A DNA stretch of 64,000 nucleotides, taken from NCBI RefSeq assembly GCF_900403705.1, contig NZ_OUNR01000012.1:124001-188000 (forward strand), written 5' to 3'. How positions within the stretch are numbered: the first letter of the stretch is position 1; each line of letters opens with the position of its first letter. A program made the position numbers and the translations under genes. Under the pieces are notes generated by a model. That model was not told where the DNA came from, searched no databases, and was given only the letters and a program-made list of their open reading frames with translations. This document shows positions 1-64,000 of the stretch, in pieces. The DNA comes from Nitrospira lenta. GTDB taxonomy: Bacteria; Nitrospirota; Nitrospiria; Nitrospirales; Nitrospiraceae.

Positions 1-1
1 A

Positions 2-379
2 GAAGCCCGCACATTCGGATTCATGCACGAAGTACAAGCCCTCTGGGCACGTGGCCTCGGACAAGGCGGAAGCCTCGAGAATACCGTGGTCCTCTCAGAG
101 AACGGAATCATGAATGAGTCCGGCCTTCGCTTCTCAAACGAATTCGTTCGCCACAAGGTCCTGGATCTTATTGGAGATTTCTCGCTTCTTGGCATGCCTT
201 TCATCGGCCACCTCATTGCCGAACGGTCAGGGCATGCGCTCCACACTCGTCTTGTCGAGCAAATCTTGGAACAGCCTGAAAAATGGATTCTGCTCAATAC
301 AGAGTCCGCTTCCGCTGAATCCAGGAAGTCGCTTCCGATCAGCCGGTCACAGCCAGCCGTCGCGCTTCAGGCCTCGTAA
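2..379 (+). CDS. lpxC: LpxC, UDP-3-O-acyl-GlcNAc deacetylase, C-terminal part (5' end outside window)
   Basis: LpxC is the zinc deacetylase that commits UDP-3-O-acyl-GlcNAc to lipid A synthesis in the cytoplasm. The reading frame is open from base 2, so the gene enters from the left edge and only about 125 C-terminal residues are present. Seen directly: the family signatures EARTFGF, GGSLENTVV, LRFSNEFVRHKVLD and IGDFSLLG, followed by HLIAERSGHALH with the conserved His of the active site. The region after HTRLVEQIL is a variable tail of about 35 residues, longer than in many LpxC proteins. It indicates an outer-membrane LPS producer. Very likely correct; only the N-terminal half is missing. 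Confidence 0.93.
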   Translation, partial: EARTFGFMHEVQALWARGLGQGGSLENTVVLSENGIMNESGLRFSNEFVRHKVLDLIGDFSLLGMPFIGHLIAERSGHALHTRLVEQILEQPEKWILLNTESASAESRKSLPISRSQPAVALQAS

Positions 380-430
380 CTATTCGTCAAGATTTGAAAT
401 TGATTGCGTAGGAAGTGGATGGGCTTGCTG

Positions 431-489
431 CGCCTTCACAAGGCGTAATCATGAGTAAACGCCGAGAGTGAGTGGCCTCACCCCCGGCG
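431..489. terminator. Two stem-loops between convergent genes
   Basis: CGCCTT-cac-AAGGCG at 431-445 is followed by a longer interrupted stem at 460-489: CGCCG pairs with CGGCG, and GTGAG pairs with CTCAC around a TGGC loop. They sit between the plus-strand lpxC end and the minus-strand genes. A bidirectional terminator role is inferred; there is no strong T run on the plus strand. Confidence 0.4.
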
Positions 490-505
490 AGTCGTACTCG
501 GCAGG

Positions 506-547
506 TTACTTCTTCTTCTTCTTTGCTGCTGCTTTCTTCGTTGCCAA
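506..547 (-). CDS. Very short Lys/Ala-rich peptide or detached basic tail of the HARE protein
   Basis: On the minus strand a TTG codon at 547 opens MATKKAAAKKKKK followed by TAA. GTG at 556 is an alternative start, directly preceded by a GGGAGGGGGG run that looks like a ribosome binding site. The frame is open back to an ATG at 607, which would give 33 very basic residues overlapping the end of the HARE-domain gene in another frame. It could be a tiny translated peptide, or the original lysine-rich C-terminus of the upstream DNA-binding protein now separated by a frameshift or read by programmed shifting. Homologues would decide. Confidence 0.3.
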   Translation of the reverse strand: MATKKAAAKKKKK

Positions 548-584
548 GAGTCTCACCCCCCTCCCTTTGAAGAAATACGATGCC

Positions 585-1097
585 CTACACCGCTTGAACC
601 AACACATCATCAAGTGCTTCAAACGTATTTGGACCGACTTTCCTAAATCGCTTATCCCGCTTCAGTGACGTCGCCACAGAGGTCAACGGCGTTTTCCCTT
701 TGATCTGTAGCCCACCTTCCGCAAGCCGTTGCAGCAATTCCTTCGCATGCATGGCACGGTTGGACTCGCGCAAGATTTCATACGTCGCTTCGGGAACACT
801 CTTTCCGACATACTTGCTGCGGCCTAAGAGAATCTCGCGCGACTGATCCGTCACATCCATGACCGGAAGAGTCCGCACGCCCTTATTGTCATCGGTAATA
901 ATTTGACTGGAGAGACTGGCAAGCTTCGCTTTATCTGCTTCTACTCGGTAGAGTGTCTCAGCAAGTTCGAGATATTTCTTGATTGTCGCAATCTCGTCGT
1001 CGAGTCGACGCTTCTTTTTCTCAAGCTCCTGAAACCTATTCTTGTAGGCATGGATCCGCTGCTCAAGCCCTACAAGAATATCTGTTAGTTCTTCCAC
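585..1097 (-). CDS. HARE-type winged-helix protein with N-terminal coiled coil
   Basis: This 170-residue protein starts with a charged heptad-like coiled coil (about residues 5-65, rich in E/K/R/L). It ends with a HARE (HB1/ASXL/restriction endonuclease HTH) domain, about residues 95-165, containing the typical SVPEATYEIL, AMHAKELLQRL, TSVATSLKRD and FRKVGPNTF pieces. HARE domains are thought to bind DNA and occur in bacterial RNA polymerase delta subunits and restriction enzymes. The specific role here is unknown; a DNA-binding regulator or nucleoid-associated protein is inferred. It stands alone, convergent with lpxC. A lysine-rich tail lies immediately downstream in another frame (506-547). 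Confidence 0.75.
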   Translation of the reverse strand: MEELTDILVGLEQRIHAYKNRFQELEKKKRRLDDEIATIKKYLELAETLYRVEADKAKLASLSSQIITDDNKGVRTLPVMDVTDQSREILLGRSKYVGKSVPEATYEILRESNRAMHAKELLQRLAEGGLQIKGKTPLTSVATSLKRDKRFRKVGPNTFEALDDVLVQAV

Positions 1098-1410
1098 AGC
1101 ACCCCCAACAGAAGCATGCTTGCTTTATAGCATTGCATACAAGAACAGTCAAGCGCTCACAACATACTAAAATACTATGACCATAAAGTAGCTTTCTCTA
1201 AAGAAGCTAAAGCTGTGACAAGTACATGGACAAGGCTTGCCTAGAACAGAATGGAAATTACTATCCTCATAGTTATATATAGTTACGATGCATTATTCTT
1301 ATGCTTTGAATTGATTGCACATGTCTCTGCACCATTTTTTCAACCATCGCTGGATAGGAAGCTTAAAAATAGACAGGTAGCCACCATGAGGCCCTGTGCT
1401 ATGATTTGCC
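1098..1410. other. Gene-free, AT-richer spacer between divergent genes
   Basis: This 313-bp stretch separates the start of the minus-strand HARE gene from the plus-strand suhB-like gene. It is visibly richer in A/T than its surroundings (for example around 1165-1330) and is expected to hold the promoters of both genes. I see no ORF with coding character, no convincing hairpin and no RNA gene in it. Confidence 0.5.
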
Positions 1411-2247
1411 ATGCTTGACTCATCACCCCTCCATGAAACACCTGTCACCTTGCTCTTGGACACAGCCATTCATGCAGCAAGACAAGCAGGCAAGGTCCTC
1501 TCGCATTACGCGCACACCGGTTTCCGCGTCGAGAACAAGAGCGCGATCGATCTCGTCACAGAGGCAGATCTTGCCGCCGAGCAATGCGTGATCGATGTGA
1601 TTCTGGCTAGCTATCCCAAACACGCCTTCCTCGCGGAAGAACGAGGACGCATTGGAGAAAGTCAGTCTCCCTACCTCTGGATTATCGATCCGCTCGACGG
1701 CACCACAAACTTTGCACATGGCTTTCCTACATATTGCGTATCCATTGGCCTTGAGTACAAGAAGCAGTGTGTACTTGGCGTTGTATACGATCCCAGTCGT
1801 GATGAACTCTTCAGCGCCATGCGTGGTGGAGGAGCGCGCGTCAATGATCAGCCACTCCACGTCTCTCAAACAGCACAGTTAGATCAAGCCCTCCTGGTAA
1901 CCGGCTTTGCTTACAATATTCGAGAAACTCCGAACAACAACCTCGATCACTTTGCTCGGTTTGCACTTCGGGTCCAAGGGCTCCGCCGCACAGGATCGGC
2001 AGCCCTTGATCTCTGCTATGTCGCGGCAGGACGATTCGACGGATTTTGGGAAGTGAAGCTCAACCCGTGGGATATGGCCGCCGGGGTAGTGATCCTTCGC
2101 GAGGCCGGGGGAAGGGTGACGGACTTTTGTGGCCAATCGCACTCTCTCTACGGACAGGAGTTGGTTGCAAGCAATGGACACCTCCACGATTCTATGATTT
2201 CAGTGATTCGGGAATCCCTGGACAGCAGACCTCCATCTCTCCGATGA
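1411..2247 (+). CDS. suhB: Inositol monophosphatase family protein (SuhB-like)
   Basis: This is a Mg2+-dependent phosphatase of the IMPase/FBPase/CysQ superfamily that hydrolyses myo-inositol-1-phosphate or related sugar phosphates. The 278 residues cover the full family length. Metal-binding motifs are intact: E76-E77 in LAEERG, DPLDGTTNF at 93-101 (D93, D96), and WDMAAG at 220-225 (D221). GSAALDLCYVAAGRFDGF before the last motif is typical of the SuhB branch. The ATG at 1411 gives a short extra N-terminus before the first helix. It is monocistronic, with divergent and unrelated neighbours. The exact substrate is uncertain; in Nitrospira-like autotrophs such proteins may also act on other phosphate esters. 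Confidence 0.88.
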   Translation: MLDSSPLHETPVTLLLDTAIHAARQAGKVLSHYAHTGFRVENKSAIDLVTEADLAAEQCVIDVILASYPKHAFLAEERGRIGESQSPYLWIIDPLDGTTNFAHGFPTYCVSIGLEYKKQCVLGVVYDPSRDELFSAMRGGGARVNDQPLHVSQTAQLDQALLVTGFAYNIRETPNNNLDHFARFALRVQGLRRTGSAALDLCYVAAGRFDGFWEVKLNPWDMAAGVVILREAGGRVTDFCGQSHSLYGQELVASNGHLHDSMISVIRESLDSRPPSLR

Positions 2248-2380
2248 ACCCGTCAGCAATCCCGTGAAGAGACCCCCCTGCCGGTGAGTTCGCCACCTCT
2301 CCAAGCCGACACGACACCCCGTATACAGCAAGCCGATCTGTACGCTAAGATTGTGCAACCTTCTTGCTGGAGTACATCAC

Positions 2381-2665
2381 ATGGCAACATCAACACCTCC
2401 CTCAGGCCCAATGAGCAGCTCCCCGACAGGTGAAAACCCAAACGAAAAAGCGACATGGGACGTGGAACTTTTGCGCGTCCTTGTGAGCCGAAAGGGAACT
2501 CAGGTCGATGCGCAATGGGCGATTCATCCTCAATTGAAACAGGACCTGCTTCCGGAAGAATGGAAAGAAGTCACCGACCTGATGGCCAAAGTCACCGATA
2601 TTGTCGGCAGTCGCTTTTCTGAAGTTCTCCAGAACGTTGAGCCCGATCCGCCCGGTCATGCCTGA
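2381..2665 (+). CDS. Small conserved-looking protein of unknown function next to a RiPP-type radical SAM gene
   Basis: 94 residues from the ATG at 2381 (a CTGGAG-like ribosome site lies just upstream; an in-frame TTG at 2351 would add 10 residues). The first 25 residues are Ser/Pro-rich and low complexity. The rest (WDVELLRVLVSRKG ... DLLPEEWKEVTDLMAKV) is predicted helical and amphipathic, and the protein ends in PDPPGHA. There is no signal peptide, Cys or membrane segment. I do not recognise the family. It is followed 70 bp later by the AhpD-like gene in the same direction, suggesting co-transcription. Its position opposite a radical SAM RiPP-maturase-like gene makes it a weak candidate for a partner or substrate of that enzyme. 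Confidence 0.6.
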   Translation: MATSTPPSGPMSSSPTGENPNEKATWDVELLRVLVSRKGTQVDAQWAIHPQLKQDLLPEEWKEVTDLMAKVTDIVGSRFSEVLQNVEPDPPGHA

Positions 2666-2735
2666 CCCTGAACCAGTACGCCCAACTTCCCGCATCGTTT
2701 CTTCTCAACCCCTGTACAGCCAAAGGAGCTGAACT

Positions 2736-3068
2736 ATGGAGTCGTATTATCACGCACACGATCTGGGTAAATTCGCCGAGATGGGCAAAGGTAATAAGGA
2801 ACTCTGGGACAAGTTCATGAGCTACTACAGTGCGGTATTCGCGGAGGGGGCCCTGACGGAGCGGGAGAAAGCCTTGATCGCCCTCGCCGTCGCGCACGCC
2901 GTGCAATGTCCCTATTGCATCGATGCCTATACGCAGGCGTCGCTGGAGAAGGGATCGAATGTTGAGGAAATGACCGAAGCGGTGCACGTCGCCTGCGCGA
3001 TTAGGGGAGGCGCGTCGCTCGTGCATGGCGTCCAGATGCGGAACGTGGCCGAGAAGTTGTCGATGTAA
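2736..3068 (+). CDS. AhpD-like / carboxymuconolactone decarboxylase family protein with CxxC (arsenosugar-associated peroxidase-like type)
   Basis: 110 residues, the normal size of a single-domain CMD/AhpD protein. The all-helical fold is marked by LTEREKALIALAVAH followed by the redox motif CPYCIDAY and a downstream helix VEEMTEAVHVAC with AIRGGASLVHG. In AhpD the CxxC pair and a nearby His relay electrons to peroxiredoxins, so a thiol-peroxidase or reductase role is inferred. The sequence closely resembles the proteins annotated as arsenosugar biosynthesis-associated peroxidase-like, but no arsM or arsS gene is visible here. A clear AGGAG (AAAGGAGCTGAAC) precedes the ATG. It is convergent with the radical SAM gene, 36 bp apart. 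Confidence 0.85.
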   Translation: MESYYHAHDLGKFAEMGKGNKELWDKFMSYYSAVFAEGALTEREKALIALAVAHAVQCPYCIDAYTQASLEKGSNVEEMTEAVHVACAIRGGASLVHGVQMRNVAEKLSM

Positions 3069-3104
3069 GAGCGATCGCTTGTAACTGCCGGCGCTCGGGG
3101 TGGC

Positions 3105-4964
3105 TCAGAGAAATTGGTTTTCTGGAATCGCGAGCGTGAAGTATTTCTCCCGCTCTTCATAGAGGATACGACGGCTCGTCAAGACACCCAGCGCATCATT
3201 CAGCTCGTCATCAGACAGTGTCATGTCACGCTTCGCTTCTTTTAGTACGGCCCGAATCTGATCCCTGCTCTTCGCAGCCTCATTGCAAGCCTCGATGATG
3301 CCTGCGGCTGGCCAATCGAACCGCTGCCTGGTCGGAGCCTGAGGATCCCGTCCGTCATACACCGTGATGTAGTCCATAGACTTTGAGTAATACAAAAACG
3401 GTCGGTCGCTGCCGCGCGCCCGTCGCTGCCATTCCTCCACCAGACCGACCAGTTCCTGATAGAGATGCGGATCCACCGGCCAGTGATCCAACTCATACTC
3501 GAAATCATAGGCGATCTTGAGCAAATCAAGGCGCGCCGCATCATACACATACTCATAGGCCATCCCCGGCCCCGTAATCCGCACACCATATTCATGCGGA
3601 CGCGTAAAGTAGGGACTGAACCGCTGCAGCCAGAATTTCCCGGTCGCTTCCGGCGCCTGCAAATGGAAGAGCGAGGGAAGCAAATCGATCTGCCGCCGAT
3701 AATCCTCATTCGTCTCGCCAGGGAATCCGAGCAGAATATTCCAGGACACCGCGACACGGTAGTAGCTACTCCACTTCAGACACAAGATGTTCTGCATGGG
3801 CGTCACGCCCTTATCCATCGCCTTGAGCTGCGACAGGCTGAGACTCTCCAGGCCCGGCTGCATACACTTCACGCCCCCCACCGCGAGCATGCGGATCTGA
3901 CTCTTCTGAAGATTGCTCTTAGTTTCGATGAACACATCGAGATCGCAATGCGCCGCGGCAAACTGGCCGAACAGATTCTCGACATACTTCATGTCGATGA
4001 TGTTATCGACCAGCCTGAACCGGGTCGTGTCGTACCGGCTGGAGAGCGCCGTCATCTCGCGCGCCGCCTGATCCGGCGATTTCGCCCGGAACTTCATGCT
4101 CTGGGCATTGAGGCCGCAGAACGTGCAATGGTGCTTCTCCCCCCACCAACAACCGCGCGAGCCTTCGTAAAGGAGAATGCGGTCCAGGCCCTGCGCTGCA
4201 TCCCCGAGTTCGGCCAGCAGATGGTAATAGTCGTCGTAGTCCGGAGGCCCGGTCTTCGCGAAATCGGCAAACAGCGCCGGGTTCGGTGTAAATCGAATCC
4301 GATCCTGCTCTCGGAAGATCACTCCATTCGGAACCGCGTCAGACGTACCCTCTAGGACATGGCGCACGAGGGCAGGCACCACCTCTTCTCCTTCGCCCAC
4401 CACGACATAGTCGATAAAGGGAAACGCCCTGAAGTATTCCATCCCCATCTCGCCGTCATAGTTCGCCCCGCCGAAGACGATCTTCACCTCTGGATACAGA
4501 TCCTTGATCATCTTCGCCAGCGTCAGGCTCGCCACATTCTGATCGAAGGTCGAGGTAAAACCGACGAGTTTGTACTGACCCCAATCAATCGCCGTCATCG
4601 CCCAGGTCAGAAACTGCGGCGCCGTCCTCGTCGCCATGTCTTCAAAAAAGGAGATCGGCTGCCCGCTCTCCTGAGCCACTTGCTCGAAGACCGGCTTAAA
4701 GACCCGCGGGTATTCCGCACGCTTGGGATTGTCGCGAAACAGGAGATAGGAAAAGAGCCACTCCCCGAAGAGGGCGCGCTTCTCGCAGATCATTTCATAG
4801 AGAGGGACACCGATCTTGTGGGCGAAACGGACGTTCAAATGGTGGCAGTCGACGGGAATCCCCTTCGACTTGAGCAGCGCAGAGAGGGTGCCCAGTTGGA
4901 TCGAGGGGTACTTCGAATAACTGAACGGCATGTTGATGAGCGCCACCTGCGCCTGATCGCTCAT
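3105..4964 (-). CDS. B12-binding-type radical SAM protein of the RiPP maturation family (rSAM 'ocin' type 1)
   Basis: 619 residues. The N-terminal half (about 1-210) has a cobalamin-binding Rossmann-like layout (VALINMPF ... LGTLSALL ... VGFTSTF ... VFGGANYDGEMG ... VVVGEGEE). The radical SAM core follows, opened by SRGCWWGEKHHCTFCGLN, a CX7CX2C cluster motif instead of the usual CX3CX2C. This motif and the following MKFRAKSP are hallmarks of the family called RiPP maturation radical SAM protein 1. SAM-core elements PGLESLS and ILLGFPGET are present. The last 120 residues form a C-terminal extension. Members are believed to C-methylate or otherwise modify ribosomal peptides, but no standard precursor is obvious here. 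The ATG at 4964 follows a GATGAACGGACGAGG stretch. It is transcribed alone. Confidence 0.88.
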   Translation of the reverse strand: MSDQAQVALINMPFSYSKYPSIQLGTLSALLKSKGIPVDCHHLNVRFAHKIGVPLYEMICEKRALFGEWLFSYLLFRDNPKRAEYPRVFKPVFEQVAQESGQPISFFEDMATRTAPQFLTWAMTAIDWGQYKLVGFTSTFDQNVASLTLAKMIKDLYPEVKIVFGGANYDGEMGMEYFRAFPFIDYVVVGEGEEVVPALVRHVLEGTSDAVPNGVIFREQDRIRFTPNPALFADFAKTGPPDYDDYYHLLAELGDAAQGLDRILLYEGSRGCWWGEKHHCTFCGLNAQSMKFRAKSPDQAAREMTALSSRYDTTRFRLVDNIIDMKYVENLFGQFAAAHCDLDVFIETKSNLQKSQIRMLAVGGVKCMQPGLESLSLSQLKAMDKGVTPMQNILCLKWSSYYRVAVSWNILLGFPGETNEDYRRQIDLLPSLFHLQAPEATGKFWLQRFSPYFTRPHEYGVRITGPGMAYEYVYDAARLDLLKIAYDFEYELDHWPVDPHLYQELVGLVEEWQRRARGSDRPFLYYSKSMDYITVYDGRDPQAPTRQRFDWPAAGIIEACNEAAKSRDQIRAVLKEAKRDMTLSDDELNDALGVLTSRRILYEEREKYFTLAIPENQFL

Positions 4965-5003
4965 CGGTTGCCTCGTCCGTTCATCATGGCAAGATCGCCT
5001 GGC

Positions 5004-5354
5004 TTAGGATACTGCCGCTCGGAATGGCTCAAACTCCCGGTCGGCTTTTGCCGCGAGATAAAAATCGCTTTCCGTGAGGCCGTTAATCTTGTGTGTCCAG
5101 ATCTCCACCTTGCACTTGCCCCAAGCCAGGTAGAGATCCGGATGATGACCCTCGGCCTCAGCGATCACGCCCACTTTATTCACATAGGCTAAGGCTTGAG
5201 CAAAATCCTTGAATGTATAGAGCCGTTCAAGATGCCCTTGCGCGTTCAGCGTCCAGCCCCGACCCAATTCTTTCAGCAGAGCCTGCGCACGATCCGCGGG
5301 AACCGGCGGCACACCACCGCGACAGGGGATACAGGCATTGTCGGCAAGACCCAT
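5004..5354 (-). CDS. phhB: 4a-hydroxytetrahydrobiopterin dehydratase (PCD/DCoH family)
   Basis: 116 residues. The enzyme dehydrates the 4a-carbinolamine formed by aromatic amino-acid hydroxylases, recycling the pterin cofactor. The active-site signature EGHHPDLYL with two adjacent His is present, as are YVNKVGVIAEAEG before it and HKINGLTESDF at the end. The start at 5354 is chosen because AAGGAGG lies 8 bases upstream; upstream in-frame codons would add an unlikely 37 residues. The N-terminus carries CIPCRGG, a small Cys pair seen in many members of this family. No phenylalanine hydroxylase gene is visible nearby. It diverges from the permease gene. Confidence 0.93.
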   Translation of the reverse strand: MGLADNACIPCRGGVPPVPADRAQALLKELGRGWTLNAQGHLERLYTFKDFAQALAYVNKVGVIAEAEGHHPDLYLAWGKCKVEIWTHKINGLTESDFYLAAKADREFEPFRAAVS

Positions 5355-5448
5355 GGTGGCCTCCTTCGGTAAGAGAGAGGAGAGTATTGTAAAGGGGCCA
5401 TGAGCGGAGAAACAAGGCGGGGCAGCATTCGATCCCTGCAGAAATAGA

Positions 5449-6879
5449 ATGTCCGCACCGCTCAACCCACAGCAACAGGCTCACGTCGCCTTGCCTCGCC
5501 GCCCATTTCCGCGCATCATGCCGGCAACCATGCCGTCCGCGTCATCGCAACCAGATCCGTCCACCTCTCTACGCATCGGCTGGTTTACCGCCTCCTGCGT
5601 GCTCGTCAGCAATATCATCGGGGGCGGGATCTTCACGACGACCGGCATTATGGCCCGGGATCTCGGCGATCCACTGTTGATTCTCCTCTTGTGGTTCATA
5701 GGCGCACTCTTCGCCGTCGGCGGGGCGATGATCTATGGTGAACTGGGCTCGCGGCTGCCCCATGCAGGAGGAGACTATGTGTACCTGCGAGAAGCGTACG
5801 GACCGCTCATCGCCTTCCTGAGCGGCTGGACATCGTTCACCATCGGCTTCGGCGCCGCCGTGGCAGCCTCGGCCATCAGCTTCTCGTCCTATGCGATGCG
5901 TGTCGTTCCGATTCAAGACGAGCAAGGGTGGATCGCGAAAGGCCTCTCTCTCGCCCTCCTCTGGAGCGCCACCGTGATCCATTGTCGGGGCATCCAAACA
6001 GGTGGCCGCCTGCAGATGATACTCACGACCACCAAAGTCGTGGCCATCGGCGGGCTGATTCTCGGCGGACTGTCGGCCGTGATCGGGCAGGGGCGCCCGT
6101 TCCTCACCGCACCCATCGCGCAGGCACCCACGCTTGGATCCGCCGCCATCGCCCTCATCATCGTGACCTACTGCTACCTCGGCTGGAACGTCGCCGGCTA
6201 CATTGCCGCGGATATCGTCAATCCACAGAAGACTCTGCCGAGAATCATGATCGGAGGAACCGCGTTTGTCGCCGTCATTTATCTCTTGCTGAATGTTGTC
6301 TACCTGTCAGCATTGTCTATCCGTGAACTGGCGGAAGAGCCGATTGTGCCGGTGGCGGAGAAAGTCGCCGCCGCGTTGTGGGGGCCGCAAAGCGGGCGTC
6401 TGGTTGCCGCCATCCTCTGTCTCTCTATCGCAGGCGCGGTGAGCGCGATGACCTGGGCCGGACCCCGGGTCTATTGGGCCATGGCACGCGACGGCATGAT
6501 CAGCCCCTGGCTCGCCCACGTGCACCCTCGAACCAATGTTCCGACCCGCGCGATCATCTTCCAAAGCCTCTGGGCCACGCTGCTGATTCTCAGTGGTACA
6601 TTCGAACAACTCCTTGTCTATAGCGGCTTGGTCCTCTCGCTCTTCATGGCCCTAACTCTCTCCACCATCTTCTGTCTTCGTCGGAGCAGTTCAACCCATC
6701 CGCATTTTCAGGCTCCGTTCTACCCAATCTTGCCGATCACACTCGTCTGCGGAGCTGCTGCCCTGGTTATTTCCAGCGCGCTCGAACGACCGACAGAATC
6801 GCTGCATGGCGCAGCCACCGTCCTGAGCGGCATCCCGCTCTACTACGCCTGGCGCAGACCTCACAATATTCGGAGATAA
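5449..6879 (+). CDS. APC-family amino acid permease
   Basis: 476 residues with about 12 hydrophobic segments, the layout of APC-superfamily transporters (LeuT fold) in the inner membrane. The substrate-binding helix 1 motif GGGIFTTTG follows SNIIG. Helix 6 carries YCYLGWNVAGYIAADI, and AMARDGMISPWLAHVHPRTNVPT is the conserved loop after helix 8. Substrate cannot be read from sequence; amino acids are inferred. The start is uncertain: the first ATG is at 5449, but ATG at 5518 would remove 23 Pro/Ala-rich residues that do not look membrane-related, and neither has a strong ribosome site. It diverges from phhB, and no operon partner follows. Confidence 0.85.
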   Translation: MSAPLNPQQQAHVALPRRPFPRIMPATMPSASSQPDPSTSLRIGWFTASCVLVSNIIGGGIFTTTGIMARDLGDPLLILLLWFIGALFAVGGAMIYGELGSRLPHAGGDYVYLREAYGPLIAFLSGWTSFTIGFGAAVAASAISFSSYAMRVVPIQDEQGWIAKGLSLALLWSATVIHCRGIQTGGRLQMILTTTKVVAIGGLILGGLSAVIGQGRPFLTAPIAQAPTLGSAAIALIIVTYCYLGWNVAGYIAADIVNPQKTLPRIMIGGTAFVAVIYLLLNVVYLSALSIRELAEEPIVPVAEKVAAALWGPQSGRLVAAILCLSIAGAVSAMTWAGPRVYWAMARDGMISPWLAHVHPRTNVPTRAIIFQSLWATLLILSGTFEQLLVYSGLVLSLFMALTLSTIFCLRRSSSTHPHFQAPFYPILPITLVCGAAALVISSALERPTESLHGAATVLSGIPLYYAWRRPHNIRR

Positions 6880-6892
6880 TCGCCCTGACACG

Positions 6893-7006
6893 CTCGTCAC
6901 AATATTCTCCACCAAGACGGCAGCGAGCGAGAGGCTAAGTCGTATCATTCGTGTACGGCGAAGTATCGAGCGATGCGATAACGATGTTGGAGGATATTGT
7001 GACGAG
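6893..7006. repeat. Long-range 19-bp inverted repeat
   Basis: CTCGTCACAATATTCTCCA at 6893-6911 is the reverse complement of TGGAGGATATTGTGACGAG at 6988-7006, except for one mismatch. The enclosed 76 bases have no ORF. It could be the shell of a small mobile element or a structured transcript end; no target-site duplication could be established. Confidence 0.6.
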
Positions 7007-7020
7007 ATGAGAAACAACAC

Positions 7021-7053
7021 GGGCGACCTTGCCTCCATGGTGGAAGGTCGCCC
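7021..7053. terminator. Strong 10-bp hairpin
   Basis: GGGCGACCTT (7021-7030) and AAGGTCGCCC (7044-7053) pair perfectly around a 13-base loop. It lies downstream of the plus-strand permease and of the small minus-strand ORF at 7065-7190. There is no T run on either side, so Rho-independent termination is only inferred. Confidence 0.45.
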
Positions 7054-7064
7054 GTGAGCGGCGC

Positions 7065-7190
7065 TTAGGACGCCAAGAAACATGTTCTGATGTCGCGGCC
7101 CGTAAAGACCCGGACGATGAGAACTGCGTTGGGGTTCTCGTCGGGGGAGACCTCGTCAATCCCAGGTACTGGCGTTCCCCGCGCTAGCAT
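7065..7190 (-). CDS. Small hypothetical ORF, 41 residues
   Basis: ATG at 7190 opens a 41-codon frame ending with TAA at 7065, reading MLARGTPVPGIDEV and then NAVLIVRVFTGRD near the end. A weak AGAGAA lies upstream. The C-terminal part looks like a beta strand-turn typical of real proteins, so it may be a fragment of a larger lost gene rather than an independent one. No family recognised. Confidence 0.2.
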   Translation of the reverse strand: MLARGTPVPGIDEVSPDENPNAVLIVRVFTGRDIRTCFLAS

Positions 7191-7533
7191 CGATTCTCTA
7201 CATTGATCAGGCCGACACCCGATTGGTCATCGGCGCCTTTACGGCGCGGCCTGGAGAGAATCGACTAGTACGACCGACGAGAAACCCGCCTTCGCATCGA
7301 CGGGCCTGACGAACCAGGTGGCGTTGCGTCGCTCATATCCACCCTCCTCTCTGATGAAGTCAGCGAGAAACCTGGATAGCAGCCGCGCGGTCTGCCCGAT
7401 CTCCCGCGCTTTCACACATCATGGGCCGCAATTCCGGTCTACGCCCATTAGAAAACTCTGTCAATGGGGGACGCACGAATATTTACTCACGACAGCCGTT
7501 CGCATCAGAACGTAGCGTCTCACCGTGCGACTT

Positions 7534-8352
7534 CTAGACAATCTTGAGTGATGAAAAATCGATGCCCTCGGGCCCTGATGGCATTTTGAGCTTCAAACTT
7601 TCAAGCGCCTCCACGACACGCTCCGCCACCACTAGGTTGCGGTACCACTTTCGGTTCGCCGGCACGATATACCAAGGCGCCTGCTTCGTACTGGTCGCTG
7701 AGATCACATCCTCGAAAGCCCGCATGTACCCATCCCACAATTTCCGTTCCTCTAAGTCGCCGGAATTCCATTTCCAGCGTTTTCCCGGATCGGCAATACG
7801 GGCTTCGAGGCGTTCCTTCTGTTCCGCTTTCGAAATATGGAGAAAGAACTTCAGGATCACCGTGCCGTTATCGTGCAGCAGCTCTTCGAACATCTTGATC
7901 TGATTGAAGCGCCGCTTGACGGTGGCCTCCGACACCCACCCATGCACCCGCGTGATGAGCACGTCTTCGTAATGGGATCGGTTGAAGATACCGATGTGCC
8001 CGTTCGGCGGGGCTTCACGATGGACCCGCCAGAGAAAGTCATGCGCCAGTTCGTCTTTCGACGGCGTCTTAAACGCGACGACGTTGCATCCCTGAGGATT
8101 CACGCCGGACATCACATTTCGAATCGTCCCGTCTTTGCCGCTCGTATCCATGCCTTGCAGCACGATGAGCACAGACCGCGTGGCATTGGCATACAAACGC
8201 TCCTGCAATTCCGCAAGCCGGGCGATAAGTTTAGCCGTGTCTGCTTTCGCCTTGTCTTTACCCTGATCCGTCTTCTTGTACTCACCAGTCTCGTCCGGAT
8301 CGTGGTCCTTCAGCTTCACCTTTCCAGCCGATGTCACCTCATACTGTTTCAT
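7534..8352 (-). CDS. ppk2: Polyphosphate kinase 2 family protein (PPK2)
   Basis: 272 residues, the size of single-domain PPK2 enzymes, which transfer phosphate between polyphosphate and nucleoside mono- or diphosphates in the cytoplasm. The Walker A motif GMDTSGKDG is at 67-75, Walker B with FNRSHYEDV at 123-131, and a lid segment ARIADPGKRWKW follows. The pattern ANRKWYRNLVVAERVVE near the end is typical of the family. The substrate class (AMP, ADP or both) cannot be assigned by eye. ATG at 8352 has only a weak upstream ribosome site. No ppk1 or ppx gene is visible, so its link to phosphate storage or energy buffering is inferred. Confidence 0.92.
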   Translation of the reverse strand: MKQYEVTSAGKVKLKDHDPDETGEYKKTDQGKDKAKADTAKLIARLAELQERLYANATRSVLIVLQGMDTSGKDGTIRNVMSGVNPQGCNVVAFKTPSKDELAHDFLWRVHREAPPNGHIGIFNRSHYEDVLITRVHGWVSEATVKRRFNQIKMFEELLHDNGTVILKFFLHISKAEQKERLEARIADPGKRWKWNSGDLEERKLWDGYMRAFEDVISATSTKQAPWYIVPANRKWYRNLVVAERVVEALESLKLKMPSGPEGIDFSSLKIV

Positions 8353-8479
8353 TTCGACGCCCTTTCCCCCACATGGTCAGGATGGACAAACAACCCTCAG
8401 TCATCATCTGTGCATCACTACCATACGCCGACCGATTCAAAGATGGAACGGGGAGACGAGGACCGACGCCGAACGCGCG

Positions 8480-8827
8480 CTATTCCGGAGGGCGCCCTTT
8501 TTCTTTAAGAGACGGGGGACGCATGAGTTCGCTGAAACTCAAGGGCGGCGGGGAGTCTTGAGGCGGAGAAGAAGACACGGTCATATTCCCGAAGAGAAAG
8601 GCAAAGAGTCCGCACGCGACGATTCCAATCATGATGAACAGCATAGCGGGCCCATCGCTGGTCCAATGCGCCTTCTGCCCCACAACGAAGAGAAGGATCA
8701 TCCCGGCCAAAGAGAGCAGCGTCAAACCACCGGTGACGATTCGAGCCATGCCCCGAATCACACCGTTCCCGGACGCGAGCCCCCAGATCAGCAGACAGAG
8801 CACTACACCAATGATAAGGACATTCAT
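8480..8827 (-). CDS. Small inner-membrane protein with about three transmembrane helices
   Basis: 115 residues beginning at ATG 8827, chosen because GGAGGAATC lies directly upstream. Hydrophobic segments are near residues 1-18 (VLIIGVVLCLLIWGLA), 27-50 (VTGGLTLLSLAGMILLFVVG) and 59-82 (AMLFIMIGIVACGLFAFLFG). They are followed by a Pro/Ser-rich cytoplasmic-looking tail of about 30 residues. I do not recognise the family. Its closest neighbours are ppk2 downstream and an FGE-like secreted protein upstream, with no clear functional link. Confidence 0.65.
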   Translation of the reverse strand: MNVLIIGVVLCLLIWGLASGNGVIRGMARIVTGGLTLLSLAGMILLFVVGQKAHWTSDGPAMLFIMIGIVACGLFAFLFGNMTVSSSPPQDSPPPLSFSELMRPPSLKEKGRPPE

Positions 8828-9148
8828 GATTCCTCCTCCGTGACCGTGCGGCCGTACTACGATGGTACGCACAATCCGCGCCATCGCGAAGAGAAAACAT
8901 ATTTCACCTCTGGATGCGTTGAAGAAAAACGCTTAGGAATAGAACGTGACAAGCATGGCCTTGCGCAACTGGCCACCAGTATCGAGGGATTCATATGAGA
9001 AGCGGGGCGGCCGTGAATCCTGGCCTTCCTGAAGGAAGCCGGGGATACCGGCCAATGTGTGCACGACGTAGAAGAAAAGTGCAGCAGCAGGCGAGTACGG
9101 AGGGAGCGGCTCCCGCTTCACGAGCGGAGGAACATGTCCGAAACCGCC
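8828..9148. other. Spacer of 321 bp without a confident gene
   Basis: Between the small membrane protein and the FGE-like gene. It contains the imperfect hairpin GGCCTTCC-tga-aGGAAGCC near 9022-9041. Open frames run on both strands: a plus-strand frame ending at 8998 and a 62-codon minus-strand frame at 8933-9121. Neither has a clear ribosome site or a recognisable domain. I treat it as non-coding or decayed. Confidence 0.4.
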
Positions 9149-10261
9149 CTACGGCAGTTTGGGCACCTCTTGCGCACAGCGAAATCCGACATTGGGATCT
9201 TGCTCTGTCGGGTCGCCCTTCGTCCGAAACGAGGAACGCAGCCGATAGGGGTTATTGATATAAGATCCGCCACGCTGAACCTTGGCCGTCCCTTCGATTG
9301 GCCCCCGCGGATTGATGGCCGGATTTTTGGCGAAATTAGCATAGAAATCTTCCGCATACCAATCCATCACCCATTCATAGAGATTGCCGGCCAGGTCGTG
9401 GGCGCCGTACGCGCTCTTCCCTTTGTCACGGTTGCCGATAGGGGAGACGGTCTCGCCTCCGCCTTCTTTCAAACCGAACACCGCATGCGCCGCCGTCGGG
9501 ACCTCGTTGCCCCAGGGATATACCCGTCCATCCGTCCCGCGAGCCGCCTTCTCCCATTCGGCTTCCGTCGGCAGCCGCTTGCCGGCCCAGAGGCAATACC
9601 CCATCGCGTCCATCCAGCTCACCCAGCGTACCGGCCGATCCGCATGAGTCACCGGCGTATCCTTATCCGAAAACCCCCACGGCGGTTCGCTCTGGATGGC
9701 CTCGACGAACTTGGCGAATCGCCCGTTTGTGACTTCAAATTTATCGAGATAAAACGTGTCGACATATACGCGATGCACGGGGGATTCGTCATCGTCACCT
9801 TTGTCACTGCCCATCGTAAACTCGCTGGCCGTCACCAGCACCATCGCCGCTCCGTCTTTGCCGGCTATCTCTGGAGGGAGTGGGGCCGTGGGTTTGGGAA
9901 GAGCCGACCCGTTAGCAAGATGCGGGGCCTTCGCCGGAGGTTTTGATTCGCCTTCTTGTACCTTGGGCTTGGATGGCGTTGGAGTGGATTCTGTTTTCCC
10001 TGGAACCGATTCTTTATTCGGGGTTTCCGCCGGAGCTCCAGAAGCCTGCGTCTTGACCGGAGGTTTCGTCTCAGCATCCTGCGCATGAGATTTTGGCAGA
10101 ACTGGATTCGGTACTGAGACAGGGGGAGTCGCAGGAGCCGGAACAGGAGTTGGAGTCGATTCTGACTTGGGGGCCACGATCTCGTCCGCCCATACAGGGG
10201 CGGTGACAGAAGACAATCCCATCATCACCATGCACATGGCAATCGTTGACCGAATGTCCAT
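9149..10261 (-). CDS. Secreted formylglycine-generating enzyme (SUMF1/FGE-sulfatase) family protein with Pro-rich linker
   Basis: 370 residues from ATG 10261 (GAGAGGGG about 9 bases upstream; an ATG at 10285 is less favoured). A signal peptide ends near APVWADE, then about 110 residues are Pro/Thr/Lys-rich and low complexity. An FGE-sulfatase domain spans about residues 140-365, with FTMGSDKGDDDESP, VDTFYLDKFEVTNG, PVRWVSWMDAMGYC, GKRLPTEAEWEKAARG, YPWGNE, LAGNLYEWVMDWY and RGGSY as conserved blocks. The catalytic Cys pair of true FGEs is not evident, so it is more likely a non-catalytic or differently acting member, acting in the periplasm or on the cell surface. Single gene. Confidence 0.85.
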   Translation of the reverse strand: MDIRSTIAMCMVMMGLSSVTAPVWADEIVAPKSESTPTPVPAPATPPVSVPNPVLPKSHAQDAETKPPVKTQASGAPAETPNKESVPGKTESTPTPSKPKVQEGESKPPAKAPHLANGSALPKPTAPLPPEIAGKDGAAMVLVTASEFTMGSDKGDDDESPVHRVYVDTFYLDKFEVTNGRFAKFVEAIQSEPPWGFSDKDTPVTHADRPVRWVSWMDAMGYCLWAGKRLPTEAEWEKAARGTDGRVYPWGNEVPTAAHAVFGLKEGGGETVSPIGNRDKGKSAYGAHDLAGNLYEWVMDWYAEDFYANFAKNPAINPRGPIEGTAKVQRGGSYINNPYRLRSSFRTKGDPTEQDPNVGFRCAQEVPKLP

Positions 10262-10385
10262 CCACCAACCCCTCTCGGAATTCAACGACCCGGCGATGAC
10301 AGCTCTCAGTTGCCCAGCCTCTCGTTTGAGGGTACCGAAAAGAGGCAGGCAAATCTAGAGGAGGCCCCTGCCGACGGTCATGAAC

Positions 10386-10949
10386 CTATCCGACTCGCTT
10401 GACGGTATTGGCATCCGTATGGTGAAAGAGTTCTTTCTGCCCGGTGACCTTCAATTGCGTATTTTCTTTATAACTGAAGCTGTCAGGACCGTGCACCGTG
10501 ATCGCAAGCTCATACCGAACAGTCTTGAACTCCCGGTCCAGAAACACATTCGAACAAATCCCCTGGGTATCCGAACCCACATCCGCAGAAATCGTGAAAT
10601 TCTTCGCAGCCGCCTCGGCCGGCCCCCCGGCCAGCACCGCCATCCCGCGCGGGATGACGAAACAACGCAGCAGTTGTTTCGCAGCAGCCTCCCAGAGCCA
10701 ATACCCGATTTCTTGGTGAAACGGCTCCGCTTCGCCCAGCCGCCAGGCCTTCCGTGAATACTGCAGTCCCTGAAGTTTCTGCTCATGATTCTCTACCGAA
10801 CCGATCGGTTCGAACGACAGCCGTTCCCGAAACGCATTCCGCTCCGTGCCGCGATCGTCGGAAGGAGCCACATCAGCCCCTTTGTCCCCTTCCCACACAC
10901 CAACCAGCGAAGCCAGAGGGCCGAGATCTTTCATGGAATCGGTATTCAT
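10386..10949 (-). CDS. Nitrobindin-like heme-binding beta-barrel family protein
   Basis: 187 residues from ATG 10949, preceded by AAAGGAG. The N-terminal GVWEGDKG (the GxWxGxG signature of the FABP/nitrobindin barrel), GYWLWEAAAKQLLRCFVIPRG in the middle and FHHTDANTVKRV at the C-terminus match the DUF1794/THAP4-like heme-binding domain. The barrel is extended by SFSYKENTQL. Members bind ferric heme and react with NO or peroxynitrite; an NO or peroxynitrite scavenging role would fit a nitrogen-cycle organism, but this is inference. In nitrobindins the heme-ligand His is near the C-terminus, and the HH pair here fits. Transcribed alone. Confidence 0.8.
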   Translation of the reverse strand: MNTDSMKDLGPLASLVGVWEGDKGADVAPSDDRGTERNAFRERLSFEPIGSVENHEQKLQGLQYSRKAWRLGEAEPFHQEIGYWLWEAAAKQLLRCFVIPRGMAVLAGGPAEAAAKNFTISADVGSDTQGICSNVFLDREFKTVRYELAITVHGPDSFSYKENTQLKVTGQKELFHHTDANTVKRVG

Positions 10950-11178
10950 AACGCTCCTTTGTTGGGACCACAACACGTTCAGGCAGTCCGATTGCAGAAC
11001 CGGAGAAACTCGATGGCAGACTTCTAGCAAAGTGCGGCCAAAAGAATCAATTCTTGGGCGTGATCTTCAGCTGCATCAGGCTCGGCCACGCGGATGGGCT
11101 ACGATTGTTGCCACCTGTTCAACCCCGCTGGCGAGACACCGGCAATGCAGCATGCGCGTTACCGGCTGAGACGCTTCG

Positions 11179-11850
11179 TCAATGTTCGCCACCGATCCTA
11201 GCGAGCACATCCGAAGCCAGCACGACCACTCCCTCGGCTGTCGGCACAGTCTTAACCAGCGCCTGCGCCACCGCCCGCGCAAGCACCGGCCGGTAGATTC
11301 CAGGAATGATGGGCGAGAGCAACCGGGCAATCGGAGTCGCTATCTTCTCGCCGATCCGCAATGGCTGCTGCAAGCCGTCTCGATCGCCCAGCAGCAGAGA
11401 GGGCCGGGCAATCACCAGCGCTGTGAAATCGAGTGCCTTCAGCGCATCTTCCAGCTCACCCTTGACGCGATTGTAGAACGTGACCGATCGCGCGTCGGCG
11501 GCCACCGCACTGACCAACCCTATGCGTCGAGCTCCCGCGGCGACTGCAGCTTGAGCCACCGCCAGATTGGCCGTCAGATCGACGGCGCGAAATGCCGCCT
11601 GGCTGCCCGCGATTTTGATCGTCGTGCCGAGCGCCAGATACACCTCATCAGCCTGCGGCAGCGCGGGCACGCAGCTGAAATCCACGATGTGGACCTGGAG
11701 CTTAGGGTGACGGATGTTCAAGGGTCTGCGGCTGAGCGCATGCACTTGGGAAACCGTCTGGTCGGCAAGCAAGGACTGAAGTATCAGGCCACCGACCAGC
11801 CCCGTCGCGCCCGCAAGCAACACCGTTCGTTGACCGGCAAGTATGGACAC
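11179..11850 (-). CDS. NAD(P)-binding Rossmann protein, HTATIP2/NmrA-like atypical SDR
   Basis: 223 residues starting at GTG 11850, which has AAGGAGAACCCC upstream. The dinucleotide-binding motif GATGLVGG is near residues 14-21, and the ALSRRP segment probably sets cofactor preference. VYLALGTT, LVSAVAA, FYNRVKGELE (YNxxK-like) and VIARPSLLLG follow the layout of the atypical SDR group that includes HTATIP2/YbjT-like oxidoreductases. The catalytic Tyr is in FYNRVKG. The substrate is unknown; quinone or aldehyde reduction is typical of the group. Single gene on the minus strand, upstream (in transcription) of nothing obvious. Confidence 0.8.
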   Translation of the reverse strand: MSILAGQRTVLLAGATGLVGGLILQSLLADQTVSQVHALSRRPLNIRHPKLQVHIVDFSCVPALPQADEVYLALGTTIKIAGSQAAFRAVDLTANLAVAQAAVAAGARRIGLVSAVAADARSVTFYNRVKGELEDALKALDFTALVIARPSLLLGDRDGLQQPLRIGEKIATPIARLLSPIIPGIYRPVLARAVAQALVKTVPTAEGVVVLASDVLARIGGEH

Positions 11851-12063
11851 GGGGTTCTCCTTACGTCACACGCACGGCATCCCGAGTATGGTCGGATAGC
11901 TGCCCCGTCCAACCCTGGAACGCTCGATACAAGGAATGAGGATCTTCACAACCGAGCAAGCACGCACTTTCTCAGCCCGACATCATTGCCCTCTGGTCGA
12001 ACGAGCTGTTGCACAGGCAAGAAACTCACTGGCAGGGGACCGGCGCCTTCAATCACGAGACAT

Positions 12064-12098
12064 CGAAAAAGAGGCGCCGGGTCGCACACAGTGCGGAT
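12064..12098 (-). terminator. Probable terminator of tmRNA
   Basis: Immediately 3' of the tmRNA on the minus strand, a small stem CGCAC-tgt-GTGCG is followed by GGCGCC and then CTCTTTTTCG. The T run fits Rho-independent termination, although the stem is short. Confidence 0.45.
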
Positions 12099-12448
12099 TG
12101 GTGGAGGCGAGGGGAGTTGAACCCCTGTCCGAAGACCTTCAGCACAACGGATCTACATGTGTAGCCGATCGTTTTAGTTTCGCAGCCACCCACGCCCATC
12201 GGCTGGCTTAGACTGGCCACTAGCCCAGTATTGTCTCGTCCTCAGCCGCTGAGCACCAGCCTTGGACCAGCCCGCTGTATCGCGCTCCGACCACCCCCGC
12301 GGGCCTCAGGTGGAGGAACGTCGCAGTTAATTAAGCTGCGAGTGCCAGTTCTTGATTGGCAGTTACATTTTCCCGGAGGATTTACGAGACCCCGAGAGCT
12401 CGACATGCACCGCTGACTTTAGTATCCCCGTCGAAACCGGTCGCCCCC
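12099..12448 (-). ncRNA. ssrA: Transfer-messenger RNA (tmRNA, SsrA)
   Basis: tmRNA rescues ribosomes stalled on broken mRNAs and adds a degradation tag, acting with SmpB (gene at 38423-38896). The 350-nt gene is on the minus strand. The 5' end GGGGGCGACCGGTTTCGACG pairs with the 3' TCGCCTCC to make the acceptor stem. The T arm GGGTTCAACTCCCC and an encoded CCA end complete the tRNA-like domain at 12099. The mRNA-like part, starting after ATGTAACT, codes the tag ANQELALAA ending in TAA (12331-12360). The remaining sequence between the tag and the 3' domain has GC-rich pseudoknot-like segments. Clear one-piece tmRNA. Confidence 0.97.
12331..12360 (-). other. tmRNA tag-peptide reading frame
   Basis: GCC (12360-12358) is the resume codon, followed by AAT CAA GAA CTG GCA CTC GCA GCT and TAA. 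It encodes ANQELALAA, with the LAA ending that ClpXP and related proteases recognise. It is one residue shorter than the common ANDENYALAA tags. Confidence 0.93.
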
Positions 12449-12651
12449 TTTCATTTGGACAGCTGTCGAAACAATCTTCTGGCTCGGCTGCCGGCGCGAC
12501 GCCGCCAGCCATTCCCAGAGAGAGATGTGCATGATACCGCACAAGTCAATGAGATGCCAGGGCACGAACACTCTTCACATCGGGACAATCGAACGTCATT
12601 CGCATGCCGCACACGGATCTCAGCGAGAAGGCGGCAGCCGATACCCTGCGC

Positions 12652-13587
12652 CTATGCGCCCCGTCGCTCGAGCGGAAACTTCCGTTCCCTCCAGGCATCA
12701 AGCCCGCCTTCGAGCGGACAGACGCGATGAATGCCCTTCTTCTTCAACAGCAGCGCGGTGCGGGCGCTGGAGACTTCGTTCGGACAGGAGCAGTAGAGAA
12801 TAATATCGCGGTCACGAGGAATCTCGTGGTGGCGATGCTCGATCTCTTCCATCCGGAAGCTCAAGGCCCCGGGGATCATCTCCGGATCCAGATGGAGGGT
12901 CAGCGGATGCCGGACATCGACAATCACCATGGGGTCGCCGGCATCCATGCGCTGCTTCAGTTCATCCACGGTAATCTTGGCCATTCGGATATCTCGCAGA
13001 AACTTTTGCTGATGGAAAAACTTGTACCCGATGAACCCAACCATCCCAACTCCGATGATGGCAAGAAACCAGCCGCCGGCTTGGTCAAAGAGTAGCCCAA
13101 GTTGCTCGAGTTGATTGCTGAAGAGCGCGCCCATGCCGACGCACAGTCCTGCCCAGATCACGGCTCCGGCCATATCGTAAAAGAGAAACGTCGCGGCGCC
13201 CATGCCCGTAATGCCAGCCAATGGCCGCACCACAGTGCTGACCCCGGGGATAAACTTCGCCATTAACAGGGAGCGCGGTCCATGCCGCTGGAAGAAATTC
13301 TGCGTGTCTCGCACGCAGGAATCCGGCTCAAGAGACAGCCGACACAAGACACCCAAGACCTTCCCGCCTTTGATCCGGCCCAGATAGTACCAGGCCAGGT
13401 CGGGAATCAGCGACGCGGCAATAGGAAACAGCAGCGCCGTCAGTAAAGGCATCTTGCCGGCCCCCACGAGTGCGCCGGCAGCGACCAACAACGGGATGGC
13501 CGGGATCGGCAAGCCCGCCTGTTCAACAAATACCACCCAGAACAGGACCGAGGCGCCGTGGTCGACAAGAAACTGCAAAGCATTCAT
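12652..13587 (-). CDS. DedA/VTT-family membrane protein fused to a rhodanese domain
   Basis: 311 residues. Residues 1-200 form a DedA (SNARE-associated, VTT) domain with about five hydrophobic segments, including EQAGLPIPAIPLL, the loop RHGPRSLLMAKFIPG and STVVRPLAG. Residues about 205-305 form a rhodanese domain with VIVDVRHP and the active-site loop YCSCPNEVSS, where the central Cys takes the thiosulfate or persulfide sulfur. DedA proteins move lipids or couple to proton gradients; rhodaneses move sulfane sulfur. The fused pair suggests a sulfur-handling step at the membrane, but the substrate is unknown. It is the last gene of a minus-strand run: the AlkA-like gene, then the MFS gene, then this. 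Confidence 0.88.
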   Translation of the reverse strand: MNALQFLVDHGASVLFWVVFVEQAGLPIPAIPLLVAAGALVGAGKMPLLTALLFPIAASLIPDLAWYYLGRIKGGKVLGVLCRLSLEPDSCVRDTQNFFQRHGPRSLLMAKFIPGVSTVVRPLAGITGMGAATFLFYDMAGAVIWAGLCVGMGALFSNQLEQLGLLFDQAGGWFLAIIGVGMVGFIGYKFFHQQKFLRDIRMAKITVDELKQRMDAGDPMVIVDVRHPLTLHLDPEMIPGALSFRMEEIEHRHHEIPRDRDIILYCSCPNEVSSARTALLLKKKGIHRVCPLEGGLDAWRERKFPLERRGA

Positions 13588-13605
13588 GCGGCCATCCTGT
13601 TCATG

Positions 13606-15243
13606 TCACGCGCTCTTGAATCGCGTCACTCTCGCAAAACCAATCGCCGCCAACGGTAGAGCTAGTCCTAAGAGCAATTGCGCGATGAGGAGCGGCCCCA
13701 GCTGACTATAGTCGGCGGGCGTTTGAACGGCGCCCGTTGCCTGGTCGTGCACCTCTCGCGTGACCACATACACCTCGTTCAAATATTTGGTCCCAAGCTG
13801 GCTCAACGACAGCGCCAGGTTCGTGAACGAGGCCATCACGGCAAAGAACGTGGCTTTCAAATTCTCCGGTGCTGAGTTGGCGATCCACGCCAGCATCGGA
13901 ATCATGGAAATCTGCCCGAGCGGGGATTCCAACGCCGTATCGATCAAGGCAATAAACCGCGCATCGATAAATCCGCCAGTCATCCGTGCAGTCCATTCGT
14001 GCAAGCCGTAATACATGCTCACCACCGGCAACGTGAGGATGGTCCCAATCACCGTCAGAAATCCCACCACATATGCGATGGATCGCTCGGCCATGAACCG
14101 CCGAAAGACAAACATGCCGGCCAGCGTCAACGTACTCCCGATCAGCGAGAGGATCGACAGAAATTGTTGATCGAACTTCAGGTGATCGATCATCCACCAG
14201 GTCGCCCCAGGGCCGGTGCCGGGAATCGCGCGGAAGATAAAGACGACCACGGCTGTCCCCACCAGCGTCAAGCGCTTGTCCGGTTCCAACTCACGCACTA
14301 GTCTGGCCATGAGGAACAACACGATCGCCATGGAGCCGATGAAGACGATTTCTTCACTATACGAAGAGCCGCCAAATCCGACCGTCACAGTAAACAGCGC
14401 GAAGACCAGGCTTCCGCCGAGAATCCACCAGTTGGGTTTCGTCGCGTCACCGCCATCGCCCCGGACATTCACCATCTCCTTCACCTGCGCGCGGGTGAAC
14501 CCCTGCTGAATCAGCGCGGCCATATGTCGCCGCCGCAGCATCCAGGCGACACCCACACCCAGCACCGACACAAAGGGAATCGCCAGCGCCAGCAGATACA
14601 CTTGCTTGTACAACCGAACCAGCTCCGCCTGCGGCAACCCCTCGGTGCCGCTGAATACATAGACGTTGATCATCGCCACCAGAATGCCGCCGCCCACAAT
14701 GGCCACGCGCCCGAGCGTCTGCATCGTCGTATGCATAAGCTTGCGCGTCGGCTCGTCAAACAGCCGGCCCTTCTCATCGACACGCGGCACCGCCTCGACA
14801 GTCATCGCATCGGCGACCGCATCCTGAATCACGTAGCCCACCGGCGCGAGCAACGTGCTCAGCACAAACCAGACTTCCGCCGGGAGCATCGCCGTCATCG
14901 CCTCACGATTACCGATCAGCGCGGCCATGATCCCGAGACTGACCGCCAGCAAACCCGCCCCGAGACCGACGAGCCAGCTCTTCCAACGCCACAAGAGATC
15001 CACCGTATGTCCAATAGGCATCTTGAGCGCCCAGGGAATGCCGGCCCAGAATCCGAGTGCCGCCAGGAATGAGGCCGAGAGGCCCAGATAATCTTTCACG
15101 AAGAATGTGCCGACGATGCCGGTCAGACCGGAAATCCCGTACGCCATGTAGACCATAAGCGGCGGAAGATACGACAGCCGCATCTCACGGCCTAAGGAAA
15201 GAATGTTGCGATCAATCCACTCGCAGATGCCGGTCAGTTTCAT
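13606..15243 (-). CDS. MFS-type transporter, possibly folate/biopterin (BT1) like
   Basis: 545 residues with about 12-14 hydrophobic helices and a long charged middle loop. The early helix region VYMAYGISGLTGIVGTFFVKDYLGLS and GIPWALKMPIGHTVDL resembles the start of BT1/FBT-family major-facilitator transporters; GYVIQDAVADAMTVEAVPR is also typical of that group. A folate or pterin substrate is therefore possible but not proven. ATG 15243 has an AAAGGACC ribosome site. It lies 9 bp after the glycosylase stop, so the two are almost certainly co-transcribed, with the DedA-rhodanese gene next. Confidence 0.75.
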   Translation of the reverse strand: MKLTGICEWIDRNILSLGREMRLSYLPPLMVYMAYGISGLTGIVGTFFVKDYLGLSASFLAALGFWAGIPWALKMPIGHTVDLLWRWKSWLVGLGAGLLAVSLGIMAALIGNREAMTAMLPAEVWFVLSTLLAPVGYVIQDAVADAMTVEAVPRVDEKGRLFDEPTRKLMHTTMQTLGRVAIVGGGILVAMINVYVFSGTEGLPQAELVRLYKQVYLLALAIPFVSVLGVGVAWMLRRRHMAALIQQGFTRAQVKEMVNVRGDGGDATKPNWWILGGSLVFALFTVTVGFGGSSYSEEIVFIGSMAIVLFLMARLVRELEPDKRLTLVGTAVVVFIFRAIPGTGPGATWWMIDHLKFDQQFLSILSLIGSTLTLAGMFVFRRFMAERSIAYVVGFLTVIGTILTLPVVSMYYGLHEWTARMTGGFIDARFIALIDTALESPLGQISMIPMLAWIANSAPENLKATFFAVMASFTNLALSLSQLGTKYLNEVYVVTREVHDQATGAVQTPADYSQLGPLLIAQLLLGLALPLAAIGFARVTRFKSA

Positions 15244-15252
15244 GAGGTCCTT

Positions 15253-15888
15253 TCACAATACCGTCGTCTCCTGTTTCGCCCGATCGGCTGCGCGCCACAA
15301 ATACCAGGCCGCCGCCGTGCGATACGGTTTCCATCGTTCGCCATAACGCAACACCTCTTTCGGCGTCGGCATCGTACGGCGGCGATAGGCAATGCGAAAC
15401 CCGTTGCGCACACCAAAGTCATCCACCGGCAAGACATCCGGCCGGCCCAGCTGGAAGATCAACAGCATCTCGACCGTCCAGCGGCCGATCCCGCGCACCG
15501 CAACAAGCCGTTCGACAATCGCGTCATCGTCGAGCATCTTGATCGCACGGCCGGTCGGGACCGTTCCATCAAGTGTCTTGGCTGCGAGATCGCGTAGAGC
15601 CAGCACCTTGGCGCCTGAAAAACCCGCTCCGCGAATGGCATCAACATGGACCGCGAGCAGTTCGGCGGGACGGGGAAATCGTCGGCCGGGAAAGAGCGCG
15701 ATGAACCGCTTCAGAATGCTTTCGGCCGCCTTTTCATGGAGCTGCTGAAATGCGATAGCCCGGACGAGAGACTCGAAGGGAGTACGGCGCACTTTCGGGA
15801 GCAGGGAGAATGGCCCCACGTCGCGGATCAGCCGGCCCATCACCGGATCGACCTTGGCCAAGTGTCGAGTTTGCTGAGAATCCTTCAT
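15253..15888 (-). CDS. DNA-3-methyladenine glycosylase II-like protein (HhH-GPD superfamily)
   Basis: 211 residues. The enzyme removes alkylated bases to start base-excision repair. The helix-hairpin-helix VRGIGRWTVEML is at about residues 131-142 and the catalytic Asp lies in LPVDDFGVRNG (probably D157). AIAFQQLHEKAAESI is the conserved N-terminal helix. It lacks the N-terminal domain of E. coli AlkA, so it matches the shorter bacterial Mag-type enzymes. First gene of a probable three-gene operon with an MFS transporter and a DedA-rhodanese protein; the functional link is not obvious. Confidence 0.9.
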   Translation of the reverse strand: MKDSQQTRHLAKVDPVMGRLIRDVGPFSLLPKVRRTPFESLVRAIAFQQLHEKAAESILKRFIALFPGRRFPRPAELLAVHVDAIRGAGFSGAKVLALRDLAAKTLDGTVPTGRAIKMLDDDAIVERLVAVRGIGRWTVEMLLIFQLGRPDVLPVDDFGVRNGFRIAYRRRTMPTPKEVLRYGERWKPYRTAAAWYLWRAADRAKQETTVL

Positions 15889-16013
15889 CCTAGATCACGC
15901 ACCGGCCTTGCGGACCATGCGGCAGTATGCTCAAGCAGATCACGGCTCTCGCACGCCCAACCTTGGCGCATAGACGTACTCGCCGCTGTACTCTGAGACC
16001 CTGAGCGTTGCGC

Positions 16014-16046
16014 CCTGCCTGCGCGAAGCGCTTCGGCGGAGGCAGG
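16014..16046 (-). terminator. Stem-loop 3' of the RidA gene
   Basis: CCTGCCT (16014-16020) pairs with AGGCAGG (16040-16046), with further GC-rich pairing inside. It lies about 30 bases after the stop codon of the RidA-family gene. It may terminate that transcript, although no T run follows. Confidence 0.4.
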
Positions 16047-16078
16047 AAACATCGCCGACTGTCTCGTTCGGCATTCTG

Positions 16079-16465
16079 CTACTGCGGCGCGATCGCATCC
16101 GCTTCGATCTCGACTAACATCTCCGGATCGATTAGCCGCTTCACTTCTACCATCGTCGTCGCGGGCCGGATATTCCCGAAGACCTCTCCGTGCGCCCGGC
16201 CGACCTCTTGCCATTGGTCGATGTTGGCCATGTAAATTCTCGTTCGCACCACGTCGGCCAGCGACACCCCGGCTTGGCGCAACGCCGTCTCGATAGTCTT
16301 GCACGTCTGAATCGTCTGCGCATAGGGATCGCCTTTGCCGACCAGACCGCCTGGCGTCATGGCCGTCGTCCCCGACACTTGCACATGGGCACCGACCCGC
16401 ACGGCGCGTGAATACCCGATTGTGGCTTCCCAGGGGCCTCCGGTGGAAACATTCTGCCGTGCCAT
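16079..16465 (-). CDS. RidA/YjgF family protein
   Basis: 128 residues from ATG 16465, preceded by AAAGGAG. RidA-type proteins deaminate reactive enamine or imine intermediates and form trimers in the cytoplasm. Typical elements are VQVSGTTAM, DPYAQTIQTCKTIETAL, VVRTRIYMANIDQW and the VEIEADAIA strand at the end. The Arg that binds the substrate carboxylate in RidA corresponds to RTRIYM. Members with a PATTMVEV segment, as here, include both enamine deaminases and divergent relatives, so the substrate is unknown. Separate transcript, with the SDR and nitroreductase genes upstream. Confidence 0.9.
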   Translation of the reverse strand: MARQNVSTGGPWEATIGYSRAVRVGAHVQVSGTTAMTPGGLVGKGDPYAQTIQTCKTIETALRQAGVSLADVVRTRIYMANIDQWQEVGRAHGEVFGNIRPATTMVEVKRLIDPEMLVEIEADAIAPQ

Positions 16466-16648
16466 GCTCACTCCTTTGTCAGATTGTCGTTAGCTAGAGA
16501 GTACGGTTCTTGTTCGGTGCGCGCCGCACCACAACTGCCGGGAGAGCGGGATCGAGACGGTGCGCAATCGACGAATTTCCCGGCCCGCCGCGTTATACCA
16601 CGCCGGCTGACCGAACGCTCCGGTCATAGCCGTACTCTCACACATTTC

Positions 16649-17380
16649 CTACATGGCGATGCCGCCGCCGGCTTGAATCGTCTGTCCAGTTAGCCATCGG
16701 GCCTGCTCACTGACGAGAAACGCGACGACCTCGGCAATATCCTCCGGCGTGCCCAATCGCTTGAACGGCGACAGCTGCACCCCCATCTGCCGATAGGGCT
16801 CGGTCAACACGCCTGTATCGGTGAAGCCTGGCGCCACCGTATTGACGGTGATCCCGCGCGGCGCCAGCTCCTGCGCGATGCCCTGGGTGAATTGTTCGAG
16901 CGCACCCCGGCTGCCGAGATACGCGGTCGCTCCACTGTAACGCAGCTTCGTCCCCGCACTGGAAATATTCACGATACGCCCGTGATCGCGCATCACCTTC
17001 GCCGCTTCCTGCATGGCAAAGTAGGGGCCTTTCGCATGCAAGGCCATGAGCGCATCGAAGTCCGCTTCAGTGGTGTCGAGGAAGGGGATCGGCGCAAACT
17101 TCCCAGCATTGTTGACCAGAATGTCTACGCGGTTGAATTGGGAGACGGTGCTCGCAACCAGCCGTCGCGCGTCGGCGATCACGCGCATGTCGGCTTGCAC
17201 CGCGACGGCGGTCCCGCCCTTGCCCTGAATGCCCGCGACCACCGCCCGAGCGTTGTGCTCGCTCCGGAGATAATTCACGACGACGAGGGCCCCCTCCGTC
17301 GCTAGCCGCTCGGCGATCGCACGACCGATTCCGCTCGACGCGCCGGTAACGATCGCCACCTTTCCATTCAGGGAGGACAC
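16649..17380 (-). CDS. Short-chain dehydrogenase/reductase with YxxxR instead of YxxxK
   Basis: 243 residues of the classical SDR fold, NAD(P)H-dependent. The cofactor motif TGASSGIG is at 12-19, NNAG at 90-93 and the catalytic Ser in NISSAG at about 140-141. The catalytic Tyr is Y154, but the lysine normally four residues later is Arg (Y154-LGS-R158), confirmed by the codon CGG. This lysine normally lowers the Tyr pKa and holds the ribose, so activity may be altered. The rest (PRGITVNTVAPGFTDT, GTPEDIAEVVAFL) looks like a 3-oxoacyl-ACP reductase-like member. The stop of the upstream nitroreductase is 12 bp away, so they are co-transcribed. Confidence 0.88.
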   Translation of the reverse strand: MSSLNGKVAIVTGASSGIGRAIAERLATEGALVVVNYLRSEHNARAVVAGIQGKGGTAVAVQADMRVIADARRLVASTVSQFNRVDILVNNAGKFAPIPFLDTTEADFDALMALHAKGPYFAMQEAAKVMRDHGRIVNISSAGTKLRYSGATAYLGSRGALEQFTQGIAQELAPRGITVNTVAPGFTDTGVLTEPYRQMGVQLSPFKRLGTPEDIAEVVAFLVSEQARWLTGQTIQAGGGIAM

Positions 17381-17392
17381 CGATTCGTGATC

Positions 17393-18004
17393 TCACATCT
17401 GCGGGGATGGGAAAGGAAAGGGATGGCCCCACTGTCCTAAAAAAGCGATCTCGGTCAGCGGCTTCCGCTCTCTCGGCTTCAACTCCCGCTGCTGCAGATG
17501 GTCCGGCAGAACGCTCAACTCTCCAGGATACCCCACGGCAATCATAGCGGCCGGCTCATAGCCGGGCGGAATCTGGAGGTCGGCCCGCGCCTTCTCGATG
17601 TCGAAACCCGCCATCGGATGCGCGACAAGCCCCAGCGCGGTCACTTGCAGCAAGAGATTCTCCGTCGCCAGTCCGACATCGTGAAACGCATGGCGATTCA
17701 GACTTCCATCTTCTTCAAACTCCATGCAGGCTACGGACAGGATCAGCACAGGCGCCCGATAGGCCCACACACGATTGCCGTCCATCAGACAGGCCAGCAG
17801 CCGAGCGTATTCAATCGGCTGATCCTTGGTTGCCACAATGAAGCGGCACGGCTGCTCATTACTGGATGACGGCGCCCAGCGGGCCGCTTCAAGGAGCGAC
17901 AGCACCGCATTCGGCTCCACCGGCCGCTCCGCAAACGCACGCGGACTCCAGCGCCGTCTCAGAAGATCATGGATTGGGACTTGCGTCTCAGCGGGTTTCT
18001 CCAT
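17393..18004 (-). CDS. Nitroreductase family protein
   Basis: 203 residues, the length of FMN-dependent nitroreductases, which reduce nitro compounds or quinones with NAD(P)H. N-terminal RRRWSPRAFAERPVE and ARWAPSSSNEQPCRFIV carry the FMN-phosphate contacts. AFHDVGLATENLLLQVTALGLVAHPMAGFD is the family core, and AVGYPGE is the C-terminal signature. It comes first in a pair with the SDR gene (12-bp gap), suggesting linked redox detoxification. The RND outer-membrane gene lies just upstream on the same strand (6-bp gap), so it may share the RND operon. Confidence 0.9.
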   Translation of the reverse strand: MEKPAETQVPIHDLLRRRWSPRAFAERPVEPNAVLSLLEAARWAPSSSNEQPCRFIVATKDQPIEYARLLACLMDGNRVWAYRAPVLILSVACMEFEEDGSLNRHAFHDVGLATENLLLQVTALGLVAHPMAGFDIEKARADLQIPPGYEPAAMIAVGYPGELSVLPDHLQQRELKPRERKPLTEIAFLGQWGHPFPFPSPQM

Positions 18005-18009
18005 TCACA

Positions 18010-19428
18010 CTATCCCTTGCTGGACTCGCCCTGGCGATCCATCTCTGGTGACCATCCGCCGCCGAGCGCCTTATACAGCTGAACGATGGAAACGAGATGC
18101 AGCCGGTGAGTTCCCGTAAGCGCCAGTTCGGCATCGAACAAACTTCGCTGCGCGATCAAGACATCCAGATAATTCGCCAGCCCGCCTTTGTACCGAAGGT
18201 TGGCGAGCCGCAACGCCGATCGAAGCGCGTCGACCTGCTGTACTTGCGCCTCTCGCTGTTCGCGCACCGTGCGCACGGCGATCAGCGCATCCTCGACTTC
18301 CTGAAACGCCACGAGAATCGACTGTTCGTACTGAGCGACCGCCTGGCGGGCTTGAGCCTCGCTGGCTTCCTGTTGAAAGCCCAAAATCTGTGCATTGAGG
18401 AGCGGTCCCGTTAGGCTGGGCCCCGCCACACCAAACGCCGTTTCATCGGCCACAAGGCGCGAAAGGTGCGGGCTGGCGACGCCGAGCATGCCTGTAATGC
18501 TAAGTTTCGGAAACCGGTCCGCCTTCGCCATACCGATCCGCGCCGTGGCCGCAGCAAGCGTGTATTCCGCCTGCACGATATCCGGACGGCGCTGCAACAG
18601 CTCGGACGGAAGGCCCGGAGGCACGGCCGGCGGCAACACCTGTTCCGTCAACGAGCGTCCGCGAGGGATTTGGTGCGGCACACGGCCTAAGAGCACGCTC
18701 AATTGATTTTCCTTCTGAATCATCTGCCGTTCGAGTTCCGCCGACCGCGCCGCCGCGTTCGCCCGCTCCGCTTCGAATTGGTCGACATCTAGCTTCGTGA
18801 TCATCCCTTGGCGAAGCCGAGCCTGCGCGATACGGACGGACTCTTCCCAGGATTTCAGCGTCCGCCGGGCGACATCCAGCTGCATGTCGAACTGGAGTAA
18901 ATCGAAATAGGCCTCGGCCACGCCGCTGACCAGCTGGAGCACGACCGTCCGCCGGCCTTCCTCGCGCGCCAGCAAGTCCCCGCGCGCGGCTTCATTCGAC
19001 CGGCGAATGCGTCCCCAGATATCGAGCTCCCAGGACAGATTGCCCTGCAGATAATAGTTGAAGGCGTTGGGAAATCCGGGGACCAAGAAGTTCGACATTC
19101 TGCCGAAAGACGGGGCGCTGGCCGTGGCGGTCATCTGCGGCGCGTAGTCCGTGCGCGCAATGAAGAGCCGTGACTGATATTCCTCGACGGCCGCAACCGC
19201 GCGTTTCAAGTCCTTGTTTTCCACGAGCGCAATCCGAATGAGTTTCTGCAACTCTTCATCCTTCAGCAGCTCCCACCACGGCATATTGGCGATGGATACC
19301 GCCGTGGCGCCGTCCTTTTCCGCCATGCGAAACGTGTCGGCGGCCGGAGTCTTCGGGCGGGAATAGTCCGGCCCCAGCGCACACGACGCAAGAGAGACAC
19401 CCAAGAGGGTTACCAGCAAACTGCGCAT
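18010..19428 (-). CDS. RND efflux outer-membrane channel lipoprotein (NodT/OprM family)
   Basis: 472 residues with two internally repeated OEP (TolC-like) halves, forming the outer-membrane exit duct of an RND pump. The N-terminus is a lipoprotein signal ending in LASC, so the mature protein starts at a lipidated Cys, as in OprM/CusC. The GPDYSRP segment after it is typical, and long helices rich in A, Q and R follow in both halves. ATG 19428 overlaps the RND permease stop by one base (TGATG), showing translational coupling. Third gene of the adaptor-permease-channel operon. Confidence 0.93.
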   Translation of the reverse strand: MRSLLVTLLGVSLASCALGPDYSRPKTPAADTFRMAEKDGATAVSIANMPWWELLKDEELQKLIRIALVENKDLKRAVAAVEEYQSRLFIARTDYAPQMTATASAPSFGRMSNFLVPGFPNAFNYYLQGNLSWELDIWGRIRRSNEAARGDLLAREEGRRTVVLQLVSGVAEAYFDLLQFDMQLDVARRTLKSWEESVRIAQARLRQGMITKLDVDQFEAERANAAARSAELERQMIQKENQLSVLLGRVPHQIPRGRSLTEQVLPPAVPPGLPSELLQRRPDIVQAEYTLAAATARIGMAKADRFPKLSITGMLGVASPHLSRLVADETAFGVAGPSLTGPLLNAQILGFQQEASEAQARQAVAQYEQSILVAFQEVEDALIAVRTVREQREAQVQQVDALRSALRLANLRYKGGLANYLDVLIAQRSLFDAELALTGTHRLHLVSIVQLYKALGGGWSPEMDRQGESSKG

Positions 19429-22400
19429 CAGAGCTCCTCTTTTGCTTGCGATAGGGTTTCAGTTGGCGCCAATGCGGCCGGCCGCTGTCCGCCGAGTCGC
19501 TGAGACATTTTTCGCACTAACGTGAAAAAGAGCGGAATGAAGAAAACGGCCAAGAAGGTGGCGGCGAGCATGCCGCCAAAGACGCCCGTCCCGATAGAGT
19601 TGCGGCTGGCCGCTCCGGCGCCGGTTGCCCGGACCAGCGGGACCACACCCAAAATAAACGCCATGGAGGTCATGATGATCGGCCGAAACCGAAGCTTGGC
19701 GGATTCGATCGCGGCATCGAACAGTGTGTGTCCAGCTTCATACCGCATGTTGGCGAACTCGACGATGAGGATCGCATTCTTCGCGGAAAGCCCAATCAGC
19801 GTCACCAGCCCGATCTGGAAATACACGTCGTTCGACATCCCGCGAGCCCACACGGCGGACAAGGCACCGAAAATGCCGAAGGGAACGGCGAGCAGGACGG
19901 CAAACGGCACCGACCAACTCTCATACTGCGCGGCCAGCACGAGGAACACCATGAGCAAGCCGAACGCGAAGGCATAGAGCGATTGTTGCCCGACCATGCG
20001 TTCTTGGTAGGAGATGCCGCTCCAGTCGATCCCATACCCTTGCGGAACCAACACCTCTTGAGCCACTTGCTCCAGCGCATCGAGCACCTGTCCTGAGCTA
20101 TACCCCGGGGCGGCCGAGCCCAGCACCAGTGCCGTGTTGTATCCGTTAAAGTGCGTCACGGGGTCCGGCCCGCTGGTGAACTCCGTCGTCACCACGGTAT
20201 CAAGCGGAATCATCGTCTGATTGAGCCCATTCGTGGCACGAACATACACCTTCGAAATATCCTCGGGCGTCGCGCGATACTGGGCATCGGCCTCGGTCTG
20301 GACCCGATACACCCGCCCGAATTTCAGGAAGTCGTTGATGTAGAAATTACCGAAATAGGCCTGCAACGTATCGAAGACGTCGGAAATCTGCACGCCCAGC
20401 GATTTGGCGCGCTCGCGGTCCACGTGGGCAAAGAGCCGGGGCGAGCTCACGCGAAAACTGGTGCCGACCGCCCCGATGGCCGGGTGCTGCCTGGCCTTGG
20501 CAAGAAACTCTTGCGTGACGCCGGCAAACTTCTTGAAATCTCCGCCACTGGGATCTTGGACTTGAAGTGAAAAGCCGCCCGTGGCGCCGAGGCCTCTGAT
20601 TGACGGCGCGTTGAAGGCCAAGATCAGCGCCTCGGGAATTTTCGCGAACTCTCCGAACGCGGCCCCGATCAGCGCCTTCACGTGATTCTGCGGCCCCTGC
20701 CGCTCATCCCAATGGCGCAGCGGCACAAACATCGTCGCCGAATTCGGCCCGCGCGTGCCGAAGACGAAATTTTGGCCAACTAACGAGTCGGTCGAGTGGA
20801 TGGCCGGGCTCGAAAGGAAATACTTTTCAACCTTATCCAGCACCACATCGGTGCGCTGCTTGGACGCGCCGTCGGGAAGCTGAACGACGGCAATGAAGTA
20901 CCCCTGGTCTTCGTCCGGCAGAAAGCTGGACGGAATGATCTTAAAGAGTCCGAACACGGAGCCGATGATGAGGAGGACCAGCACCACCGAGAGGACGGAT
21001 CGGTTCAGAATCGTGCCGACGATCGCCGTGTAGCGCGTCTCCGTCCAGCCGAAGACGCGATTGAAGACGCCGAAAAATCCTTTGCGCTGGCTGTGCCCCG
21101 GCTTCAGCACCAACGAGCACAGCGCCGGGCTGAGCGTGAGCGCAACGATACCCGAAATGATCACGGATATGGCGATGGTAATGGCAAACTGCTTGTAGAG
21201 CTCGCCCGTAATCCCTCCCAAGAACGCGACCGGCACGAACACAGCACAGAGGACCAGGACGATGGCGATCACCGGTCCGGTCACTTCATCCATGGCCTTC
21301 TTGGCCGCATCCTTCGGAGACAGTCCGTTCGCCATATGGCGTTCGACGTTTTCCACCACCACGATCGCATCATCGACCACCATCCCGATCGCCAGCACCA
21401 TCCCGAACAGCGTGAGCGTATTAATCGAGAAGCCGAGCGCCTGCATCCCGGCAAACGTGCCGATAAGCGAGACCGGCACCGCCACGCCCGGAATCAGCGT
21501 CGCCCGCCAGCTCTGGAGGAACAGGTAGACGACAAGAATGACGAGCACCATGGCCTCTGCCAGCGTCTTGACTACTTCTTGAATCGAAACCTCGATGAAC
21601 AGAGTGGTGTCATAGGGTACGTCGTAGGAGACCCCGGCGGGGAAATTCACAGCCAGCGCATCCATTTCTTTCCGAACCCGTTTCACCGTATCGAGCGCGT
21701 TCGCGCCCGGCGACAGGAACGTCAGCAAAAAGACATTCGGCTTGCCGTTCCATCGGCCTTCGAGTGAATACGACTGGGCGCCCAATTCGATCCTGGCCAC
21801 ATCTTTCAGACGCACCATGGACCCGTTCGGCAGGGCTCGAACGATCATCTCTTCAAAGTCCTTCACTTCCGTGAAGCGGCCTTGCGTAATCACGGGAATC
21901 GTGAGCTCTGTACCTTTGGGCGCCGGCTCCCGGCCGATCGTTCCGGCCGGGAAATCTCTGTTCTGCTCGCGAACGACGGTGGCAATGTCGGACGGCGTGA
22001 TATTCAACTGCGCCATGCGGGTCGGGTCAAGAATCACCCGCATAGAATAATTCTGCCCTCCGAACACCACCGCGTCGCCGACGCCCTTGATGCGCTTGAT
22101 ATTATCGAGCACGCGGAGGATCGCGTAGTTGGAGAGATACACGGTGTCTTGCGTGGGATCCTCGGAACTGAGCGCCACGACGGCCAGCAGGTCCGGCGAC
22201 GTCTTCTTCACGCTGATCCCCTGGCGGACGACTTCGGGCGGCAACTGCGGCTCGGCCAGCTTCTGGCGATTCTGAGTCTGCACCTGCGCAATATCCACGT
22301 CCGTTCCGATCTCGAACGTGAGCTTGATGGTCATGTGGCCATCGTTGGTGCTGGTGGAATCGTAGTAGAGGAGATTGTCGATGCCGGGGAGCTGCACTTC

Positions 22401-22598
22401 GATCGGGCGCGCCACGGAATCCGCAATGACTTCCGCGCTCGCGCCGGGATAGTCTGCCTCAATCTGCACGACAGGAGGGGTGATTTCAGGAAACTGGGCG
22501 ATCGGCAGGCTATGTAAGGCGACCAATCCCACTACAACAATGACGATGGACAGGACCGTCGCAAAGATCGGCCGGTCGATAAAAAAATGTGGGGTCAT
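19428..22598 (-). CDS. RND multidrug efflux permease (HAE1 family, AcrB/MexB-like)
   Basis: 1056 residues, full length for a proton-driven hydrophobe/amphiphile efflux pump in the inner membrane. It starts FFIDRPIFATVLSIVIVVVGL, the classic first helix, and carries the NLLYYDSTSTNDG porter-domain piece. Proton-relay acidic residues are in the helix GMVLAIGMVVDDAIVVVENVERHM (two Asp), with a Lys further on in LIGLSAKNAILIVEF. The F1/F2 porter, docking and second-half porter regions are all present. It overlaps the adaptor by ATGA and the channel by TGATG. Substrates cannot be told from sequence, and no TetR-like repressor is beside it. Confidence 0.95.
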   Translation of the reverse strand: MTPHFFIDRPIFATVLSIVIVVVGLVALHSLPIAQFPEITPPVVQIEADYPGASAEVIADSVARPIEVQLPGIDNLLYYDSTSTNDGHMTIKLTFEIGTDVDIAQVQTQNRQKLAEPQLPPEVVRQGISVKKTSPDLLAVVALSSEDPTQDTVYLSNYAILRVLDNIKRIKGVGDAVVFGGQNYSMRVILDPTRMAQLNITPSDIATVVREQNRDFPAGTIGREPAPKGTELTIPVITQGRFTEVKDFEEMIVRALPNGSMVRLKDVARIELGAQSYSLEGRWNGKPNVFLLTFLSPGANALDTVKRVRKEMDALAVNFPAGVSYDVPYDTTLFIEVSIQEVVKTLAEAMVLVILVVYLFLQSWRATLIPGVAVPVSLIGTFAGMQALGFSINTLTLFGMVLAIGMVVDDAIVVVENVERHMANGLSPKDAAKKAMDEVTGPVIAIVLVLCAVFVPVAFLGGITGELYKQFAITIAISVIISGIVALTLSPALCSLVLKPGHSQRKGFFGVFNRVFGWTETRYTAIVGTILNRSVLSVVLVLLIIGSVFGLFKIIPSSFLPDEDQGYFIAVVQLPDGASKQRTDVVLDKVEKYFLSSPAIHSTDSLVGQNFVFGTRGPNSATMFVPLRHWDERQGPQNHVKALIGAAFGEFAKIPEALILAFNAPSIRGLGATGGFSLQVQDPSGGDFKKFAGVTQEFLAKARQHPAIGAVGTSFRVSSPRLFAHVDRERAKSLGVQISDVFDTLQAYFGNFYINDFLKFGRVYRVQTEADAQYRATPEDISKVYVRATNGLNQTMIPLDTVVTTEFTSGPDPVTHFNGYNTALVLGSAAPGYSSGQVLDALEQVAQEVLVPQGYGIDWSGISYQERMVGQQSLYAFAFGLLMVFLVLAAQYESWSVPFAVLLAVPFGIFGALSAVWARGMSNDVYFQIGLVTLIGLSAKNAILIVEFANMRYEAGHTLFDAAIESAKLRFRPIIMTSMAFILGVVPLVRATGAGAASRNSIGTGVFGGMLAATFLAVFFIPLFFTLVRKMSQRLGGQRPAALAPTETLSQAKEEL

Positions 22599-23830
22599 TT
22601 TACAGGCTCCGGCTTTGTTGCAGACTCCGACTTCGCGTCTCCCCGCTGTCCGGGTGCGGCCGAAGCGGCAGCATCTTTATACGGAACGGGGTTGACCGGC
22701 GCGCCCGGCGTAATCAGATGGAGGCCTTCGACGACCACCCGGTCCCCATCGCGCAAGCCCTCTTCAATGGACCACTGACTGCCGCGCCAGGATGTGGCTT
22801 GGACCGGGCGGATCTCCACCTTATTGTCCGCTCCCACAACAAAGACAATGGACCCCTTGGGTCCCTGCTGGACGGCGCTCTGGGGAACCAGAATCACGCC
22901 GGTTCTCACGGAGCCCAAGATGCGGATTTTCACAAACTGGCCAGGGAATAGAGCGCTATCGGGATTGGGAAACGCCACGCGAAAGTCTCTGGTCCCCGTG
23001 GCCGATCGCGCGCCGACTTCGAGCAAATCCAACTTGCCTTCATGGGGATACACACTGCCGTCGGTAAAGGTGATCACCCCGCGCAACTCATAGAGCGACG
23101 CGCCTTGAATCCGATTGGAGGCCCGCTCCCGTCCCCGTTTCAGCACGAACGCTTCCGGAGCGCTCGCATTAACGTACATCGGATTGAGTTGATGAATCGT
23201 CGTCAGTAGGTCGCTCTGCGCGGCAATCAGGCGCCCTTCATAGAGCCGACTCCGTTCGATCCGGCCGCTGATGGGCGCCAGGATGAGCGTGTTGTCGAGG
23301 TCGAACTTCGATTTCACCAGATCGCCTTTGGCCGCCTCCAGCGCGGCTTTTGCCGCCAACTCTTCCGCCACTGCATCGTCCACATCTTTTTGACTCACCG
23401 CTTGCTCTTCCAGCAGCGGTTTCACACGGGCGAAATTCTGCCGGGCTTGCACCAGCCGCGCTTCCGCCTGTGCGACTCTGGCGCTCGCGCTGCTCACCGC
23501 CGCTTTGAACGGGATCGGATCGATTTGATAGAGCCGGTCCCCCTTCTTGACGTCCCGGCCCTCCGCGAAGAATCGCTCTTTGAGGATGCCCGTTACTTGG
23601 GACCGGATTTCCACCGGACGCGACGCCTCCGTCTGCCCGATAAATTCCGGCTCGTCCGGCATCGTCTGTGACGACACGGTCACCACCGGGACCGACGGAA
23701 TCGGACGGGCCGGCGTGGACGCGGCTTCTTGTTTACAGCCCACCAACATCGGCGCACCGACGGCCATCATTAGCCCGCCTAGGCCGAAGAATAATCTGCG
23801 TATGCTCGTCTGTGTTGTCATAGGTGCCAT
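22595..23830 (-). CDS. RND periplasmic adaptor subunit (membrane-fusion protein), lipoprotein
   Basis: 411 residues from ATG 23830, chosen because GAGGAA lies 8 bases upstream; the in-frame ATG at 23848 would add 6 residues. The signal peptide ends in LVGC, so the adaptor is anchored by a lipid. MFP elements follow in order: the beta-barrel and lipoyl parts with PVEIRSQVTGILKERFFAEGRDVKKGD, a coiled-coil hairpin (about 105-175, EARLVQARQNFARVKPLLEEQAVSQKD), and the second lipoyl part with ILAPISGRIERSRLYEG. A Gly/Ala/Lys-rich tail closes the protein. First gene of the RND operon (adaptor, permease, channel). Confidence 0.94.
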   Translation of the reverse strand: MAPMTTQTSIRRLFFGLGGLMMAVGAPMLVGCKQEAASTPARPIPSVPVVTVSSQTMPDEPEFIGQTEASRPVEIRSQVTGILKERFFAEGRDVKKGDRLYQIDPIPFKAAVSSASARVAQAEARLVQARQNFARVKPLLEEQAVSQKDVDDAVAEELAAKAALEAAKGDLVKSKFDLDNTLILAPISGRIERSRLYEGRLIAAQSDLLTTIHQLNPMYVNASAPEAFVLKRGRERASNRIQGASLYELRGVITFTDGSVYPHEGKLDLLEVGARSATGTRDFRVAFPNPDSALFPGQFVKIRILGSVRTGVILVPQSAVQQGPKGSIVFVVGADNKVEIRPVQATSWRGSQWSIEEGLRDGDRVVVEGLHLITPGAPVNPVPYKDAAASAAPGQRGDAKSESATKPEPVK

Positions 23831-23876
23831 CAATCGTTCCTCATCCATTTTCTGCCACTAAGGCACGCCCACATCT

Positions 23877-24152
23877 TCACCCACCGTGGGTGATCTCATT
23901 CACGACACTGCTTGTGACACAGCCGGACGCAACAAGCTTGGCCCCGGCCTGAAAGATCTTCTTCAGCAGACCTTTCCCTTCGGCATCAACATAGGTCACG
24001 GCTGACAGGTCTACAACGCGAGGATGCGCAGCCTTCGTGCTGGCACTAGCCTCCCAACACCGGTCCAGCTCTTGTACCCAGGCCCCCGCCAACCGTCCTT
24101 CGAGTTGGAAGATTGTTGAGTGCTTGTCAGTTCGGATCGTAATCCTGAGCAT
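23877..24152 (-). CDS. STAS-domain protein lacking the phospho-acceptor Ser
   Basis: 91 residues forming one STAS domain (anti-anti-sigma/SpoIIAA-like fold): strand FQLEGRLAGAWV and helix near CWEAS, then VVDLSAVTYVDAEGKGLLKKI. In classical anti-anti-sigma factors the corresponding loop reads DSSG and its Ser is phosphorylated; here it is DAEG, so this control is missing. Other STAS proteins bind ligands or partners without phosphorylation, so a scaffold or partner-binding role is inferred. It lies 47 bp upstream of the RND adaptor start on the same strand, so it may be the first gene of that operon. Preceded by a 370-bp gap from the sigma-54 activator. Confidence 0.78.
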   Translation of the reverse strand: MLRITIRTDKHSTIFQLEGRLAGAWVQELDRCWEASASTKAAHPRVVDLSAVTYVDAEGKGLLKKIFQAGAKLVASGCVTSSVVNEITHGG

Positions 24153-24525
24153 GGATTCTCTACCTTACGGCTGTGGAATGACAAGAGGCATTCCATCAAA
24201 TCAAGAGCGAGTCCGCGTGCCTACCCGATCGCCCAACAGCACCACAAAAACCGCGATCTCGCCCGCAACAATCCGCGCTATTTTGAAGCGCCCACTCCTC
24301 TCATACACGTCATGCACGGAAAAACATTTGATACGATTGTGCGATCACAGACTCCAGCACAGCAATGACCGTTCCGTGAAAGCGGTCTCCTTTCGCAATA
24401 AATTCAAGTATTGAAAAACCCTGATCATTTCGCCCATCTAGGCAGAGACAGAGGGAGGGAAACGAGACGGTTGAGGCGGGGAGTGCCTGCCGATATTTCG
24501 GCACATGCCGAATGATCGGCTAGAC
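24153..24525. other. Spacer between the STAS gene and the sigma-54 activator
   Basis: About 370 bp without a gene. Two structures are seen: GGAATG-acaagag-CATTCC at 24174-24195 and the larger palindrome at 24489-24520, which sits right after the activator stop. The part between about 24200 and 24480 is somewhat richer in A and likely holds the STAS/RND promoter. Confidence 0.5.
24489..24520 (-). terminator. Symmetric stem-loop downstream of the sigma-54 activator
   Basis: GCCGAT (24489-24494) pairs with ATCGGC (24515-24520), and the inner CGGC (24499-24502) pairs with GCCG (24507-24510) around an ACAT loop. It starts 6 bases from the gene's stop. Terminator role is inferred; the T run is missing. 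Confidence 0.45.
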
Positions 24526-27153
24526 CTAGCGCGGCCGTGAAATGTTGAGCTTCAGCATCTTGGATTGTAAGGTGGTTCGCTTCATGCCAAGCCTCATGGC
24601 GGTACCGGCTGGGCCACCGATGATCCAGTTCGATTCGCGTAACACTTTGAGAATATGTTCGCGCTCGGCTTGTTCGAGCGTCGCCGCTCCAGAGCTGGCC
24701 GTGGCGCTCGGCGTCCGTTTCAATTCGGCCAGTGGCACATAGAGATCCTGGCCCTGGGTAAGAATCACCGCTCGCTCGATGAAATTCTCAAGCTCCCGCA
24801 CATTACCGGGCCAGGGATAGTCCTGCAGCGCTTTCATGGCCTCCGACGGAATTGTCTCGATGCGCTTTTTCATGCGCCGGGCAAATTTCTGAGCGAAGTG
24901 CCTGGTGAGCGCAGGAATATCTCTTGTCCGCTCGCGCAGCGGCGGCATGGTGATCGGAAACACGTTGAGCCGATAGTACAGATCGCTGCGGAACCCCTTG
25001 TCTTCCACCAGTTGCGCCAGCTGGCGGTTGGTGGCAGCGATCAGGCGGACATTGACGCGAATGGTCCTCGTACTTCCCAGACGTTCGAATTCCTGCTCTT
25101 GCAGCACGCGCAGGAGCTTCACTTGCAGGTCTAAGGGGATTTCGCCTACTTCGTCGAGGAAGAGCGTCCCGCAATCTGCCAATTCAAACCGGCCGAGCTT
25201 CGTGGCAATGGCCCCGGTGAAGGCCCCTTTTTCATGACCGAAGAGTTCGCTTTCGAGCAGACCTGCCGGAATGGCCGCGCAGTTCAGCTTGACGAAGGTC
25301 CGTTCACGCCGGTCGCTCAGATTGTGGAGCGCCCGCGCGACCAATTCCTTCCCGCTGCCCGTTTCGCCCAGAATCAGGACGGTGGAATCGGTCACCGCCA
25401 CGGTCTGAACCTGCTTGAGCACCCGTTTCAGCGCCTGACTGTCACCGACGATTTCCTCGAAATTGTAGTCGGTCTGAATTTCCTCCTCGAGGTATAACTT
25501 TTCCTTCGCCAGCTTGTCCTTGAGCGCGGCGATTTCCTGATAGGCCAGTGAATTAGCAACGGCCAGTGCGATCTGCTTAGCCACTTCGCTCAACATCCCT
25601 GCATCCGCCTGCGTAAAGGCCCCTTCCTGAAGACTGCCGACGTTCAAGGCGCCGAGCGTCCGGTCCCGTAACAGCAGAGGAACACAGCAGGCCGATTTGA
25701 CCCCTTCGGCCACAAGCCGCTTGGAGACTTCGCTCTCCGCTTGCTCGAGCTCCTGTTGGCCGAGCATCACCGGTTCCCGCCCCGTGATTGCCGCGGCCGC
25801 TGGGCATCCGCGCAGCGTGTACGAGGTGCCTTCTTCGAGCAATCCCTTTTGTCCGGGAAAGTCCAAGGCGTACAGTTTCAATTGGTTCAGCTCAGGATCC
25901 AGGATGGTCAAACTGATGACATCCGCCTTCAGCACGCGGCGGATGCCGGTCGTGATTGACGCAAACAGATCCCGCACTTCCAGATGGGAGGCGACCGCAT
26001 TGTTCGTCTCCAGCAATAGCTGCAGCCGATCCCGCTCTCGGGCTAATTCCTGACGGGCGTTGAGGACATGGCCATAGTTGAGGGCGTTTTCGACCGCGAT
26101 GGCGATCTGCTTGGCCGCCTCCCCCAAGAGGGTGATGTCATCGGTCTCGTACGTCTTTTCGGTGAGGCTGCTGATCGTCAACACGCCCAAAACATGGTCG
26201 TGCGAGAGCAGGGGAAAACAGTAGGCCGACTGAATGCCTTCCGCCAGCAGACGATCGGCGATATCGGAACGAAACCCCTGGAGATCGGCCTTGACGCAAT
26301 AAAACGGTTTACGTGAGCGGAGGGCAATCCCCGCCGGAGTGCCGTCGACCGACGTCAGCTCGCCTTCAGCAAGAAAACCCTTCGTGAGGTCAAAATTGAG
26401 GGCATGAAGCCTGAACTGCTCGCGCTCCGGTTCGTACAAGAGCAACGCGGTCCGTTCGTGCGGCATCACGCGACGAAGCGACGTGGCGATCGCCGAGAGC
26501 AGTTGCTTCAGATCGAGTGTCGCGTTGACGGCATGATTGATCTCCAGCAGCAGATTCAGCCGGTCCCGTTCCCGGACCAGTGCCCGCTGCGACACTTTCG
26601 CGCTGGCAAAATTGAGCACGTTGTCCACGGCGACGGCAACCTGCTTCGCCACCTGATCGAGAAGAGCAAGGTCCTTGGCGCCGAACGCCTGCGGCTCAAG
26701 ACTCCCGAATCCAATCGCCCCCAGCCGGCTCATCGCGGTCGTAAGCGGCAGGAGACACACGGACTGGACGCCGATTCCCCGGAGTGCGGTCATACCCATC
26801 GCGAAACGGGTTTCTTCGGCGAGCGACGGGATGATCAACGGTTGCTGATGGGTCCAGACCCAGCCGGTAGCCGATTCTTCGATCGGCATTTCCAGTCCAT
26901 CGAGTCTGGTCGTAGTCGTAAGAGGCCGCGCCGCCGCCGTTTCCAGCACGTGGACCTTCATCAGATTTTTTTCCGGATCATGGAGGACCAGACCGATGAA
27001 GTCGAACGGCGCTACTGCCGGGAGACGGTGCGCGAGATCTCGAAACAGCGCCTGGAGGTCGCGGTGGGCCGCGATGGCCTCGGATACTTTCAACAGGGCG
27101 CCGTATTGAGCCACCTCTGCCTCAGCAGTCTGTGAGGGAAGGCTTTCGTCCAT
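24526..27153 (-). CDS. Sigma-54-dependent transcription activator with three GAF domains (FhlA-like)
   Basis: 875 residues. Three GAF sensor domains (about 20-180, 200-360 and 375-530) share the repeated pattern [34 protein letters not shown] and [21 protein letters not shown]+ sigma-54 interaction domain (about 565-790) follows with Walker A GETGSGKE, the sigma-54-contacting GAFTGA loop, Walker [12 protein letters not shown], and sensor elements [15 protein letters not shown] and [14 protein letters not shown] Fis-type helix-turn-helix closes the protein ([19 protein letters not shown]). It activates RpoN promoters in response to a signal bound by the GAFs, which could be a small molecule or redox. 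No target promoter is identified. ATG 27153. Confidence 0.95.
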
Positions 27154-27388
27154 AGCGGCCTAGTATGCCTTCGGCGAAACTGGTTCGCAACGGCCCGATT
27201 GAACCGACGGGGACTCGGCCTGTTCCCATTGCGCCGGGCGCCCGTGGAGACACCCGACAACCCGTTCGCTTCTCGTGGCTCGCCGCCGCGCAAAATGATT
27301 GCGGAACCTGATCGACTCGCCTATTCTTGGCCTCCAGTCAATCGCCCAGCCTCACCGCCACGGTGCAACGAGTAGGTGTTTGCGTACG

Positions 27389-28264
27389 ATGAAAAAAGCC
27401 TTTGAGTACGGCCTTGTGCGTGTTGCCGACCTGCTCTTTCATATTCTGCCGCGATCCTGGGCTATGACATTGGGGGAACAGCTCAGTCTGGGCGTCTCGC
27501 ATATCATCACCAAGCGGCGCGACCTCGTGTTGCGCAATCTCGCCTTAGCATTTCCAGAAAAGCCTGCGGCCGAGCGCGCGCACATTGCGTACGAAGTCTG
27601 GCGCAATCTCGGACGGCTCGCCGTCGAATTTTCCCGCGTGTCCGACTTTACCGACGGGTCGATCGACCGCCTGGTGGAAATTGAAGGGCGCGAACATGTC
27701 GATGCGGCGATCAAAGAAGGCAAAGGCATTGTCGGCCTGACCGCGCATTTCACCAACTGGGAACTGACCGGTGCGCTCGTGCAACGCGTCTACGGCAATA
27801 TGACGGTCATCGCCCGGCCCGTCCGCAACCCGATGGTCGATCAGTGGGTCTATGAAAAGCGAACCGCCAGCGGGCTGAAGATCATTCTCCCCAAAGACGC
27901 CGTGAAAGCGTCGCTCAAATGCCTCAAGAACAAAGGCATTATCGGTATGATGATCGACCAAAGCCTGTCGAGCGGCGGCGTGTTTGTCGAGTTCTTCGGT
28001 CGCCCGGCCTCTTCAACGACACTGCCGGCGCTCCTGCATATCCGCACCGGCGCGCCAGTCATGTTTGCCTACCTTGTCCGAAACGGGGAACGCTTCCGCC
28101 TCGTGTTCGAACCCGTAGTCTTTCCACCGGTCGAAGATCCCACCGCGCGGATCCAGATCTACACGCAGGTGATGGCCACGCAATTCGAGCAAGTGATCCG
28201 TCGCTATCCTGAAAGCTGGCTCTGGCTGCATAATCGCTGGAAACGGCAGCCTGACCAGGCGTGA
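27389..28264 (+). CDS. Lysophospholipid / lipid A acyltransferase (LpxL/HtrB family)
   Basis: 291 residues from ATG 27389; an in-frame upstream ATG at 27299 would add 30 non-family residues. An acyltransferase of this family transfers a fatty acyl chain onto lipid A precursor in the inner membrane. The catalytic HX4D/E-type motif is HFTNWE (His and Glu), preceded by KGIVGLTA, with RPVRNPMVDQWV and KGIIGMMIDQSLSSGGVFVEFFGRPA. The C-terminal RYPESWLWLHNRWKR is the diagnostic tail of the family. It starts with a weakly hydrophobic helix. It supports an LPS outer membrane together with lpxC. Monocistronic, divergent from the sigma-54 activator. Confidence 0.92.
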   Translation: MKKAFEYGLVRVADLLFHILPRSWAMTLGEQLSLGVSHIITKRRDLVLRNLALAFPEKPAAERAHIAYEVWRNLGRLAVEFSRVSDFTDGSIDRLVEIEGREHVDAAIKEGKGIVGLTAHFTNWELTGALVQRVYGNMTVIARPVRNPMVDQWVYEKRTASGLKIILPKDAVKASLKCLKNKGIIGMMIDQSLSSGGVFVEFFGRPASSTTLPALLHIRTGAPVMFAYLVRNGERFRLVFEPVVFPPVEDPTARIQIYTQVMATQFEQVIRRYPESWLWLHNRWKRQPDQA

Positions 28265-28280
28265 ACTCCGTACCCCTGCA

Positions 28281-29036
28281 CTATCGCGTGGTATACCCGC
28301 CGTTGGCAAAGATGGTCTGCCCGGTAATCCACCAGCCGTCAGTGACAAGGAACTTGATGAGCGGCACAATATCCTCGATCTTTGTCAGCCCGCCGAGTGC
28401 AGAAGCGGATTGGTGATAGGCAACCGCCTCAGGGCTCTCCTGGCCATAGAAGAACGGGGTGTCCATAGGGCCCGGACCGACAGCGGTCACGGAGATACCG
28501 CGACCGCCGAACTCTTTTGATGCGGCACGGGTGAAGTGTTCCACCGGAGCCTTCATGCCACCATAAGTCGAGTAGAAGCCCGTATAGGCCGCGAGGAGCG
28601 AGGTGACGATCGTGCAAATCTTGCCCCCGTCGTTGAGCTGCTTGCCGGCTTCCTGGATGAAAAAGTACGCCGCCTTGGAGTTGATCGCGGCCATCGAGTC
28701 GTATTCTGCTTCGGTCGTCTCTCCGAAAGGTTTCTTCAGCACCTTACCGACGGTGTTGATGGCGATGTCGATGCCGCCGTACTGCTTCTTTACAGCAGCA
28801 AACGCAGCAACAACCTCGGCGACTCTGGTGAAGTCGCCCCGGATGGCAAATGCATTGCCGCCGGCTGCCTCGATATCGGACACGGTCTTGTCCGCATCCT
28901 CCTTCGTTGACAGGCTGTTGAAGTGGACAGCGATCTTGGCGCCATCTGCGGCGAAGGTTCGGCTGATAAGCCCGCCGAGGTTCTTGGCTCCGCCGCCAAT
29001 AAGGACGACCTTGCCGTTGAGCGAGCGTTCCTTCAT
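28281..29036 (-). CDS. Short-chain dehydrogenase/reductase
   Basis: 251 residues from ATG 29036, chosen by GAAGGAGAAG just upstream. SDR features: the cofactor site GGGAKNLGG (unusual, replacing TGxxxGIG), INTVG in place of NNAG, the catalytic Ser region IVTSLLAAY, and an intact YGGMK (Tyr-x3-Lys). VKKPFGETTEAEYD and GISVTAVGPGPMDTPF are conserved parts. It resembles 3-oxoacyl-ACP reductase-like SDRs, and the substrate is unknown. It sits alone, convergent with the lipid A acyltransferase gene. Confidence 0.85.
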   Translation of the reverse strand: MKERSLNGKVVLIGGGAKNLGGLISRTFAADGAKIAVHFNSLSTKEDADKTVSDIEAAGGNAFAIRGDFTRVAEVVAAFAAVKKQYGGIDIAINTVGKVLKKPFGETTEAEYDSMAAINSKAAYFFIQEAGKQLNDGGKICTIVTSLLAAYTGFYSTYGGMKAPVEHFTRAASKEFGGRGISVTAVGPGPMDTPFFYGQESPEAVAYHQSASALGGLTKIEDIVPLIKFLVTDGWWITGQTIFANGGYTTR

Positions 29037-29296
29037 GCTGGCTTCTCCTTCTCGTTGATTGATATCTGCCTCACCATATGAACTCACAGATAGCCTGTTG
29101 TCATTCCACTGCCAGCACATCGTCACCGGCGCCACTCTTCAAATACGACTACGTTGCCTGCCCATGCAAGGACGCATTTGTGTAGTATTCATAATTAGAT
29201 GTTTGTCTATTGCAATGTCAACGGCTTAATCGACGAGACGGACACATCATTTTCATTGCCATATGAATCAGGCTATTGCAGCGGTATCCCCAGTCG

Positions 29297-30403
29297 TCAC
29301 CTGGCCGATTCACTGTCCAGCTGATGGGCTTTCCGTCCGCCGCGCGCGAGCGGATGGTCAGGAAACTGACCGCCGACCATGAGTTTCGCCATGTCCGACG
29401 CGCGCGCCACGAGGGCCTGCACCCCCTCCCGAAGTTCCCGGCTGTGCTGCACCTCGCTGACATTCCGCTCCATATCCTCCGCGCTCCAACCCCGGGAATG
29501 CGCGACGAACGGGAACTGCGGAAACTGGCAGCCGACTTCGGCGAAAAAGGTCATGAGTTGCCCCGCGACGCCTTGCACATTGTCTTGGCCACCCATAATG
29601 ATGAACGCAGCGACTTTGTTTTTGAGTAGATGTTTATTCGCGATGGTCTCCTGATTCTGGATACAGTTCATCCGCTCGACCATCTTGTAATACAAGCTGC
29701 TGGCATTGCCCCAGCGGATGGGGGTGGATATCAGAATTACATCGGCCCAATGCACGATCGCTTCGTACACGCGATCGAGTTGATCCGTCGGATCCATCTG
29801 CGTGATCGAACAGGGCCAGGTACAGGCATAAGCCGATTTCGAATAGAACCCCTCGCAGGCACGAAAGCTCAGCTCGCGGAGCTTGATGCACTGGGTCTCC
29901 AGTTGAAGCGCGGCGGTGGCATGCTCCAACGCCACATCCAACATCGCGTCGGAGGTGCTGTACCGCGGATGTCCCAGGGTCATAGCCGTCGTCGAGATCC
30001 CCAGAACGCGGACTGGACCAGGCTGGCGGACGACCGGACGGGCTAGGGGATGAGGCTGCTGTTTCTGCTTCTTTCGTTTCGTCGCCGACGACAGATCGAT
30101 ATAGAGCCGGCCGTTCTCTACTTTAGTGACATAGGCCGGGACCTGATCCTCTTCGTAGCCCGGCTCTCCTTGGCCGGTCTGGCGGTGGAACTTCCAGTAA
30201 TGCCAAGGACAGACGATGAACTCGCCGTCGAGCGTACCTTGGCCCAAGGGACCGCCGACATGGTTGCAGGCGTCGGAGATCGCGGCAAACGACCCATTCT
30301 TGTACGTAAGGGCAATTGGCGTCGTGCCGCACATGACTGTCTGTACCGGCCTCAGCTTCAGCTCTTCGACACGTCCGATATCGGTCCACTGCTCGTCCGG
30401 CAT
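29297..30403 (-). CDS. Rieske [2Fe-2S] domain fused to an NAD(P)H-dependent flavin reductase (flavodoxin-like) domain
   Basis: 368 residues from ATG 30403, preceded by AGGAG. Residues about 8-105 form a Rieske domain with C47-x-H49 and C66-x2-H69 (CNHVGG ... CPWHYWK), a 2Fe-2S cluster site. A basic linker of about 25 residues follows, then a flavodoxin/NADPH-dependent FMN reductase-like fold at about 130-345: VRVLGISTTAMTLGHPR, ISTPIRWGNASS (flavin-binding loop) and VAAFIIMGGQDNVQG. The N-terminal module is likely an electron transfer partner of the flavin domain, so the protein may be a self-contained reductase. The acceptor is unknown. Cytoplasmic, with no signal peptide. Next to CDGSH genes. 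Confidence 0.88.
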   Translation of the reverse strand: MPDEQWTDIGRVEELKLRPVQTVMCGTTPIALTYKNGSFAAISDACNHVGGPLGQGTLDGEFIVCPWHYWKFHRQTGQGEPGYEEDQVPAYVTKVENGRLYIDLSSATKRKKQKQQPHPLARPVVRQPGPVRVLGISTTAMTLGHPRYSTSDAMLDVALEHATAALQLETQCIKLRELSFRACEGFYSKSAYACTWPCSITQMDPTDQLDRVYEAIVHWADVILISTPIRWGNASSLYYKMVERMNCIQNQETIANKHLLKNKVAAFIIMGGQDNVQGVAGQLMTFFAEVGCQFPQFPFVAHSRGWSAEDMERNVSEVQHSRELREGVQALVARASDMAKLMVGGQFPDHPLARGGRKAHQLDSESAR

Positions 30404-30490
30404 CACTCACTCCTTCGACAGGCCCTGTTGGCTCGATCGACCGTCACGTGTCCTCTTCGTGTCTTTCCCATACAGGACGGCGGACATCCT

Positions 30491-31183
30491 TCACTTCAGA
30501 CCATCGTTAAACTTGGGGTCGGCCGCATGCGCTCCGTCGCAGAAGGGTTTGTTCTCGGACCGGCCGCAGCGGCACAGAGTCATGCGATTGCGAGTTTCGT
30601 AGGCCTGGCCATCCACGCCGATGAGTTGAATGCCGCCGCGCGCCCACAACGGACCGCTGCACTCCAACGCCGGATCTTCGACGATCCCGATCGACTGCGA
30701 CAAGGCTGGCTCGATCGGCTGACCGGTACCTTTGTCGACGGCAATCAATCGGCCTGCAGGGCAGTCGCCCGTCTGCCGGATGAACTGCGCGCGTACCTTG
30801 GGGTCATCCGTGTGTTCCACTTGGTTCCATACACGGCCGTTCGGATCGCAAAAGCGCGCGAAGGCGCACAAACCCTCAGCGTCGGCCAGTTGCATCGTCG
30901 GCCCGTCGAGCAGCTCCGCCTGTTCGATGACCGGCTTGCGGCTGGCCGATTCAGTCCCATCGAAACCGATTTTGGCGTGCGTGCCGTCACAGAACGGCTT
31001 TGTGTTCGATGCTCCGCAACGGCAGAGCGCATATTCCGCCGAGGTCGGAAGCGTGTCGCCATCCACCCACAGAATCGACTCGCCGGCGCTGTTGACTCCG
31101 ATGATCTGAACGGCGAGCGGGACTGAACCGGAAACGAGATAGGGGCCATTGTTCGAAACGGTGATCTTGCGCTGACTGGACAT
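30491..31183 (-). CDS. Protein with two CDGSH iron-sulfur domains flanking a divergent Fe-S/ferredoxin-like middle
   Basis: 230 residues. CDGSH domain 1 (about 50-75) has CRCGASNTKPFCDGTHAK; domain 2 near the C-terminus has CRCGRSENKPFCDGAH. Each carries the C-x-C-x(n)-C-x3-H layout that binds a [2Fe-2S] cluster with one His ligand. Between them, LCAFARFCDPNGRVW and TGDCPAGRLIAVD look like a divergent mono-cluster ferredoxin-like stretch often associated with CDGSH proteins. Such proteins act in redox sensing or cluster transfer, but the partner is not known. ATG 31183 has an AAGGAG ribosome site. It is 80 bp upstream (in transcription) of the Rieske-flavin gene, so possibly the same operon. 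Confidence 0.9.
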   Translation of the reverse strand: MSSQRKITVSNNGPYLVSGSVPLAVQIIGVNSAGESILWVDGDTLPTSAEYALCRCGASNTKPFCDGTHAKIGFDGTESASRKPVIEQAELLDGPTMQLADAEGLCAFARFCDPNGRVWNQVEHTDDPKVRAQFIRQTGDCPAGRLIAVDKGTGQPIEPALSQSIGIVEDPALECSGPLWARGGIQLIGVDGQAYETRNRMTLCRCGRSENKPFCDGAHAADPKFNDGLK

Positions 31184-31258
31184 TGCGTACTCCTTTCCGC
31201 AACCGAATAGGGTTCACAGCCTGCAGTCGTGCAAAACTGTTTATTGCCTCAAGGACGA

Positions 31259-31370
31259 CCGGTATGACTATTTCGCCAACCCCCAACTGCTTCATGTACT
31301 CGGCGTTATCCCAAAACAAATGTTCCTCGGCAATGCAGCCGTCCTTCCATCTGGCAGGTGTCTTTTCATT
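31259..31370 (-). pseudogene. Remnant of a SnoaL-like/ester-cyclase protein
   Basis: In the gap between the two CDGSH genes a minus-strand frame reads TPARWKDGCIAEEHLFWDN and continues AEYMKQLGV, the C-terminal signature of SnoaL-like polyketide-cyclase fold proteins (usually W..GKIVEEHLFWDN..F..QLG). No complete domain or start of its own is present, so it appears to be a truncated or decayed copy. The identification rests on this short motif only. Confidence 0.4.
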
Positions 31371-31513
31371 TTGTCTGCCTAGTTGCCGCACCGTGACTCT
31401 CTCGGACCATGCCGCACGCACGGCTATCAATTGATCCCCACCGAGCCGGAACTTTCCGGTGCGCTGGCCGGGAGCAAGGTCCGCGGAAGGGGAAAGGAAG
31501 GACCAGTTCACCT

Positions 31514-31750
31514 TCAAAGCGTCTTGTGTGTCCCGTCGCAAAACGGCGGATTCTTGGTCTGCTTGCACTGACAGAGCGCGACCGTCTTCTTCTCGGTCGT
31601 GGTGAATTCCATGGGCGTGAAACTGGTCACCTTGTGAGACCCGTCACAAAACGGCTGGCTCTTCGAACGTCCACAGCGGCACCAATAGTAAGTGCCCGGC
31701 TCCAACGACAAGACCGCGGGTTGCTTGGCTGCGATGACCGGCTTTTCCAT
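31514..31750 (-). CDS. Small double-CDGSH iron-sulfur protein
   Basis: 78 residues holding two complete CDGSH modules and little else: CRCGRSKSQPFCDGSHK and CQCKQTKNPPFCDGTHK. This matches the short, soluble MiNT/CISD3-like type, which holds two [2Fe-2S] clusters, each with three Cys and one His. Such proteins are redox- or pH-sensitive cluster carriers. The ATG at 31750 has an AGAGGGCG ribosome-like sequence upstream. It lies upstream of the larger CDGSH gene on the same strand, separated by a 330-bp gap holding the SnoaL remnant, and downstream of the cytochrome c gene. Confidence 0.92.
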   Translation of the reverse strand: MEKPVIAAKQPAVLSLEPGTYYWCRCGRSKSQPFCDGSHKVTSFTPMEFTTTEKKTVALCQCKQTKNPPFCDGTHKTL

Positions 31751-31805
31751 GAGTCGCCCTCTTGGTTAATGTGTTCATCGAGTTATGCGTCCGTTTGCTC
31801 ATGAA

Positions 31806-32168
31806 TCACTGTCGCAGACTCTTCACATAGGCCAGGACATCCTGCATCTCGGCGTCCGACAGTTGTCCCTTCCAGCCCACCATCGCCGTTGGCGGGCGGC
31901 CCTTCTCGATCGTGGCCAACAATTCTGCATCGGGTTTTTTCTTGCTCGCCGCACTGGCGAAATCGGCTGCGGGGGGGTTGATGGTTTTTCCGACAGGGCC
32001 GTCTCCTCGACCTTGGGGACCGTGACAAAGCACACAATGTTTCTCATAGATAGCCTTGCCCTTTCGGACATCTCCATCGGCCGCATGCGCAAGGGGCTCG
32101 CCCATCCCTGCCGGCCACGGCACGATAGCGAAGGCCGCAATAACCACACCCGTCAGAACCGTTTTCAT
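31806..32168 (-). CDS. Small periplasmic class I cytochrome c
   Basis: 120 residues from ATG 32168 (AAAGGACG upstream); a signal peptide ends in AHAADGD. The mature part is a monoheme cytochrome c with CVLCH and the distal Met in PTAMVGWKGQLSD. LSDAEMQDVLAYVKSLRQ is the usual C-terminal helix. It likely shuttles electrons in the periplasm, for example to or from a membrane oxidase or a nitrite-oxidising enzyme, but no partner is seen here. A monoheme cytochrome close to a Rieske-flavin protein and CDGSH proteins suggests an electron-transfer neighbourhood. Confidence 0.92.
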   Translation of the reverse strand: MKTVLTGVVIAAFAIVPWPAGMGEPLAHAADGDVRKGKAIYEKHCVLCHGPQGRGDGPVGKTINPPAADFASAASKKKPDAELLATIEKGRPPTAMVGWKGQLSDAEMQDVLAYVKSLRQ

Positions 32169-32286
32169 GATCGTCCTTTCCCTCGCCACCGGCTTCTCGA
32201 CTCAGATCTGTGGGCGAGATAGGCGGGGGCCACCGTCAGGATGACGATGGCCCCCTATTCCGTACGAGCTCACTCACGGAACGCGG

Positions 32287-33204
32287 TTACTGCACCTTCC
32301 TCAGGTCAATCACCGTTCCTTCTTCGTTCAGCTCGACAACAATATCGGACCCTTCCGCGATCGGCTTAGTCTTCACTTCCATCCGCTCAAGCGGAAACAC
32401 TTTCTCTCCCTCGGGAGTCGAAAGCTTGATCTGATTTTTCGTCGCACCGGTATAGATCAACTTGCCAAAAATCAGACGGTGCGTTCCAGCCTTGTGCTTA
32501 CTTCCGTGATGATCAATGACCATATTTTCTTCATTGAGCCAGATCGACACCTCATCACCGACCGCCGCATCGGCGGGGGCGGTCTTCGCGCTGATCGTGT
32601 ATTGCCCGGTCGGCGTCTTCACATAGATGAGGCCGGACTCGATCTTGGTCACGACGCCGTTTGCTTGAATCACATGGCCGGGCATGGTGCGGGGGTGTTC
32701 AGTAAACGCCATCTCCACGGTAAAGCGATGGATATCGATTACCTTCCCCTCTTCATTCAACTCAACCGTGACCGGAGCTCCCTCTTCAAGTACCGACATC
32801 TTCGACCGGCCTGTTTGCACGTCAAACGTCTTCTCTCCCTCCGGGGTCCAGAGCTTGATCTCCTTCTTGTCCGATGAGGCATACGTGAGGGCGCCCGACA
32901 CGAATCGATGGGAATGGTTCTTATCCCCCTTCCGGTGAACGTCAATCACCGCATTGTTTTCATTCACTTGCATGACCACTTCCTCGCCAACCTTCAGATT
33001 CTGAGGCCCGGTTGCAGAGGAAATGATCATAGAGCCCCACGAGGTCTTCACCGTCGTCTCCCCGGAACGCACTTGCGAGACGACGCCCGTGACCTTCATA
33101 TGCGTTGCCGTTGTCGCAGGATGTCCACCGTCGCCAGCAAACCCATACGGGGCAACCATCGCCAGACTCAAGATCATCAAACTTAACACCACCGCCTTAC
33201 GCAT
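32287..33204 (-). CDS. Secreted protein built from four internal repeats, unknown function
   Basis: 305 residues from ATG 33204 (GGGAG upstream; GTG at 33210 is possible). A signal peptide ends in GFAGDGG. The mature protein has two halves of about 130 residues, each starting GVVSQVRSGETTVKTSWG or GVVTKIESGLIYVKTPTG. Each half ends with NEEG.VID, and each half contains two smaller repeats ending in NENNAVID or NEEGKVID, so about four related beta-rich units can be counted. The repeats are rich in Val, Thr and charged residues. The pattern suggests a periplasmic or surface beta-sandwich protein. No homologous family name can be given with confidence. Confidence 0.75.
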   Translation of the reverse strand: MRKAVVLSLMILSLAMVAPYGFAGDGGHPATTATHMKVTGVVSQVRSGETTVKTSWGSMIISSATGPQNLKVGEEVVMQVNENNAVIDVHRKGDKNHSHRFVSGALTYASSDKKEIKLWTPEGEKTFDVQTGRSKMSVLEEGAPVTVELNEEGKVIDIHRFTVEMAFTEHPRTMPGHVIQANGVVTKIESGLIYVKTPTGQYTISAKTAPADAAVGDEVSIWLNEENMVIDHHGSKHKAGTHRLIFGKLIYTGATKNQIKLSTPEGEKVFPLERMEVKTKPIAEGSDIVVELNEEGTVIDLRKVQ

Positions 33205-33328
33205 AATCACGCTCCCTTTGTTGTGAGACTCTCGTCTCTGGATTCATATCTGGCCGGCCCCACATGCTGCTAAATTAAGTATTAGTGCGAAACCCTTGCC
33301 CAATGCAAGAGGCCTGATAGATCCCTCA

Positions 33329-33775
33329 TTAGAGGTACAGCGGCTTGATCGGCGACACGACTGCCGCCGGATCGTTCTTCCAGACCGACTCATCCGCATC
33401 GACGTACACTTCGACTTCGTTCCCATCGGGATCATGCAGATAGAGACTCTGGCTCACCGTGTGATCGCTCATACCGTCGATCGTCACCCCGGCCTGTTCC
33501 AGTTCCCGCTTCGCCGCGCGCAGCTCATCAAGGTTGTCGCCGACCTTGATACCGATGTGATAAAGCCCGCGCCGCCGGCCCTGTGAAGGCCCCGGCGCAT
33601 CGCCCACCTGGATCAGCAATAACTCGTGATGGGTGCGACCAGACGTGAGCGCGGCCGCTGCGCCGTTGAAAATCCTCCCGACTTCTTTGAAACCCAACAG
33701 ATCGCGATAGAAGGCGAGCGACCGTTGCAGATCTTTCACATAGAACACGACGTGACCGAGATAGTGCGCTCTCAT
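33329..33775 (-). CDS. VOC/glyoxalase family protein (first of a pair)
   Basis: 148 residues from ATG 33775 (GGGAGGTG upstream). One VOC domain with YLGHVVFYVKDLQRSLAFYRDLLGF (the metal-site His is in GHV), HHELLLIQV, GLYHIGIKV, and DPDGNEVEVYVD with the C-terminal metal-ligand Glu. The metal triad is therefore consistent with catalytic VOC enzymes such as extradiol dioxygenases or fosfomycin/glyoxalase-type proteins. The substrate is unknown. It lies 4 bp downstream of the second VOC gene and is co-transcribed with it. Confidence 0.88.
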   Translation of the reverse strand: MRAHYLGHVVFYVKDLQRSLAFYRDLLGFKEVGRIFNGAAAALTSGRTHHELLLIQVGDAPGPSQGRRRGLYHIGIKVGDNLDELRAAKRELEQAGVTIDGMSDHTVSQSLYLHDPDGNEVEVYVDADESVWKNDPAAVVSPIKPLYL

Positions 33776-33779
33776 TGGT

Positions 33780-34190
33780 TCACCTCCCGAACGTGATGCC
33801 GGCCTTCTGCACTTCCTGATAGGGGAGCAGCCACACAAGCGATTCGTCGCTCAGATCGCCGACTTGAATGCGATTGCCCCAAGGATCGCGAAAGTCGCAG
33901 CGGAAACCCGGCTGCATCTTCAGCTTGTACTTCTTCGTCAGCTTCTGTCTCACTTCCTTGATCTGCTTGGCATCGCGGACCATCAGCCCAAAATGCTTCA
34001 CGCGATCCGGTTGCAGGTGCTCGACCTCAAAGATCGCCATGAACTGATGTTCGCCCAATTTGCACCAGGCCGCCCCTTCACCGCCCCGGAGCATCTTCAA
34101 GCCGAACACATCGGAATAGAATTTCACGGCCTTCTTGGCGTCGGTCACTTCGATGACAATGTGATTACAGCCGTAGACCTGCACCGCCAT
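33780..34190 (-). CDS. VOC family protein (second of a pair), altered metal site
   Basis: 136 residues from ATG 34190, preceded by GAGAGGTGCG. VOC fold elements NHIVIEVTDAKKAVKFYSDVFGL, GEHQFMAIFEV and KHFGLMVRDA are present, and the last strand reads DPWGNRIQVGDL, where the usual metal-ligand Glu is Gln. This may be a non-catalytic or altered-metal member. The next gene, 4 bp away, has a proper Glu. Together they may form a heteromer, which is inferred from adjacency only. Confidence 0.85.
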   Translation of the reverse strand: MAVQVYGCNHIVIEVTDAKKAVKFYSDVFGLKMLRGGEGAAWCKLGEHQFMAIFEVEHLQPDRVKHFGLMVRDAKQIKEVRQKLTKKYKLKMQPGFRCDFRDPWGNRIQVGDLSDESLVWLLPYQEVQKAGITFGR

Positions 34191-34283
34191 GACGCACCTC
34201 TCTTTTTCTTTCCTCTCACATGCCGCCGCTATCCGCCCCCGTCGGCCATTTGACCAACCGAGGAGCCGCAATCCGTCCGTGCA

Positions 34284-34835
34284 CTATTTAGCCCCGGTGA
34301 ATTTCGGCGCGGCGCCGATGCTGTCCAACCCCGCTTGCGCGCAAGCCGCGTCCAAATGTCCTCCCGGCGCGCCTCCGACGCCGATCCCGCCGACGACTTC
34401 ACCGCCGATGTCGATCGGCAAACCGCCGGCCAAAAACAGAATCCGGTCGTTCATATGCTGCAATCCCTGCAGCGCCGGGTTCTTGGCGATCAGCTCCGCG
34501 CCGTTCGCCGTCGGTCCGCGCATACTTGCCGCGGTGTAGGCCTTTTTTTCGCTGCTTTCGACGGTATGCGGTCCGGCTCCGTCTGCCCGCAGAAATGCCC
34601 TCAGTATGCCGGCCCGATCCACGACCGCGACGCTGACTCGATAGCCATCTTTCGCACACTGATCTACGGCAGCCTTCGCCGCCGTCGCGGCGAGCGGCAT
34701 TGGCAATACCGCTTCACGCGGCAACTCCTCCGCCGAGACAAGCACGGGAGACAATCCGAAGACGCAGGCCGCAAGCATGACCGGCTTCCAGACGGACGAC
34801 CACACACGGCGGCGACACTGGCTCTTGAATTTCAT
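34284..34835 (-). CDS. Secreted GlcG/HbpS-type (DUF336) heme-binding-like protein
   Basis: 183 residues with a long signal peptide (KPVMLAACVFGLSPVLVSAEE) starting at ATG 34835 (AGGAG upstream). The domain is a GlcG/HbpS-type fold with VSVAVVDRAGILRAFLRADG, SEKKAYTAASM and DRILFLAGGLPIDIGGEVVGGIGVGGAPGGHLD. HbpS-type proteins bind heme or sense redox; GlcG has unknown function. It is oriented with the DsbA, pirin and VOC genes. Whether it truly binds heme cannot be told, because no clear axial ligand is conserved here. Confidence 0.85.
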   Translation of the reverse strand: MKFKSQCRRRVWSSVWKPVMLAACVFGLSPVLVSAEELPREAVLPMPLAATAAKAAVDQCAKDGYRVSVAVVDRAGILRAFLRADGAGPHTVESSEKKAYTAASMRGPTANGAELIAKNPALQGLQHMNDRILFLAGGLPIDIGGEVVGGIGVGGAPGGHLDAACAQAGLDSIGAAPKFTGAK

Positions 34836-34942
34836 GGATTTCTCCTAGGTTGGACAATGCATGGACGTTCCATTCCCTACGCAGAGCCGGCGATCCTGCT
34901 CATCGGAACCTGGTTCATCGCGCCGGCTCCGCGGTTCGATCA

Positions 34943-35590
34943 CTACCGCGCCAAGAGGCTCTGAACCTGTTTGAGCGCTTCCACAAATCGATCTGAAGGC
35001 TGCGCGCCTGAGATCGCAGACGTTCCGTTCATAATGAAATAGGGGACGCCGCGGATTCCAAGCGTACGGCCGGTCGCTTCCTCGGCCTTCACCTCGGCGG
35101 CGCCTTCGTCGCTCTGAAGCATGCGTGCGACACTCTCCCGATCCAATCCGGCACGGCCGGCAAGATCAACCAGAACGGAGATCCCGCCGATATCAGCCCC
35201 CTCTTCAAAATAACCCCGGAACAGCGAGTCAACCACCGCGTCCTGACGTCCTTCCCGTTCGGCAAACCAGATCAGCCGATGCGCCAGGAAAGTCTTCGGG
35301 GTGCGCGCGATCTTGTCGAAGGCAAACGGAATTTGCTCCGCCGATCCGGCGGCCAGCACCTGTTCCTCCAGCCGCCGGAAAGCCTCGCGGCTTCCGAACT
35401 TCGCTTCGAGATACGCCGTCCGATCCATCCCATCCTCCGGCAGCGTAGGATTTAGCTGAAACGGGCGCCAGGTAATCCGCGTGTCTCCATCGAACTCCAT
35501 GAGCGCTCGCTCCAGCCGTCGCTTGCCCACATAGCACCATGGGCAAACGACGTCGGAATAGATCTCGATGCGAAGCGGCGCTGCCGTCAC
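34943..35590 (-). CDS. DsbA-family oxidoreductase (FrnE-like)
   Basis: 215 residues of a thioredoxin-like fold with a helical insertion, active-site CPWCYVGKRRLE. Unlike periplasmic DsbA there is no signal peptide, so it acts in the cytoplasm, like FrnE or 2-hydroxychromene-2-carboxylate isomerase-like proteins. The cis-Pro motif GVPYFIMNG is present. Substrate could be protein disulfides or an isomerised small molecule. Its ATG (35590) overlaps the pirin gene stop by 4 bases (ATGA), so the two genes are translationally coupled. Confidence 0.9.
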   Translation of the reverse strand: MTAAPLRIEIYSDVVCPWCYVGKRRLERALMEFDGDTRITWRPFQLNPTLPEDGMDRTAYLEAKFGSREAFRRLEEQVLAAGSAEQIPFAFDKIARTPKTFLAHRLIWFAEREGRQDAVVDSLFRGYFEEGADIGGISVLVDLAGRAGLDRESVARMLQSDEGAAEVKAEEATGRTLGIRGVPYFIMNGTSAISGAQPSDRFVEALKQVQSLLAR

Positions 35591-36486
35591 GACAGATGGC
35601 CCATCTTTCCGGCCTGATAATCCTGCGCCGCCTGCATCAACTCTTCGCGAGTATTCATGACAAACGGACCATAGCGGGCGATCGGTTCTTCGATCGGCTC
35701 TCCGCTAAGCACGAGCAGCGTCGCATCCTCCTTGGCCTCAAGTGTCACGCGTTCGCCGTCCTGCTCGAACAAGGCCAAGTCAGCCTCATTGGCCTCCTGC
35801 GATCCGTTGACGGCCACCCGTCCCCGGAGCACGAGCACCGACGTATTAAATCCCGCCGGCAGCGTCAACTCAACCCGGTGTCCCGCCGTCAGACGAAGAT
35901 CGTACAGGTGAACCGGGCTGAAGGTCGTCGCCGGCCCGGCGACGCCCTGAAACTCGCCCGCGATGACGCGAACCCGTCCGGCGCCGTCGGGAAGCTCCAC
36001 CGTCGGAATGTCCTGACTCACCAGCGTCTGATACCGCGGCGGGGACATTTTGAACGCCCGCGGAAGATTCACCCAGAGCTGCACACCTTCCAAGGTGCCT
36101 CCCTGCTCGGCAAACTCTTCATCGTGCAATTCTTCATGCACGATGCCGGACGCCGCCGTCATCCACTGCACATCGCCGGGGCCGATCACGCCGCCGCTGC
36201 CGGTCGAGTCGCGATGCGCCACCTTGCCTTGATACATGATCGTCACCGTTTCAAACCCTCGATGCGGATGCTCGCCCACACCGAGCCGCCGGTAGGTCGG
36301 CGGGAAATACTTCGGCCCCATATAGTCCAGCAGCAAGAACGGAGAAAATTGCTCATCGCTGCCGTTAGCGCCGGGAATCATATTGCGAACCGGAAACCCG
36401 TCACCGACCATATGATGAGATCCTGCCCGATACACTCCGACCAGTTTCTTGGCCGCTGCGACGACACTTGTAGATTGCTGCTTCAT
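35587..36486 (-). CDS. Pirin family protein
   Basis: 299 residues forming a bicupin. The first cupin holds the iron site: GEHPHRGFETVTIMYQG (two His), AHRDSTGSGGVIGPGDVQWM and GIVHEELHDEEF (His and Glu). The second cupin has VELTLPAGFNTSVLVLRGRV. Some pirins are quercetin 2,3-dioxygenases, others regulators; role unresolved. It is coupled to the DsbA-like gene downstream. ATG 36486 has an AAAGGAGCG upstream. Confidence 0.92.
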   Translation of the reverse strand: MKQQSTSVVAAAKKLVGVYRAGSHHMVGDGFPVRNMIPGANGSDEQFSPFLLLDYMGPKYFPPTYRRLGVGEHPHRGFETVTIMYQGKVAHRDSTGSGGVIGPGDVQWMTAASGIVHEELHDEEFAEQGGTLEGVQLWVNLPRAFKMSPPRYQTLVSQDIPTVELPDGAGRVRVIAGEFQGVAGPATTFSPVHLYDLRLTAGHRVELTLPAGFNTSVLVLRGRVAVNGSQEANEADLALFEQDGERVTLEAKEDATLLVLSGEPIEEPIARYGPFVMNTREELMQAAQDYQAGKMGHLS

Positions 36487-36533
36487 CGTTGCGCTCCTTT
36501 CATTTCATTACTGATCGACTCCGACCGGTTTGC

Positions 36534-36995
36534 TCACAACCGCCGTTCTTCCAAATCGTACACATCAAACCACACGTACACCGGGCGATGCGCGGGCACG
36601 ACCTTAGGAATATAGTCTTCGAGATAGCGCTGCGCCTCCAGACTCATGTCGCTCAGCCGCATATCGCGCAACTTGTTATTCCATTTCAGCACGTCATTCG
36701 CATCCTTGACCTTCGATGCCCCCTCGATCCATTCGGCGATCTGCTCGTCCGTGGCTCCTGTTGCGACCACATCCTTCAATTGCTCGGGCGTAATCCCCGT
36801 AAAGGAAAACCATTGGCCGGCCAGCGAGCATGGCCAATAGTTGTATTCCCCGTTGATTCCGAGCAAGAAGGCCCGGCATTTATCCACGCAGCGGGCGGCA
36901 ATCACATAGCCGCCCAGTTTTTCACGAGGACTACGGGGATAGCTTTTCCGAAGATCCGAGGCCAAGGTTCCGACTTTGTCCAAATTCATTTTCAT
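36534..36995 (-). CDS. DUF5069-like small protein
   Basis: 153 residues. Sequence blocks LRKSYPRSPREKLGGYVIAAR (seen at 15-35), GEYNYWPCSLAGQWFSFTG and WNNKLRDMRLSDM are typical of the DUF5069 family found in several bacteria. No catalytic residues or cofactor site are known. It lacks a signal peptide and membrane segments. ATG at 36995 has GAGGGAAACC upstream; ATG at 36989 is alternative. Single gene with a neighbouring pirin gene on the same strand. Confidence 0.7.
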   Translation of the reverse strand: MKMNLDKVGTLASDLRKSYPRSPREKLGGYVIAARCVDKCRAFLLGINGEYNYWPCSLAGQWFSFTGITPEQLKDVVATGATDEQIAEWIEGASKVKDANDVLKWNNKLRDMRLSDMSLEAQRYLEDYIPKVVPAHRPVYVWFDVYDLEERRL

Positions 36996-37109
36996 GACGG
37001 TTTCCCTCGCTTTCTTGAAAGGTCTTCACGGCCGCCTTACTCGCCCCGACCGTCAAGGCGCTTCAGCCGGAGGGCCATCGCGGCAATAGAATTCACCTAG
37101 CCCCTTTCC

Positions 37110-37751
37110 TTATACCATTCGCCGCAGTGCGTCTGTAAGTGTCACTATGCCACGTATACTTTGCTCAGGGCGTTCGTACCCTATCGTACCTGTGGCGAAT
37201 CCCGTATACATCTCTTTAAATAAGGTGGCCGCTTCCTGAGAAAAGCCGAACGACATGAAGGTCGGCAGCAGACCTTGGATTTTCGCCATGCCGATTCCCG
37301 GCGCCCAGTTCTCCATGAACGAGCAGGGCCGCAGGATGGTGAGGTGATTCGCAACCGCCCCCAACACCTGCTCTCCGTAATGAACGGCCCGGATCGGCCC
37401 CGTGCCATCCGCAAGATGGCCGCCGACCGACGACAGAAACACGACATGCGGAATGCCGCTGGCCTTCACCGCTTGCGCGGCCTGATCCATGCGTTGCCGT
37501 TGCTCGGCGAGCCAGGCCGCCGCCCCATAATTCGGCGGGACCAGCAGATAGACGCCGGTGGCGCCCATCAGGGCCTTAGTCATCGCGGGGACATCTTCCA
37601 GCGACGCCACCGCCACCTCCGCACCCTTCGCCTTCCATGCGGCACCCTTGTCAGCCGATCGCACGACAACACGCACCGGCTGCTTGCGGTGAAGCAAGGT
37701 ATCCGCCACCGTCGATCCGGTATTCCCTGTCGCCCCTAAGACTACAAACAT
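37110..37751 (-). CDS. NmrA-like NAD(P)-binding protein, shorter than usual
   Basis: 213 residues. The Rossmann start FVVLGATGNTGSTVADTLL and VRVVVRSADKG, plus VFLSSVGGHLADG, resemble NmrA/HscARG-type atypical SDRs that sense NAD(P)H ratios or act as quinone reductases. Typical members have about 280-300 residues; here the C-terminus is short (TDALRRMV), so part of the substrate domain may be missing, whether natural or truncated. It is oriented in the same direction as the DoxX gene downstream in coordinates. Confidence 0.82.
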   Translation of the reverse strand: MFVVLGATGNTGSTVADTLLHRKQPVRVVVRSADKGAAWKAKGAEVAVASLEDVPAMTKALMGATGVYLLVPPNYGAAAWLAEQRQRMDQAAQAVKASGIPHVVFLSSVGGHLADGTGPIRAVHYGEQVLGAVANHLTILRPCSFMENWAPGIGMAKIQGLLPTFMSFGFSQEAATLFKEMYTGFATGTIGYERPEQSIRGIVTLTDALRRMV

Positions 37752-37767
37752 GTCATCCCCCTTCGAA

Positions 37768-38217
37768 TTAGCGGTTGATCCGTTCTGCGATCAGGCGGTC
37801 GGCCGACCACTTGCCGCCTCCTGTGGCCAGCAGCGCCGCCGCAATTCCAATCACCAACAGATGATACTCATACCCCTCGCCCTGTTGCTGCCCGAACCAG
37901 TTCATGAAAAACCCGTGGGGAAGATGGGCCATCGTGATGGCCCCGAGCATGATCACAATAAGAGACCCGGCGCTGAACCTCGTCAGAAATCCGCTCAACA
38001 ATCCAAGACTGCCGAAAAACTCTCCGACGATGACCAGGAAGGCGATGATCCACGGCAACCCCAGTTTCTGGGTGAAGAACCCCATGGTGCCGTCAAATCC
38101 GAATCCACCATACCAGCCGAGCAACTTCTGCGCTCCGTGCGGGAACATCACCAACCCCAGCGTGAGCCGCAAGATTATTCCTGTCCATCCGTCATCCGTT
38201 TGAAAGAAGGCTTTCAT
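37768..38217 (-). CDS. DoxX-family membrane protein
   Basis: 149 residues from ATG 38217; an in-frame codon at 38265 is less likely. Four hydrophobic helices with the family signature LRLTLGLVMFPHGAQKLLGWYGG, then GLPWIIAFLVIVGEFFGSLGLLSG and VIMLGAITMAHLP. DoxX-family proteins have quinone-linked or unknown redox roles in the membrane. It ends in a short charged tail (RLIAERINR). It precedes (in transcription) the NmrA-like gene by 16 bp, a likely operon. Confidence 0.86.
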   Translation of the reverse strand: MKAFFQTDDGWTGIILRLTLGLVMFPHGAQKLLGWYGGFGFDGTMGFFTQKLGLPWIIAFLVIVGEFFGSLGLLSGFLTRFSAGSLIVIMLGAITMAHLPHGFFMNWFGQQQGEGYEYHLLVIGIAAALLATGGGKWSADRLIAERINR

Positions 38218-38422
38218 GAAGCACCCCCATAGTGAATCAGCTGACCCATCAGGCACCCCAGACATATAGTTCTAACTAGTACTAAAGTCAAGTCGTAAAA
38301 TATTCGCACCCATTGCCCGGAAATAGTCCGAGCTGAATCATCAACTGATAAGCGAAGGCCTCTGTGAGTGAAGAAGAAGAAATGTCGTGCGATCGGAAGA
38401 GTATGCGATACGACTGGCGGTT

Positions 38423-38896
38423 CTATTTTCTGTCTTTGATGGCCCGTTCGACCTCGCGTCCGGCTTCGCGATTCTTGATGGTTTCCCGCCGGTCGTAGAG
38501 TTTCTTCCCCTTCGCCAGCCCGAGCTCGACCTTCGCACGACCCTGCTCATTGAAGTACAGGCGGAGGGGAATGAGCGTCAGACCCTTCTGTTGCGTCTTG
38601 CCAAGCAGCTTGTTGATCTCTTTCTTGTGCAGGAGCAGCTTCCGCACCCGCAGCGGATCGTGATTCATCATGTTGCCGTGGCTATAGGGGCTGATGTGGC
38701 AATGGTGGAGAAACACCTCCCCCTCGCGCACCGACGCATAGCTGTCCAACAGATTCACGCGGCCGTCCCGGAGAGATTTGACCTCGGTGCCCAACAACGC
38801 AATCCCAGCCTCGAACTTCTCTTCGATGAAGTAATCGTGGTAGGCCTTCCGGTTCGTGACGACGACTTTGTATTGATCCTCTTTCTCTTTTGACAT
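38423..38896 (-). CDS. smpB: SmpB, SsrA-binding protein
   Basis: 157 residues, full family length. SmpB delivers tmRNA to stalled ribosomes and its basic C-tail enters the mRNA channel. Signatures: YFIEEKFEAGIALLGTEVKSLRDGRVNL, YASVREGEVFLHHCHISPY and RVRKLLLHKKEI, then TLIPLRLYFNEQGRAKVELGLAKGKKLYDRR. The tail EVERAIKDRK is as expected. The tmRNA gene is 26 kb away. It diverges from the dciA-like gene. Confidence 0.97.
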   Translation of the reverse strand: MSKEKEDQYKVVVTNRKAYHDYFIEEKFEAGIALLGTEVKSLRDGRVNLLDSYASVREGEVFLHHCHISPYSHGNMMNHDPLRVRKLLLHKKEINKLLGKTQQKGLTLIPLRLYFNEQGRAKVELGLAKGKKLYDRRETIKNREAGREVERAIKDRK

Positions 38897-38954
38897 ATCG
38901 CTCGTATAGGGCCGGCGCCTTGACCCGTTTCATGCTCCAAGCCTAAGATGGCCG

Positions 38955-39461
38955 ATGGTTAGCTCCGGCCCTCTCGTCTCGTTCGGTACAATCCTCTCCA
39001 GCGTGGCCAAACAACTGGGTTTGGAAACCAGGCTCGTCGAGGTGCGTATCCAGCAACAGTGGCCCGCCCTTGTCGGAGAGCCGATCGGCTCGCATACCTG
39101 GCCCGTCCAGATCCGCTTTCACAAACTGTATCTGCTCGTCGAAAACTCCGTGTGGCTCCAGCAGCTGACGTTTCTCAAACCGGCGCTCCTGGCCAAACTG
39201 AATGCCGAGGCCGGATCGGAACTGCTGACAGACATCGTCCTACGCGTAGGCGAGATCCCATCACGGGAAACCGAGCCTGCTCCAGTGCCCCCCGCGCCTC
39301 AGAAAGCCCCGGCCTCCGACAAAGAGCTGGCCGAGTTCACCGCTCACGCCTCCGCAATTCAGGACCCCGGTATCCGTCAGCGCTTTAGAGAGGTGATATC
39401 GAATTATCCTTCTCTGGCGACTCTGCCTCCACCGGAAGAGGATCCGTCACGCGTCCCTTGA
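38955..39461 (+). CDS. dciA: DUF721/DciA-like protein (putative replicative helicase loader)
   Basis: 168 residues. The N-terminal DUF721 domain (about 10-95) has LGLETRLVEVRIQQQWPALVG, HTWPVQIRFHKLYLLVENSVWLQQL and LLTDIVLRVGEI. DciA proteins load the DnaB helicase in bacteria that lack DnaC/DnaI; this fits the adjacent dnaA-dnaN-gyrase cluster. The C-terminal part is Pro/Ala-rich with a helix and ends in PPPEEDPSRVP. No clear ribosome site precedes ATG 38955. Its 3' end overlaps the convergent 207-residue protein gene by 77 bp. Confidence 0.82.
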   Translation: MVSSGPLVSFGTILSSVAKQLGLETRLVEVRIQQQWPALVGEPIGSHTWPVQIRFHKLYLLVENSVWLQQLTFLKPALLAKLNAEAGSELLTDIVLRVGEIPSRETEPAPVPPAPQKAPASDKELAEFTAHASAIQDPGIRQRFREVISNYPSLATLPPPEEDPSRVP

Positions 39462-40008
39462 ACAGCACGCGCGTCGCGGCCGAAAGCTCACCTGTCTTGG
39501 GAAGGGGGCCGATCCCGCCTTCCTCTTCTTGATCCTGCAACAGGTAATATCCCCGAACGGACTTATCAAACTCGTTGGCGACCGTCGCATCTTTGGCTAC
39601 ATATTTCGCCAGCATCTCGGGATCGGTCCATCCGTCATCATCGAACACATAAATGAGCATGCGACGATACCGGCTGCCGGCATCGTCCGGCGTGGTGGGC
39701 CGAATCTTCATGGGGCCGAAATCGTGCGTCTGGTGCCCCACCTTTCGAAACCGGTTCAGCAAGGTCTCGATCTGATGATCCGTCGTTCCAGGAGGCACAT
39801 GCGTCGCGACAAGCTGGCCGTTCTGCGACCCAACGCTATAGGGAGGAATCGACCGGTCGGGGCGGCTGAGATACATGCCGCCCCAGATGAGCGCAAACGA
39901 TCCGACAAAGACCGTGAGCGCCAGCTTGACGACCGTATCCAACGGCTTCTTGGCCTTGGGACCGGCAGGGGACGTTGAGGAAGATACCTGCTCGTGCATG
40001 AACGTCAT
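39385..40008 (-). CDS. Single-pass membrane-anchored protein of unknown function
   Basis: 207 residues. N-terminal low-complexity segment (about 1-25, Ser/Pro/Lys), one transmembrane helix (about 28-46, LALTVFVGSFALIWGGMYL), then a globular domain with FDDDGWTDPEMLAKYVAKDA. A Pro/acidic tail ends the protein. No family recognised. ATG at 39999 (residue 4) is an alternative start. It lies downstream of gyrA on the same strand with only 24 bp between, so it may be co-transcribed with gyrA, and its end overlaps dciA-like on the opposite strand. Confidence 0.65.
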   Translation of the reverse strand: MTFMHEQVSSSTSPAGPKAKKPLDTVVKLALTVFVGSFALIWGGMYLSRPDRSIPPYSVGSQNGQLVATHVPPGTTDHQIETLLNRFRKVGHQTHDFGPMKIRPTTPDDAGSRYRRMLIYVFDDDGWTDPEMLAKYVAKDATVANEFDKSVRGYYLLQDQEEEGGIGPLPKTGELSAATRVLFKGRVTDPLPVEAESPEKDNSISPL

Positions 40009-40032
40009 GTGCGGCGAGACAGGCCCGCCGGA

Positions 40033-42501
40033 CTAGGCCTCCGGCTGATCCTCGGGGATCGCCTCTACTACTTCCGCCAACCGGGCCACCCCTATGACGC
40101 GATCATCGTCGCCGTCCAGGTCGAGCACCCGCACGCCCTGAGTATTCCGGCCGACTTCACGAATGTCGTCGACTTTGCAGCGCAGCAACTTGCCCTTCGC
40201 TGCCATCAACATAATTTCGTCGCCGTCGCGCACTTGCAGGAAGCCGACCGCCAAGCCGTTCCGCTCCGTGGTCTTGACGCTGATGATGCCTTTTCCGCCG
40301 CGGCCCTGGACCCGGTAATCGTTCACCGGCGTCCGCTTCCCATACCCGCCTTCGGTGACGGTCAAAATCGCCGTCGTCGAATCGGGGGTAATCGTTTCCA
40401 TGCCGATGACTTCGTCGCCGGCTTCGAGGGTAATGCCTTTCACACCATGCGCAGTGCGGCCCATCGACCGGACATCTTCCTCTTTGAAGCGGATCGTGAT
40501 GCCCTGTTTCGTACCCAGCAGCATTTCCCGGGACCCGTCCGTCACATGCACGGCGATGAGCTTATCGCCCTGATCCAGCGACAGCGCAATAATCCCGCCC
40601 TGGCGGGGATTGCTGTAGGCCGACAATTCCGTCTTCTTGATCACGCCCTGCTTCGTCGCCATGACGACAAAGCGATCGTCGCGATACTCCTTCACGGGCA
40701 TCGTGGCCGTCACTTTTTCATCTTTCGACAAGGCCAACAGATTCACCAGGGCCTTGCCCTTGGCGCCGCGGCTGGCTTCGGGAATTTCATGCACCTTGAG
40801 CCAGAAGACTTTTCCGGCATCGGTGAAGAAGAGCAGGGAGTCGTGCGTCGACGCCGTGAACAGCGTCTCGACGAAATCTTCGTCTTTGATCCCCATCCCG
40901 ATCTTGCCTTTTCCGCCCCGGCGCTGGGCGCGGTAGAGCGAGACGGCATTCCGCTTGATATAGCCGGTGTGGGAAATCGTCACCACCACTTCTTCTTCGG
41001 CGATTAGATCTTCGAGGCTGATCTCCGCTTCCTCTTTGACAATCTGGGTCCGCCGCTCATCTTTATAGGCCGCGCGGACTTCCGCGAGCTCGTCCTGAAT
41101 GATCTGCCGCACCAGGGCCGGGCTCGCCAAGATGGACTTCAGATACTCGATCTGCTTCAGCACCTCTTTGTATTCTTCGATCAGCTTCTGGCGCTCCAGC
41201 TGCGTGAGGCGCTGCAGACGCATCTCCAAAATGGCGGAAGCCTGGATTTCGCTTAATCCAAATTGGCTCATCAATCCCGCGCGGGCTTCATCAGGCGACT
41301 GCGCCCGGCGAATAAGCGCAATCACCGCATCCAGGTTATCGAGGGCGATCTTCAGCCCTTCGAGGATATGCGCGCGCTCCTCGGCCTTCCGGAGTTCAAA
41401 CGCGGTACGGCGCACGATCACTTCGCGCCGGTGATCGAGGAAGTGCGACAGAATCTGCTTGAGGTTCAGGACCTCCGGACGATTGTTGACCAGCGCAAGC
41501 ATGATCACGCCGAAGGTCGTTTCCAGCTGCGTGTGCTTGAACAAATTGTTCAGGACGATCAGCGGGATTTCGCCCCGCTTGAGTTCGATGACGACACGGA
41601 CCCCTTCACGATCCGACGATTCATCCCGCAGGTCGGCAATACCCTTGATCCGTTCATCCTGCACCAGCTCAGCAATCTTCTCGATGAGCTTGGCCTTATT
41701 GACCTGGTACGGCACCTCCGTGACGATCAACCGCTCGCGGTCAGTCCGCTCATCCGACTCCACATTGACCTTGGCGCGTACCTTCAGCAGCCCGCGGCCG
41801 GTCTCGTAGGCGTCCTTGATGCCGCTCATTCCGTAGATAAATCCCGCCGTGGGGAAATCGGGGCCGGGAATCTTTTTCATCAATTGAGCGATAGTCACAT
41901 CGGGGTTCTCGATCAGGAGCAACAGCCCGTCGATGACTTCGCCCAGATTATGCGTGGGAATATTGGTCGCGTAGCCGACCGCAATACCGCCGGCCCCGTT
42001 GATCAGCAGATTCGGAACTCGCGTAGGCAGCACCAGCGGTTCTTGCAGGGATTCGTCGTAGTTGGGACCGAAATCGACGGTTTCTTTGTCAATATCGGCA
42101 AGGAGCTCTTCGGCCAGCTTTGTCATGCGCGCTTCGGTGTATCGCATGGCGGCGGCGGAATCGCCGTCCATCGACCCGTAGTTCCCCTGGCCGTCGACCA
42201 GCGGATAACGCATGTTGAAGTCCTGCGCCATGCGCACCAGGGTGTCGTAGATCGCCGAGTCACCATGGGGATGGTAGTTACCCATGATTTCGCCGACGAT
42301 CTTGGCCGACTTGCGATAGGCGCGATTATGGGCCAGGCCCATTTCGTTCATGCCGAAAAGAATGCGGCGATGGACCGGCTTGAGCCCGTCGCGCACGTCC
42401 GGAAGCGCGCGGCCTACGATCACGCTCATGGCGTAATCCAGGTACGACGACTTCATTTCATCTTCAATTGCGATATAGCCTAAGCGTTCATCTGGGGGCA
42501 T
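40033..42501 (-). CDS. gyrA: DNA gyrase subunit A
   Basis: 822 residues, complete. The active-site Tyr is Y121 in AAAMRYTEARM, and the quinolone-resistance region is YHPHGDSAIYDTL with S82 and D86 unaltered, so it looks quinolone-sensitive. The coiled-coil domain follows, then the C-terminal beta-pinwheel with the gyrase-specific GyrA box QRRGGKG. This box distinguishes it from ParC. It cuts and religates DNA together with GyrB to introduce negative supercoils. The gene is 114 bp downstream of gyrB, separated by a truncated palindromic repeat. Confidence 0.97.
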   Translation of the reverse strand: MPPDERLGYIAIEDEMKSSYLDYAMSVIVGRALPDVRDGLKPVHRRILFGMNEMGLAHNRAYRKSAKIVGEIMGNYHPHGDSAIYDTLVRMAQDFNMRYPLVDGQGNYGSMDGDSAAAMRYTEARMTKLAEELLADIDKETVDFGPNYDESLQEPLVLPTRVPNLLINGAGGIAVGYATNIPTHNLGEVIDGLLLLIENPDVTIAQLMKKIPGPDFPTAGFIYGMSGIKDAYETGRGLLKVRAKVNVESDERTDRERLIVTEVPYQVNKAKLIEKIAELVQDERIKGIADLRDESSDREGVRVVIELKRGEIPLIVLNNLFKHTQLETTFGVIMLALVNNRPEVLNLKQILSHFLDHRREVIVRRTAFELRKAEERAHILEGLKIALDNLDAVIALIRRAQSPDEARAGLMSQFGLSEIQASAILEMRLQRLTQLERQKLIEEYKEVLKQIEYLKSILASPALVRQIIQDELAEVRAAYKDERRTQIVKEEAEISLEDLIAEEEVVVTISHTGYIKRNAVSLYRAQRRGGKGKIGMGIKDEDFVETLFTASTHDSLLFFTDAGKVFWLKVHEIPEASRGAKGKALVNLLALSKDEKVTATMPVKEYRDDRFVVMATKQGVIKKTELSAYSNPRQGGIIALSLDQGDKLIAVHVTDGSREMLLGTKQGITIRFKEEDVRSMGRTAHGVKGITLEAGDEVIGMETITPDSTTAILTVTEGGYGKRTPVNDYRVQGRGGKGIISVKTTERNGLAVGFLQVRDGDEIMLMAAKGKLLRCKVDDIREVGRNTQGVRVLDLDGDDDRVIGVARLAEVVEAIPEDQPEA

Positions 42502-42514
42502 CTAGTTCTCCACG

Positions 42515-42570
42515 GAGGCTGAAAAAGGTCACCAACGTCGTTCTCGTCTGCGGCCTTGCGGGATGACCGT
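42515..42570. repeat. Partial copy of dispersed palindromic repeat (gyrB-gyrA gap)
   Basis: The sequence GGCTGAAAAAGGTCACCAAC, then GTCGTTCTCG and TGCGGCCTTGCGGGATGACC, keeps the outer parts of the repeat but lacks the central CGTA...TACG stem. Compare the full copies at 45112-45236 and 55367-55489. An internal deletion derivative is inferred. Confidence 0.7.
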
Positions 42571-42615
42571 TGTGGCATCCTATCAAGACCGGACACGACT
42601 GATAGCGCTCTATCG

Positions 42616-45236
<2,621 letters not shown>

Positions 45237-46361
45237 TTAGATCTTAATCGGCATCACGACGCACTTGAACCCAGGATTCTCGGCTTCCTGAATCAAGCAC
45301 GGGCTGAGCGGCGTTTCCATCTGCAACGAGATGGTGTCGCTATCCATCACACTGAACACATCCAGGAGATACCGGGCGTTGAACCCGGTCTGCAGCGCCT
45401 CACCGTCATAGGTCGCCGGCAACTCCTCGGTCGCTTCTCCGTAATCTGGGTTGCTGGAAAACAGCACCATGTGGCCCGGCGCAAAGGAGAGCTTCACGGC
45501 GTTCGCCTTGTCTTTCGACAGGACCGACACGCGCCGCAACGCGCTTTCCAGTTCGAGACGGTTCACGCTGATCTTCTTGCCGCCCTCTTTGGGAATGACT
45601 TGCTGATAGTTGGGATAGTTCCCTTCCATCAACCGTGAGGTCATGAGCAGCCCGCTTTTTCGGAAGATCATCAGGTTCTTGGTAAACCCGATCAGCGGTT
45701 CGCCTTCGCCTCCCTCTTCCAGCAAGCGCCGCATTTCCTGCGCCGCTTTCTTCGGAACAATGGCTTTGATCTCCTGGGGATCGCTCTTGCCGGCTTTGCC
45801 GACCTCCTGCTCGGTCACGGCCAGGCGATGACCATCGGTGCCCACAAGCCGGAGCGAGGTCTTTTTGTCCGTCACGACCAAGGTGACGAGCAAGCCGTTC
45901 AGGATATAGCGCGCATCATTGTCCCCTGCGGCAAACAGCGTCTTCCGGATCAGTTCCAACAGCCCGGCGCCGGAGAGCGGGATCAAGCCTTCGCGATCGA
46001 TCACCGGCAGAGCAGGGTATTCGGAACTGGGCAAACCAACGATCTTGAACTGGCTCTTGCCCGCTTGAATCGTCGTCCAATTATTGTCGCCCGACGTCAG
46101 CTCGATCTCGCCGGCCTTCAACTCCTTGATGATTTCATACAGCTTCCGCGCCGAGACGGTCACGCCGCCCGGTTGCAGCACCGTGGCCTTATAGAGGCCG
46201 CGCATGCCGATTTCCAGATCTGTCGCGACGATTTCGACGCCGTCCTGCTTGGCTTCCAGCAGAATGTTGGACAGAATCGGCATGGTGTTCCGTTTCTCCA
46301 CCACGCCCTGCACACGCTGGAGCCCCGTCAATAGTTCATCGCGTCCGATGCGTACCTTCAT
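45237..46361 (-). CDS. dnaN: DNA polymerase III beta subunit (sliding clamp)
   Basis: 374 residues, full length with three beta-clamp domains, forming a dimeric ring around DNA. Typical segments: NTMPILSNILLEAK, TDLEIGMRG, GTDGHRLAV and, at the end, ENPGFKCVVMPIKI. The hydrophobic protein-binding pocket at the C-terminus (VVMPIKI, i.e. MPxxL/I-type) is present. It starts 26 bp after the dnaA stop and is almost certainly co-transcribed with it. Confidence 0.97.
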   Translation of the reverse strand: MKVRIGRDELLTGLQRVQGVVEKRNTMPILSNILLEAKQDGVEIVATDLEIGMRGLYKATVLQPGGVTVSARKLYEIIKELKAGEIELTSGDNNWTTIQAGKSQFKIVGLPSSEYPALPVIDREGLIPLSGAGLLELIRKTLFAAGDNDARYILNGLLVTLVVTDKKTSLRLVGTDGHRLAVTEQEVGKAGKSDPQEIKAIVPKKAAQEMRRLLEEGGEGEPLIGFTKNLMIFRKSGLLMTSRLMEGNYPNYQQVIPKEGGKKISVNRLELESALRRVSVLSKDKANAVKLSFAPGHMVLFSSNPDYGEATEELPATYDGEALQTGFNARYLLDVFSVMDSDTISLQMETPLSPCLIQEAENPGFKCVVMPIKI

Positions 46362-46387
46362 AATGTCTTCTCCCTCAACAGGACGAC

Positions 46388-47728
46388 TCAGCCCCGTAGG
46401 ATCTGCTCTTTCAGTTTTTCCAATGTCGTCTGCATGGCCGGATCCGCGTCCTTCGCCTTGGCCACCTGGCGGCAGGCATGGATGATCGTCGTATGGTCCT
46501 TGCCCCCGAAGTGCCGGCCGATCTCCGGATAGGACGCATCGGTCAACTCGCGGCAGAGATACATGGCGATCTGCCGGGGATGGACCAGCGTCTTACTGCG
46601 TCTGCGGGACTTCAGCTCGTTGATCTTCACGTGAAATTGGGTGCAGACCACATCCTGAATATCTTCCATCGCCACGATTTTCTTCTTGTCCCCGATGAGA
46701 TCGCGCAGGACTGTCTTGGCCATCTCCAGCGTAATCTTCTGCCCCGTGAGCGACGCAAAGGCGCCCAACCGCACCAGACTGCCTTCAAGCTCGCGAATAT
46801 TGCTCTTCAGGGTGGTCGAAAGATACTGGATCACATCCTCAGGAAGCTGGATCCCCTCGTCCTCGGACTTCTTTCGCAAAATGGCGATCCGCGTTTCCAC
46901 ATCGGGCGGCTGTAGATCGGCGATGAGTCCCCATTCGAAGCGGGACCGGAGTCGCTCTTCAATATCCGGCATATCCTTCGGAAACCGGTCGCTGGAGAGG
47001 ACAATCTGCTTATGCCCTTCATATAACGCATTGAACGTATGAAAGAACTCTTCCTGCGTCCGTTCCTTGCCGGCCAAAAACTGAATGTCGTCGATCATCA
47101 GCATATCGATATGCCGATAGCGCTTTCGGAGATCCATCATCTTGTCGTAGCGGATCGAGTTGATGACCTCGTTGGTGAACTGCTCGGTCGTCAGATAGGC
47201 GATTCGGAGATCGGTTCGTTCCGCCACATGATTACCGATCGCGTTCAGCAAGTGCGTCTTTCCGAGGCCCACGCCCCCGTAGATAAAGAGGGGGTTGTAC
47301 GCCTTCCCCGGCTGTTCGGCAACTGCCATACAGGCGGCATGCGCGAACTGGTTCCCGGCGCCGACGACAAAATTCTTAAAAATATACTTGGGGTTGAGCT
47401 GAATCCCCCGCCGCGATTTCGTCTGAGCGACTGTCTTGGCAACGCTAACGACCGCCGCGTGGTCCTGCGCCTTGGCGGATTTTTGATCGACCAGGAATGA
47501 GACGGTGACCTCTCCGCCTCCACGAGCGGCCGAGACCGCTTCGGACAGAAGCGGGCCATAGTGAGTCCCCAGCCATTCGCCAAAGAACTTATTCGGAACA
47601 CCGATATGGGCGGTCGAGTCTTCAATCCGATCCAGATGCACTGGAGTGAACCAGGTGTCATAGACCTGCTTGGGGACCTTTCCCTGGATGAAGTGAAGCG
47701 CCTCTTGCCAAACCGTGTCGATACTCAT
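46388..47728 (-). CDS. dnaA: Chromosomal replication initiator DnaA
   Basis: 446 residues, full length. Domain I (about 1-80) starts WQEALHFIQGKVPKQVYDTWF; the AAA+ domain III has Walker A GGVGLGKTHL, Walker B LMIDDIQFLAGK and sensor VLSSDRFPKDM. Domain IV ends with LRSRFEWGL and the HTH signature HFGGKDHTTIIHACRQ that binds DnaA boxes. It initiates replication at oriC and is directly adjacent to the likely origin at 47729-48066. Co-transcribed with dnaN. Confidence 0.98.
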   Translation of the reverse strand: MSIDTVWQEALHFIQGKVPKQVYDTWFTPVHLDRIEDSTAHIGVPNKFFGEWLGTHYGPLLSEAVSAARGGGEVTVSFLVDQKSAKAQDHAAVVSVAKTVAQTKSRRGIQLNPKYIFKNFVVGAGNQFAHAACMAVAEQPGKAYNPLFIYGGVGLGKTHLLNAIGNHVAERTDLRIAYLTTEQFTNEVINSIRYDKMMDLRKRYRHIDMLMIDDIQFLAGKERTQEEFFHTFNALYEGHKQIVLSSDRFPKDMPDIEERLRSRFEWGLIADLQPPDVETRIAILRKKSEDEGIQLPEDVIQYLSTTLKSNIRELEGSLVRLGAFASLTGQKITLEMAKTVLRDLIGDKKKIVAMEDIQDVVCTQFHVKINELKSRRRSKTLVHPRQIAMYLCRELTDASYPEIGRHFGGKDHTTIIHACRQVAKAKDADPAMQTTLEKLKEQILRG

Positions 47729-48066
47729 AACCCTTCAGAATTCCTATGCACAGGCTTATACACACCTGTGGACAACCAGATAGCTCTCTCCATAATTCCT
47801 AGTAAAATACCACCTGAGAGGAACCGCTGACTATCATGTACCCCTGTATGTTGTCGAGTCGGATTTTGCTTATCCACTTCTACACACACGCTATACCACC
47901 CCACTCGGCAGGTTCATGCAGAGGAAATCCACAGAGTCATCAGACTGAAGCCAGACTATATTTTTCTATCTTTGCAACAACCTACGAGCTATTCCCACTA
48001 TTCTCCTCACTACTACGACTCCTACTACTCCTACGAGTTTCTTATCTTGGTAAAGATAATAAGAAG
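47729..48066. other. Likely chromosomal origin of replication (oriC)
   Basis: A gene-free, AT-richer 338-bp stretch between dnaA and the dsrH-like gene. DnaA-box-like sites: TTATACACA (47756-47764, one mismatch to TTATCCACA), TGTGGACAA (47767-47775, minus-strand TTGTCCACA), TTATCCACT (47870-47878), AAATCCACA (47925-47933) and CTATGCACA (47744-47752). An AT-rich run TATATTTTTCTATC lies at about 47958-47971, next to a tract of repeated triplets (48009-48035). The position beside dnaA-dnaN is the standard one. Not proven without GC-skew. Confidence 0.75.
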
Positions 48067-48300
48067 TCAGAGCAGGATAATCTTCGTATGGGCAAACACC
48101 AAATCCAAGAGGTCCAGATCCGTTAAACCGACGGAAGGAGAGGAGTCATTTAGACCGTCTTTTCGCACCTGCTCGCCAAAACTGGTAGAAGAAGCCGGCA
48201 ATCCTTCTTCAAGGAGAACGTATTCGGACTCCTGTGAGATAAAGAGACTAGATTCAATCCCGTTAGACGGCTGACGGAGTATGTACAAACAATCTGCCAC
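48067..48300 (-). CDS. DsrH/TusB-like protein
   Basis: 77 residues, the smallest of three adjacent DsrE-fold genes, comparable with TusB or DsrH. It begins MADCLYILRQPSNGIESS. The sequence has one Cys (C4) near the N-terminus, and the Cys expected near the C-terminus of sulfur-carrying DsrH is absent. In E. coli TusBCD relays sulfur to tRNA; in sulfur oxidisers DsrEFH relays sulfur to sulfite oxidation. The role here is inferred from the trio arrangement. ATG 48300 is 18 bp from the DsrF-like stop. Confidence 0.65.
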   Translation of the reverse strand: MADCLYILRQPSNGIESSLFISQESEYVLLEEGLPASSTSFGEQVRKDGLNDSSPSVGLTDLDLLDLVFAHTKIILL

Positions 48301-48318
48301 GGCATCCCTCTGAACAAA

Positions 48319-48660
48319 TCAAAACACGAGAGTTCGGTCGACATCCGTCAAAAAGTGTCGAATGTATTCAGCCGTCTGATACTGGACAGCAAACTGAGGT
48401 TGTATCAATGAGCGATCGGCATCCGCTTGGACGATGAATGGAATCTCAAGCTGTTCGATTGACGGGAGATACTTTTCTAAAATTTCCATATCAATCACGT
48501 CATCGAGATCTTCTGAAAGCAGCCGAACCGCCTCATTGAGCAGCACCACAGTCGTATCATGGGTCCCTGCCACAAGGCCGAGCGCAATACGCAGCGCTTC
48601 CACCGGACGGTGCGTTTGACGGGGATCTTCTCTGATTACTACGGCTATTTTCTTCGCCAT
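48319..48660 (-). CDS. DsrF/TusC-like protein without Cys
   Basis: 113 residues with a DsrE-like alternating alpha/beta layout: KIAVVIREDPRQTHRPVEALRIALGLVAG, VVLLNEAVRLL, IPFIVQADADRS. It carries no Cys at all, which fits the non-catalytic middle subunit of DsrEFH/TusBCD hexamers. Middle gene of the trio, 21 bp from the DsrE-like gene and 18 bp from the DsrH-like gene. Probably translationally linked with them. Confidence 0.7.
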   Translation of the reverse strand: MAKKIAVVIREDPRQTHRPVEALRIALGLVAGTHDTTVVLLNEAVRLLSEDLDDVIDMEILEKYLPSIEQLEIPFIVQADADRSLIQPQFAVQYQTAEYIRHFLTDVDRTLVF

Positions 48661-48681
48661 CGCCGGGTCGATACCTTTAGA

Positions 48682-49002
48682 TCAGGTAAACGCCAAAAAT
48701 TGATCGCAGGCATCGATAATCCCGGAGAGGACTACCAGCCCGCATAAGGAGATCTTGGAATGGATCCCATCGGTCGGTACGTGATGTTGTTGGCATCCAT
48801 AGGCACAGGCAAAGAGCTTCACCCCATTGGTCGCCAACTCTTGATACCGGGCGTCTGAAATGTTCTTCACCCCTTCATCGATGAGGTACAAATACACCTC
48901 GGTATTGCGGTGAAGAGCTGCGCGTGAAAGACGATAAACGGTCTCCACACTTGCATGGGTCGGAGGGACCGAAAGAAGCAGCCCGAGCTTCTTTGAATTC
49001 AT
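48682..49002 (-). CDS. DsrE/TusD-like sulfur-relay protein
   Basis: 106 residues. The DsrE fold has LGLLLSVPPTHASVETVYRLSRAAL and EVYLYLIDEGVKN, and a Cys in ACAYGC (C66 and C70). In TusD and DsrE a Cys in this region holds the persulfide. First gene of the trio (DsrE-, DsrF-, DsrH-like) immediately beside oriC. The upstream AT-rich patch (49005-49080) probably contains its promoter. Sulfur relay to tRNA thiolation or to an oxidative pathway are both possible. Confidence 0.75.
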   Translation of the reverse strand: MNSKKLGLLLSVPPTHASVETVYRLSRAALHRNTEVYLYLIDEGVKNISDARYQELATNGVKLFACAYGCQQHHVPTDGIHSKISLCGLVVLSGIIDACDQFLAFT

Positions 49003-49111
49003 AGGTAATTCACAGATATTTATATTAATTAATCAACGACTTGTAAAAATTATCCAGAGGGGGTGAGCCTACGAATTTTTGAAGGGAAAGTCAACCGCAA
49101 AAACGGCTGAA

Positions 49112-50374
49112 CTAGGAGGTAAGAACCTGAGGTAGAAGAGAGGCGACGAGTGTAGAGAAAGGTAGCTCTTGTTGCTCCTTCGTCTCCATATTCCGAAGGA
49201 TCGCGGAACCCTTATCCAGTTCATCGTCACCGAGAATCAGAGTATAGCGACAGGTAAAACGATCTGCCTGGCGAAGGTGAGCTTTTAACGTTGCTGAGCG
49301 AAAATCCGTCACCGCTCGAACACCGGCCAGACGGAGGTCTTGAAGAATCTTCAAGCCGTGAAGCGCGGCCCGTTCGCCGAAGGCCGCTACATAAACCGTC
49401 TTGTTTCCAACGGAAGGCGGCGTGAGGGATTCAGGAAGCATCAAAGAGATTCGCTCGATGCCCACCGCAAAGCCGACCGCCGGCGTCTTCGGACCATCCA
49501 ACGTCTCAACCAGACCGTCGTAGCGTCCACCGGCGCCTACGGCGTTCTGAGCACCCAAACTCGTGGTCGTCACTTCAAACGTGGTCAAGCAGTAATAATC
49601 CAACCCCCGAACCAGCCGATGATTCAACTGGTAGGGAATCCCGATTGCCTGAAGTCCCTCTAACACCTTTGTAAAATACGTTGTGGCCGGTTCTGCCATC
49701 GATCCGGCTAGCGTCGGCGCAGCATCCGTGGCGGCTCGGCAGGCCGGCACCTTGCAATCCAATACGCGCAACGGATTCGTCTCAATTCGTCTCACACAAT
49801 TAGCACAGAGCTGGCTTTCATACTGGCGGAGATAGGCCACCAGTACCGGCCGATAGGCTTCCCGGTCGCTCGTATACCCGAGATTGTTGATTTCGAGCGT
49901 CAGCGCGGGAAGCTGTAGGTCTGACAGCAACTGCCAGAGCAGGGCGATCGTTTCAACATCCGCCCGGGGATCGGCCATGCCGAAGGATTCCACGCCGAAC
50001 TGGTGAAATTGCCGCAAACGCCCGGCTTGCGGCCGCTCGTGGCGAAACATCGGTCCGAGATAGCAATATTTTTGAGGGAGCGGTTCGGCTGCGCGGTTGT
50101 GTTCGATGTAGGCCCGGACCGTTCCGGCTGTTCCTTCAGGGCGCAAGGTCAGCGACGTCCCGTCCCGGTCCTGAAACGTGTACATTTCTTTTTCGACGAT
50201 GTCCGTCGAGGCGCCGATGCTGCGCGCAAAGAGCGTGGTCACCTCGAAAATCGGCACGCGGATTTCGTGAAAGCCGAACGTCGAGGCCCAGAACCGGGCC
50301 TTCTCTTCAATGAGGCGCCAACGCGGGGTCTCTTCCGGAAGCAGATCTTTTACGCCCTTGATGCCCTTGATCAT
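49112..50374 (-). CDS. hisS: Histidyl-tRNA synthetase
   Basis: 420 residues, full length class II synthetase that charges tRNA-His. Motif 2: FQDRDGTSLTLRPEGTAG. Motif 3: VGFAVGIERI. Motif 1 is in the RWRLIEEKARFWASTFGFHEIRVPIFE region. The histidine-specific loops are GLDYYCLTTFEV and GAGGRYDGLVE. The C-terminal anticodon domain begins near KTVYVAAFGERAALHGLKI. Divergent from the ThyX-like gene; ATG 50374. Confidence 0.97.
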   Translation of the reverse strand: MIKGIKGVKDLLPEETPRWRLIEEKARFWASTFGFHEIRVPIFEVTTLFARSIGASTDIVEKEMYTFQDRDGTSLTLRPEGTAGTVRAYIEHNRAAEPLPQKYCYLGPMFRHERPQAGRLRQFHQFGVESFGMADPRADVETIALLWQLLSDLQLPALTLEINNLGYTSDREAYRPVLVAYLRQYESQLCANCVRRIETNPLRVLDCKVPACRAATDAAPTLAGSMAEPATTYFTKVLEGLQAIGIPYQLNHRLVRGLDYYCLTTFEVTTTSLGAQNAVGAGGRYDGLVETLDGPKTPAVGFAVGIERISLMLPESLTPPSVGNKTVYVAAFGERAALHGLKILQDLRLAGVRAVTDFRSATLKAHLRQADRFTCRYTLILGDDELDKGSAILRNMETKEQQELPFSTLVASLLPQVLTS

Positions 50375-50517
50375 CGTCGGTCCTCACCATAGGCAAAACG
50401 TCGGGACTATAACGGCGCATTCCGAGCCAAGTCAACGGAGCGGCCTTGCGCCTCAGGCAGTCGGGGGGTATAGTTCGGCCCTCGTGATTGTCCGCAGCCT
50501 CGTGAGGTTTCAAGTCG

Positions 50518-52005
50518 ATGAGTCAGGATCAGTCCAGCCGGCGTGTGATCGCCGTGGCGCCCATGCCACCGGAGAAGTCGGCCTATGCCCTGGCGCGGTA
50601 CAGCCGCTCGCCCGACTCCATCGAGAGCAGCATCAAGTGGGTCCATGGCCATTCCTCGGAAAAATTCTGGGACCAATTTTATTTTGATTACGGTCACGCA
50701 TCGATCGCCGACCTGGGCCATGTCATCATCTGTTTCGAAAACATTTCTGAGCTCGCCGCTATCCGTCTTGAGGACGAACCGCTGTGGGACGGGCAGGCGA
50801 AATCGAGCCGTTACCAAAACTTTGCCTCCGGCAGCTGGTATATCCCGGACTCCTTGCGCGGGTCCGAGACCGAAGGCACCTATGAAGGCATCTTGCGGAG
50901 CCTGTCAGAAGTCTATCGTCTCCTGCATCCGCAGCTGATCCAGTTTCTCACCGAGCGCGAACCGTGTCCCGAGTCGATGAAGCCGGCGGACTATCAGCGG
51001 ACGATTGCCGCGCGGGCATTCGACGTCACGCGCTATCTCCTGCCGCTCGCCGCGAAGACCAATGTCGGGCAGGTGGTGAGCATCAGGACGCTGGAAAAGC
51101 AGATCACCCGCTTACTCTCGTCGCAATTGCCGGAGCTGCGCCTCATCGCGGATGATCTCAGGGATGCCTGCCAGCGTGCCCCCATGAACCTGTGGGGCGA
51201 GTTGAGCGGCCAGGCGGCGGGAATGACCGAACCCATGGCTCCGACCCTCGCGCGCCATGCCAAGCCCAACGAGTATCAAGCATCGGTCTACCAAGAACTG
51301 GGCCGGTACGCGAAAGAAGCGCTCAAGGGAACGGGTTTGGATCAGCCTTCGACCTGGGGCGAACAGGAATCGGTCGAGCTAATTGAAGGCCACGATCCGA
51401 TCGATGAAATCGTCACGACGTTACTCTATCGCGCGTCGCACGCGCCCTACCGAAAGATCCTTGCCGTCGTCCGCGACTGGTCCGACAAGCAGAAGCAGGA
51501 TGCCATCGATGTCGGGATGAATCAGCGGGGACCGTACGACGAACTGATCAAGGAATTTCGCAGCGGCTACGCCTTCACCTTTGACATCCTGATGGACATC
51601 GGCGGCTGGCGCGATATGCATCGCCACCGGCGCTGCCAGCAGATCCAGCAGAACTTCACGACGATTCATGGCTACGATGTGCCGCCGCCGCTGGTGCAGG
51701 CGGGGTTGGATTCAGAATACCGGCAGGCGATGGATGCCGTGCGCAGCGACATCGAACAGCTCAAGAAGGCCAGCGCCGAAGGGTCGCTCTACGCCATTCC
51801 GTTCGGGTTCAAAGTCCGCTGCCTCTTCAAGATGGACTATGCCGAAGCGGAATACATCGCCAAGCTCCGCTCCGGCGTAAAGGGCCATTGGTCCTATCGC
51901 ACCATCGCCTGGCTGATGAAACAGAAGCTGGCCGCGCGGTATCCTATGTTAGGAAATCGCATCCAGGCCACATCCCCCGATATCGAAGACACCTTGACCA
52001 GATAA
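50518..52005 (+). CDS. Tandem ThyX-like (FAD-dependent thymidylate synthase family) protein
   Basis: 495 residues, about twice the length of canonical ThyX, made of two ThyX-like halves. First half: DYGHASIADLGHV with the region matching the RHRxxS motif degraded (AAIRLEDEPLWDGQAKSSRYQNF). Second half: FDILMDIGGWRDMHRHRRCQQIQQNF, which keeps RHR but not the Ser-containing part. Canonical ThyX makes dTMP with FAD and methylene-tetrahydrofolate. The degraded motifs make activity uncertain; it may be a regulatory or pseudo-enzyme variant. ATG 50518 has GAGG 12 bp upstream. The TPR gene follows 13 bp later. Confidence 0.85.
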   Translation: MSQDQSSRRVIAVAPMPPEKSAYALARYSRSPDSIESSIKWVHGHSSEKFWDQFYFDYGHASIADLGHVIICFENISELAAIRLEDEPLWDGQAKSSRYQNFASGSWYIPDSLRGSETEGTYEGILRSLSEVYRLLHPQLIQFLTEREPCPESMKPADYQRTIAARAFDVTRYLLPLAAKTNVGQVVSIRTLEKQITRLLSSQLPELRLIADDLRDACQRAPMNLWGELSGQAAGMTEPMAPTLARHAKPNEYQASVYQELGRYAKEALKGTGLDQPSTWGEQESVELIEGHDPIDEIVTTLLYRASHAPYRKILAVVRDWSDKQKQDAIDVGMNQRGPYDELIKEFRSGYAFTFDILMDIGGWRDMHRHRRCQQIQQNFTTIHGYDVPPPLVQAGLDSEYRQAMDAVRSDIEQLKKASAEGSLYAIPFGFKVRCLFKMDYAEAEYIAKLRSGVKGHWSYRTIAWLMKQKLAARYPMLGNRIQATSPDIEDTLTR

Positions 52006-52018
52006 TTTCCGATACGCC

Positions 52019-53056
52019 ATGCCTGATCATCAAACCGCATGTGAAACCGCACTCCTCGCCGGGCAATGGGACCTTGCCGAGCAAGAGGCCCGCGCCTGGG
52101 CTCGCCATCTTCCAACGGGAGTCGAAAAAGATCCCCGCCCGCATTTTGCGCTGAACGCCGTGCATCTCGTGCGCGGGCAGTTCGCCGAGGCCTGGCAGGC
52201 GCATGCCCGCTGCCTGCACGAAGCCGATGATATTGCCGAGGTCAAGCAGTGGGTGGAAGCCTTCGTCGGGCGGCAGCAGGAGAATGCCCACGCCCATCTA
52301 ATCATGGGGTTGTTCCTTGCCCAGTCCGGCGAGTCGGAACAATCCATGAAGTCCTACAAAGAAGCGGCGAGACTTGCCCCTGAGTCGGCCTACCCGCATT
52401 ACTTTCTCGCGCAGATCCACGAGCGGGCGAATCATCTCGAAATGGCGATCAAAGAATATCGCGAAGCCGTGCGGCTCGCGCCGGAGTATGCTCCAGCCCG
52501 CACCAATCTCGGCGTGGCCTACCAGGAGCAGGGCCGGCTTGAAATGGCCATTCCACAGTATCGCGAAGTCATCAAGCTCAACCCCGACGATCACATCGCC
52601 CACGCCAACCTCGCCTGTGCCCTGGCGGAACAGGGAAAGATGGAGCCCGCCGTGCAGTCGTACAAGACGGCGCTGAAACTGAATCCGAAAGACGCCGAGG
52701 TCCACTTCGCGTTGGGCGGGCTCTATGAAACGCGCGGGCGGTTGGATTTAGCCGAACGATCCTATCGTGACGCGCAGGAAGCCAATCCCGAGTTCGGATC
52801 GGCACACTCGGCGCTCGGCTGGCTCGCGCTCAGAAAGCGGCAGTTCCAGGACGCGCAGGAATTATTCAGCCGCGCATTGAAATGCAATGATGAAGACCCC
52901 CGGGCCTACCACGGCATCGCCGAGCTTTACGCCATCCGCGGCAAGCGCCAGAGCGCGATGGAAAACTACACCAAAGCCGTGAAGCACTATCGCGACCCCG
53001 AAATGCGCAACGCGATCATGAATCAGCTGTTCCAAGAAGGCCAGGTGCCGGACTAA
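52019..53056 (+). CDS. TPR repeat protein
   Basis: 345 residues with an array of tetratricopeptide repeats (about 8 units between residues 88 and 330), each with the pattern of A at position 8 and Y/P near the end: AARLAPESAYPHYFLAQIHER, AVRLAPEYAPARTNLGVAY, VIKLNPDDHIAHANLACAL and LKLNPKDAEVHFALGGLYE. A scaffold for protein-protein contact is inferred. No signal peptide or membrane segment is visible. It lies 13 bp after the ThyX-like gene, so probably the same transcript. Confidence 0.88.
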   Translation: MPDHQTACETALLAGQWDLAEQEARAWARHLPTGVEKDPRPHFALNAVHLVRGQFAEAWQAHARCLHEADDIAEVKQWVEAFVGRQQENAHAHLIMGLFLAQSGESEQSMKSYKEAARLAPESAYPHYFLAQIHERANHLEMAIKEYREAVRLAPEYAPARTNLGVAYQEQGRLEMAIPQYREVIKLNPDDHIAHANLACALAEQGKMEPAVQSYKTALKLNPKDAEVHFALGGLYETRGRLDLAERSYRDAQEANPEFGSAHSALGWLALRKRQFQDAQELFSRALKCNDEDPRAYHGIAELYAIRGKRQSAMENYTKAVKHYRDPEMRNAIMNQLFQEGQVPD

Positions 53057-53060
53057 CAGA

Positions 53061-53175
53061 ATGCTGAAAAAGTCCGTCAGCTGAGTTCTCGCATCGTTCA
53101 GATCCTCAACGTAGCCCAGAGGCTACGCCTCCGGTATCTCCTTCTTCTAAGACCGTGCGGAATGGGATATTTGAG
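53061..53175. repeat. Copy of the dispersed palindromic repeat
   Basis: Starts ATGCTGAAAAAGTCCGTCAG and continues TTCTCGCATCGTTCA, with a perfect inner stem CGTAGCC-caga-GGCTACG at 53110-53127. It lies in the 166-bp gap between the TPR gene and the hydrolase gene. The left end resembles the start of the 55367 copy, and the right end is less conserved. Confidence 0.75.
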
Positions 53176-53222
53176 TATATTTCGAGTCCGTGAACGGTCA
53201 TGAATAGGAAAGGAAAACCGCA

Positions 53223-53915
53223 ATGACGACGAAACCCACTATATTATTCGTGCATGGGTTCTGGGGTGGTGCGGCACACTGGAGCAAGGTCATCCTTGCA
53301 CTGTCGCACAAAGGATACGACCAGCTGCGTGCGGTCGAGTTGCCGTTGACCTCGCTGGCCGACGATGCTGCGCGCGCCCGCAAGATGGCAGTGCAGCAAC
53401 AGGGCCCGGTGCTGTTGGTCGGACATTCGTACGGCGGCGCGGTGATCACCGAGATGGGCGATCTTCCGAACGTGAGCGGCCTCATCTACATCGCGGCCTT
53501 TGCGCCTGACGCCGGCGAGAGCCCCGGTGGAATCAGCCAGGCCAAGCCTCCGGCGGCGATCGCCAACCTAGCGCCAGACAGCGATGGTTACCTCTGGATT
53601 AAGCCTGACAAGTTTCACGAGAGCTTCTGCCAAGATCTGACCCCGGACGAAGCCTTGGTGATGGCGGTCACGCAGAAAGCGCCGGTGGCCGGCACGTTCG
53701 GCGACAAGATCACTGTCCCTGCATGGAAGAAGAAGCCGTGCTGGTATCAGGTGTCCAGCGAGGACCGGATGATCCACCCGGAGAATCAGACGCACATGGC
53801 GGGGCGGATGAATCCGCGCAAGATCATCACCCTGGGGGCAAGCCATGCGTCCTTGGCATCGCATCCCGATGCAATCGTCGCACTCATCGAGGACGCCGTC
53901 CGCTCGTTGGCATAG
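53223..53915 (+). CDS. Alpha/beta hydrolase fold protein
   Basis: 230 residues. Oxyanion-hole area VHGFWGGAAHW, nucleophile elbow GHSYGG (Ser), and the catalytic His region GASHASLASHPDAI at the end. The lid is short. Substrates such as esters are typical, but none can be named; HNL-like plant-type esterases share this layout. ATG 53223 has GAAAGGAAAACC upstream. It is convergent with the Hsp31-like gene, with two strong hairpins between them. Confidence 0.9.
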   Translation: MTTKPTILFVHGFWGGAAHWSKVILALSHKGYDQLRAVELPLTSLADDAARARKMAVQQQGPVLLVGHSYGGAVITEMGDLPNVSGLIYIAAFAPDAGESPGGISQAKPPAAIANLAPDSDGYLWIKPDKFHESFCQDLTPDEALVMAVTQKAPVAGTFGDKITVPAWKKKPCWYQVSSEDRMIHPENQTHMAGRMNPRKIITLGASHASLASHPDAIVALIEDAVRSLA

Positions 53916-53918
53916 AGT

Positions 53919-53936
53919 TGCCTATGCGGATAGGCA
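53919..53936. terminator. Small perfect stem-loop
   Basis: TGCCTAT (53919-53925) pairs perfectly with ATAGGCA (53930-53936) around a GCGG loop, starting 3 bases after the hydrolase stop. Likely part of a bidirectional termination region with the hairpin at 53943-54000. Confidence 0.5.
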
Positions 53937-53942
53937 CGACAA

Positions 53943-54000
53943 CCGATTGCAGCGGATAGCGGGATCTCCGCGTACCGTGGATCAGTATCGCTGCAATCGG
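53943..54000. terminator. Long stem-loop between convergent genes
   Basis: CCGATTGCAGCG (53943-53954) is the exact reverse complement of CGCTGCAATCGG (53989-54000). It lies between the hydrolase and the hchA gene end, so it can terminate both transcripts. A short T/A stretch (ATTGTAG) follows on the right. Confidence 0.6.
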
Positions 54001-54013
54001 ATTGTAGTGTGTC

Positions 54014-54892
54014 TCAGCCGGCGCCGACTTCGTTAAGAAGAGCCTTCGCGGCTGCTTTCCCAACATTGTTGGAGGCGAACGGACTATCCCCCGTGATCAA
54101 CCGCCGATCTTGGTGTGTCTGACCGGTGATGTCGCTGTTAAGAATGGTGACCCCCAGCGCTCTCAATTTTTCACCGATGAGCCACGGCAGTCTACCAGGC
54201 ATATAACCGATGTCCGGCGTCTTCTCGTCAATGGAGTCAGGGAAGACACAGATACTATAGCCCTTGAAGAGGTACCGGTCCTTGGTCTCGCCGACGGCGG
54301 CCGCCAGTAGCGCAGCCGGGCCATGGCATAGCGAGATGATGTATTTCTCTCGTGCCACGGCCCACTGCAACACTGTCTTGACGTCCAGACTGAATGGAAT
54401 GCCGGCCAGGGCTCCGTGGCCGCCGGGTATAAAGACGGCGATATAGTCGGAATGATCGCCCAACTGGTGTGCGATCACGTCCGACAGGGTCAACGGGCTC
54501 TTCAGCTTCTGGCGATACTTATCGTAGATGCTCCGGACCGCAGCGTCCTCTTTCGGCAGCGCCCAGAGTTCCAGCTTAACGGGATTTCCCGAGAGCGTCG
54601 CGATGTCGATCGTAAATCCTGCTTTGTCCAAATGATACATCGGCAGCAACATTTCGACAGGATGGTTGCCGGTCGAAAACATCGTGCCGTTTTGCATGAG
54701 CAGGTAACGTTCGTCCGTGGCGATCATCAACACTTTCCACTTCCCGCCGCGGTAGGCGTTCGGGTACTCGGCCGCGTCTAGATCGGACTTAGCCGATGTG
54801 AATTTCCCGAGGGAATAGGGCGAAGGAAAAAAAGCGTTATCTTCGGCAGGATCGGGAGTCGGGCGCTTGTCATCGGATGGTTCGGTCGTCAT
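54014..54892 (-). CDS. hchA: Hsp31-type glyoxalase III / chaperone (HchA, DJ-1/PfpI superfamily)
   Basis: 292 residues from ATG 54892, chosen because AAGGAG precedes it. The DJ-1 fold has the nucleophile Cys in [14 protein letters not shown], with [14 protein letters not shown] and [13 protein letters not shown] as Hsp31-specific parts; the extra N-terminal segment is typical of HchA. It acts as a methylglyoxal glyoxalase and holdase chaperone, and may repair glycated proteins. A charged, low-complexity N-terminus (about 25 residues) is present. Convergent with the hydrolase gene. Confidence 0.92.
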
Positions 54893-55083
54893 GCAGTGCT
54901 CCTTCTCTGTAAAAAGTACGGTCGCTAAGGTCGGCACGTAACGAGAGAATTGCAATGAGGGCGGCCTCTTGTCAAGACGGTTCTCGCCACCGGTATGAAA
55001 AAGTAGGGTTCACTCAAGACTCAGGGAGAGTCCGGAGGCATCGACGGTTGGAGGAGTGAGAAGGTCGGATTTTCAGCGACCGA

Positions 55084-55353
55084 TTACAGTTCGCGAATCG
55101 CGCCTTGCAGGACGGTGATCTGAGTGACTGGATCGCCGGAGGATTTCAGTTCTGTGCGGATCTGATCTTTAAGGTAGGAGGAGTAGCCGACGCGGTCGAC
55201 GAGGAGATCGAGGAAGCGCTCGGCAGGCAGCAGGCTCTGGGTCCGAAGTTCTTCGACCGTATCGTCGCTGACGGGAATGTAGGTGCTTCCAATGTGGAAG
55301 ACCACGTTGTAGTAGCGACCCTTGCCGATGCGTTCGAAGCGTAAGCCCTTCAT
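55084..55353 (-). CDS. Small hypothetical protein
   Basis: 89 residues from ATG 55353, chosen because the in-frame region further upstream lies inside the palindromic repeat at 55367-55489. Sequence: MKGLRFERIGKGRYYNVVFH, then YIPVSDDTVEELRTQSLLPAERFLDLLVDRVGY. Predicted mixed alpha/beta, no signal peptide. I do not recognise the family. Confidence 0.6.
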   Translation of the reverse strand: MKGLRFERIGKGRYYNVVFHIGSTYIPVSDDTVEELRTQSLLPAERFLDLLVDRVGYSSYLKDQIRTELKSSGDPVTQITVLQGAIREL

Positions 55354-55366
55354 CGCAAACTCCCAA

Positions 55367-55489
55367 GCAGGCTGTTGAAAAAACCTTCCAGCTTCGTTCT
55401 CGTATCGTTCAATGCTCAACGTACTGAGAAGTACGCCTCGGCCTCTCACTCACTGCGGCCTCGCTGGACAGCCTTTTTGAACAGCCTGC
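55367..55489. repeat. Best-preserved copy of the dispersed palindromic repeat
   Basis: 123 bp. Starts GCAGGCTGTTGAAAAA and ends TTTTTGAACAGCCTGC; 15 of 16 end positions are inverted-complementary. The centre is CGTACT-gaga-AGTACG (55420-55435). GCTTCGTTCTCGTATCGTTC lies between. It sits directly upstream of the 89-residue gene. Confidence 0.85.
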
Positions 55490-55556
55490 AAGAACCATCA
55501 AAGAGGGGCCCATTCTAGACAAGTCAGGGCGTGGAAGACAAGGGCGGTCTCAGTCG

Positions 55557-55612
55557 GTTGTTGAGAAAGCCTGCCAGCGGCGTTCTCACGGCGCTCAGAG
55601 CGTTCTACCTAT
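55557..55612. repeat. Fragment of the dispersed palindromic repeat
   Basis: GTTGTTGAGAAAGCCTGCCA then GCGGCGTTCTCACGGCGCTCAGAGC matches the left half of the repeat only. The central stem and right end are missing. It sits just after the end of the PII-like gene. Confidence 0.65.
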
Positions 55613-55625
55613 TGTCAGCTTCCGA

Positions 55626-55967
55626 CTAGGCGCTTTTGGCCTTCTTCCCGAAATATTCCTGACGGCTCACCGACACATCCGTGACGAACATGACCCCGGA
55701 GTGCTTTTCAAACAGCGGCCGAAGGCCGGAGAGGATCGGCTCGACCTTGTCTTCCGGGACGACGGTCATGATCATCTCGAGGCTTTCCTGCTCGCTGAAC
55801 ATGAAATGGGCCTCCCGAACGCCGTGGTGCCCCTTGCCGGCCAGGTTGCCGATGATGGTATAGCCGGTCGCTTTGACGCGATCCAGCAACTCCGTCACAA
55901 AGGCCTGGTGCTCTCCCGCGACGATCACACGAATCTCTTTCATCGGATGCAATGTCAACGCGCCCAT
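55626..55967 (-). CDS. PII-like regulatory protein adjacent to DabA
   Basis: 113 residues from ATG 55967, chosen because AGGAGGACT precedes it. A PII-like ferredoxin fold: KEIRVIVAGEHQAFVTELLDRVKATGYTIIGNLAGKGHHGVREAHFMF, VVPEDKVEPILSGLRPLFEKHSGVMFVTD. The T-loop area lacks the Tyr and typical GlnB motif, so it belongs to a divergent group (SbtB/CPII/PamA-like) rather than GlnB. Divergent PII proteins of this kind often accompany bicarbonate or ion transporters, and here it follows dabA, 197 bp apart. Adenine nucleotide or bicarbonate sensing is inferred. Confidence 0.8.
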   Translation of the reverse strand: MGALTLHPMKEIRVIVAGEHQAFVTELLDRVKATGYTIIGNLAGKGHHGVREAHFMFSEQESLEMIMTVVPEDKVEPILSGLRPLFEKHSGVMFVTDVSVSRQEYFGKKAKSA

Positions 55968-55992
55968 CTGAGTCCTCCTTCCTTCGCTGCGT

Positions 55993-56104
55993 GGGCCTGT
56001 TGAACCCCCCGCCAGCATCGTTCTCGCATCGCTCAAAGATCAACGTATCAATATTGTACGTCTGGTCTCTTGGCTCGCGGCGGCTTTTTTAATAGCCTCG
56101 TGTT
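55993..56104. repeat. Copy of the dispersed palindromic repeat between dabA and PII-like gene
   Basis: Starts GGCCTGTTGAACCCCCCGCC, then AGCATCGTTCTCGCATC, with an imperfect centre CGTATCAATATTGTACG and the closing GGCGGCTTTTTTAATAGCC. Terminal complementarity is partly eroded. It fills most of the 197-bp gap between dabA (stop 56165) and the PII-like gene (start 55967). Confidence 0.75.
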
Positions 56105-56164
56105 GATGACGCTTGCTCTACCAAAACTGTTGTTCGACGTGCTTTCCGCGCAGGCACGGTCTCG

Positions 56165-59100
56165 TTACGCGAGCGGCACCCATTCGCCCGTGGGGCGATA
56201 CCGATACCACAGCTGGTCATCGGGGTCGAGGGCAACGAGGTGTACCCACTCGTTGTGATAATAGTGCCGCAGGATTTCGTGCCGCTCGATCAGTTTGTCG
56301 ATGCGGTCGCGCGGCGCCTCCACGATGCTCAGAAGCCGCATCGGTTCGTGGTAGGGGACGTCGCCGTTCATCACCGTTTGTCTGGCCAAGCCCAGACGGA
56401 GGTCGCTCCAGGGGCCCGACATGATTCCGATCCGTCCCACGACGTTATGGTAGATCTTGCTGCCGCTGCCGTACACGTCGTTGTCGACCGCGGAAAAATA
56501 ATGCTCCATGTTGATCCATTGCGCCACGACTTGCGGGCCGGTCAACAACACTTCCAGGAGCCGGCTGCTCGGATCCTGGCGCGCGTCGTAGGATTGCAGA
56601 AACACCCGTCCTTCGAGGTTGAGTCCCCTCGTCAGTTCTCGGCGCCCGATCACAAACGCCGTATTGCTCGAGAGGCCCCACTCTGGCCTGACCTGACTCC
56701 AGTCTACACTCCGTTGCCGCACGTGCGATTCAGCGGCGCCCTCGTCCAGCGGCTGCTCCACGTCAGGAAAACGTGTACACCGTTCCTGACTCGTCAGGGT
56801 GGAGGCTTCCTTCAGATCTCCCTGGAGCCGCGCCAGGTCGGCGCGATGGGTGGGCGGCACATCTTCCAGATCGAACAGTTGGACTTCATCCGTCGTCGTA
56901 TCCATCTGGCCGGCCAGAAAGTGGGTGTCGGGCGGAATCACCAGTTTATTCTTGGCCAGCCGCTCGCGCACTTTTTGGTTGTTCGCCATCATGGCCAGGG
57001 CGCGGGCATTCGGTTTGCCTTCGTTGCCGCCGCAGGCGCCGCAGTCCAGGGCCGACTCATAGGGATTGTTTTCCGACGTACTGCCGTGGGCGCAGATCAG
57101 GACCAGCCGGGCCAGGTTGTTCGTCAGCCCCATCATCCGCAGGGCCGTATCGACCGTGAGGGTCTGTTCCTCCAGCGTGAACCCGGTCCGGGTGATCCGT
57201 TCCTTCTGCCGAGAGGCTGCGCGCGCGGTGAGGTCGTACTGGCGCCGGAGGATATCGACGAGTGTGCGCAAGACCTCCGGCGAAAGCTCGGCGGGTTTCG
57301 CCGCGTCCAGGAGCACCGTGTCCAGATCGGCCTGGCCGTTCAGCGCTTGTTGCCGCAGGGTTTCGACGAGGACCGGGGTGATGCGCGAGCTGCGCAATCC
57401 GCCCTGCTCATGCAGCACTTTTCGGACGACGGCGTGGTGTTCGGCCGCCAGCATCTCCGCGGTTTCGGCCGGGGCCATCTTGTCGACGGTCAGCGTCGTC
57501 GCGATGGCCGGGACAAACAGGCGCCGCAACCAGGAGGTCCAGCGCTGATAGAGCGACGGCAGGAGGGTCTTGCCGAAGATCGGCAGGCCGTAGAACCAGC
57601 CGAGCGATTCCACCATGACATAGGGGGTCACGACATTTTCTTTCAAATCGTGCAGCAGCGTATGGCCGGCATGGACCCACTTGGTGCGGGCTTCGTGTTT
57701 CGACACTTTGTGATCGAGATAGCTCCGGGGGATTTCGCGCACCTCGTTCTTCGCGCGCATGATCACGGGGAACTGCTCGGTGTCGTGTTCCTTGCCCCAG
57801 GCGCGATAGCGTATGAAGGCCGCGAAGAATCCGGCGAAGCCGTAGGTCTCGTGCGGGCCGGTAGACTCCAGGTGCCGGCGGAACGGCTCGGAGCGCACAT
57901 CGATGCAATAGACCGATTGCGAATAGGGGCGGTTCGTACCGGGCTGGTCCGCCGGCAGGGTGCGCTGCTGCGGCGTGGTCCGCAACTGGGCGAGCAGACG
58001 CTGCTGGTAGGCGGCCTCCAGTGCTTTGAGCCACACCGGTCCATGGTCCGACTCGGGAAATGACTCCATCCAGTCGAAGAGCTGCTTCAGCACGGCGTGT
58101 GGCGTTTCGGCTAAGACGGCCGGATCCAGTTCCAAGGAGCGAGCCAATGCGATCAACTGCTTGGCGGCGCCGCGTCGGGCGGCAATTTCCTGCCGTGGGA
58201 CTACGTCCGTCCCGTAGCGCTCGATGACACGACCCCACCCGTTTCCTTTGTGATGCCGGAGCCGATCCACTTCCTCGGCATATAGCGCGGGCAATCGCCC
58301 GGCGACCCGCTGTCTCCTCAGATAGTATTCGTCGGGGTGCTCGCGCATATAGGCGACGATGGCGTCGTAGCGCCCCTCAATGCCGAGTTCTTCGCGGCAG
58401 GTCTTCTGCACCAACTCGCTGGCGTACCAGATGCGGATGGCGAGAAATTTCACGAGGCCGACCGGATAGGCTTTCTGCCAGGGATAATCGCGTTCTTCCG
58501 CGCGCCACTTGATGAAGCCGGCCCAGCCGGGGAGCGCGGTCAATTGCAGCGACAAGTAATCCTGGAGCAGATTAGCGGGAATGCCGAGTGCGTCCAGACT
58601 TTGCCGCAGCGCGTCCTCCGGATGGTCGGGCAGGCGGGATATTTTTCTCCGGCTGTCGGCGATGCCGCAGGGCGACCATTCCTGAGCTGCCAGGTCTCTC
58701 CAGGCGTTGTAGAGTCCTTTTTCCCGTCCCGGCATCGCCCAGGTGGCATGGCCTTCATCCAGGAAGGCCTCGCACCACTTAATGAGTTCATGGTTGATCT
58801 GCTGGACGATCTGTGTCCCGAAGGTGTCGTCGCACCAATGCGACAGCGTGAGCCACCGGCCCAGGGCCGCTTGGTCGCCTTCGACAATGCGGTGAATCCG
58901 CTTGCGGAGATCGGGGAAGGCCCACTCGGAAGACAGACTCGCCGCCACGATGTCGATCACGGCTTGCGCGGGATCGTGGAGTTGATCGTCCAGCGGCTCC
59001 GTCGCAAGGGCGCAGAGGCCATCCGTGAGACAGGCTCGCAACACGTCGCCGTGCGGGATCCGGCGCGAGCCGATCGTGACCGACTGATCCAGAACGAGCG

Positions 59101-59377
59101 ACTTCAAGGCGGCATCGAGATGGCCCAGCTCGATCCGGCCCGTCTTCAGATACTCGCGATAGAGCGTGCCGGGAAGATAACTATGCCCTCCCATGAATTG
59201 CTTGCCGCGCCGGGCCGTCTCTTCAAACGGGAGATATTCAAGGCTGTGGAGCGGATTGTGGTGGACGAAGGTCCGCATCGGCCAGTACTGCGCAATCACT
59301 TCACCGGCGAGTTGGACCACGCCGCGCAGCTCCATCCGTCTGGATTCGATATCGAGCGCCGGGTTTATCGGTTCCAT
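56165..59377 (-). CDS. dabA: DabA-type (DUF2309) inorganic-carbon transporter subunit
   Basis: 1070 residues, longer than the sulfur-bacterium DabA (about 830). DabA is a soluble, beta-carbonic-anhydrase-like zinc protein that, together with a NuoL-like DabB, drives energy-coupled CO2 or bicarbonate uptake. Zinc-site residues are visible: C491 and D493 in YCIDVRSEP, and H764 with C779 in CAHGSTSEN...LDCGACGG. N-terminal PMRTFVHHNPLHSLE is also conserved. The final 300 residues are an extension with GNGWGRVIERYG and others. It overlaps the NuoM-like gene by 13 bp, evidence of co-transcription. Confidence 0.93.
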   Translation of the reverse strand: MEPINPALDIESRRMELRGVVQLAGEVIAQYWPMRTFVHHNPLHSLEYLPFEETARRGKQFMGGHSYLPGTLYREYLKTGRIELGHLDAALKSLVLDQSVTIGSRRIPHGDVLRACLTDGLCALATEPLDDQLHDPAQAVIDIVAASLSSEWAFPDLRKRIHRIVEGDQAALGRWLTLSHWCDDTFGTQIVQQINHELIKWCEAFLDEGHATWAMPGREKGLYNAWRDLAAQEWSPCGIADSRRKISRLPDHPEDALRQSLDALGIPANLLQDYLSLQLTALPGWAGFIKWRAEERDYPWQKAYPVGLVKFLAIRIWYASELVQKTCREELGIEGRYDAIVAYMREHPDEYYLRRQRVAGRLPALYAEEVDRLRHHKGNGWGRVIERYGTDVVPRQEIAARRGAAKQLIALARSLELDPAVLAETPHAVLKQLFDWMESFPESDHGPVWLKALEAAYQQRLLAQLRTTPQQRTLPADQPGTNRPYSQSVYCIDVRSEPFRRHLESTGPHETYGFAGFFAAFIRYRAWGKEHDTEQFPVIMRAKNEVREIPRSYLDHKVSKHEARTKWVHAGHTLLHDLKENVVTPYVMVESLGWFYGLPIFGKTLLPSLYQRWTSWLRRLFVPAIATTLTVDKMAPAETAEMLAAEHHAVVRKVLHEQGGLRSSRITPVLVETLRQQALNGQADLDTVLLDAAKPAELSPEVLRTLVDILRRQYDLTARAASRQKERITRTGFTLEEQTLTVDTALRMMGLTNNLARLVLICAHGSTSENNPYESALDCGACGGNEGKPNARALAMMANNQKVRERLAKNKLVIPPDTHFLAGQMDTTTDEVQLFDLEDVPPTHRADLARLQGDLKEASTLTSQERCTRFPDVEQPLDEGAAESHVRQRSVDWSQVRPEWGLSSNTAFVIGRRELTRGLNLEGRVFLQSYDARQDPSSRLLEVLLTGPQVVAQWINMEHYFSAVDNDVYGSGSKIYHNVVGRIGIMSGPWSDLRLGLARQTVMNGDVPYHEPMRLLSIVEAPRDRIDKLIERHEILRHYYHNEWVHLVALDPDDQLWYRYRPTGEWVPLA

Positions 59378-60696
59378 ACAAGCGATCCTGGGTTGGTGCC
59401 GGCGGGTTCCGAGTGAACGCCGGTTGTGGCGGTCGTCTGATCCGATCCGAACAGGCTGATCGGGGTCACGCCCAGTGCGAGTAGCGTCAAGACGACGATG
59501 ATCAGCGCCACTAGCTCACTCTGGAGCAAGTCGGCGTAGCGCAAGTCGGTGCGGCGCGTGCCGAACAGAAGCCTCTGGACCAGATCCAAAATGTACCAGG
59601 ACGACGCCAGCCAGGCACAGACCAGCACAATAATGCCGGTCGAAAAGGCTGCGGTAGACGACAGCAACAGACCCATGAAGCCCGCGAACACGCCGAACGG
59701 CGGCAGCCCCATGGCGGCCAGTGCCAGCAGTGACAGCAGCACGGCATACTGGGGCATGGTGGAGGCCAACCCGCTGATGGCTTGCGGATCCACGTCGTCT
59801 CCGTAGCGCGTGCGGATAATTTGCCAGGCCAACAGGAGCCCGCACATCACGAGCCCGACGGCGCCGACGAAGAGGGCGGCGCGCGGGGTGGCTGTGCGTG
59901 TGGTCACGACACACCACCAGAGCATCGAAAAGAACGAGAGACTGCTGTAGGCCAGCAGGAGTCGTACGCGCGATTGGGCCAGCGCCTTGATGGCGCCATA
60001 GATGGCGCCGGCCAGGGCGAGGACGCTCATCACCCAAACGACGGGATCCGGCAATGTCGGCGCGAGCGGGGCCAGGGCATGCAGGCCGAGCGCCGGAAAG
60101 AGCAGGACCATGAACGACGGCAAATTACCGGGCAGCCGGGTCAACGCGGTGAGATGCCCGTCGTGAAAGGGCACCACGGGCAGAAGAATCGTGCAGGCCA
60201 GCAGCGCCGCCATCGACGACAGCGGCGGGGCGGCGACCAGCGTCAGTACCAGACAGAGGGCGCCGAGGGTGTAGGCCCCGAGGCCCCACCAGGAAATGGG
60301 CCAGAGCGGCGTGTGATGGCGATAGAGCAAGACGATGACGAAACCGTGGATCGCGATCAGGAACAGTTTGGCAGTGACCGGCTGGCTTGCGAGCGCGCCG
60401 AGTCCCAGGCTGAGCGCTACCAGGGTCAGAACCCAGGAGGCGCGATGGTCCAAGTGATGCGGTTGGCCCAGGAGTGACACCCCAGCGGCGAGCGGAAGCA
60501 AAAACAGCAGGAGCAGGCCTTCGGGCGGCGCCGTCAGCGCGCCGGCGAATACAGCGACAGACGCCAGGCTGACGGCGCAGACACCGACCGACCAGGTCAT
60601 GAGCCGGTGGGGGTGGGCCCACCAGGCCGGGCTTAACGCCGCGCCCAGCAGGGGCACGCCCGCAAGGATCCAGGGAATGAGGGTTGCGTCGATCAT
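59365..60696 (-). CDS. NuoM/antiporter-like membrane subunit
   Basis: 443 residues from ATG 60696, which overlaps the upstream NuoL-like stop as ATGA (GTG at 60705 is the alternative). About 13 hydrophobic helices. The antiporter-like core is recognisable in LLPVVPFHDGHLTALTRLPGNLPSFMVL, LAGAIYGAIKALAQSRVRLLLAYSSLSF and MGLPPFGVFAGFMGLLLSS, the last matching the PP.GF segment of NuoL/M/N and Mrp-type subunits. The charged helices that move protons in true NuoM are only partly conserved. It sits between a NuoL-like subunit and DabA. Confidence 0.82.
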   Translation of the reverse strand: MIDATLIPWILAGVPLLGAALSPAWWAHPHRLMTWSVGVCAVSLASVAVFAGALTAPPEGLLLLFLLPLAAGVSLLGQPHHLDHRASWVLTLVALSLGLGALASQPVTAKLFLIAIHGFVIVLLYRHHTPLWPISWWGLGAYTLGALCLVLTLVAAPPLSSMAALLACTILLPVVPFHDGHLTALTRLPGNLPSFMVLLFPALGLHALAPLAPTLPDPVVWVMSVLALAGAIYGAIKALAQSRVRLLLAYSSLSFFSMLWWCVVTTRTATPRAALFVGAVGLVMCGLLLAWQIIRTRYGDDVDPQAISGLASTMPQYAVLLSLLALAAMGLPPFGVFAGFMGLLLSSTAAFSTGIIVLVCAWLASSWYILDLVQRLLFGTRRTDLRYADLLQSELVALIIVVLTLLALGVTPISLFGSDQTTATTGVHSEPAGTNPGSLVWNR

Positions 60697-62405
60697 CGAG
60701 ACCACCCGCGTTCGCGTTTATCGAAGCGATGGACGATGCGCATGACCGTCCGTCCCAGCAGTTGATAGAGTTCGTCGGCGTACAACCGATTCATAAACAG
60801 GACATATAATCCGTTTCGTCCGCTCTCAACCCAGCGTGCGGCCCACTTCGGCAGCCAGATCGTCCGGCCGTGGGCCTGCATGTAGAGATAGCACCAGCTG
60901 AGGACGGTCATGACCGTGGCCATGAGGACGATGCCGTCGAACATCCAGTTGGGCAAGTCCGCGGCTTGAAAATAGGACGCGACTTCCGCGGGATTGGGAT
61001 ACAGGAAGGCCGTGAACGATTCGACGGCGAATAAATAGACGAAGACGACGAAGAGCAGCGTCATGAGCATCGCGGAGGACACTTTCCAAGAGGCGATCGC
61101 GCGTAGCCGTGTGAGGGTCAAAATGGCCTGCGACGAGGTCAGCCAAATGAAGAACAGGAAGATGACCGTGCCTTGCGATTCGAGCAGCGGGATGCGTAGG
61201 ACTCCGTGGGTGACCAGCAGAATGACCAGGGGAATTACCAGCGTCGTTACGAATCCGGTCGACCAGGTGAGCGGGGAGAAGTTTTCTTCCTCTTCTTGCT
61301 GATCAACATGGGGGATGTGCGGCTCGTGCCGGGCTTTGTGAATGACGTTCCCGCAATTCAGGAAGACGGTGGCTTTGAAGAGTCCGTGGGCGATCAGATG
61401 AAATACGGCCAGCGAAAAGGCGCCCAAGCCGCACTCCATGATCATGTAGCCCATCTGACCGATGGTCGAGAAGCCGAGCGTTTTCTTGATGTCGTTCTGC
61501 GCCAGCATCATGGTAGCGCCCAGTACCGCGGTCAGAGTGCCCACGACGAAGGCGACATGCAGTGTCGTCGAGCTGAGTCCGAAGAGCGGCGCCAGCCTGT
61601 TGATCAAGAAGCCGCCCGCATTGATGATCCCGGCATGGAGCAAGGCATGCACGGGTGTCGGCGCATAGAGCGACCGGGGCAGCCAGAAATGGAGCGGAAA
61701 CTGCGCGGATTTCCCCATGGCTCCGACGAAGATGAGCAGGGTGACGGCCGTCGCAGCGCTGATGTCGAGCCCGGGCCAGAGCGAGAATACGACCGGACTC
61801 TCCGTGGCCCGCGCAAAGAGCTCTTGAAATTCCAGCGTGCCGTAGACGCGGTAGGCCAGGACGATGCCAGCCAGAAAGGCGGCATCGGCGACGCGCAACA
61901 GCGTAAAGGTGTTGAAGGCTCCCTTGAGCGTCGCCGTATGCTCATGATTGTGCGCGAGGAGATAGAGCAGATAGCTCAGGATTTGCCAAAAGAGAAACAG
62001 CATCATCAGATTGGCGCTGGAGACCATGCAGATCAGCACAAAGTCCGTGAAGCAGATCAGGGCCAGATACCGGCGCATGTGGCGATCCTGATACATGTAG
62101 CCGGTCGAGTAGACGAAGATCAGGGTGCTCACGCCCGCGATCAACGTCATCATGATGGCGCTCAGCCGATCGATGTAGAAGCCGATCGGGAAAATGAGCG
62201 CGGCCATCGACCCCGGATCGTAGAAGCGAATGGAAATGGGCCCCTGCACGGCGACGACATAGAGGGTTCCGATGGCGCCGCAACAGGCCGCTCCGATCGG
62301 ATAGGCGGCGATCTTCGCGCGAAGGTCGCGCGTCTCGTCGGGGCCAATCAGTACGATCAACGCAGCCGCGAGTAATAGCAATGGGATGAGCAGCACGAAC
62401 GACAC
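60693..62405 (-). CDS. NuoL-like proton/sodium-translocating subunit (DabB-like)
   Basis: 570 residues, NuoL size. Core signatures: NLMMLFLFWQILSYLLYLLA, GAMGKSAQFPLHFWLPRSLYAPTPVHALLHAGIINAGG and AQNDIKKTLGFSTIGQMGYM (conserved Lys), followed by a long hydrophobic C-terminus. The KSAQFPLHFWLP and QMGYM segments identify the antiporter superfamily. DabB of the DAB system belongs to this group. It sits in a row with a NuoM-like gene and dabA, with the stop overlapping the next start. Its closest relative is the partial NuoL-like gene at 62647-64000. Confidence 0.9.
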   Translation of the reverse strand: MSFVLLIPLLLLAAALIVLIGPDETRDLRAKIAAYPIGAACCGAIGTLYVVAVQGPISIRFYDPGSMAALIFPIGFYIDRLSAIMMTLIAGVSTLIFVYSTGYMYQDRHMRRYLALICFTDFVLICMVSSANLMMLFLFWQILSYLLYLLAHNHEHTATLKGAFNTFTLLRVADAAFLAGIVLAYRVYGTLEFQELFARATESPVVFSLWPGLDISAATAVTLLIFVGAMGKSAQFPLHFWLPRSLYAPTPVHALLHAGIINAGGFLINRLAPLFGLSSTTLHVAFVVGTLTAVLGATMMLAQNDIKKTLGFSTIGQMGYMIMECGLGAFSLAVFHLIAHGLFKATVFLNCGNVIHKARHEPHIPHVDQQEEEENFSPLTWSTGFVTTLVIPLVILLVTHGVLRIPLLESQGTVIFLFFIWLTSSQAILTLTRLRAIASWKVSSAMLMTLLFVVFVYLFAVESFTAFLYPNPAEVASYFQAADLPNWMFDGIVLMATVMTVLSWCYLYMQAHGRTIWLPKWAARWVESGRNGLYVLFMNRLYADELYQLLGRTVMRIVHRFDKRERGWSR

Positions 62406-62646
62406 GGGTACTCCATAACACCGGAAACACCGGAACGTGATGATCTCTCTTCTATCCCTCGCCCTCGCGCCTCGCGCGAACCCGGCATCGGGCGGTCACA
62501 GACCGCGTCAGAGGGCCCTCTCGGCGTCCATCATTAGTACGTTGTCTAGACCATCGTCAAGCACCGAGTCGGCTTGAATCTTCCCCGGCGGACCTGCCGT
62601 CGCTCTCGCCTGTTCTGCCCACGACGCTTCAGGGGAATCCGCCGCC

Positions 62647-64000
62647 TCATCGTTCCGCGCGATTGTCGAGACGGCTGGCGGTCTGTGCGATGGCCCGGCC
62701 GAATCGATCGTAGAGCCCGTCCACGTACAACTGGTTCATGAAGAGAACGTAGAAGCGGCTCCGCAGGCCTTCCACCCAGGCCGGCATCCACACGGTCCGG
62801 CCATGGGCGCGCAGATAGAGATAGCACCAGCTGAGGACGGTCATAACCGTGGCCATGAGCACGATACTGTCGAAGAGCCAGTTCGGAAGATCCGCGGCTT
62901 GAAAGTAGGACGCGACTTCCGCGGGATTGGGATACAGGAAGGCCGTGAACGATTCGACGGCGAACAAATAGACGAAGACAACGAAGAGCAGCGTGACGAG
63001 CATGGCCCCCGATACTTCCCAGGAGGGCACCGCGCGCAGGCGGGTGAGCGTCAAAATGGCTTGCGAGGAGGTGATCCAAATAAAGAAGAGGAAGATGACG
63101 GTGCCTTGGGATTCCAGCAAGGGAATGCGCAGCACGCCGTGGGTGACCAGCAGGATCAGCAGGGGAATCATCAAGGTCGTCGCGAATCCGGTCGACCAGG
63201 TGAGGGGAGAAAATGCCTGTTCTTCCTCCTGCCGGTCCGCATGCGGGAAATGCGCTTCCTGTCTGGCTTTGTGGATCACGTTGCCGCTGTTCAGGAACAT
63301 GGTGGCCTTGAACAGTCCGTGGGCAATCAAATGAAAGACCGCGAGCGAGAAGGCGCCCAGGCCGCACTCCATGATCATGTAGCCCATCTGACCGACCGTC
63401 GAGAAGCCGAGGGTCTTCTTGATGTCGTTTTGCGCCAGCATCATGGTGGCGCCCACGATCGCCGTTAGTGTCCCCACCACGAACGCCACATGCAACGTCG
63501 TCGAACTCAGCCCGAACAAAGGCGCCAGCCGGTTGATCAGATACCCGCCGGCATTGATGATGCCGGCATGGAGCAGCGCCGTCGCGGGCGTCGGGGCATA
63601 GAGATAATGGGGGAGCCAGATGTGGAACGGGAACTGCGCCGATTTACTCATGCCGCCGATAAACAGAAGCAGCGTCACGGCCGTGGCTCCGCTGATCTCC
63701 CATCCCGGCAGGGGCGACAGCGTCACGGATGATTCAGCCGCCTTGGCAAACAAGGCCGGAAACTCCAGCGTTCCGTAGAGGGCGTGGGCCAGGACGATTC
63801 CCGCCAGAAACGCGATATCTCCGACCCGCAACAGCGTGAACGTCTTGAAGGCTCCTCCCAGCGTGCCCGCATGGGCATGGTTATGGGCGAGGAGATACAG
63901 CAGGTAACTCAGGAGTTGCCAGAAGAGAAACAGCATCATGAGGTTCGCGCTGGAAACCAGGCAGAGCAGGACGAAGAGCGCCAGACCGATGAGCGCGAGG
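62647..64000 (-). CDS. Second NuoL-like subunit, 5' end beyond window
   Basis: The frame is open to the right edge; about 451 C-terminal residues are visible. Signatures: MSKSAQFPFHIWLPHYLYAPTPATALLHAGIINAGG, AQNDIKKTLGFSTVGQMGYM and NPAEVASYFQAADLPNWLFD. It is strongly similar to the neighbouring NuoL-like gene, with a 59-bp identical DNA stretch (60973-61031 versus 62906-62964). Shared segments are so close at DNA level that recent duplication or gene conversion is likely. Separated from the next gene by about 240 bp without features. Confidence 0.88.
   Translation of the reverse strand, partial: LALIGLALFVLLCLVSSANLMMLFLFWQLLSYLLYLLAHNHAHAGTLGGAFKTFTLLRVGDIAFLAGIVLAHALYGTLEFPALFAKAAESSVTLSPLPGWEISGATAVTLLLFIGGMSKSAQFPFHIWLPHYLYAPTPATALLHAGIINAGGYLINRLAPLFGLSSTTLHVAFVVGTLTAIVGATMMLAQNDIKKTLGFSTVGQMGYMIMECGLGAFSLAVFHLIAHGLFKATMFLNSGNVIHKARQEAHFPHADRQEEEQAFSPLTWSTGFATTLMIPLLILLVTHGVLRIPLLESQGTVIFLFFIWITSSQAILTLTRLRAVPSWEVSGAMLVTLLFVVFVYLFAVESFTAFLYPNPAEVASYFQAADLPNWLFDSIVLMATVMTVLSWCYLYLRAHGRTVWMPAWVEGLRSRFYVLFMNQLYVDGLYDRFGRAIAQTASRLDNRAER

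Follow-up and report, generated by a model that had tools for sequence, protein, structure and literature searches.

Inorganic carbon can be moved by DAB pumps, a route solved only recently, and the three-subunit type of pump contains an extra membrane protein that is unexplained. A locus of Nitrospira lenta raises the question of what that protein is, and of what a second DabB channel subunit does beside it. The locus lies in the window (the whole 64,000-nucleotide stretch analyzed, positions 124,001 to 188,000 of contig NZ_OUNR01000012.1) and consists of five genes, all on the minus strand, assigned from open reading frame calls and Pfam profiles. The features are as follows, in window coordinates.

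62647 to 64000, minus strand: DabB1, NuoL-like, first copy and derived paralog (ORF, PF00361, proton-path residues, signature S228/Y242/T250)
60693 to 62405, minus strand: DabB2, NuoL-like, second copy, nearer the ancestral state, 570 aa (PF00361, 168 bits; PF00662)
59365 to 60705, minus strand: M, putative degenerate NuoM-like third subunit, 446 aa (PF00361, 44 bits)
56165 to 59377, minus strand: DabA, long form, 1070 aa (PF10070, 881 bits)
57905 to 57907, minus strand: codon of DabA Cys491, zinc ligand equivalent to DabA2 Cys351 (mapped on 9rd0_A; 37/37)
57638 to 57640, minus strand: codon of DabA Glu580, finger glutamate equivalent to DabA2 Glu444 (mapped on 9rd0_A; 37/37)
57041 to 57088, minus strand: DabA His764 to Cys779, the other zinc ligands, equivalent to DabA2 His524 and Cys539 (mapped on 9rd0_A; 37/37)
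55626 to 55967, minus strand: PII-like protein, putatively CPII-type, 113 aa from the likely ATG (PF00543, 77 bits)

The series of NuoL-like, NuoL-like, NuoM-like, DabA, and PII-like genes given in a preliminary description of this DNA was confirmed throughout, with PF00361 in DabB1, DabB2, and M, PF10070 in DabA, and PF00543 in the PII-like protein. The first gene was correctly called partial, but only the window edge cuts it; DabB1 runs to the equivalent of position 64398 and is complete in the genome (L003:10647-12398, 583 aa). The overlapping stop and start codons said to join the next three genes were also found, as ATGA at 60696-60693 between DabB2 and M (13 nt if M begins at the GTG at 60705 and not at the ATG at 60696) and as 13 nt between M and DabA. 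Gaps of 241 nt and about 197 nt separate DabB1 from DabB2 and DabA from the PII gene, respectively, and promoter and terminator scans gave a signal no better than chance. An mpsC homolog, overlooked in the preliminary description, adjoins the locus just beyond the window.

Comparison with other Nitrospira genomes, which had been proposed as a check, recovered the five-gene order in about 29 named loci. With dN/dS of 0.03 to 0.15, each of the five genes shows strong purifying selection, and this, together with the recurrence of the order, excludes a chance arrangement. Across the Nitrospirota, DabB-M-DabA-CPII is a conserved unit, usually with mpsC nearby, and a single DabB is the norm in the rest of the phylum. 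Among the papers available to our search on DAB in Nitrospira, none was found to describe the five-gene operon; the available portion of Scott et al. (2024) reports dissolved inorganic carbon (DIC) transporters in Nitrospirae in general terms only.

We consider it likely that the locus encodes a DAB1-like DIC accumulating complex (DAC) with a pump-dead M, a CPII, and a duplicated DabB. In the predicted activity, DabB would conduct protons inward, and the glutamate on the membrane finger of DabA would complete the proton path and couple it to a buried zinc site, where CO2 would be hydrated to bicarbonate in one direction only. M, presumably derived from an antiporter-like NuoM protein, would no longer pump and would most likely pack on DabB, serving there as a scaffold with a structural or regulatory role, and CPII would adjust the complex to the carbon and energy state of the cell. 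No alpha- or beta-carbonic anhydrase, the two classes searched for, was found in the N. lenta genome (99.98% complete), which is consistent with a role in bicarbonate supply. Such an absence is no rule for Nitrospira, because most other Nitrospira genomes have a beta-carbonic anhydrase. The locus bears on the bicarbonate supply of an organism group central to the nitrogen cycle, in a genome with neither class detected.

The DabA protein carries the catalytic part of this reading. As in DAC/DAB loci, the DabA (PF10070) gene stands beside a NuoL-like DabB (PF00361), here with M in between, and the protein aligns with Halothiobacillus neapolitanus DabA2 (PDB 9rd0_A) at an E value of 7.5e-105. Besides the zinc ligands and the finger glutamate listed above, the Asp-Arg dyad (Asp493 and Arg495, just after Cys491) and Leu902 are each kept in 37/37 relatives. 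In DAB2, replacing the zinc ligands, the dyad, or Glu444 by alanine abolished or badly impaired function (PMC13144422). The earlier observation that DabA is roughly 240 residues longer holds against H. neapolitanus DabA2, the excess being spread over three inserts, of about 56 residues at 102-197, about 77 at 296-418, and about 108 at 620-733. These positions rest on sequence alignment, since the AlphaFold model of DabA from 37 close homologs was poor (pLDDT of 56) and was left out of fold searches. The long form is not peculiar to the N. lenta genome, as a long DabA is usual in the genus group and in Nitrobacter and occurs in every M-bearing relative examined.

M matches E. coli NuoM with an E value of 1.2e-10, and its AlphaFold model (pTM of 0.81) superimposes on NuoL, NuoM, and MrpD chains with Z scores of 25 to 30 and rmsd values of 3.3 to 4.3 over 342 to 388 residues, indicating an antiporter-like fold. 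The model is weak at 304-342, which is exactly the most conserved stretch of M. A conserved motif of the protein is RTRYGDDVDPQ. The equivalents of NuoM Lys234 (TM7), His322, His348, and Glu407 (TM12), in E. coli numbering, are lost in nearly all 85 members, the replacements being mainly Leu, Phe, Val, and Phe; His is kept only at the His322 position, in three members, and Lys265 falls in an alignment gap. M is therefore unlikely to add coupling, and a third working pump was rejected on the same loss of mapped residues. Its dN/dS of 0.12 to 0.15 indicates purifying selection. Natural fusions tie M to DabB: in one clade (98*), ten loci and one partial locus have open reading frames in which the C-terminal half of M is joined to DabB, for example at L139:8147-10780, and M thus belongs with DabB. 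Its predicted position may be the TM5 face of DabB, the equivalent of the NuoM/NuoL contact in complex I.

The preliminary description had taken known DAB systems to pair one DabB with one DabA. That account is incomplete, since DAB1 has three subunits (PMC13144422) and YbcC operons with several NuoL/NuoM genes are on record in the available text of PMC5700660. It does describe H. neapolitanus DAB2 (PDB 9rd0), which shares with the N. lenta locus the DabA fold family, zinc ligands, Asp-Arg dyad, and finger glutamate, as well as the DabB proton path and the loss of NuoL Glu144. DAB2 differs in having only two subunits, with neither M nor a duplicated DabB, a DabA about 240 residues shorter, and Ile at the Glu144 place, where N. 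lenta has Gln. Closer are the DAB1-type DACs, hneap_0907/0908/0909 and the plasmid copies of Nitrobacter hamburgensis, in which a third membrane protein stands between DabB and DabA, as M does here. The Nitrobacter order is DabB, X (253 aa, annotated as hypothetical), DabA (1037 aa), and PII, so that the long DabA and the PII are shared as well. The DAB1-type third subunit is short, without a Pfam match in Nitrobacter, in contrast to the full-length, recognizably NuoM-like M, and the N. lenta locus has a duplicated DabB. Nitrobacter X nevertheless matches the C-terminal half of M (hhalign probability of 93; 35.7 bits versus -2.3 or less for the shuffles reported) and is a remote homolog of M. 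Among the plasmids searched, X occurred only on its own plasmid, and no M was found. From its gene position and this remote homology, we infer that M is the third component of a DAC of the three-subunit, DAB1-like type, and being long enough to recognize as a decayed antiporter subunit, it suggests that the puzzling third subunit of DAB1 is probably a degenerate antiporter. This is the new point of the analysis; the DAB/DAC type was known, and the multi-subunit idea dates from 2017.

The duplicated DabB reveals residues that differ between two channels of one machine. DabB2 matches DabB2 of H. neapolitanus (E value of 1.3e-35) and conserves R168, D171, K229, H254, K304, S310, H333, H337, and K341 (DabB1 numbering), with Gln in place of the lost NuoL Glu144. 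The proton-path residues tested in DAB2, Ser256 excepted, are kept in 64/64 duplicated DabB copies. The copies stem from one duplication in the Nitrospiraceae, DabB2 having retained the ancestral residues. DabB2 is probably the partner of M and DabA, and DabB1 probably offers another channel subunit, in which protons enter differently.

A more specific proposal, that DabB1 and DabB2 alternate on one M-DabA core as high- and low-affinity or pH-adapted versions, is plausible, although we hold it at somewhat less than even. It is a sub-case of the DAB1-like reading and bears only on the role of DabB1. Differences around the proton path, at 228, 242, and 250, are fixed in 32/32 loci for each copy; position 250, where DabB1 has Thr and DabB2 has His, corresponds to DAB2 Ser256, whose alanine mutant was impaired (PMC13144422). 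Three recombinant DabB2 copies with a DabB1-like N-terminal half also keep the half from about residue 241 DabB2-like. The tandem order, however, is equally compatible with co-assembly.

Co-assembly could give a larger stoichiometry, with DabB1, DabB2, and DabA together, M as a spacer, and two channels per DabA moving more protons per bicarbonate. The long retention of a duplicated DabB under purifying selection with its paralog-specific residues, the shared gene order, and the complex I precedent all speak for this arrangement, and the available text of PMC5700660 raises a several-ion idea for such operons. We nonetheless find it unlikely. The TM12 lysine is absent from both DabB copies, as judged from an alignment with no conserved Lys in the region; in DAB2 its role is filled by the single finger glutamate of DabA (PMC13144422), and with one finger per DabA only one channel can be completed. 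M lacks the mapped pump residues, single-DabB forms prevail elsewhere in the phylum, and the 241-nt gap between DabB1 and DabB2 differs from the overlaps in DabB2-M-DabA. Similarly improbable is an arm like that of complex I, with DabB1, DabB2, pump-dead M, and one DabA forming two channels or switching between them under CPII control. Accordingly, of the larger ion-coupled complex first suggested, the DAB/DAC assignment and a membrane part of several subunits stood and the three coupling antiporter-like subunits did not; greater energy coupling per bicarbonate or CO2 is not supported, given the missing mapped pump residues of M, the missing TM12 lysines, and the single finger.

The PII-like protein matched PDB 5d4n/5d4l (P-II), which we take to be Thiomonas CPII, over its full length (E value of about 1e-33), and by sequence it appears closest to the CPII family of carboxysome-associated PII-like proteins. 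CPII is reported to be bicarbonate-responsive, so calling the protein nucleotide-sensing alone was too narrow; the PII partner of the earlier account itself stood. The N. lenta protein differs from CPII in standing beside a DAC, its presumed target, in a genome of the Nitrospira group.

Sodium-driven bicarbonate transport in the manner of MpsAB, instead of proton-driven CO2 hydration, is a doubtful reading. Staphylococcus aureus MpsA and MpsB are homologs of DabB and DabA with sodium-linked activity (PMC6689103; PMC13144422), and mpsC adjoins that operon as it does the N. lenta locus. However, the zinc site, the Asp-Arg dyad, and the finger glutamate are all retained in DabA, and the solved homolog DAB2 needed no sodium (PMC13144422). 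The MpsABC system, for which sodium coupling is argued, also differs in having no M or CPII described and a dispensable mpsC. A stress-tolerance operon, as claimed for the chromate-induced och operon of Leptospirillum, whose DUF2309 protein lowered ROS in E. coli, is most improbable given the DabA catalytic residues and CPII linkage, and the available passages on och leave a DIC function unconsidered (PMC9080137).

Klimchuk et al. (2017; COGNAT, PMC5700660), in the available text, proposed the several-ion idea for multi-NuoL/NuoM YbcC operons with PII. Their clade B has one or more NuoL homologs followed by YbcC (DabA), with PII at the 3' end; clade C has NuoM, but with DabA upstream of NuoL and with SulP. 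Function was then unknown, and that text contains no fusion or loss-of-residue analysis. Respiratory complex I and Mrp antiporters share their fold with M and DabB, but the N. lenta locus has no NADH, quinone, or FeS subunits and M has lost the mapped pump residues. We rejected the idea that the locus is a piece of complex I or a paralog of 2M-complex I, since open reading frame and Pfam inspection found no electron-transfer nuo genes at the locus and the other PF00361 genes of the genome cluster elsewhere, at C1:802-807 kb and C12:100-106 kb.

The operon lies in a host genome of 3.76 Mb that is 99.98% complete (window, C12:124001-188000). Its five genes, in order, and one upstream neighbor are as follows.

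DabB1: minus strand, 583 aa in L003, the locus holding the operon with this gene complete; the window edge cuts the gene
DabB2: minus strand, 570 aa
M, a NuoM-like protein: minus strand, 446 aa
DabA: minus strand, 1070 aa
PII protein: minus strand, 113 aa counted from the likely ATG
MpsC homolog: plus strand, L003:12707-13081 (C12:188707-189081), PF10057 121 bits

The DabB2 stop overlaps a possible ATG of M within ATGA, the M and DabA genes share 13 nt, and spacers of 241 nt and ~197 nt separate DabB1 from DabB2 and DabA from the PII gene, respectively. This gene order recurs in ~29 of 47 named loci; many of the remainder are truncated at contig ends, and a single DabB is present in a few (L041, L044). 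The nearest named loci, compared by the NuoM-like protein, are from Nitrospira MAGs (83 to 92% identity), and the unit common across the Nitrospirota is DabB-M-DabA-CPII. Downstream of the operon, an HchA-type glyoxalase III/deglycase gene (NCBIfam NF003168, 478 bits) occupies window positions 54014-54955 on the minus strand.

Both sequence comparison with NuoM (E value, 1.2e-10) and an AlphaFold model (pTM 0.81; Z of 25 to 30 to NuoL, NuoM, and MrpD chains) identify M as an antiporter-like protein. At the places of NuoM Lys234, His322, His348, and Glu407, nearly all of 85 M members have hydrophobic residues, with a histidine retained at the His322 place in 3 of them; Lys265 falls in an alignment gap. 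M is under purifying selection (dN/dS, 0.12 to 0.15), and its signature, RTRYGDDVDPQ, is conserved in the genus. The simplest reading of these sequences is that M is a decayed pump retained as a structural or regulatory part. The preliminary description had proposed a larger ion-coupled complex, perhaps with extra energy coupling. The central idea is not new, since Klimchuk et al. (2017) had already proposed that more membrane subunits would mean more ions, and described YbcC/NuoL operons with PII as clade B and those with NuoM and SulP as clade C (PMC5700660); the extra energy coupling is disfavored by the residues of M. Our literature search found no paper on the five-gene operon in Nitrospira. 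New here are the loss of pump residues in M, the DabB-M fusions, the signature distinguishing the two DabB paralogs, and a link between M and a DAB1-type third subunit.

In ten loci and one partial locus, a single frame of ~870 to 970 aa joins DabB to the C-terminal half of M, the fused part spanning profile positions 136-167 to 414-438. These proteins form one clade in the DabB tree (support, 98) and, as natural fusions, are sequence evidence for a 1:1 association of DabB with M. A Nitrobacter hamburgensis plasmid carries two copies of DabB-X-DabA-PII, in which X is a 253-aa hypothetical protein without a Pfam match. X aligns with the C-terminal half of M (hhalign probability, 93; 35.7 bits, with reported shuffles all at or below -2.3), which indicates superfamily kinship only, because the same profile gives similar or higher scores to NuoM-type proteins of complex I. 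It is the identical gene position, rather than the score, that points to orthology of X and M. Halothiobacillus neapolitanus DAB1 has three subunits, including a small hypothetical membrane protein, hneap_0908 (PMC13144422). By analogy with Nitrobacter X, the DAB1 third subunit is probably a reduced antiporter subunit.

Both DabB1 and DabB2 keep the DAB2/NuoL proton-path residues R168, D171, K229, H254, K304, S310, H333, H337, and K341. Both have Gln at the NuoL Glu144 place, whereas the DabB2 of H. neapolitanus DAB2 has Ile151 there, and the alignment showed no conserved lysine in either copy in the NuoL Lys399 region. In a tree of 99 DabB proteins, the duplication falls within the Nitrospiraceae, the rest of the phylum having single-copy DabB. 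First and second copies differ at position 228 (Ser in 32/32 versus Gly in 29/32) and, in 32/32 each, at positions 242 (Tyr versus Ser) and 250 (Thr versus His). Judged by spacing, position 250 is the equivalent of DAB2 Ser256, mutation of which to alanine impairs DAB2 (PMC13144422). DabB1 is probably the derived copy, since Ser242/His250 of DabB2 is also carried by most fused and the single-copy M-bearing members examined. The second copies of L035, L039, and L079 resemble DabB1 over residues ~1 to 240 and DabB2 from 241, which looks like recombination sparing the C-terminal half, the part near the DabA finger in DAB2. DabB1 could replace DabB2 or join it; the single finger of DabA favors replacement.

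DabA matches H. neapolitanus DabA2 (PDB 9rd0_A) with an E value of 7.5e-105. A 2026 cryo-EM study assigned residues to zinc binding, an Asp-Arg dyad, and finger Glu444 (PMC13144422), and all are kept here. Cys491, Asp493, Arg495, Glu580, His764, and Cys779 are invariant in 37 relatives, as is Leu902, whereas DabA2 His585 is replaced by Met. The ~240 residues beyond DabA2 length, singled out in the preliminary description, are three inserts of ~56, 77, and 108 residues. Such length is not peculiar to this genome, since DabA frames in the genus are usually ~1080 to 1130 aa and Nitrobacter DabA has 1037 aa. Seven genomes of the genus (G045, G047, G048, G049, G028, G043, and G032) have unusually long frames of ~1380 to 1466 aa, in which a large insert separates the N-terminal part from the catalytic part. 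A tandem DabA pair accompanied by one DabB and one M occurs as DabB-M-DabA-DabA-CPII (L084:6788-16778), in a Nitrospira-group genome that has five DabA matches.

By homology with DAB2, protons would enter via a DabB, with DabA Glu580 completing the path, and their influx would power the hydration of CO2, in one direction only, at the zinc site of DabA. M would be a nonpumping partner docked on DabB, on the TM5 face if complex I geometry applies, and CPII would adjust activity. A search for beta- and alpha-carbonic anhydrases (PF00484, PF00194) found none in this genome, which leaves its dissolved-inorganic-carbon accumulating complexes (DACs) as the best candidates to supply bicarbonate. Of 76 genus members searched, 50 carry PF00484. 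In many Nitrospira genomes, a carbonic anhydrase domain sits within ~750- to 780-aa frames (e.g., G051:C67:31415-31903), possibly transporter-carbonic anhydrase fusions.

The PII protein matches 5d4n/5d4l (E value, ~1e-33), which we take to be Thiomonas CPII, a protein reportedly regulated by bicarbonate. The MpsC homolog is divergent and lies ~0.3 kb upstream of DabB1, beyond the window. Such homologs occur in 48 of 69 loci with sufficient upstream sequence, nearly all adjoining DabB, and in some DabB-M fusion loci (L136 to L139) mpsC is immediately upstream and codirectional. In Staphylococcus aureus, MpsAB is described as working without mpsC (PMC6689103). A second DAC on contig C5 of the host genome (L081:2696-4390, 4492-4821, and 14029-17295) comprises DabB and CPII with its DabA ~9.2 kb downstream, and the sister locus L082 is a contiguous DabB-DabA-CPII without M.
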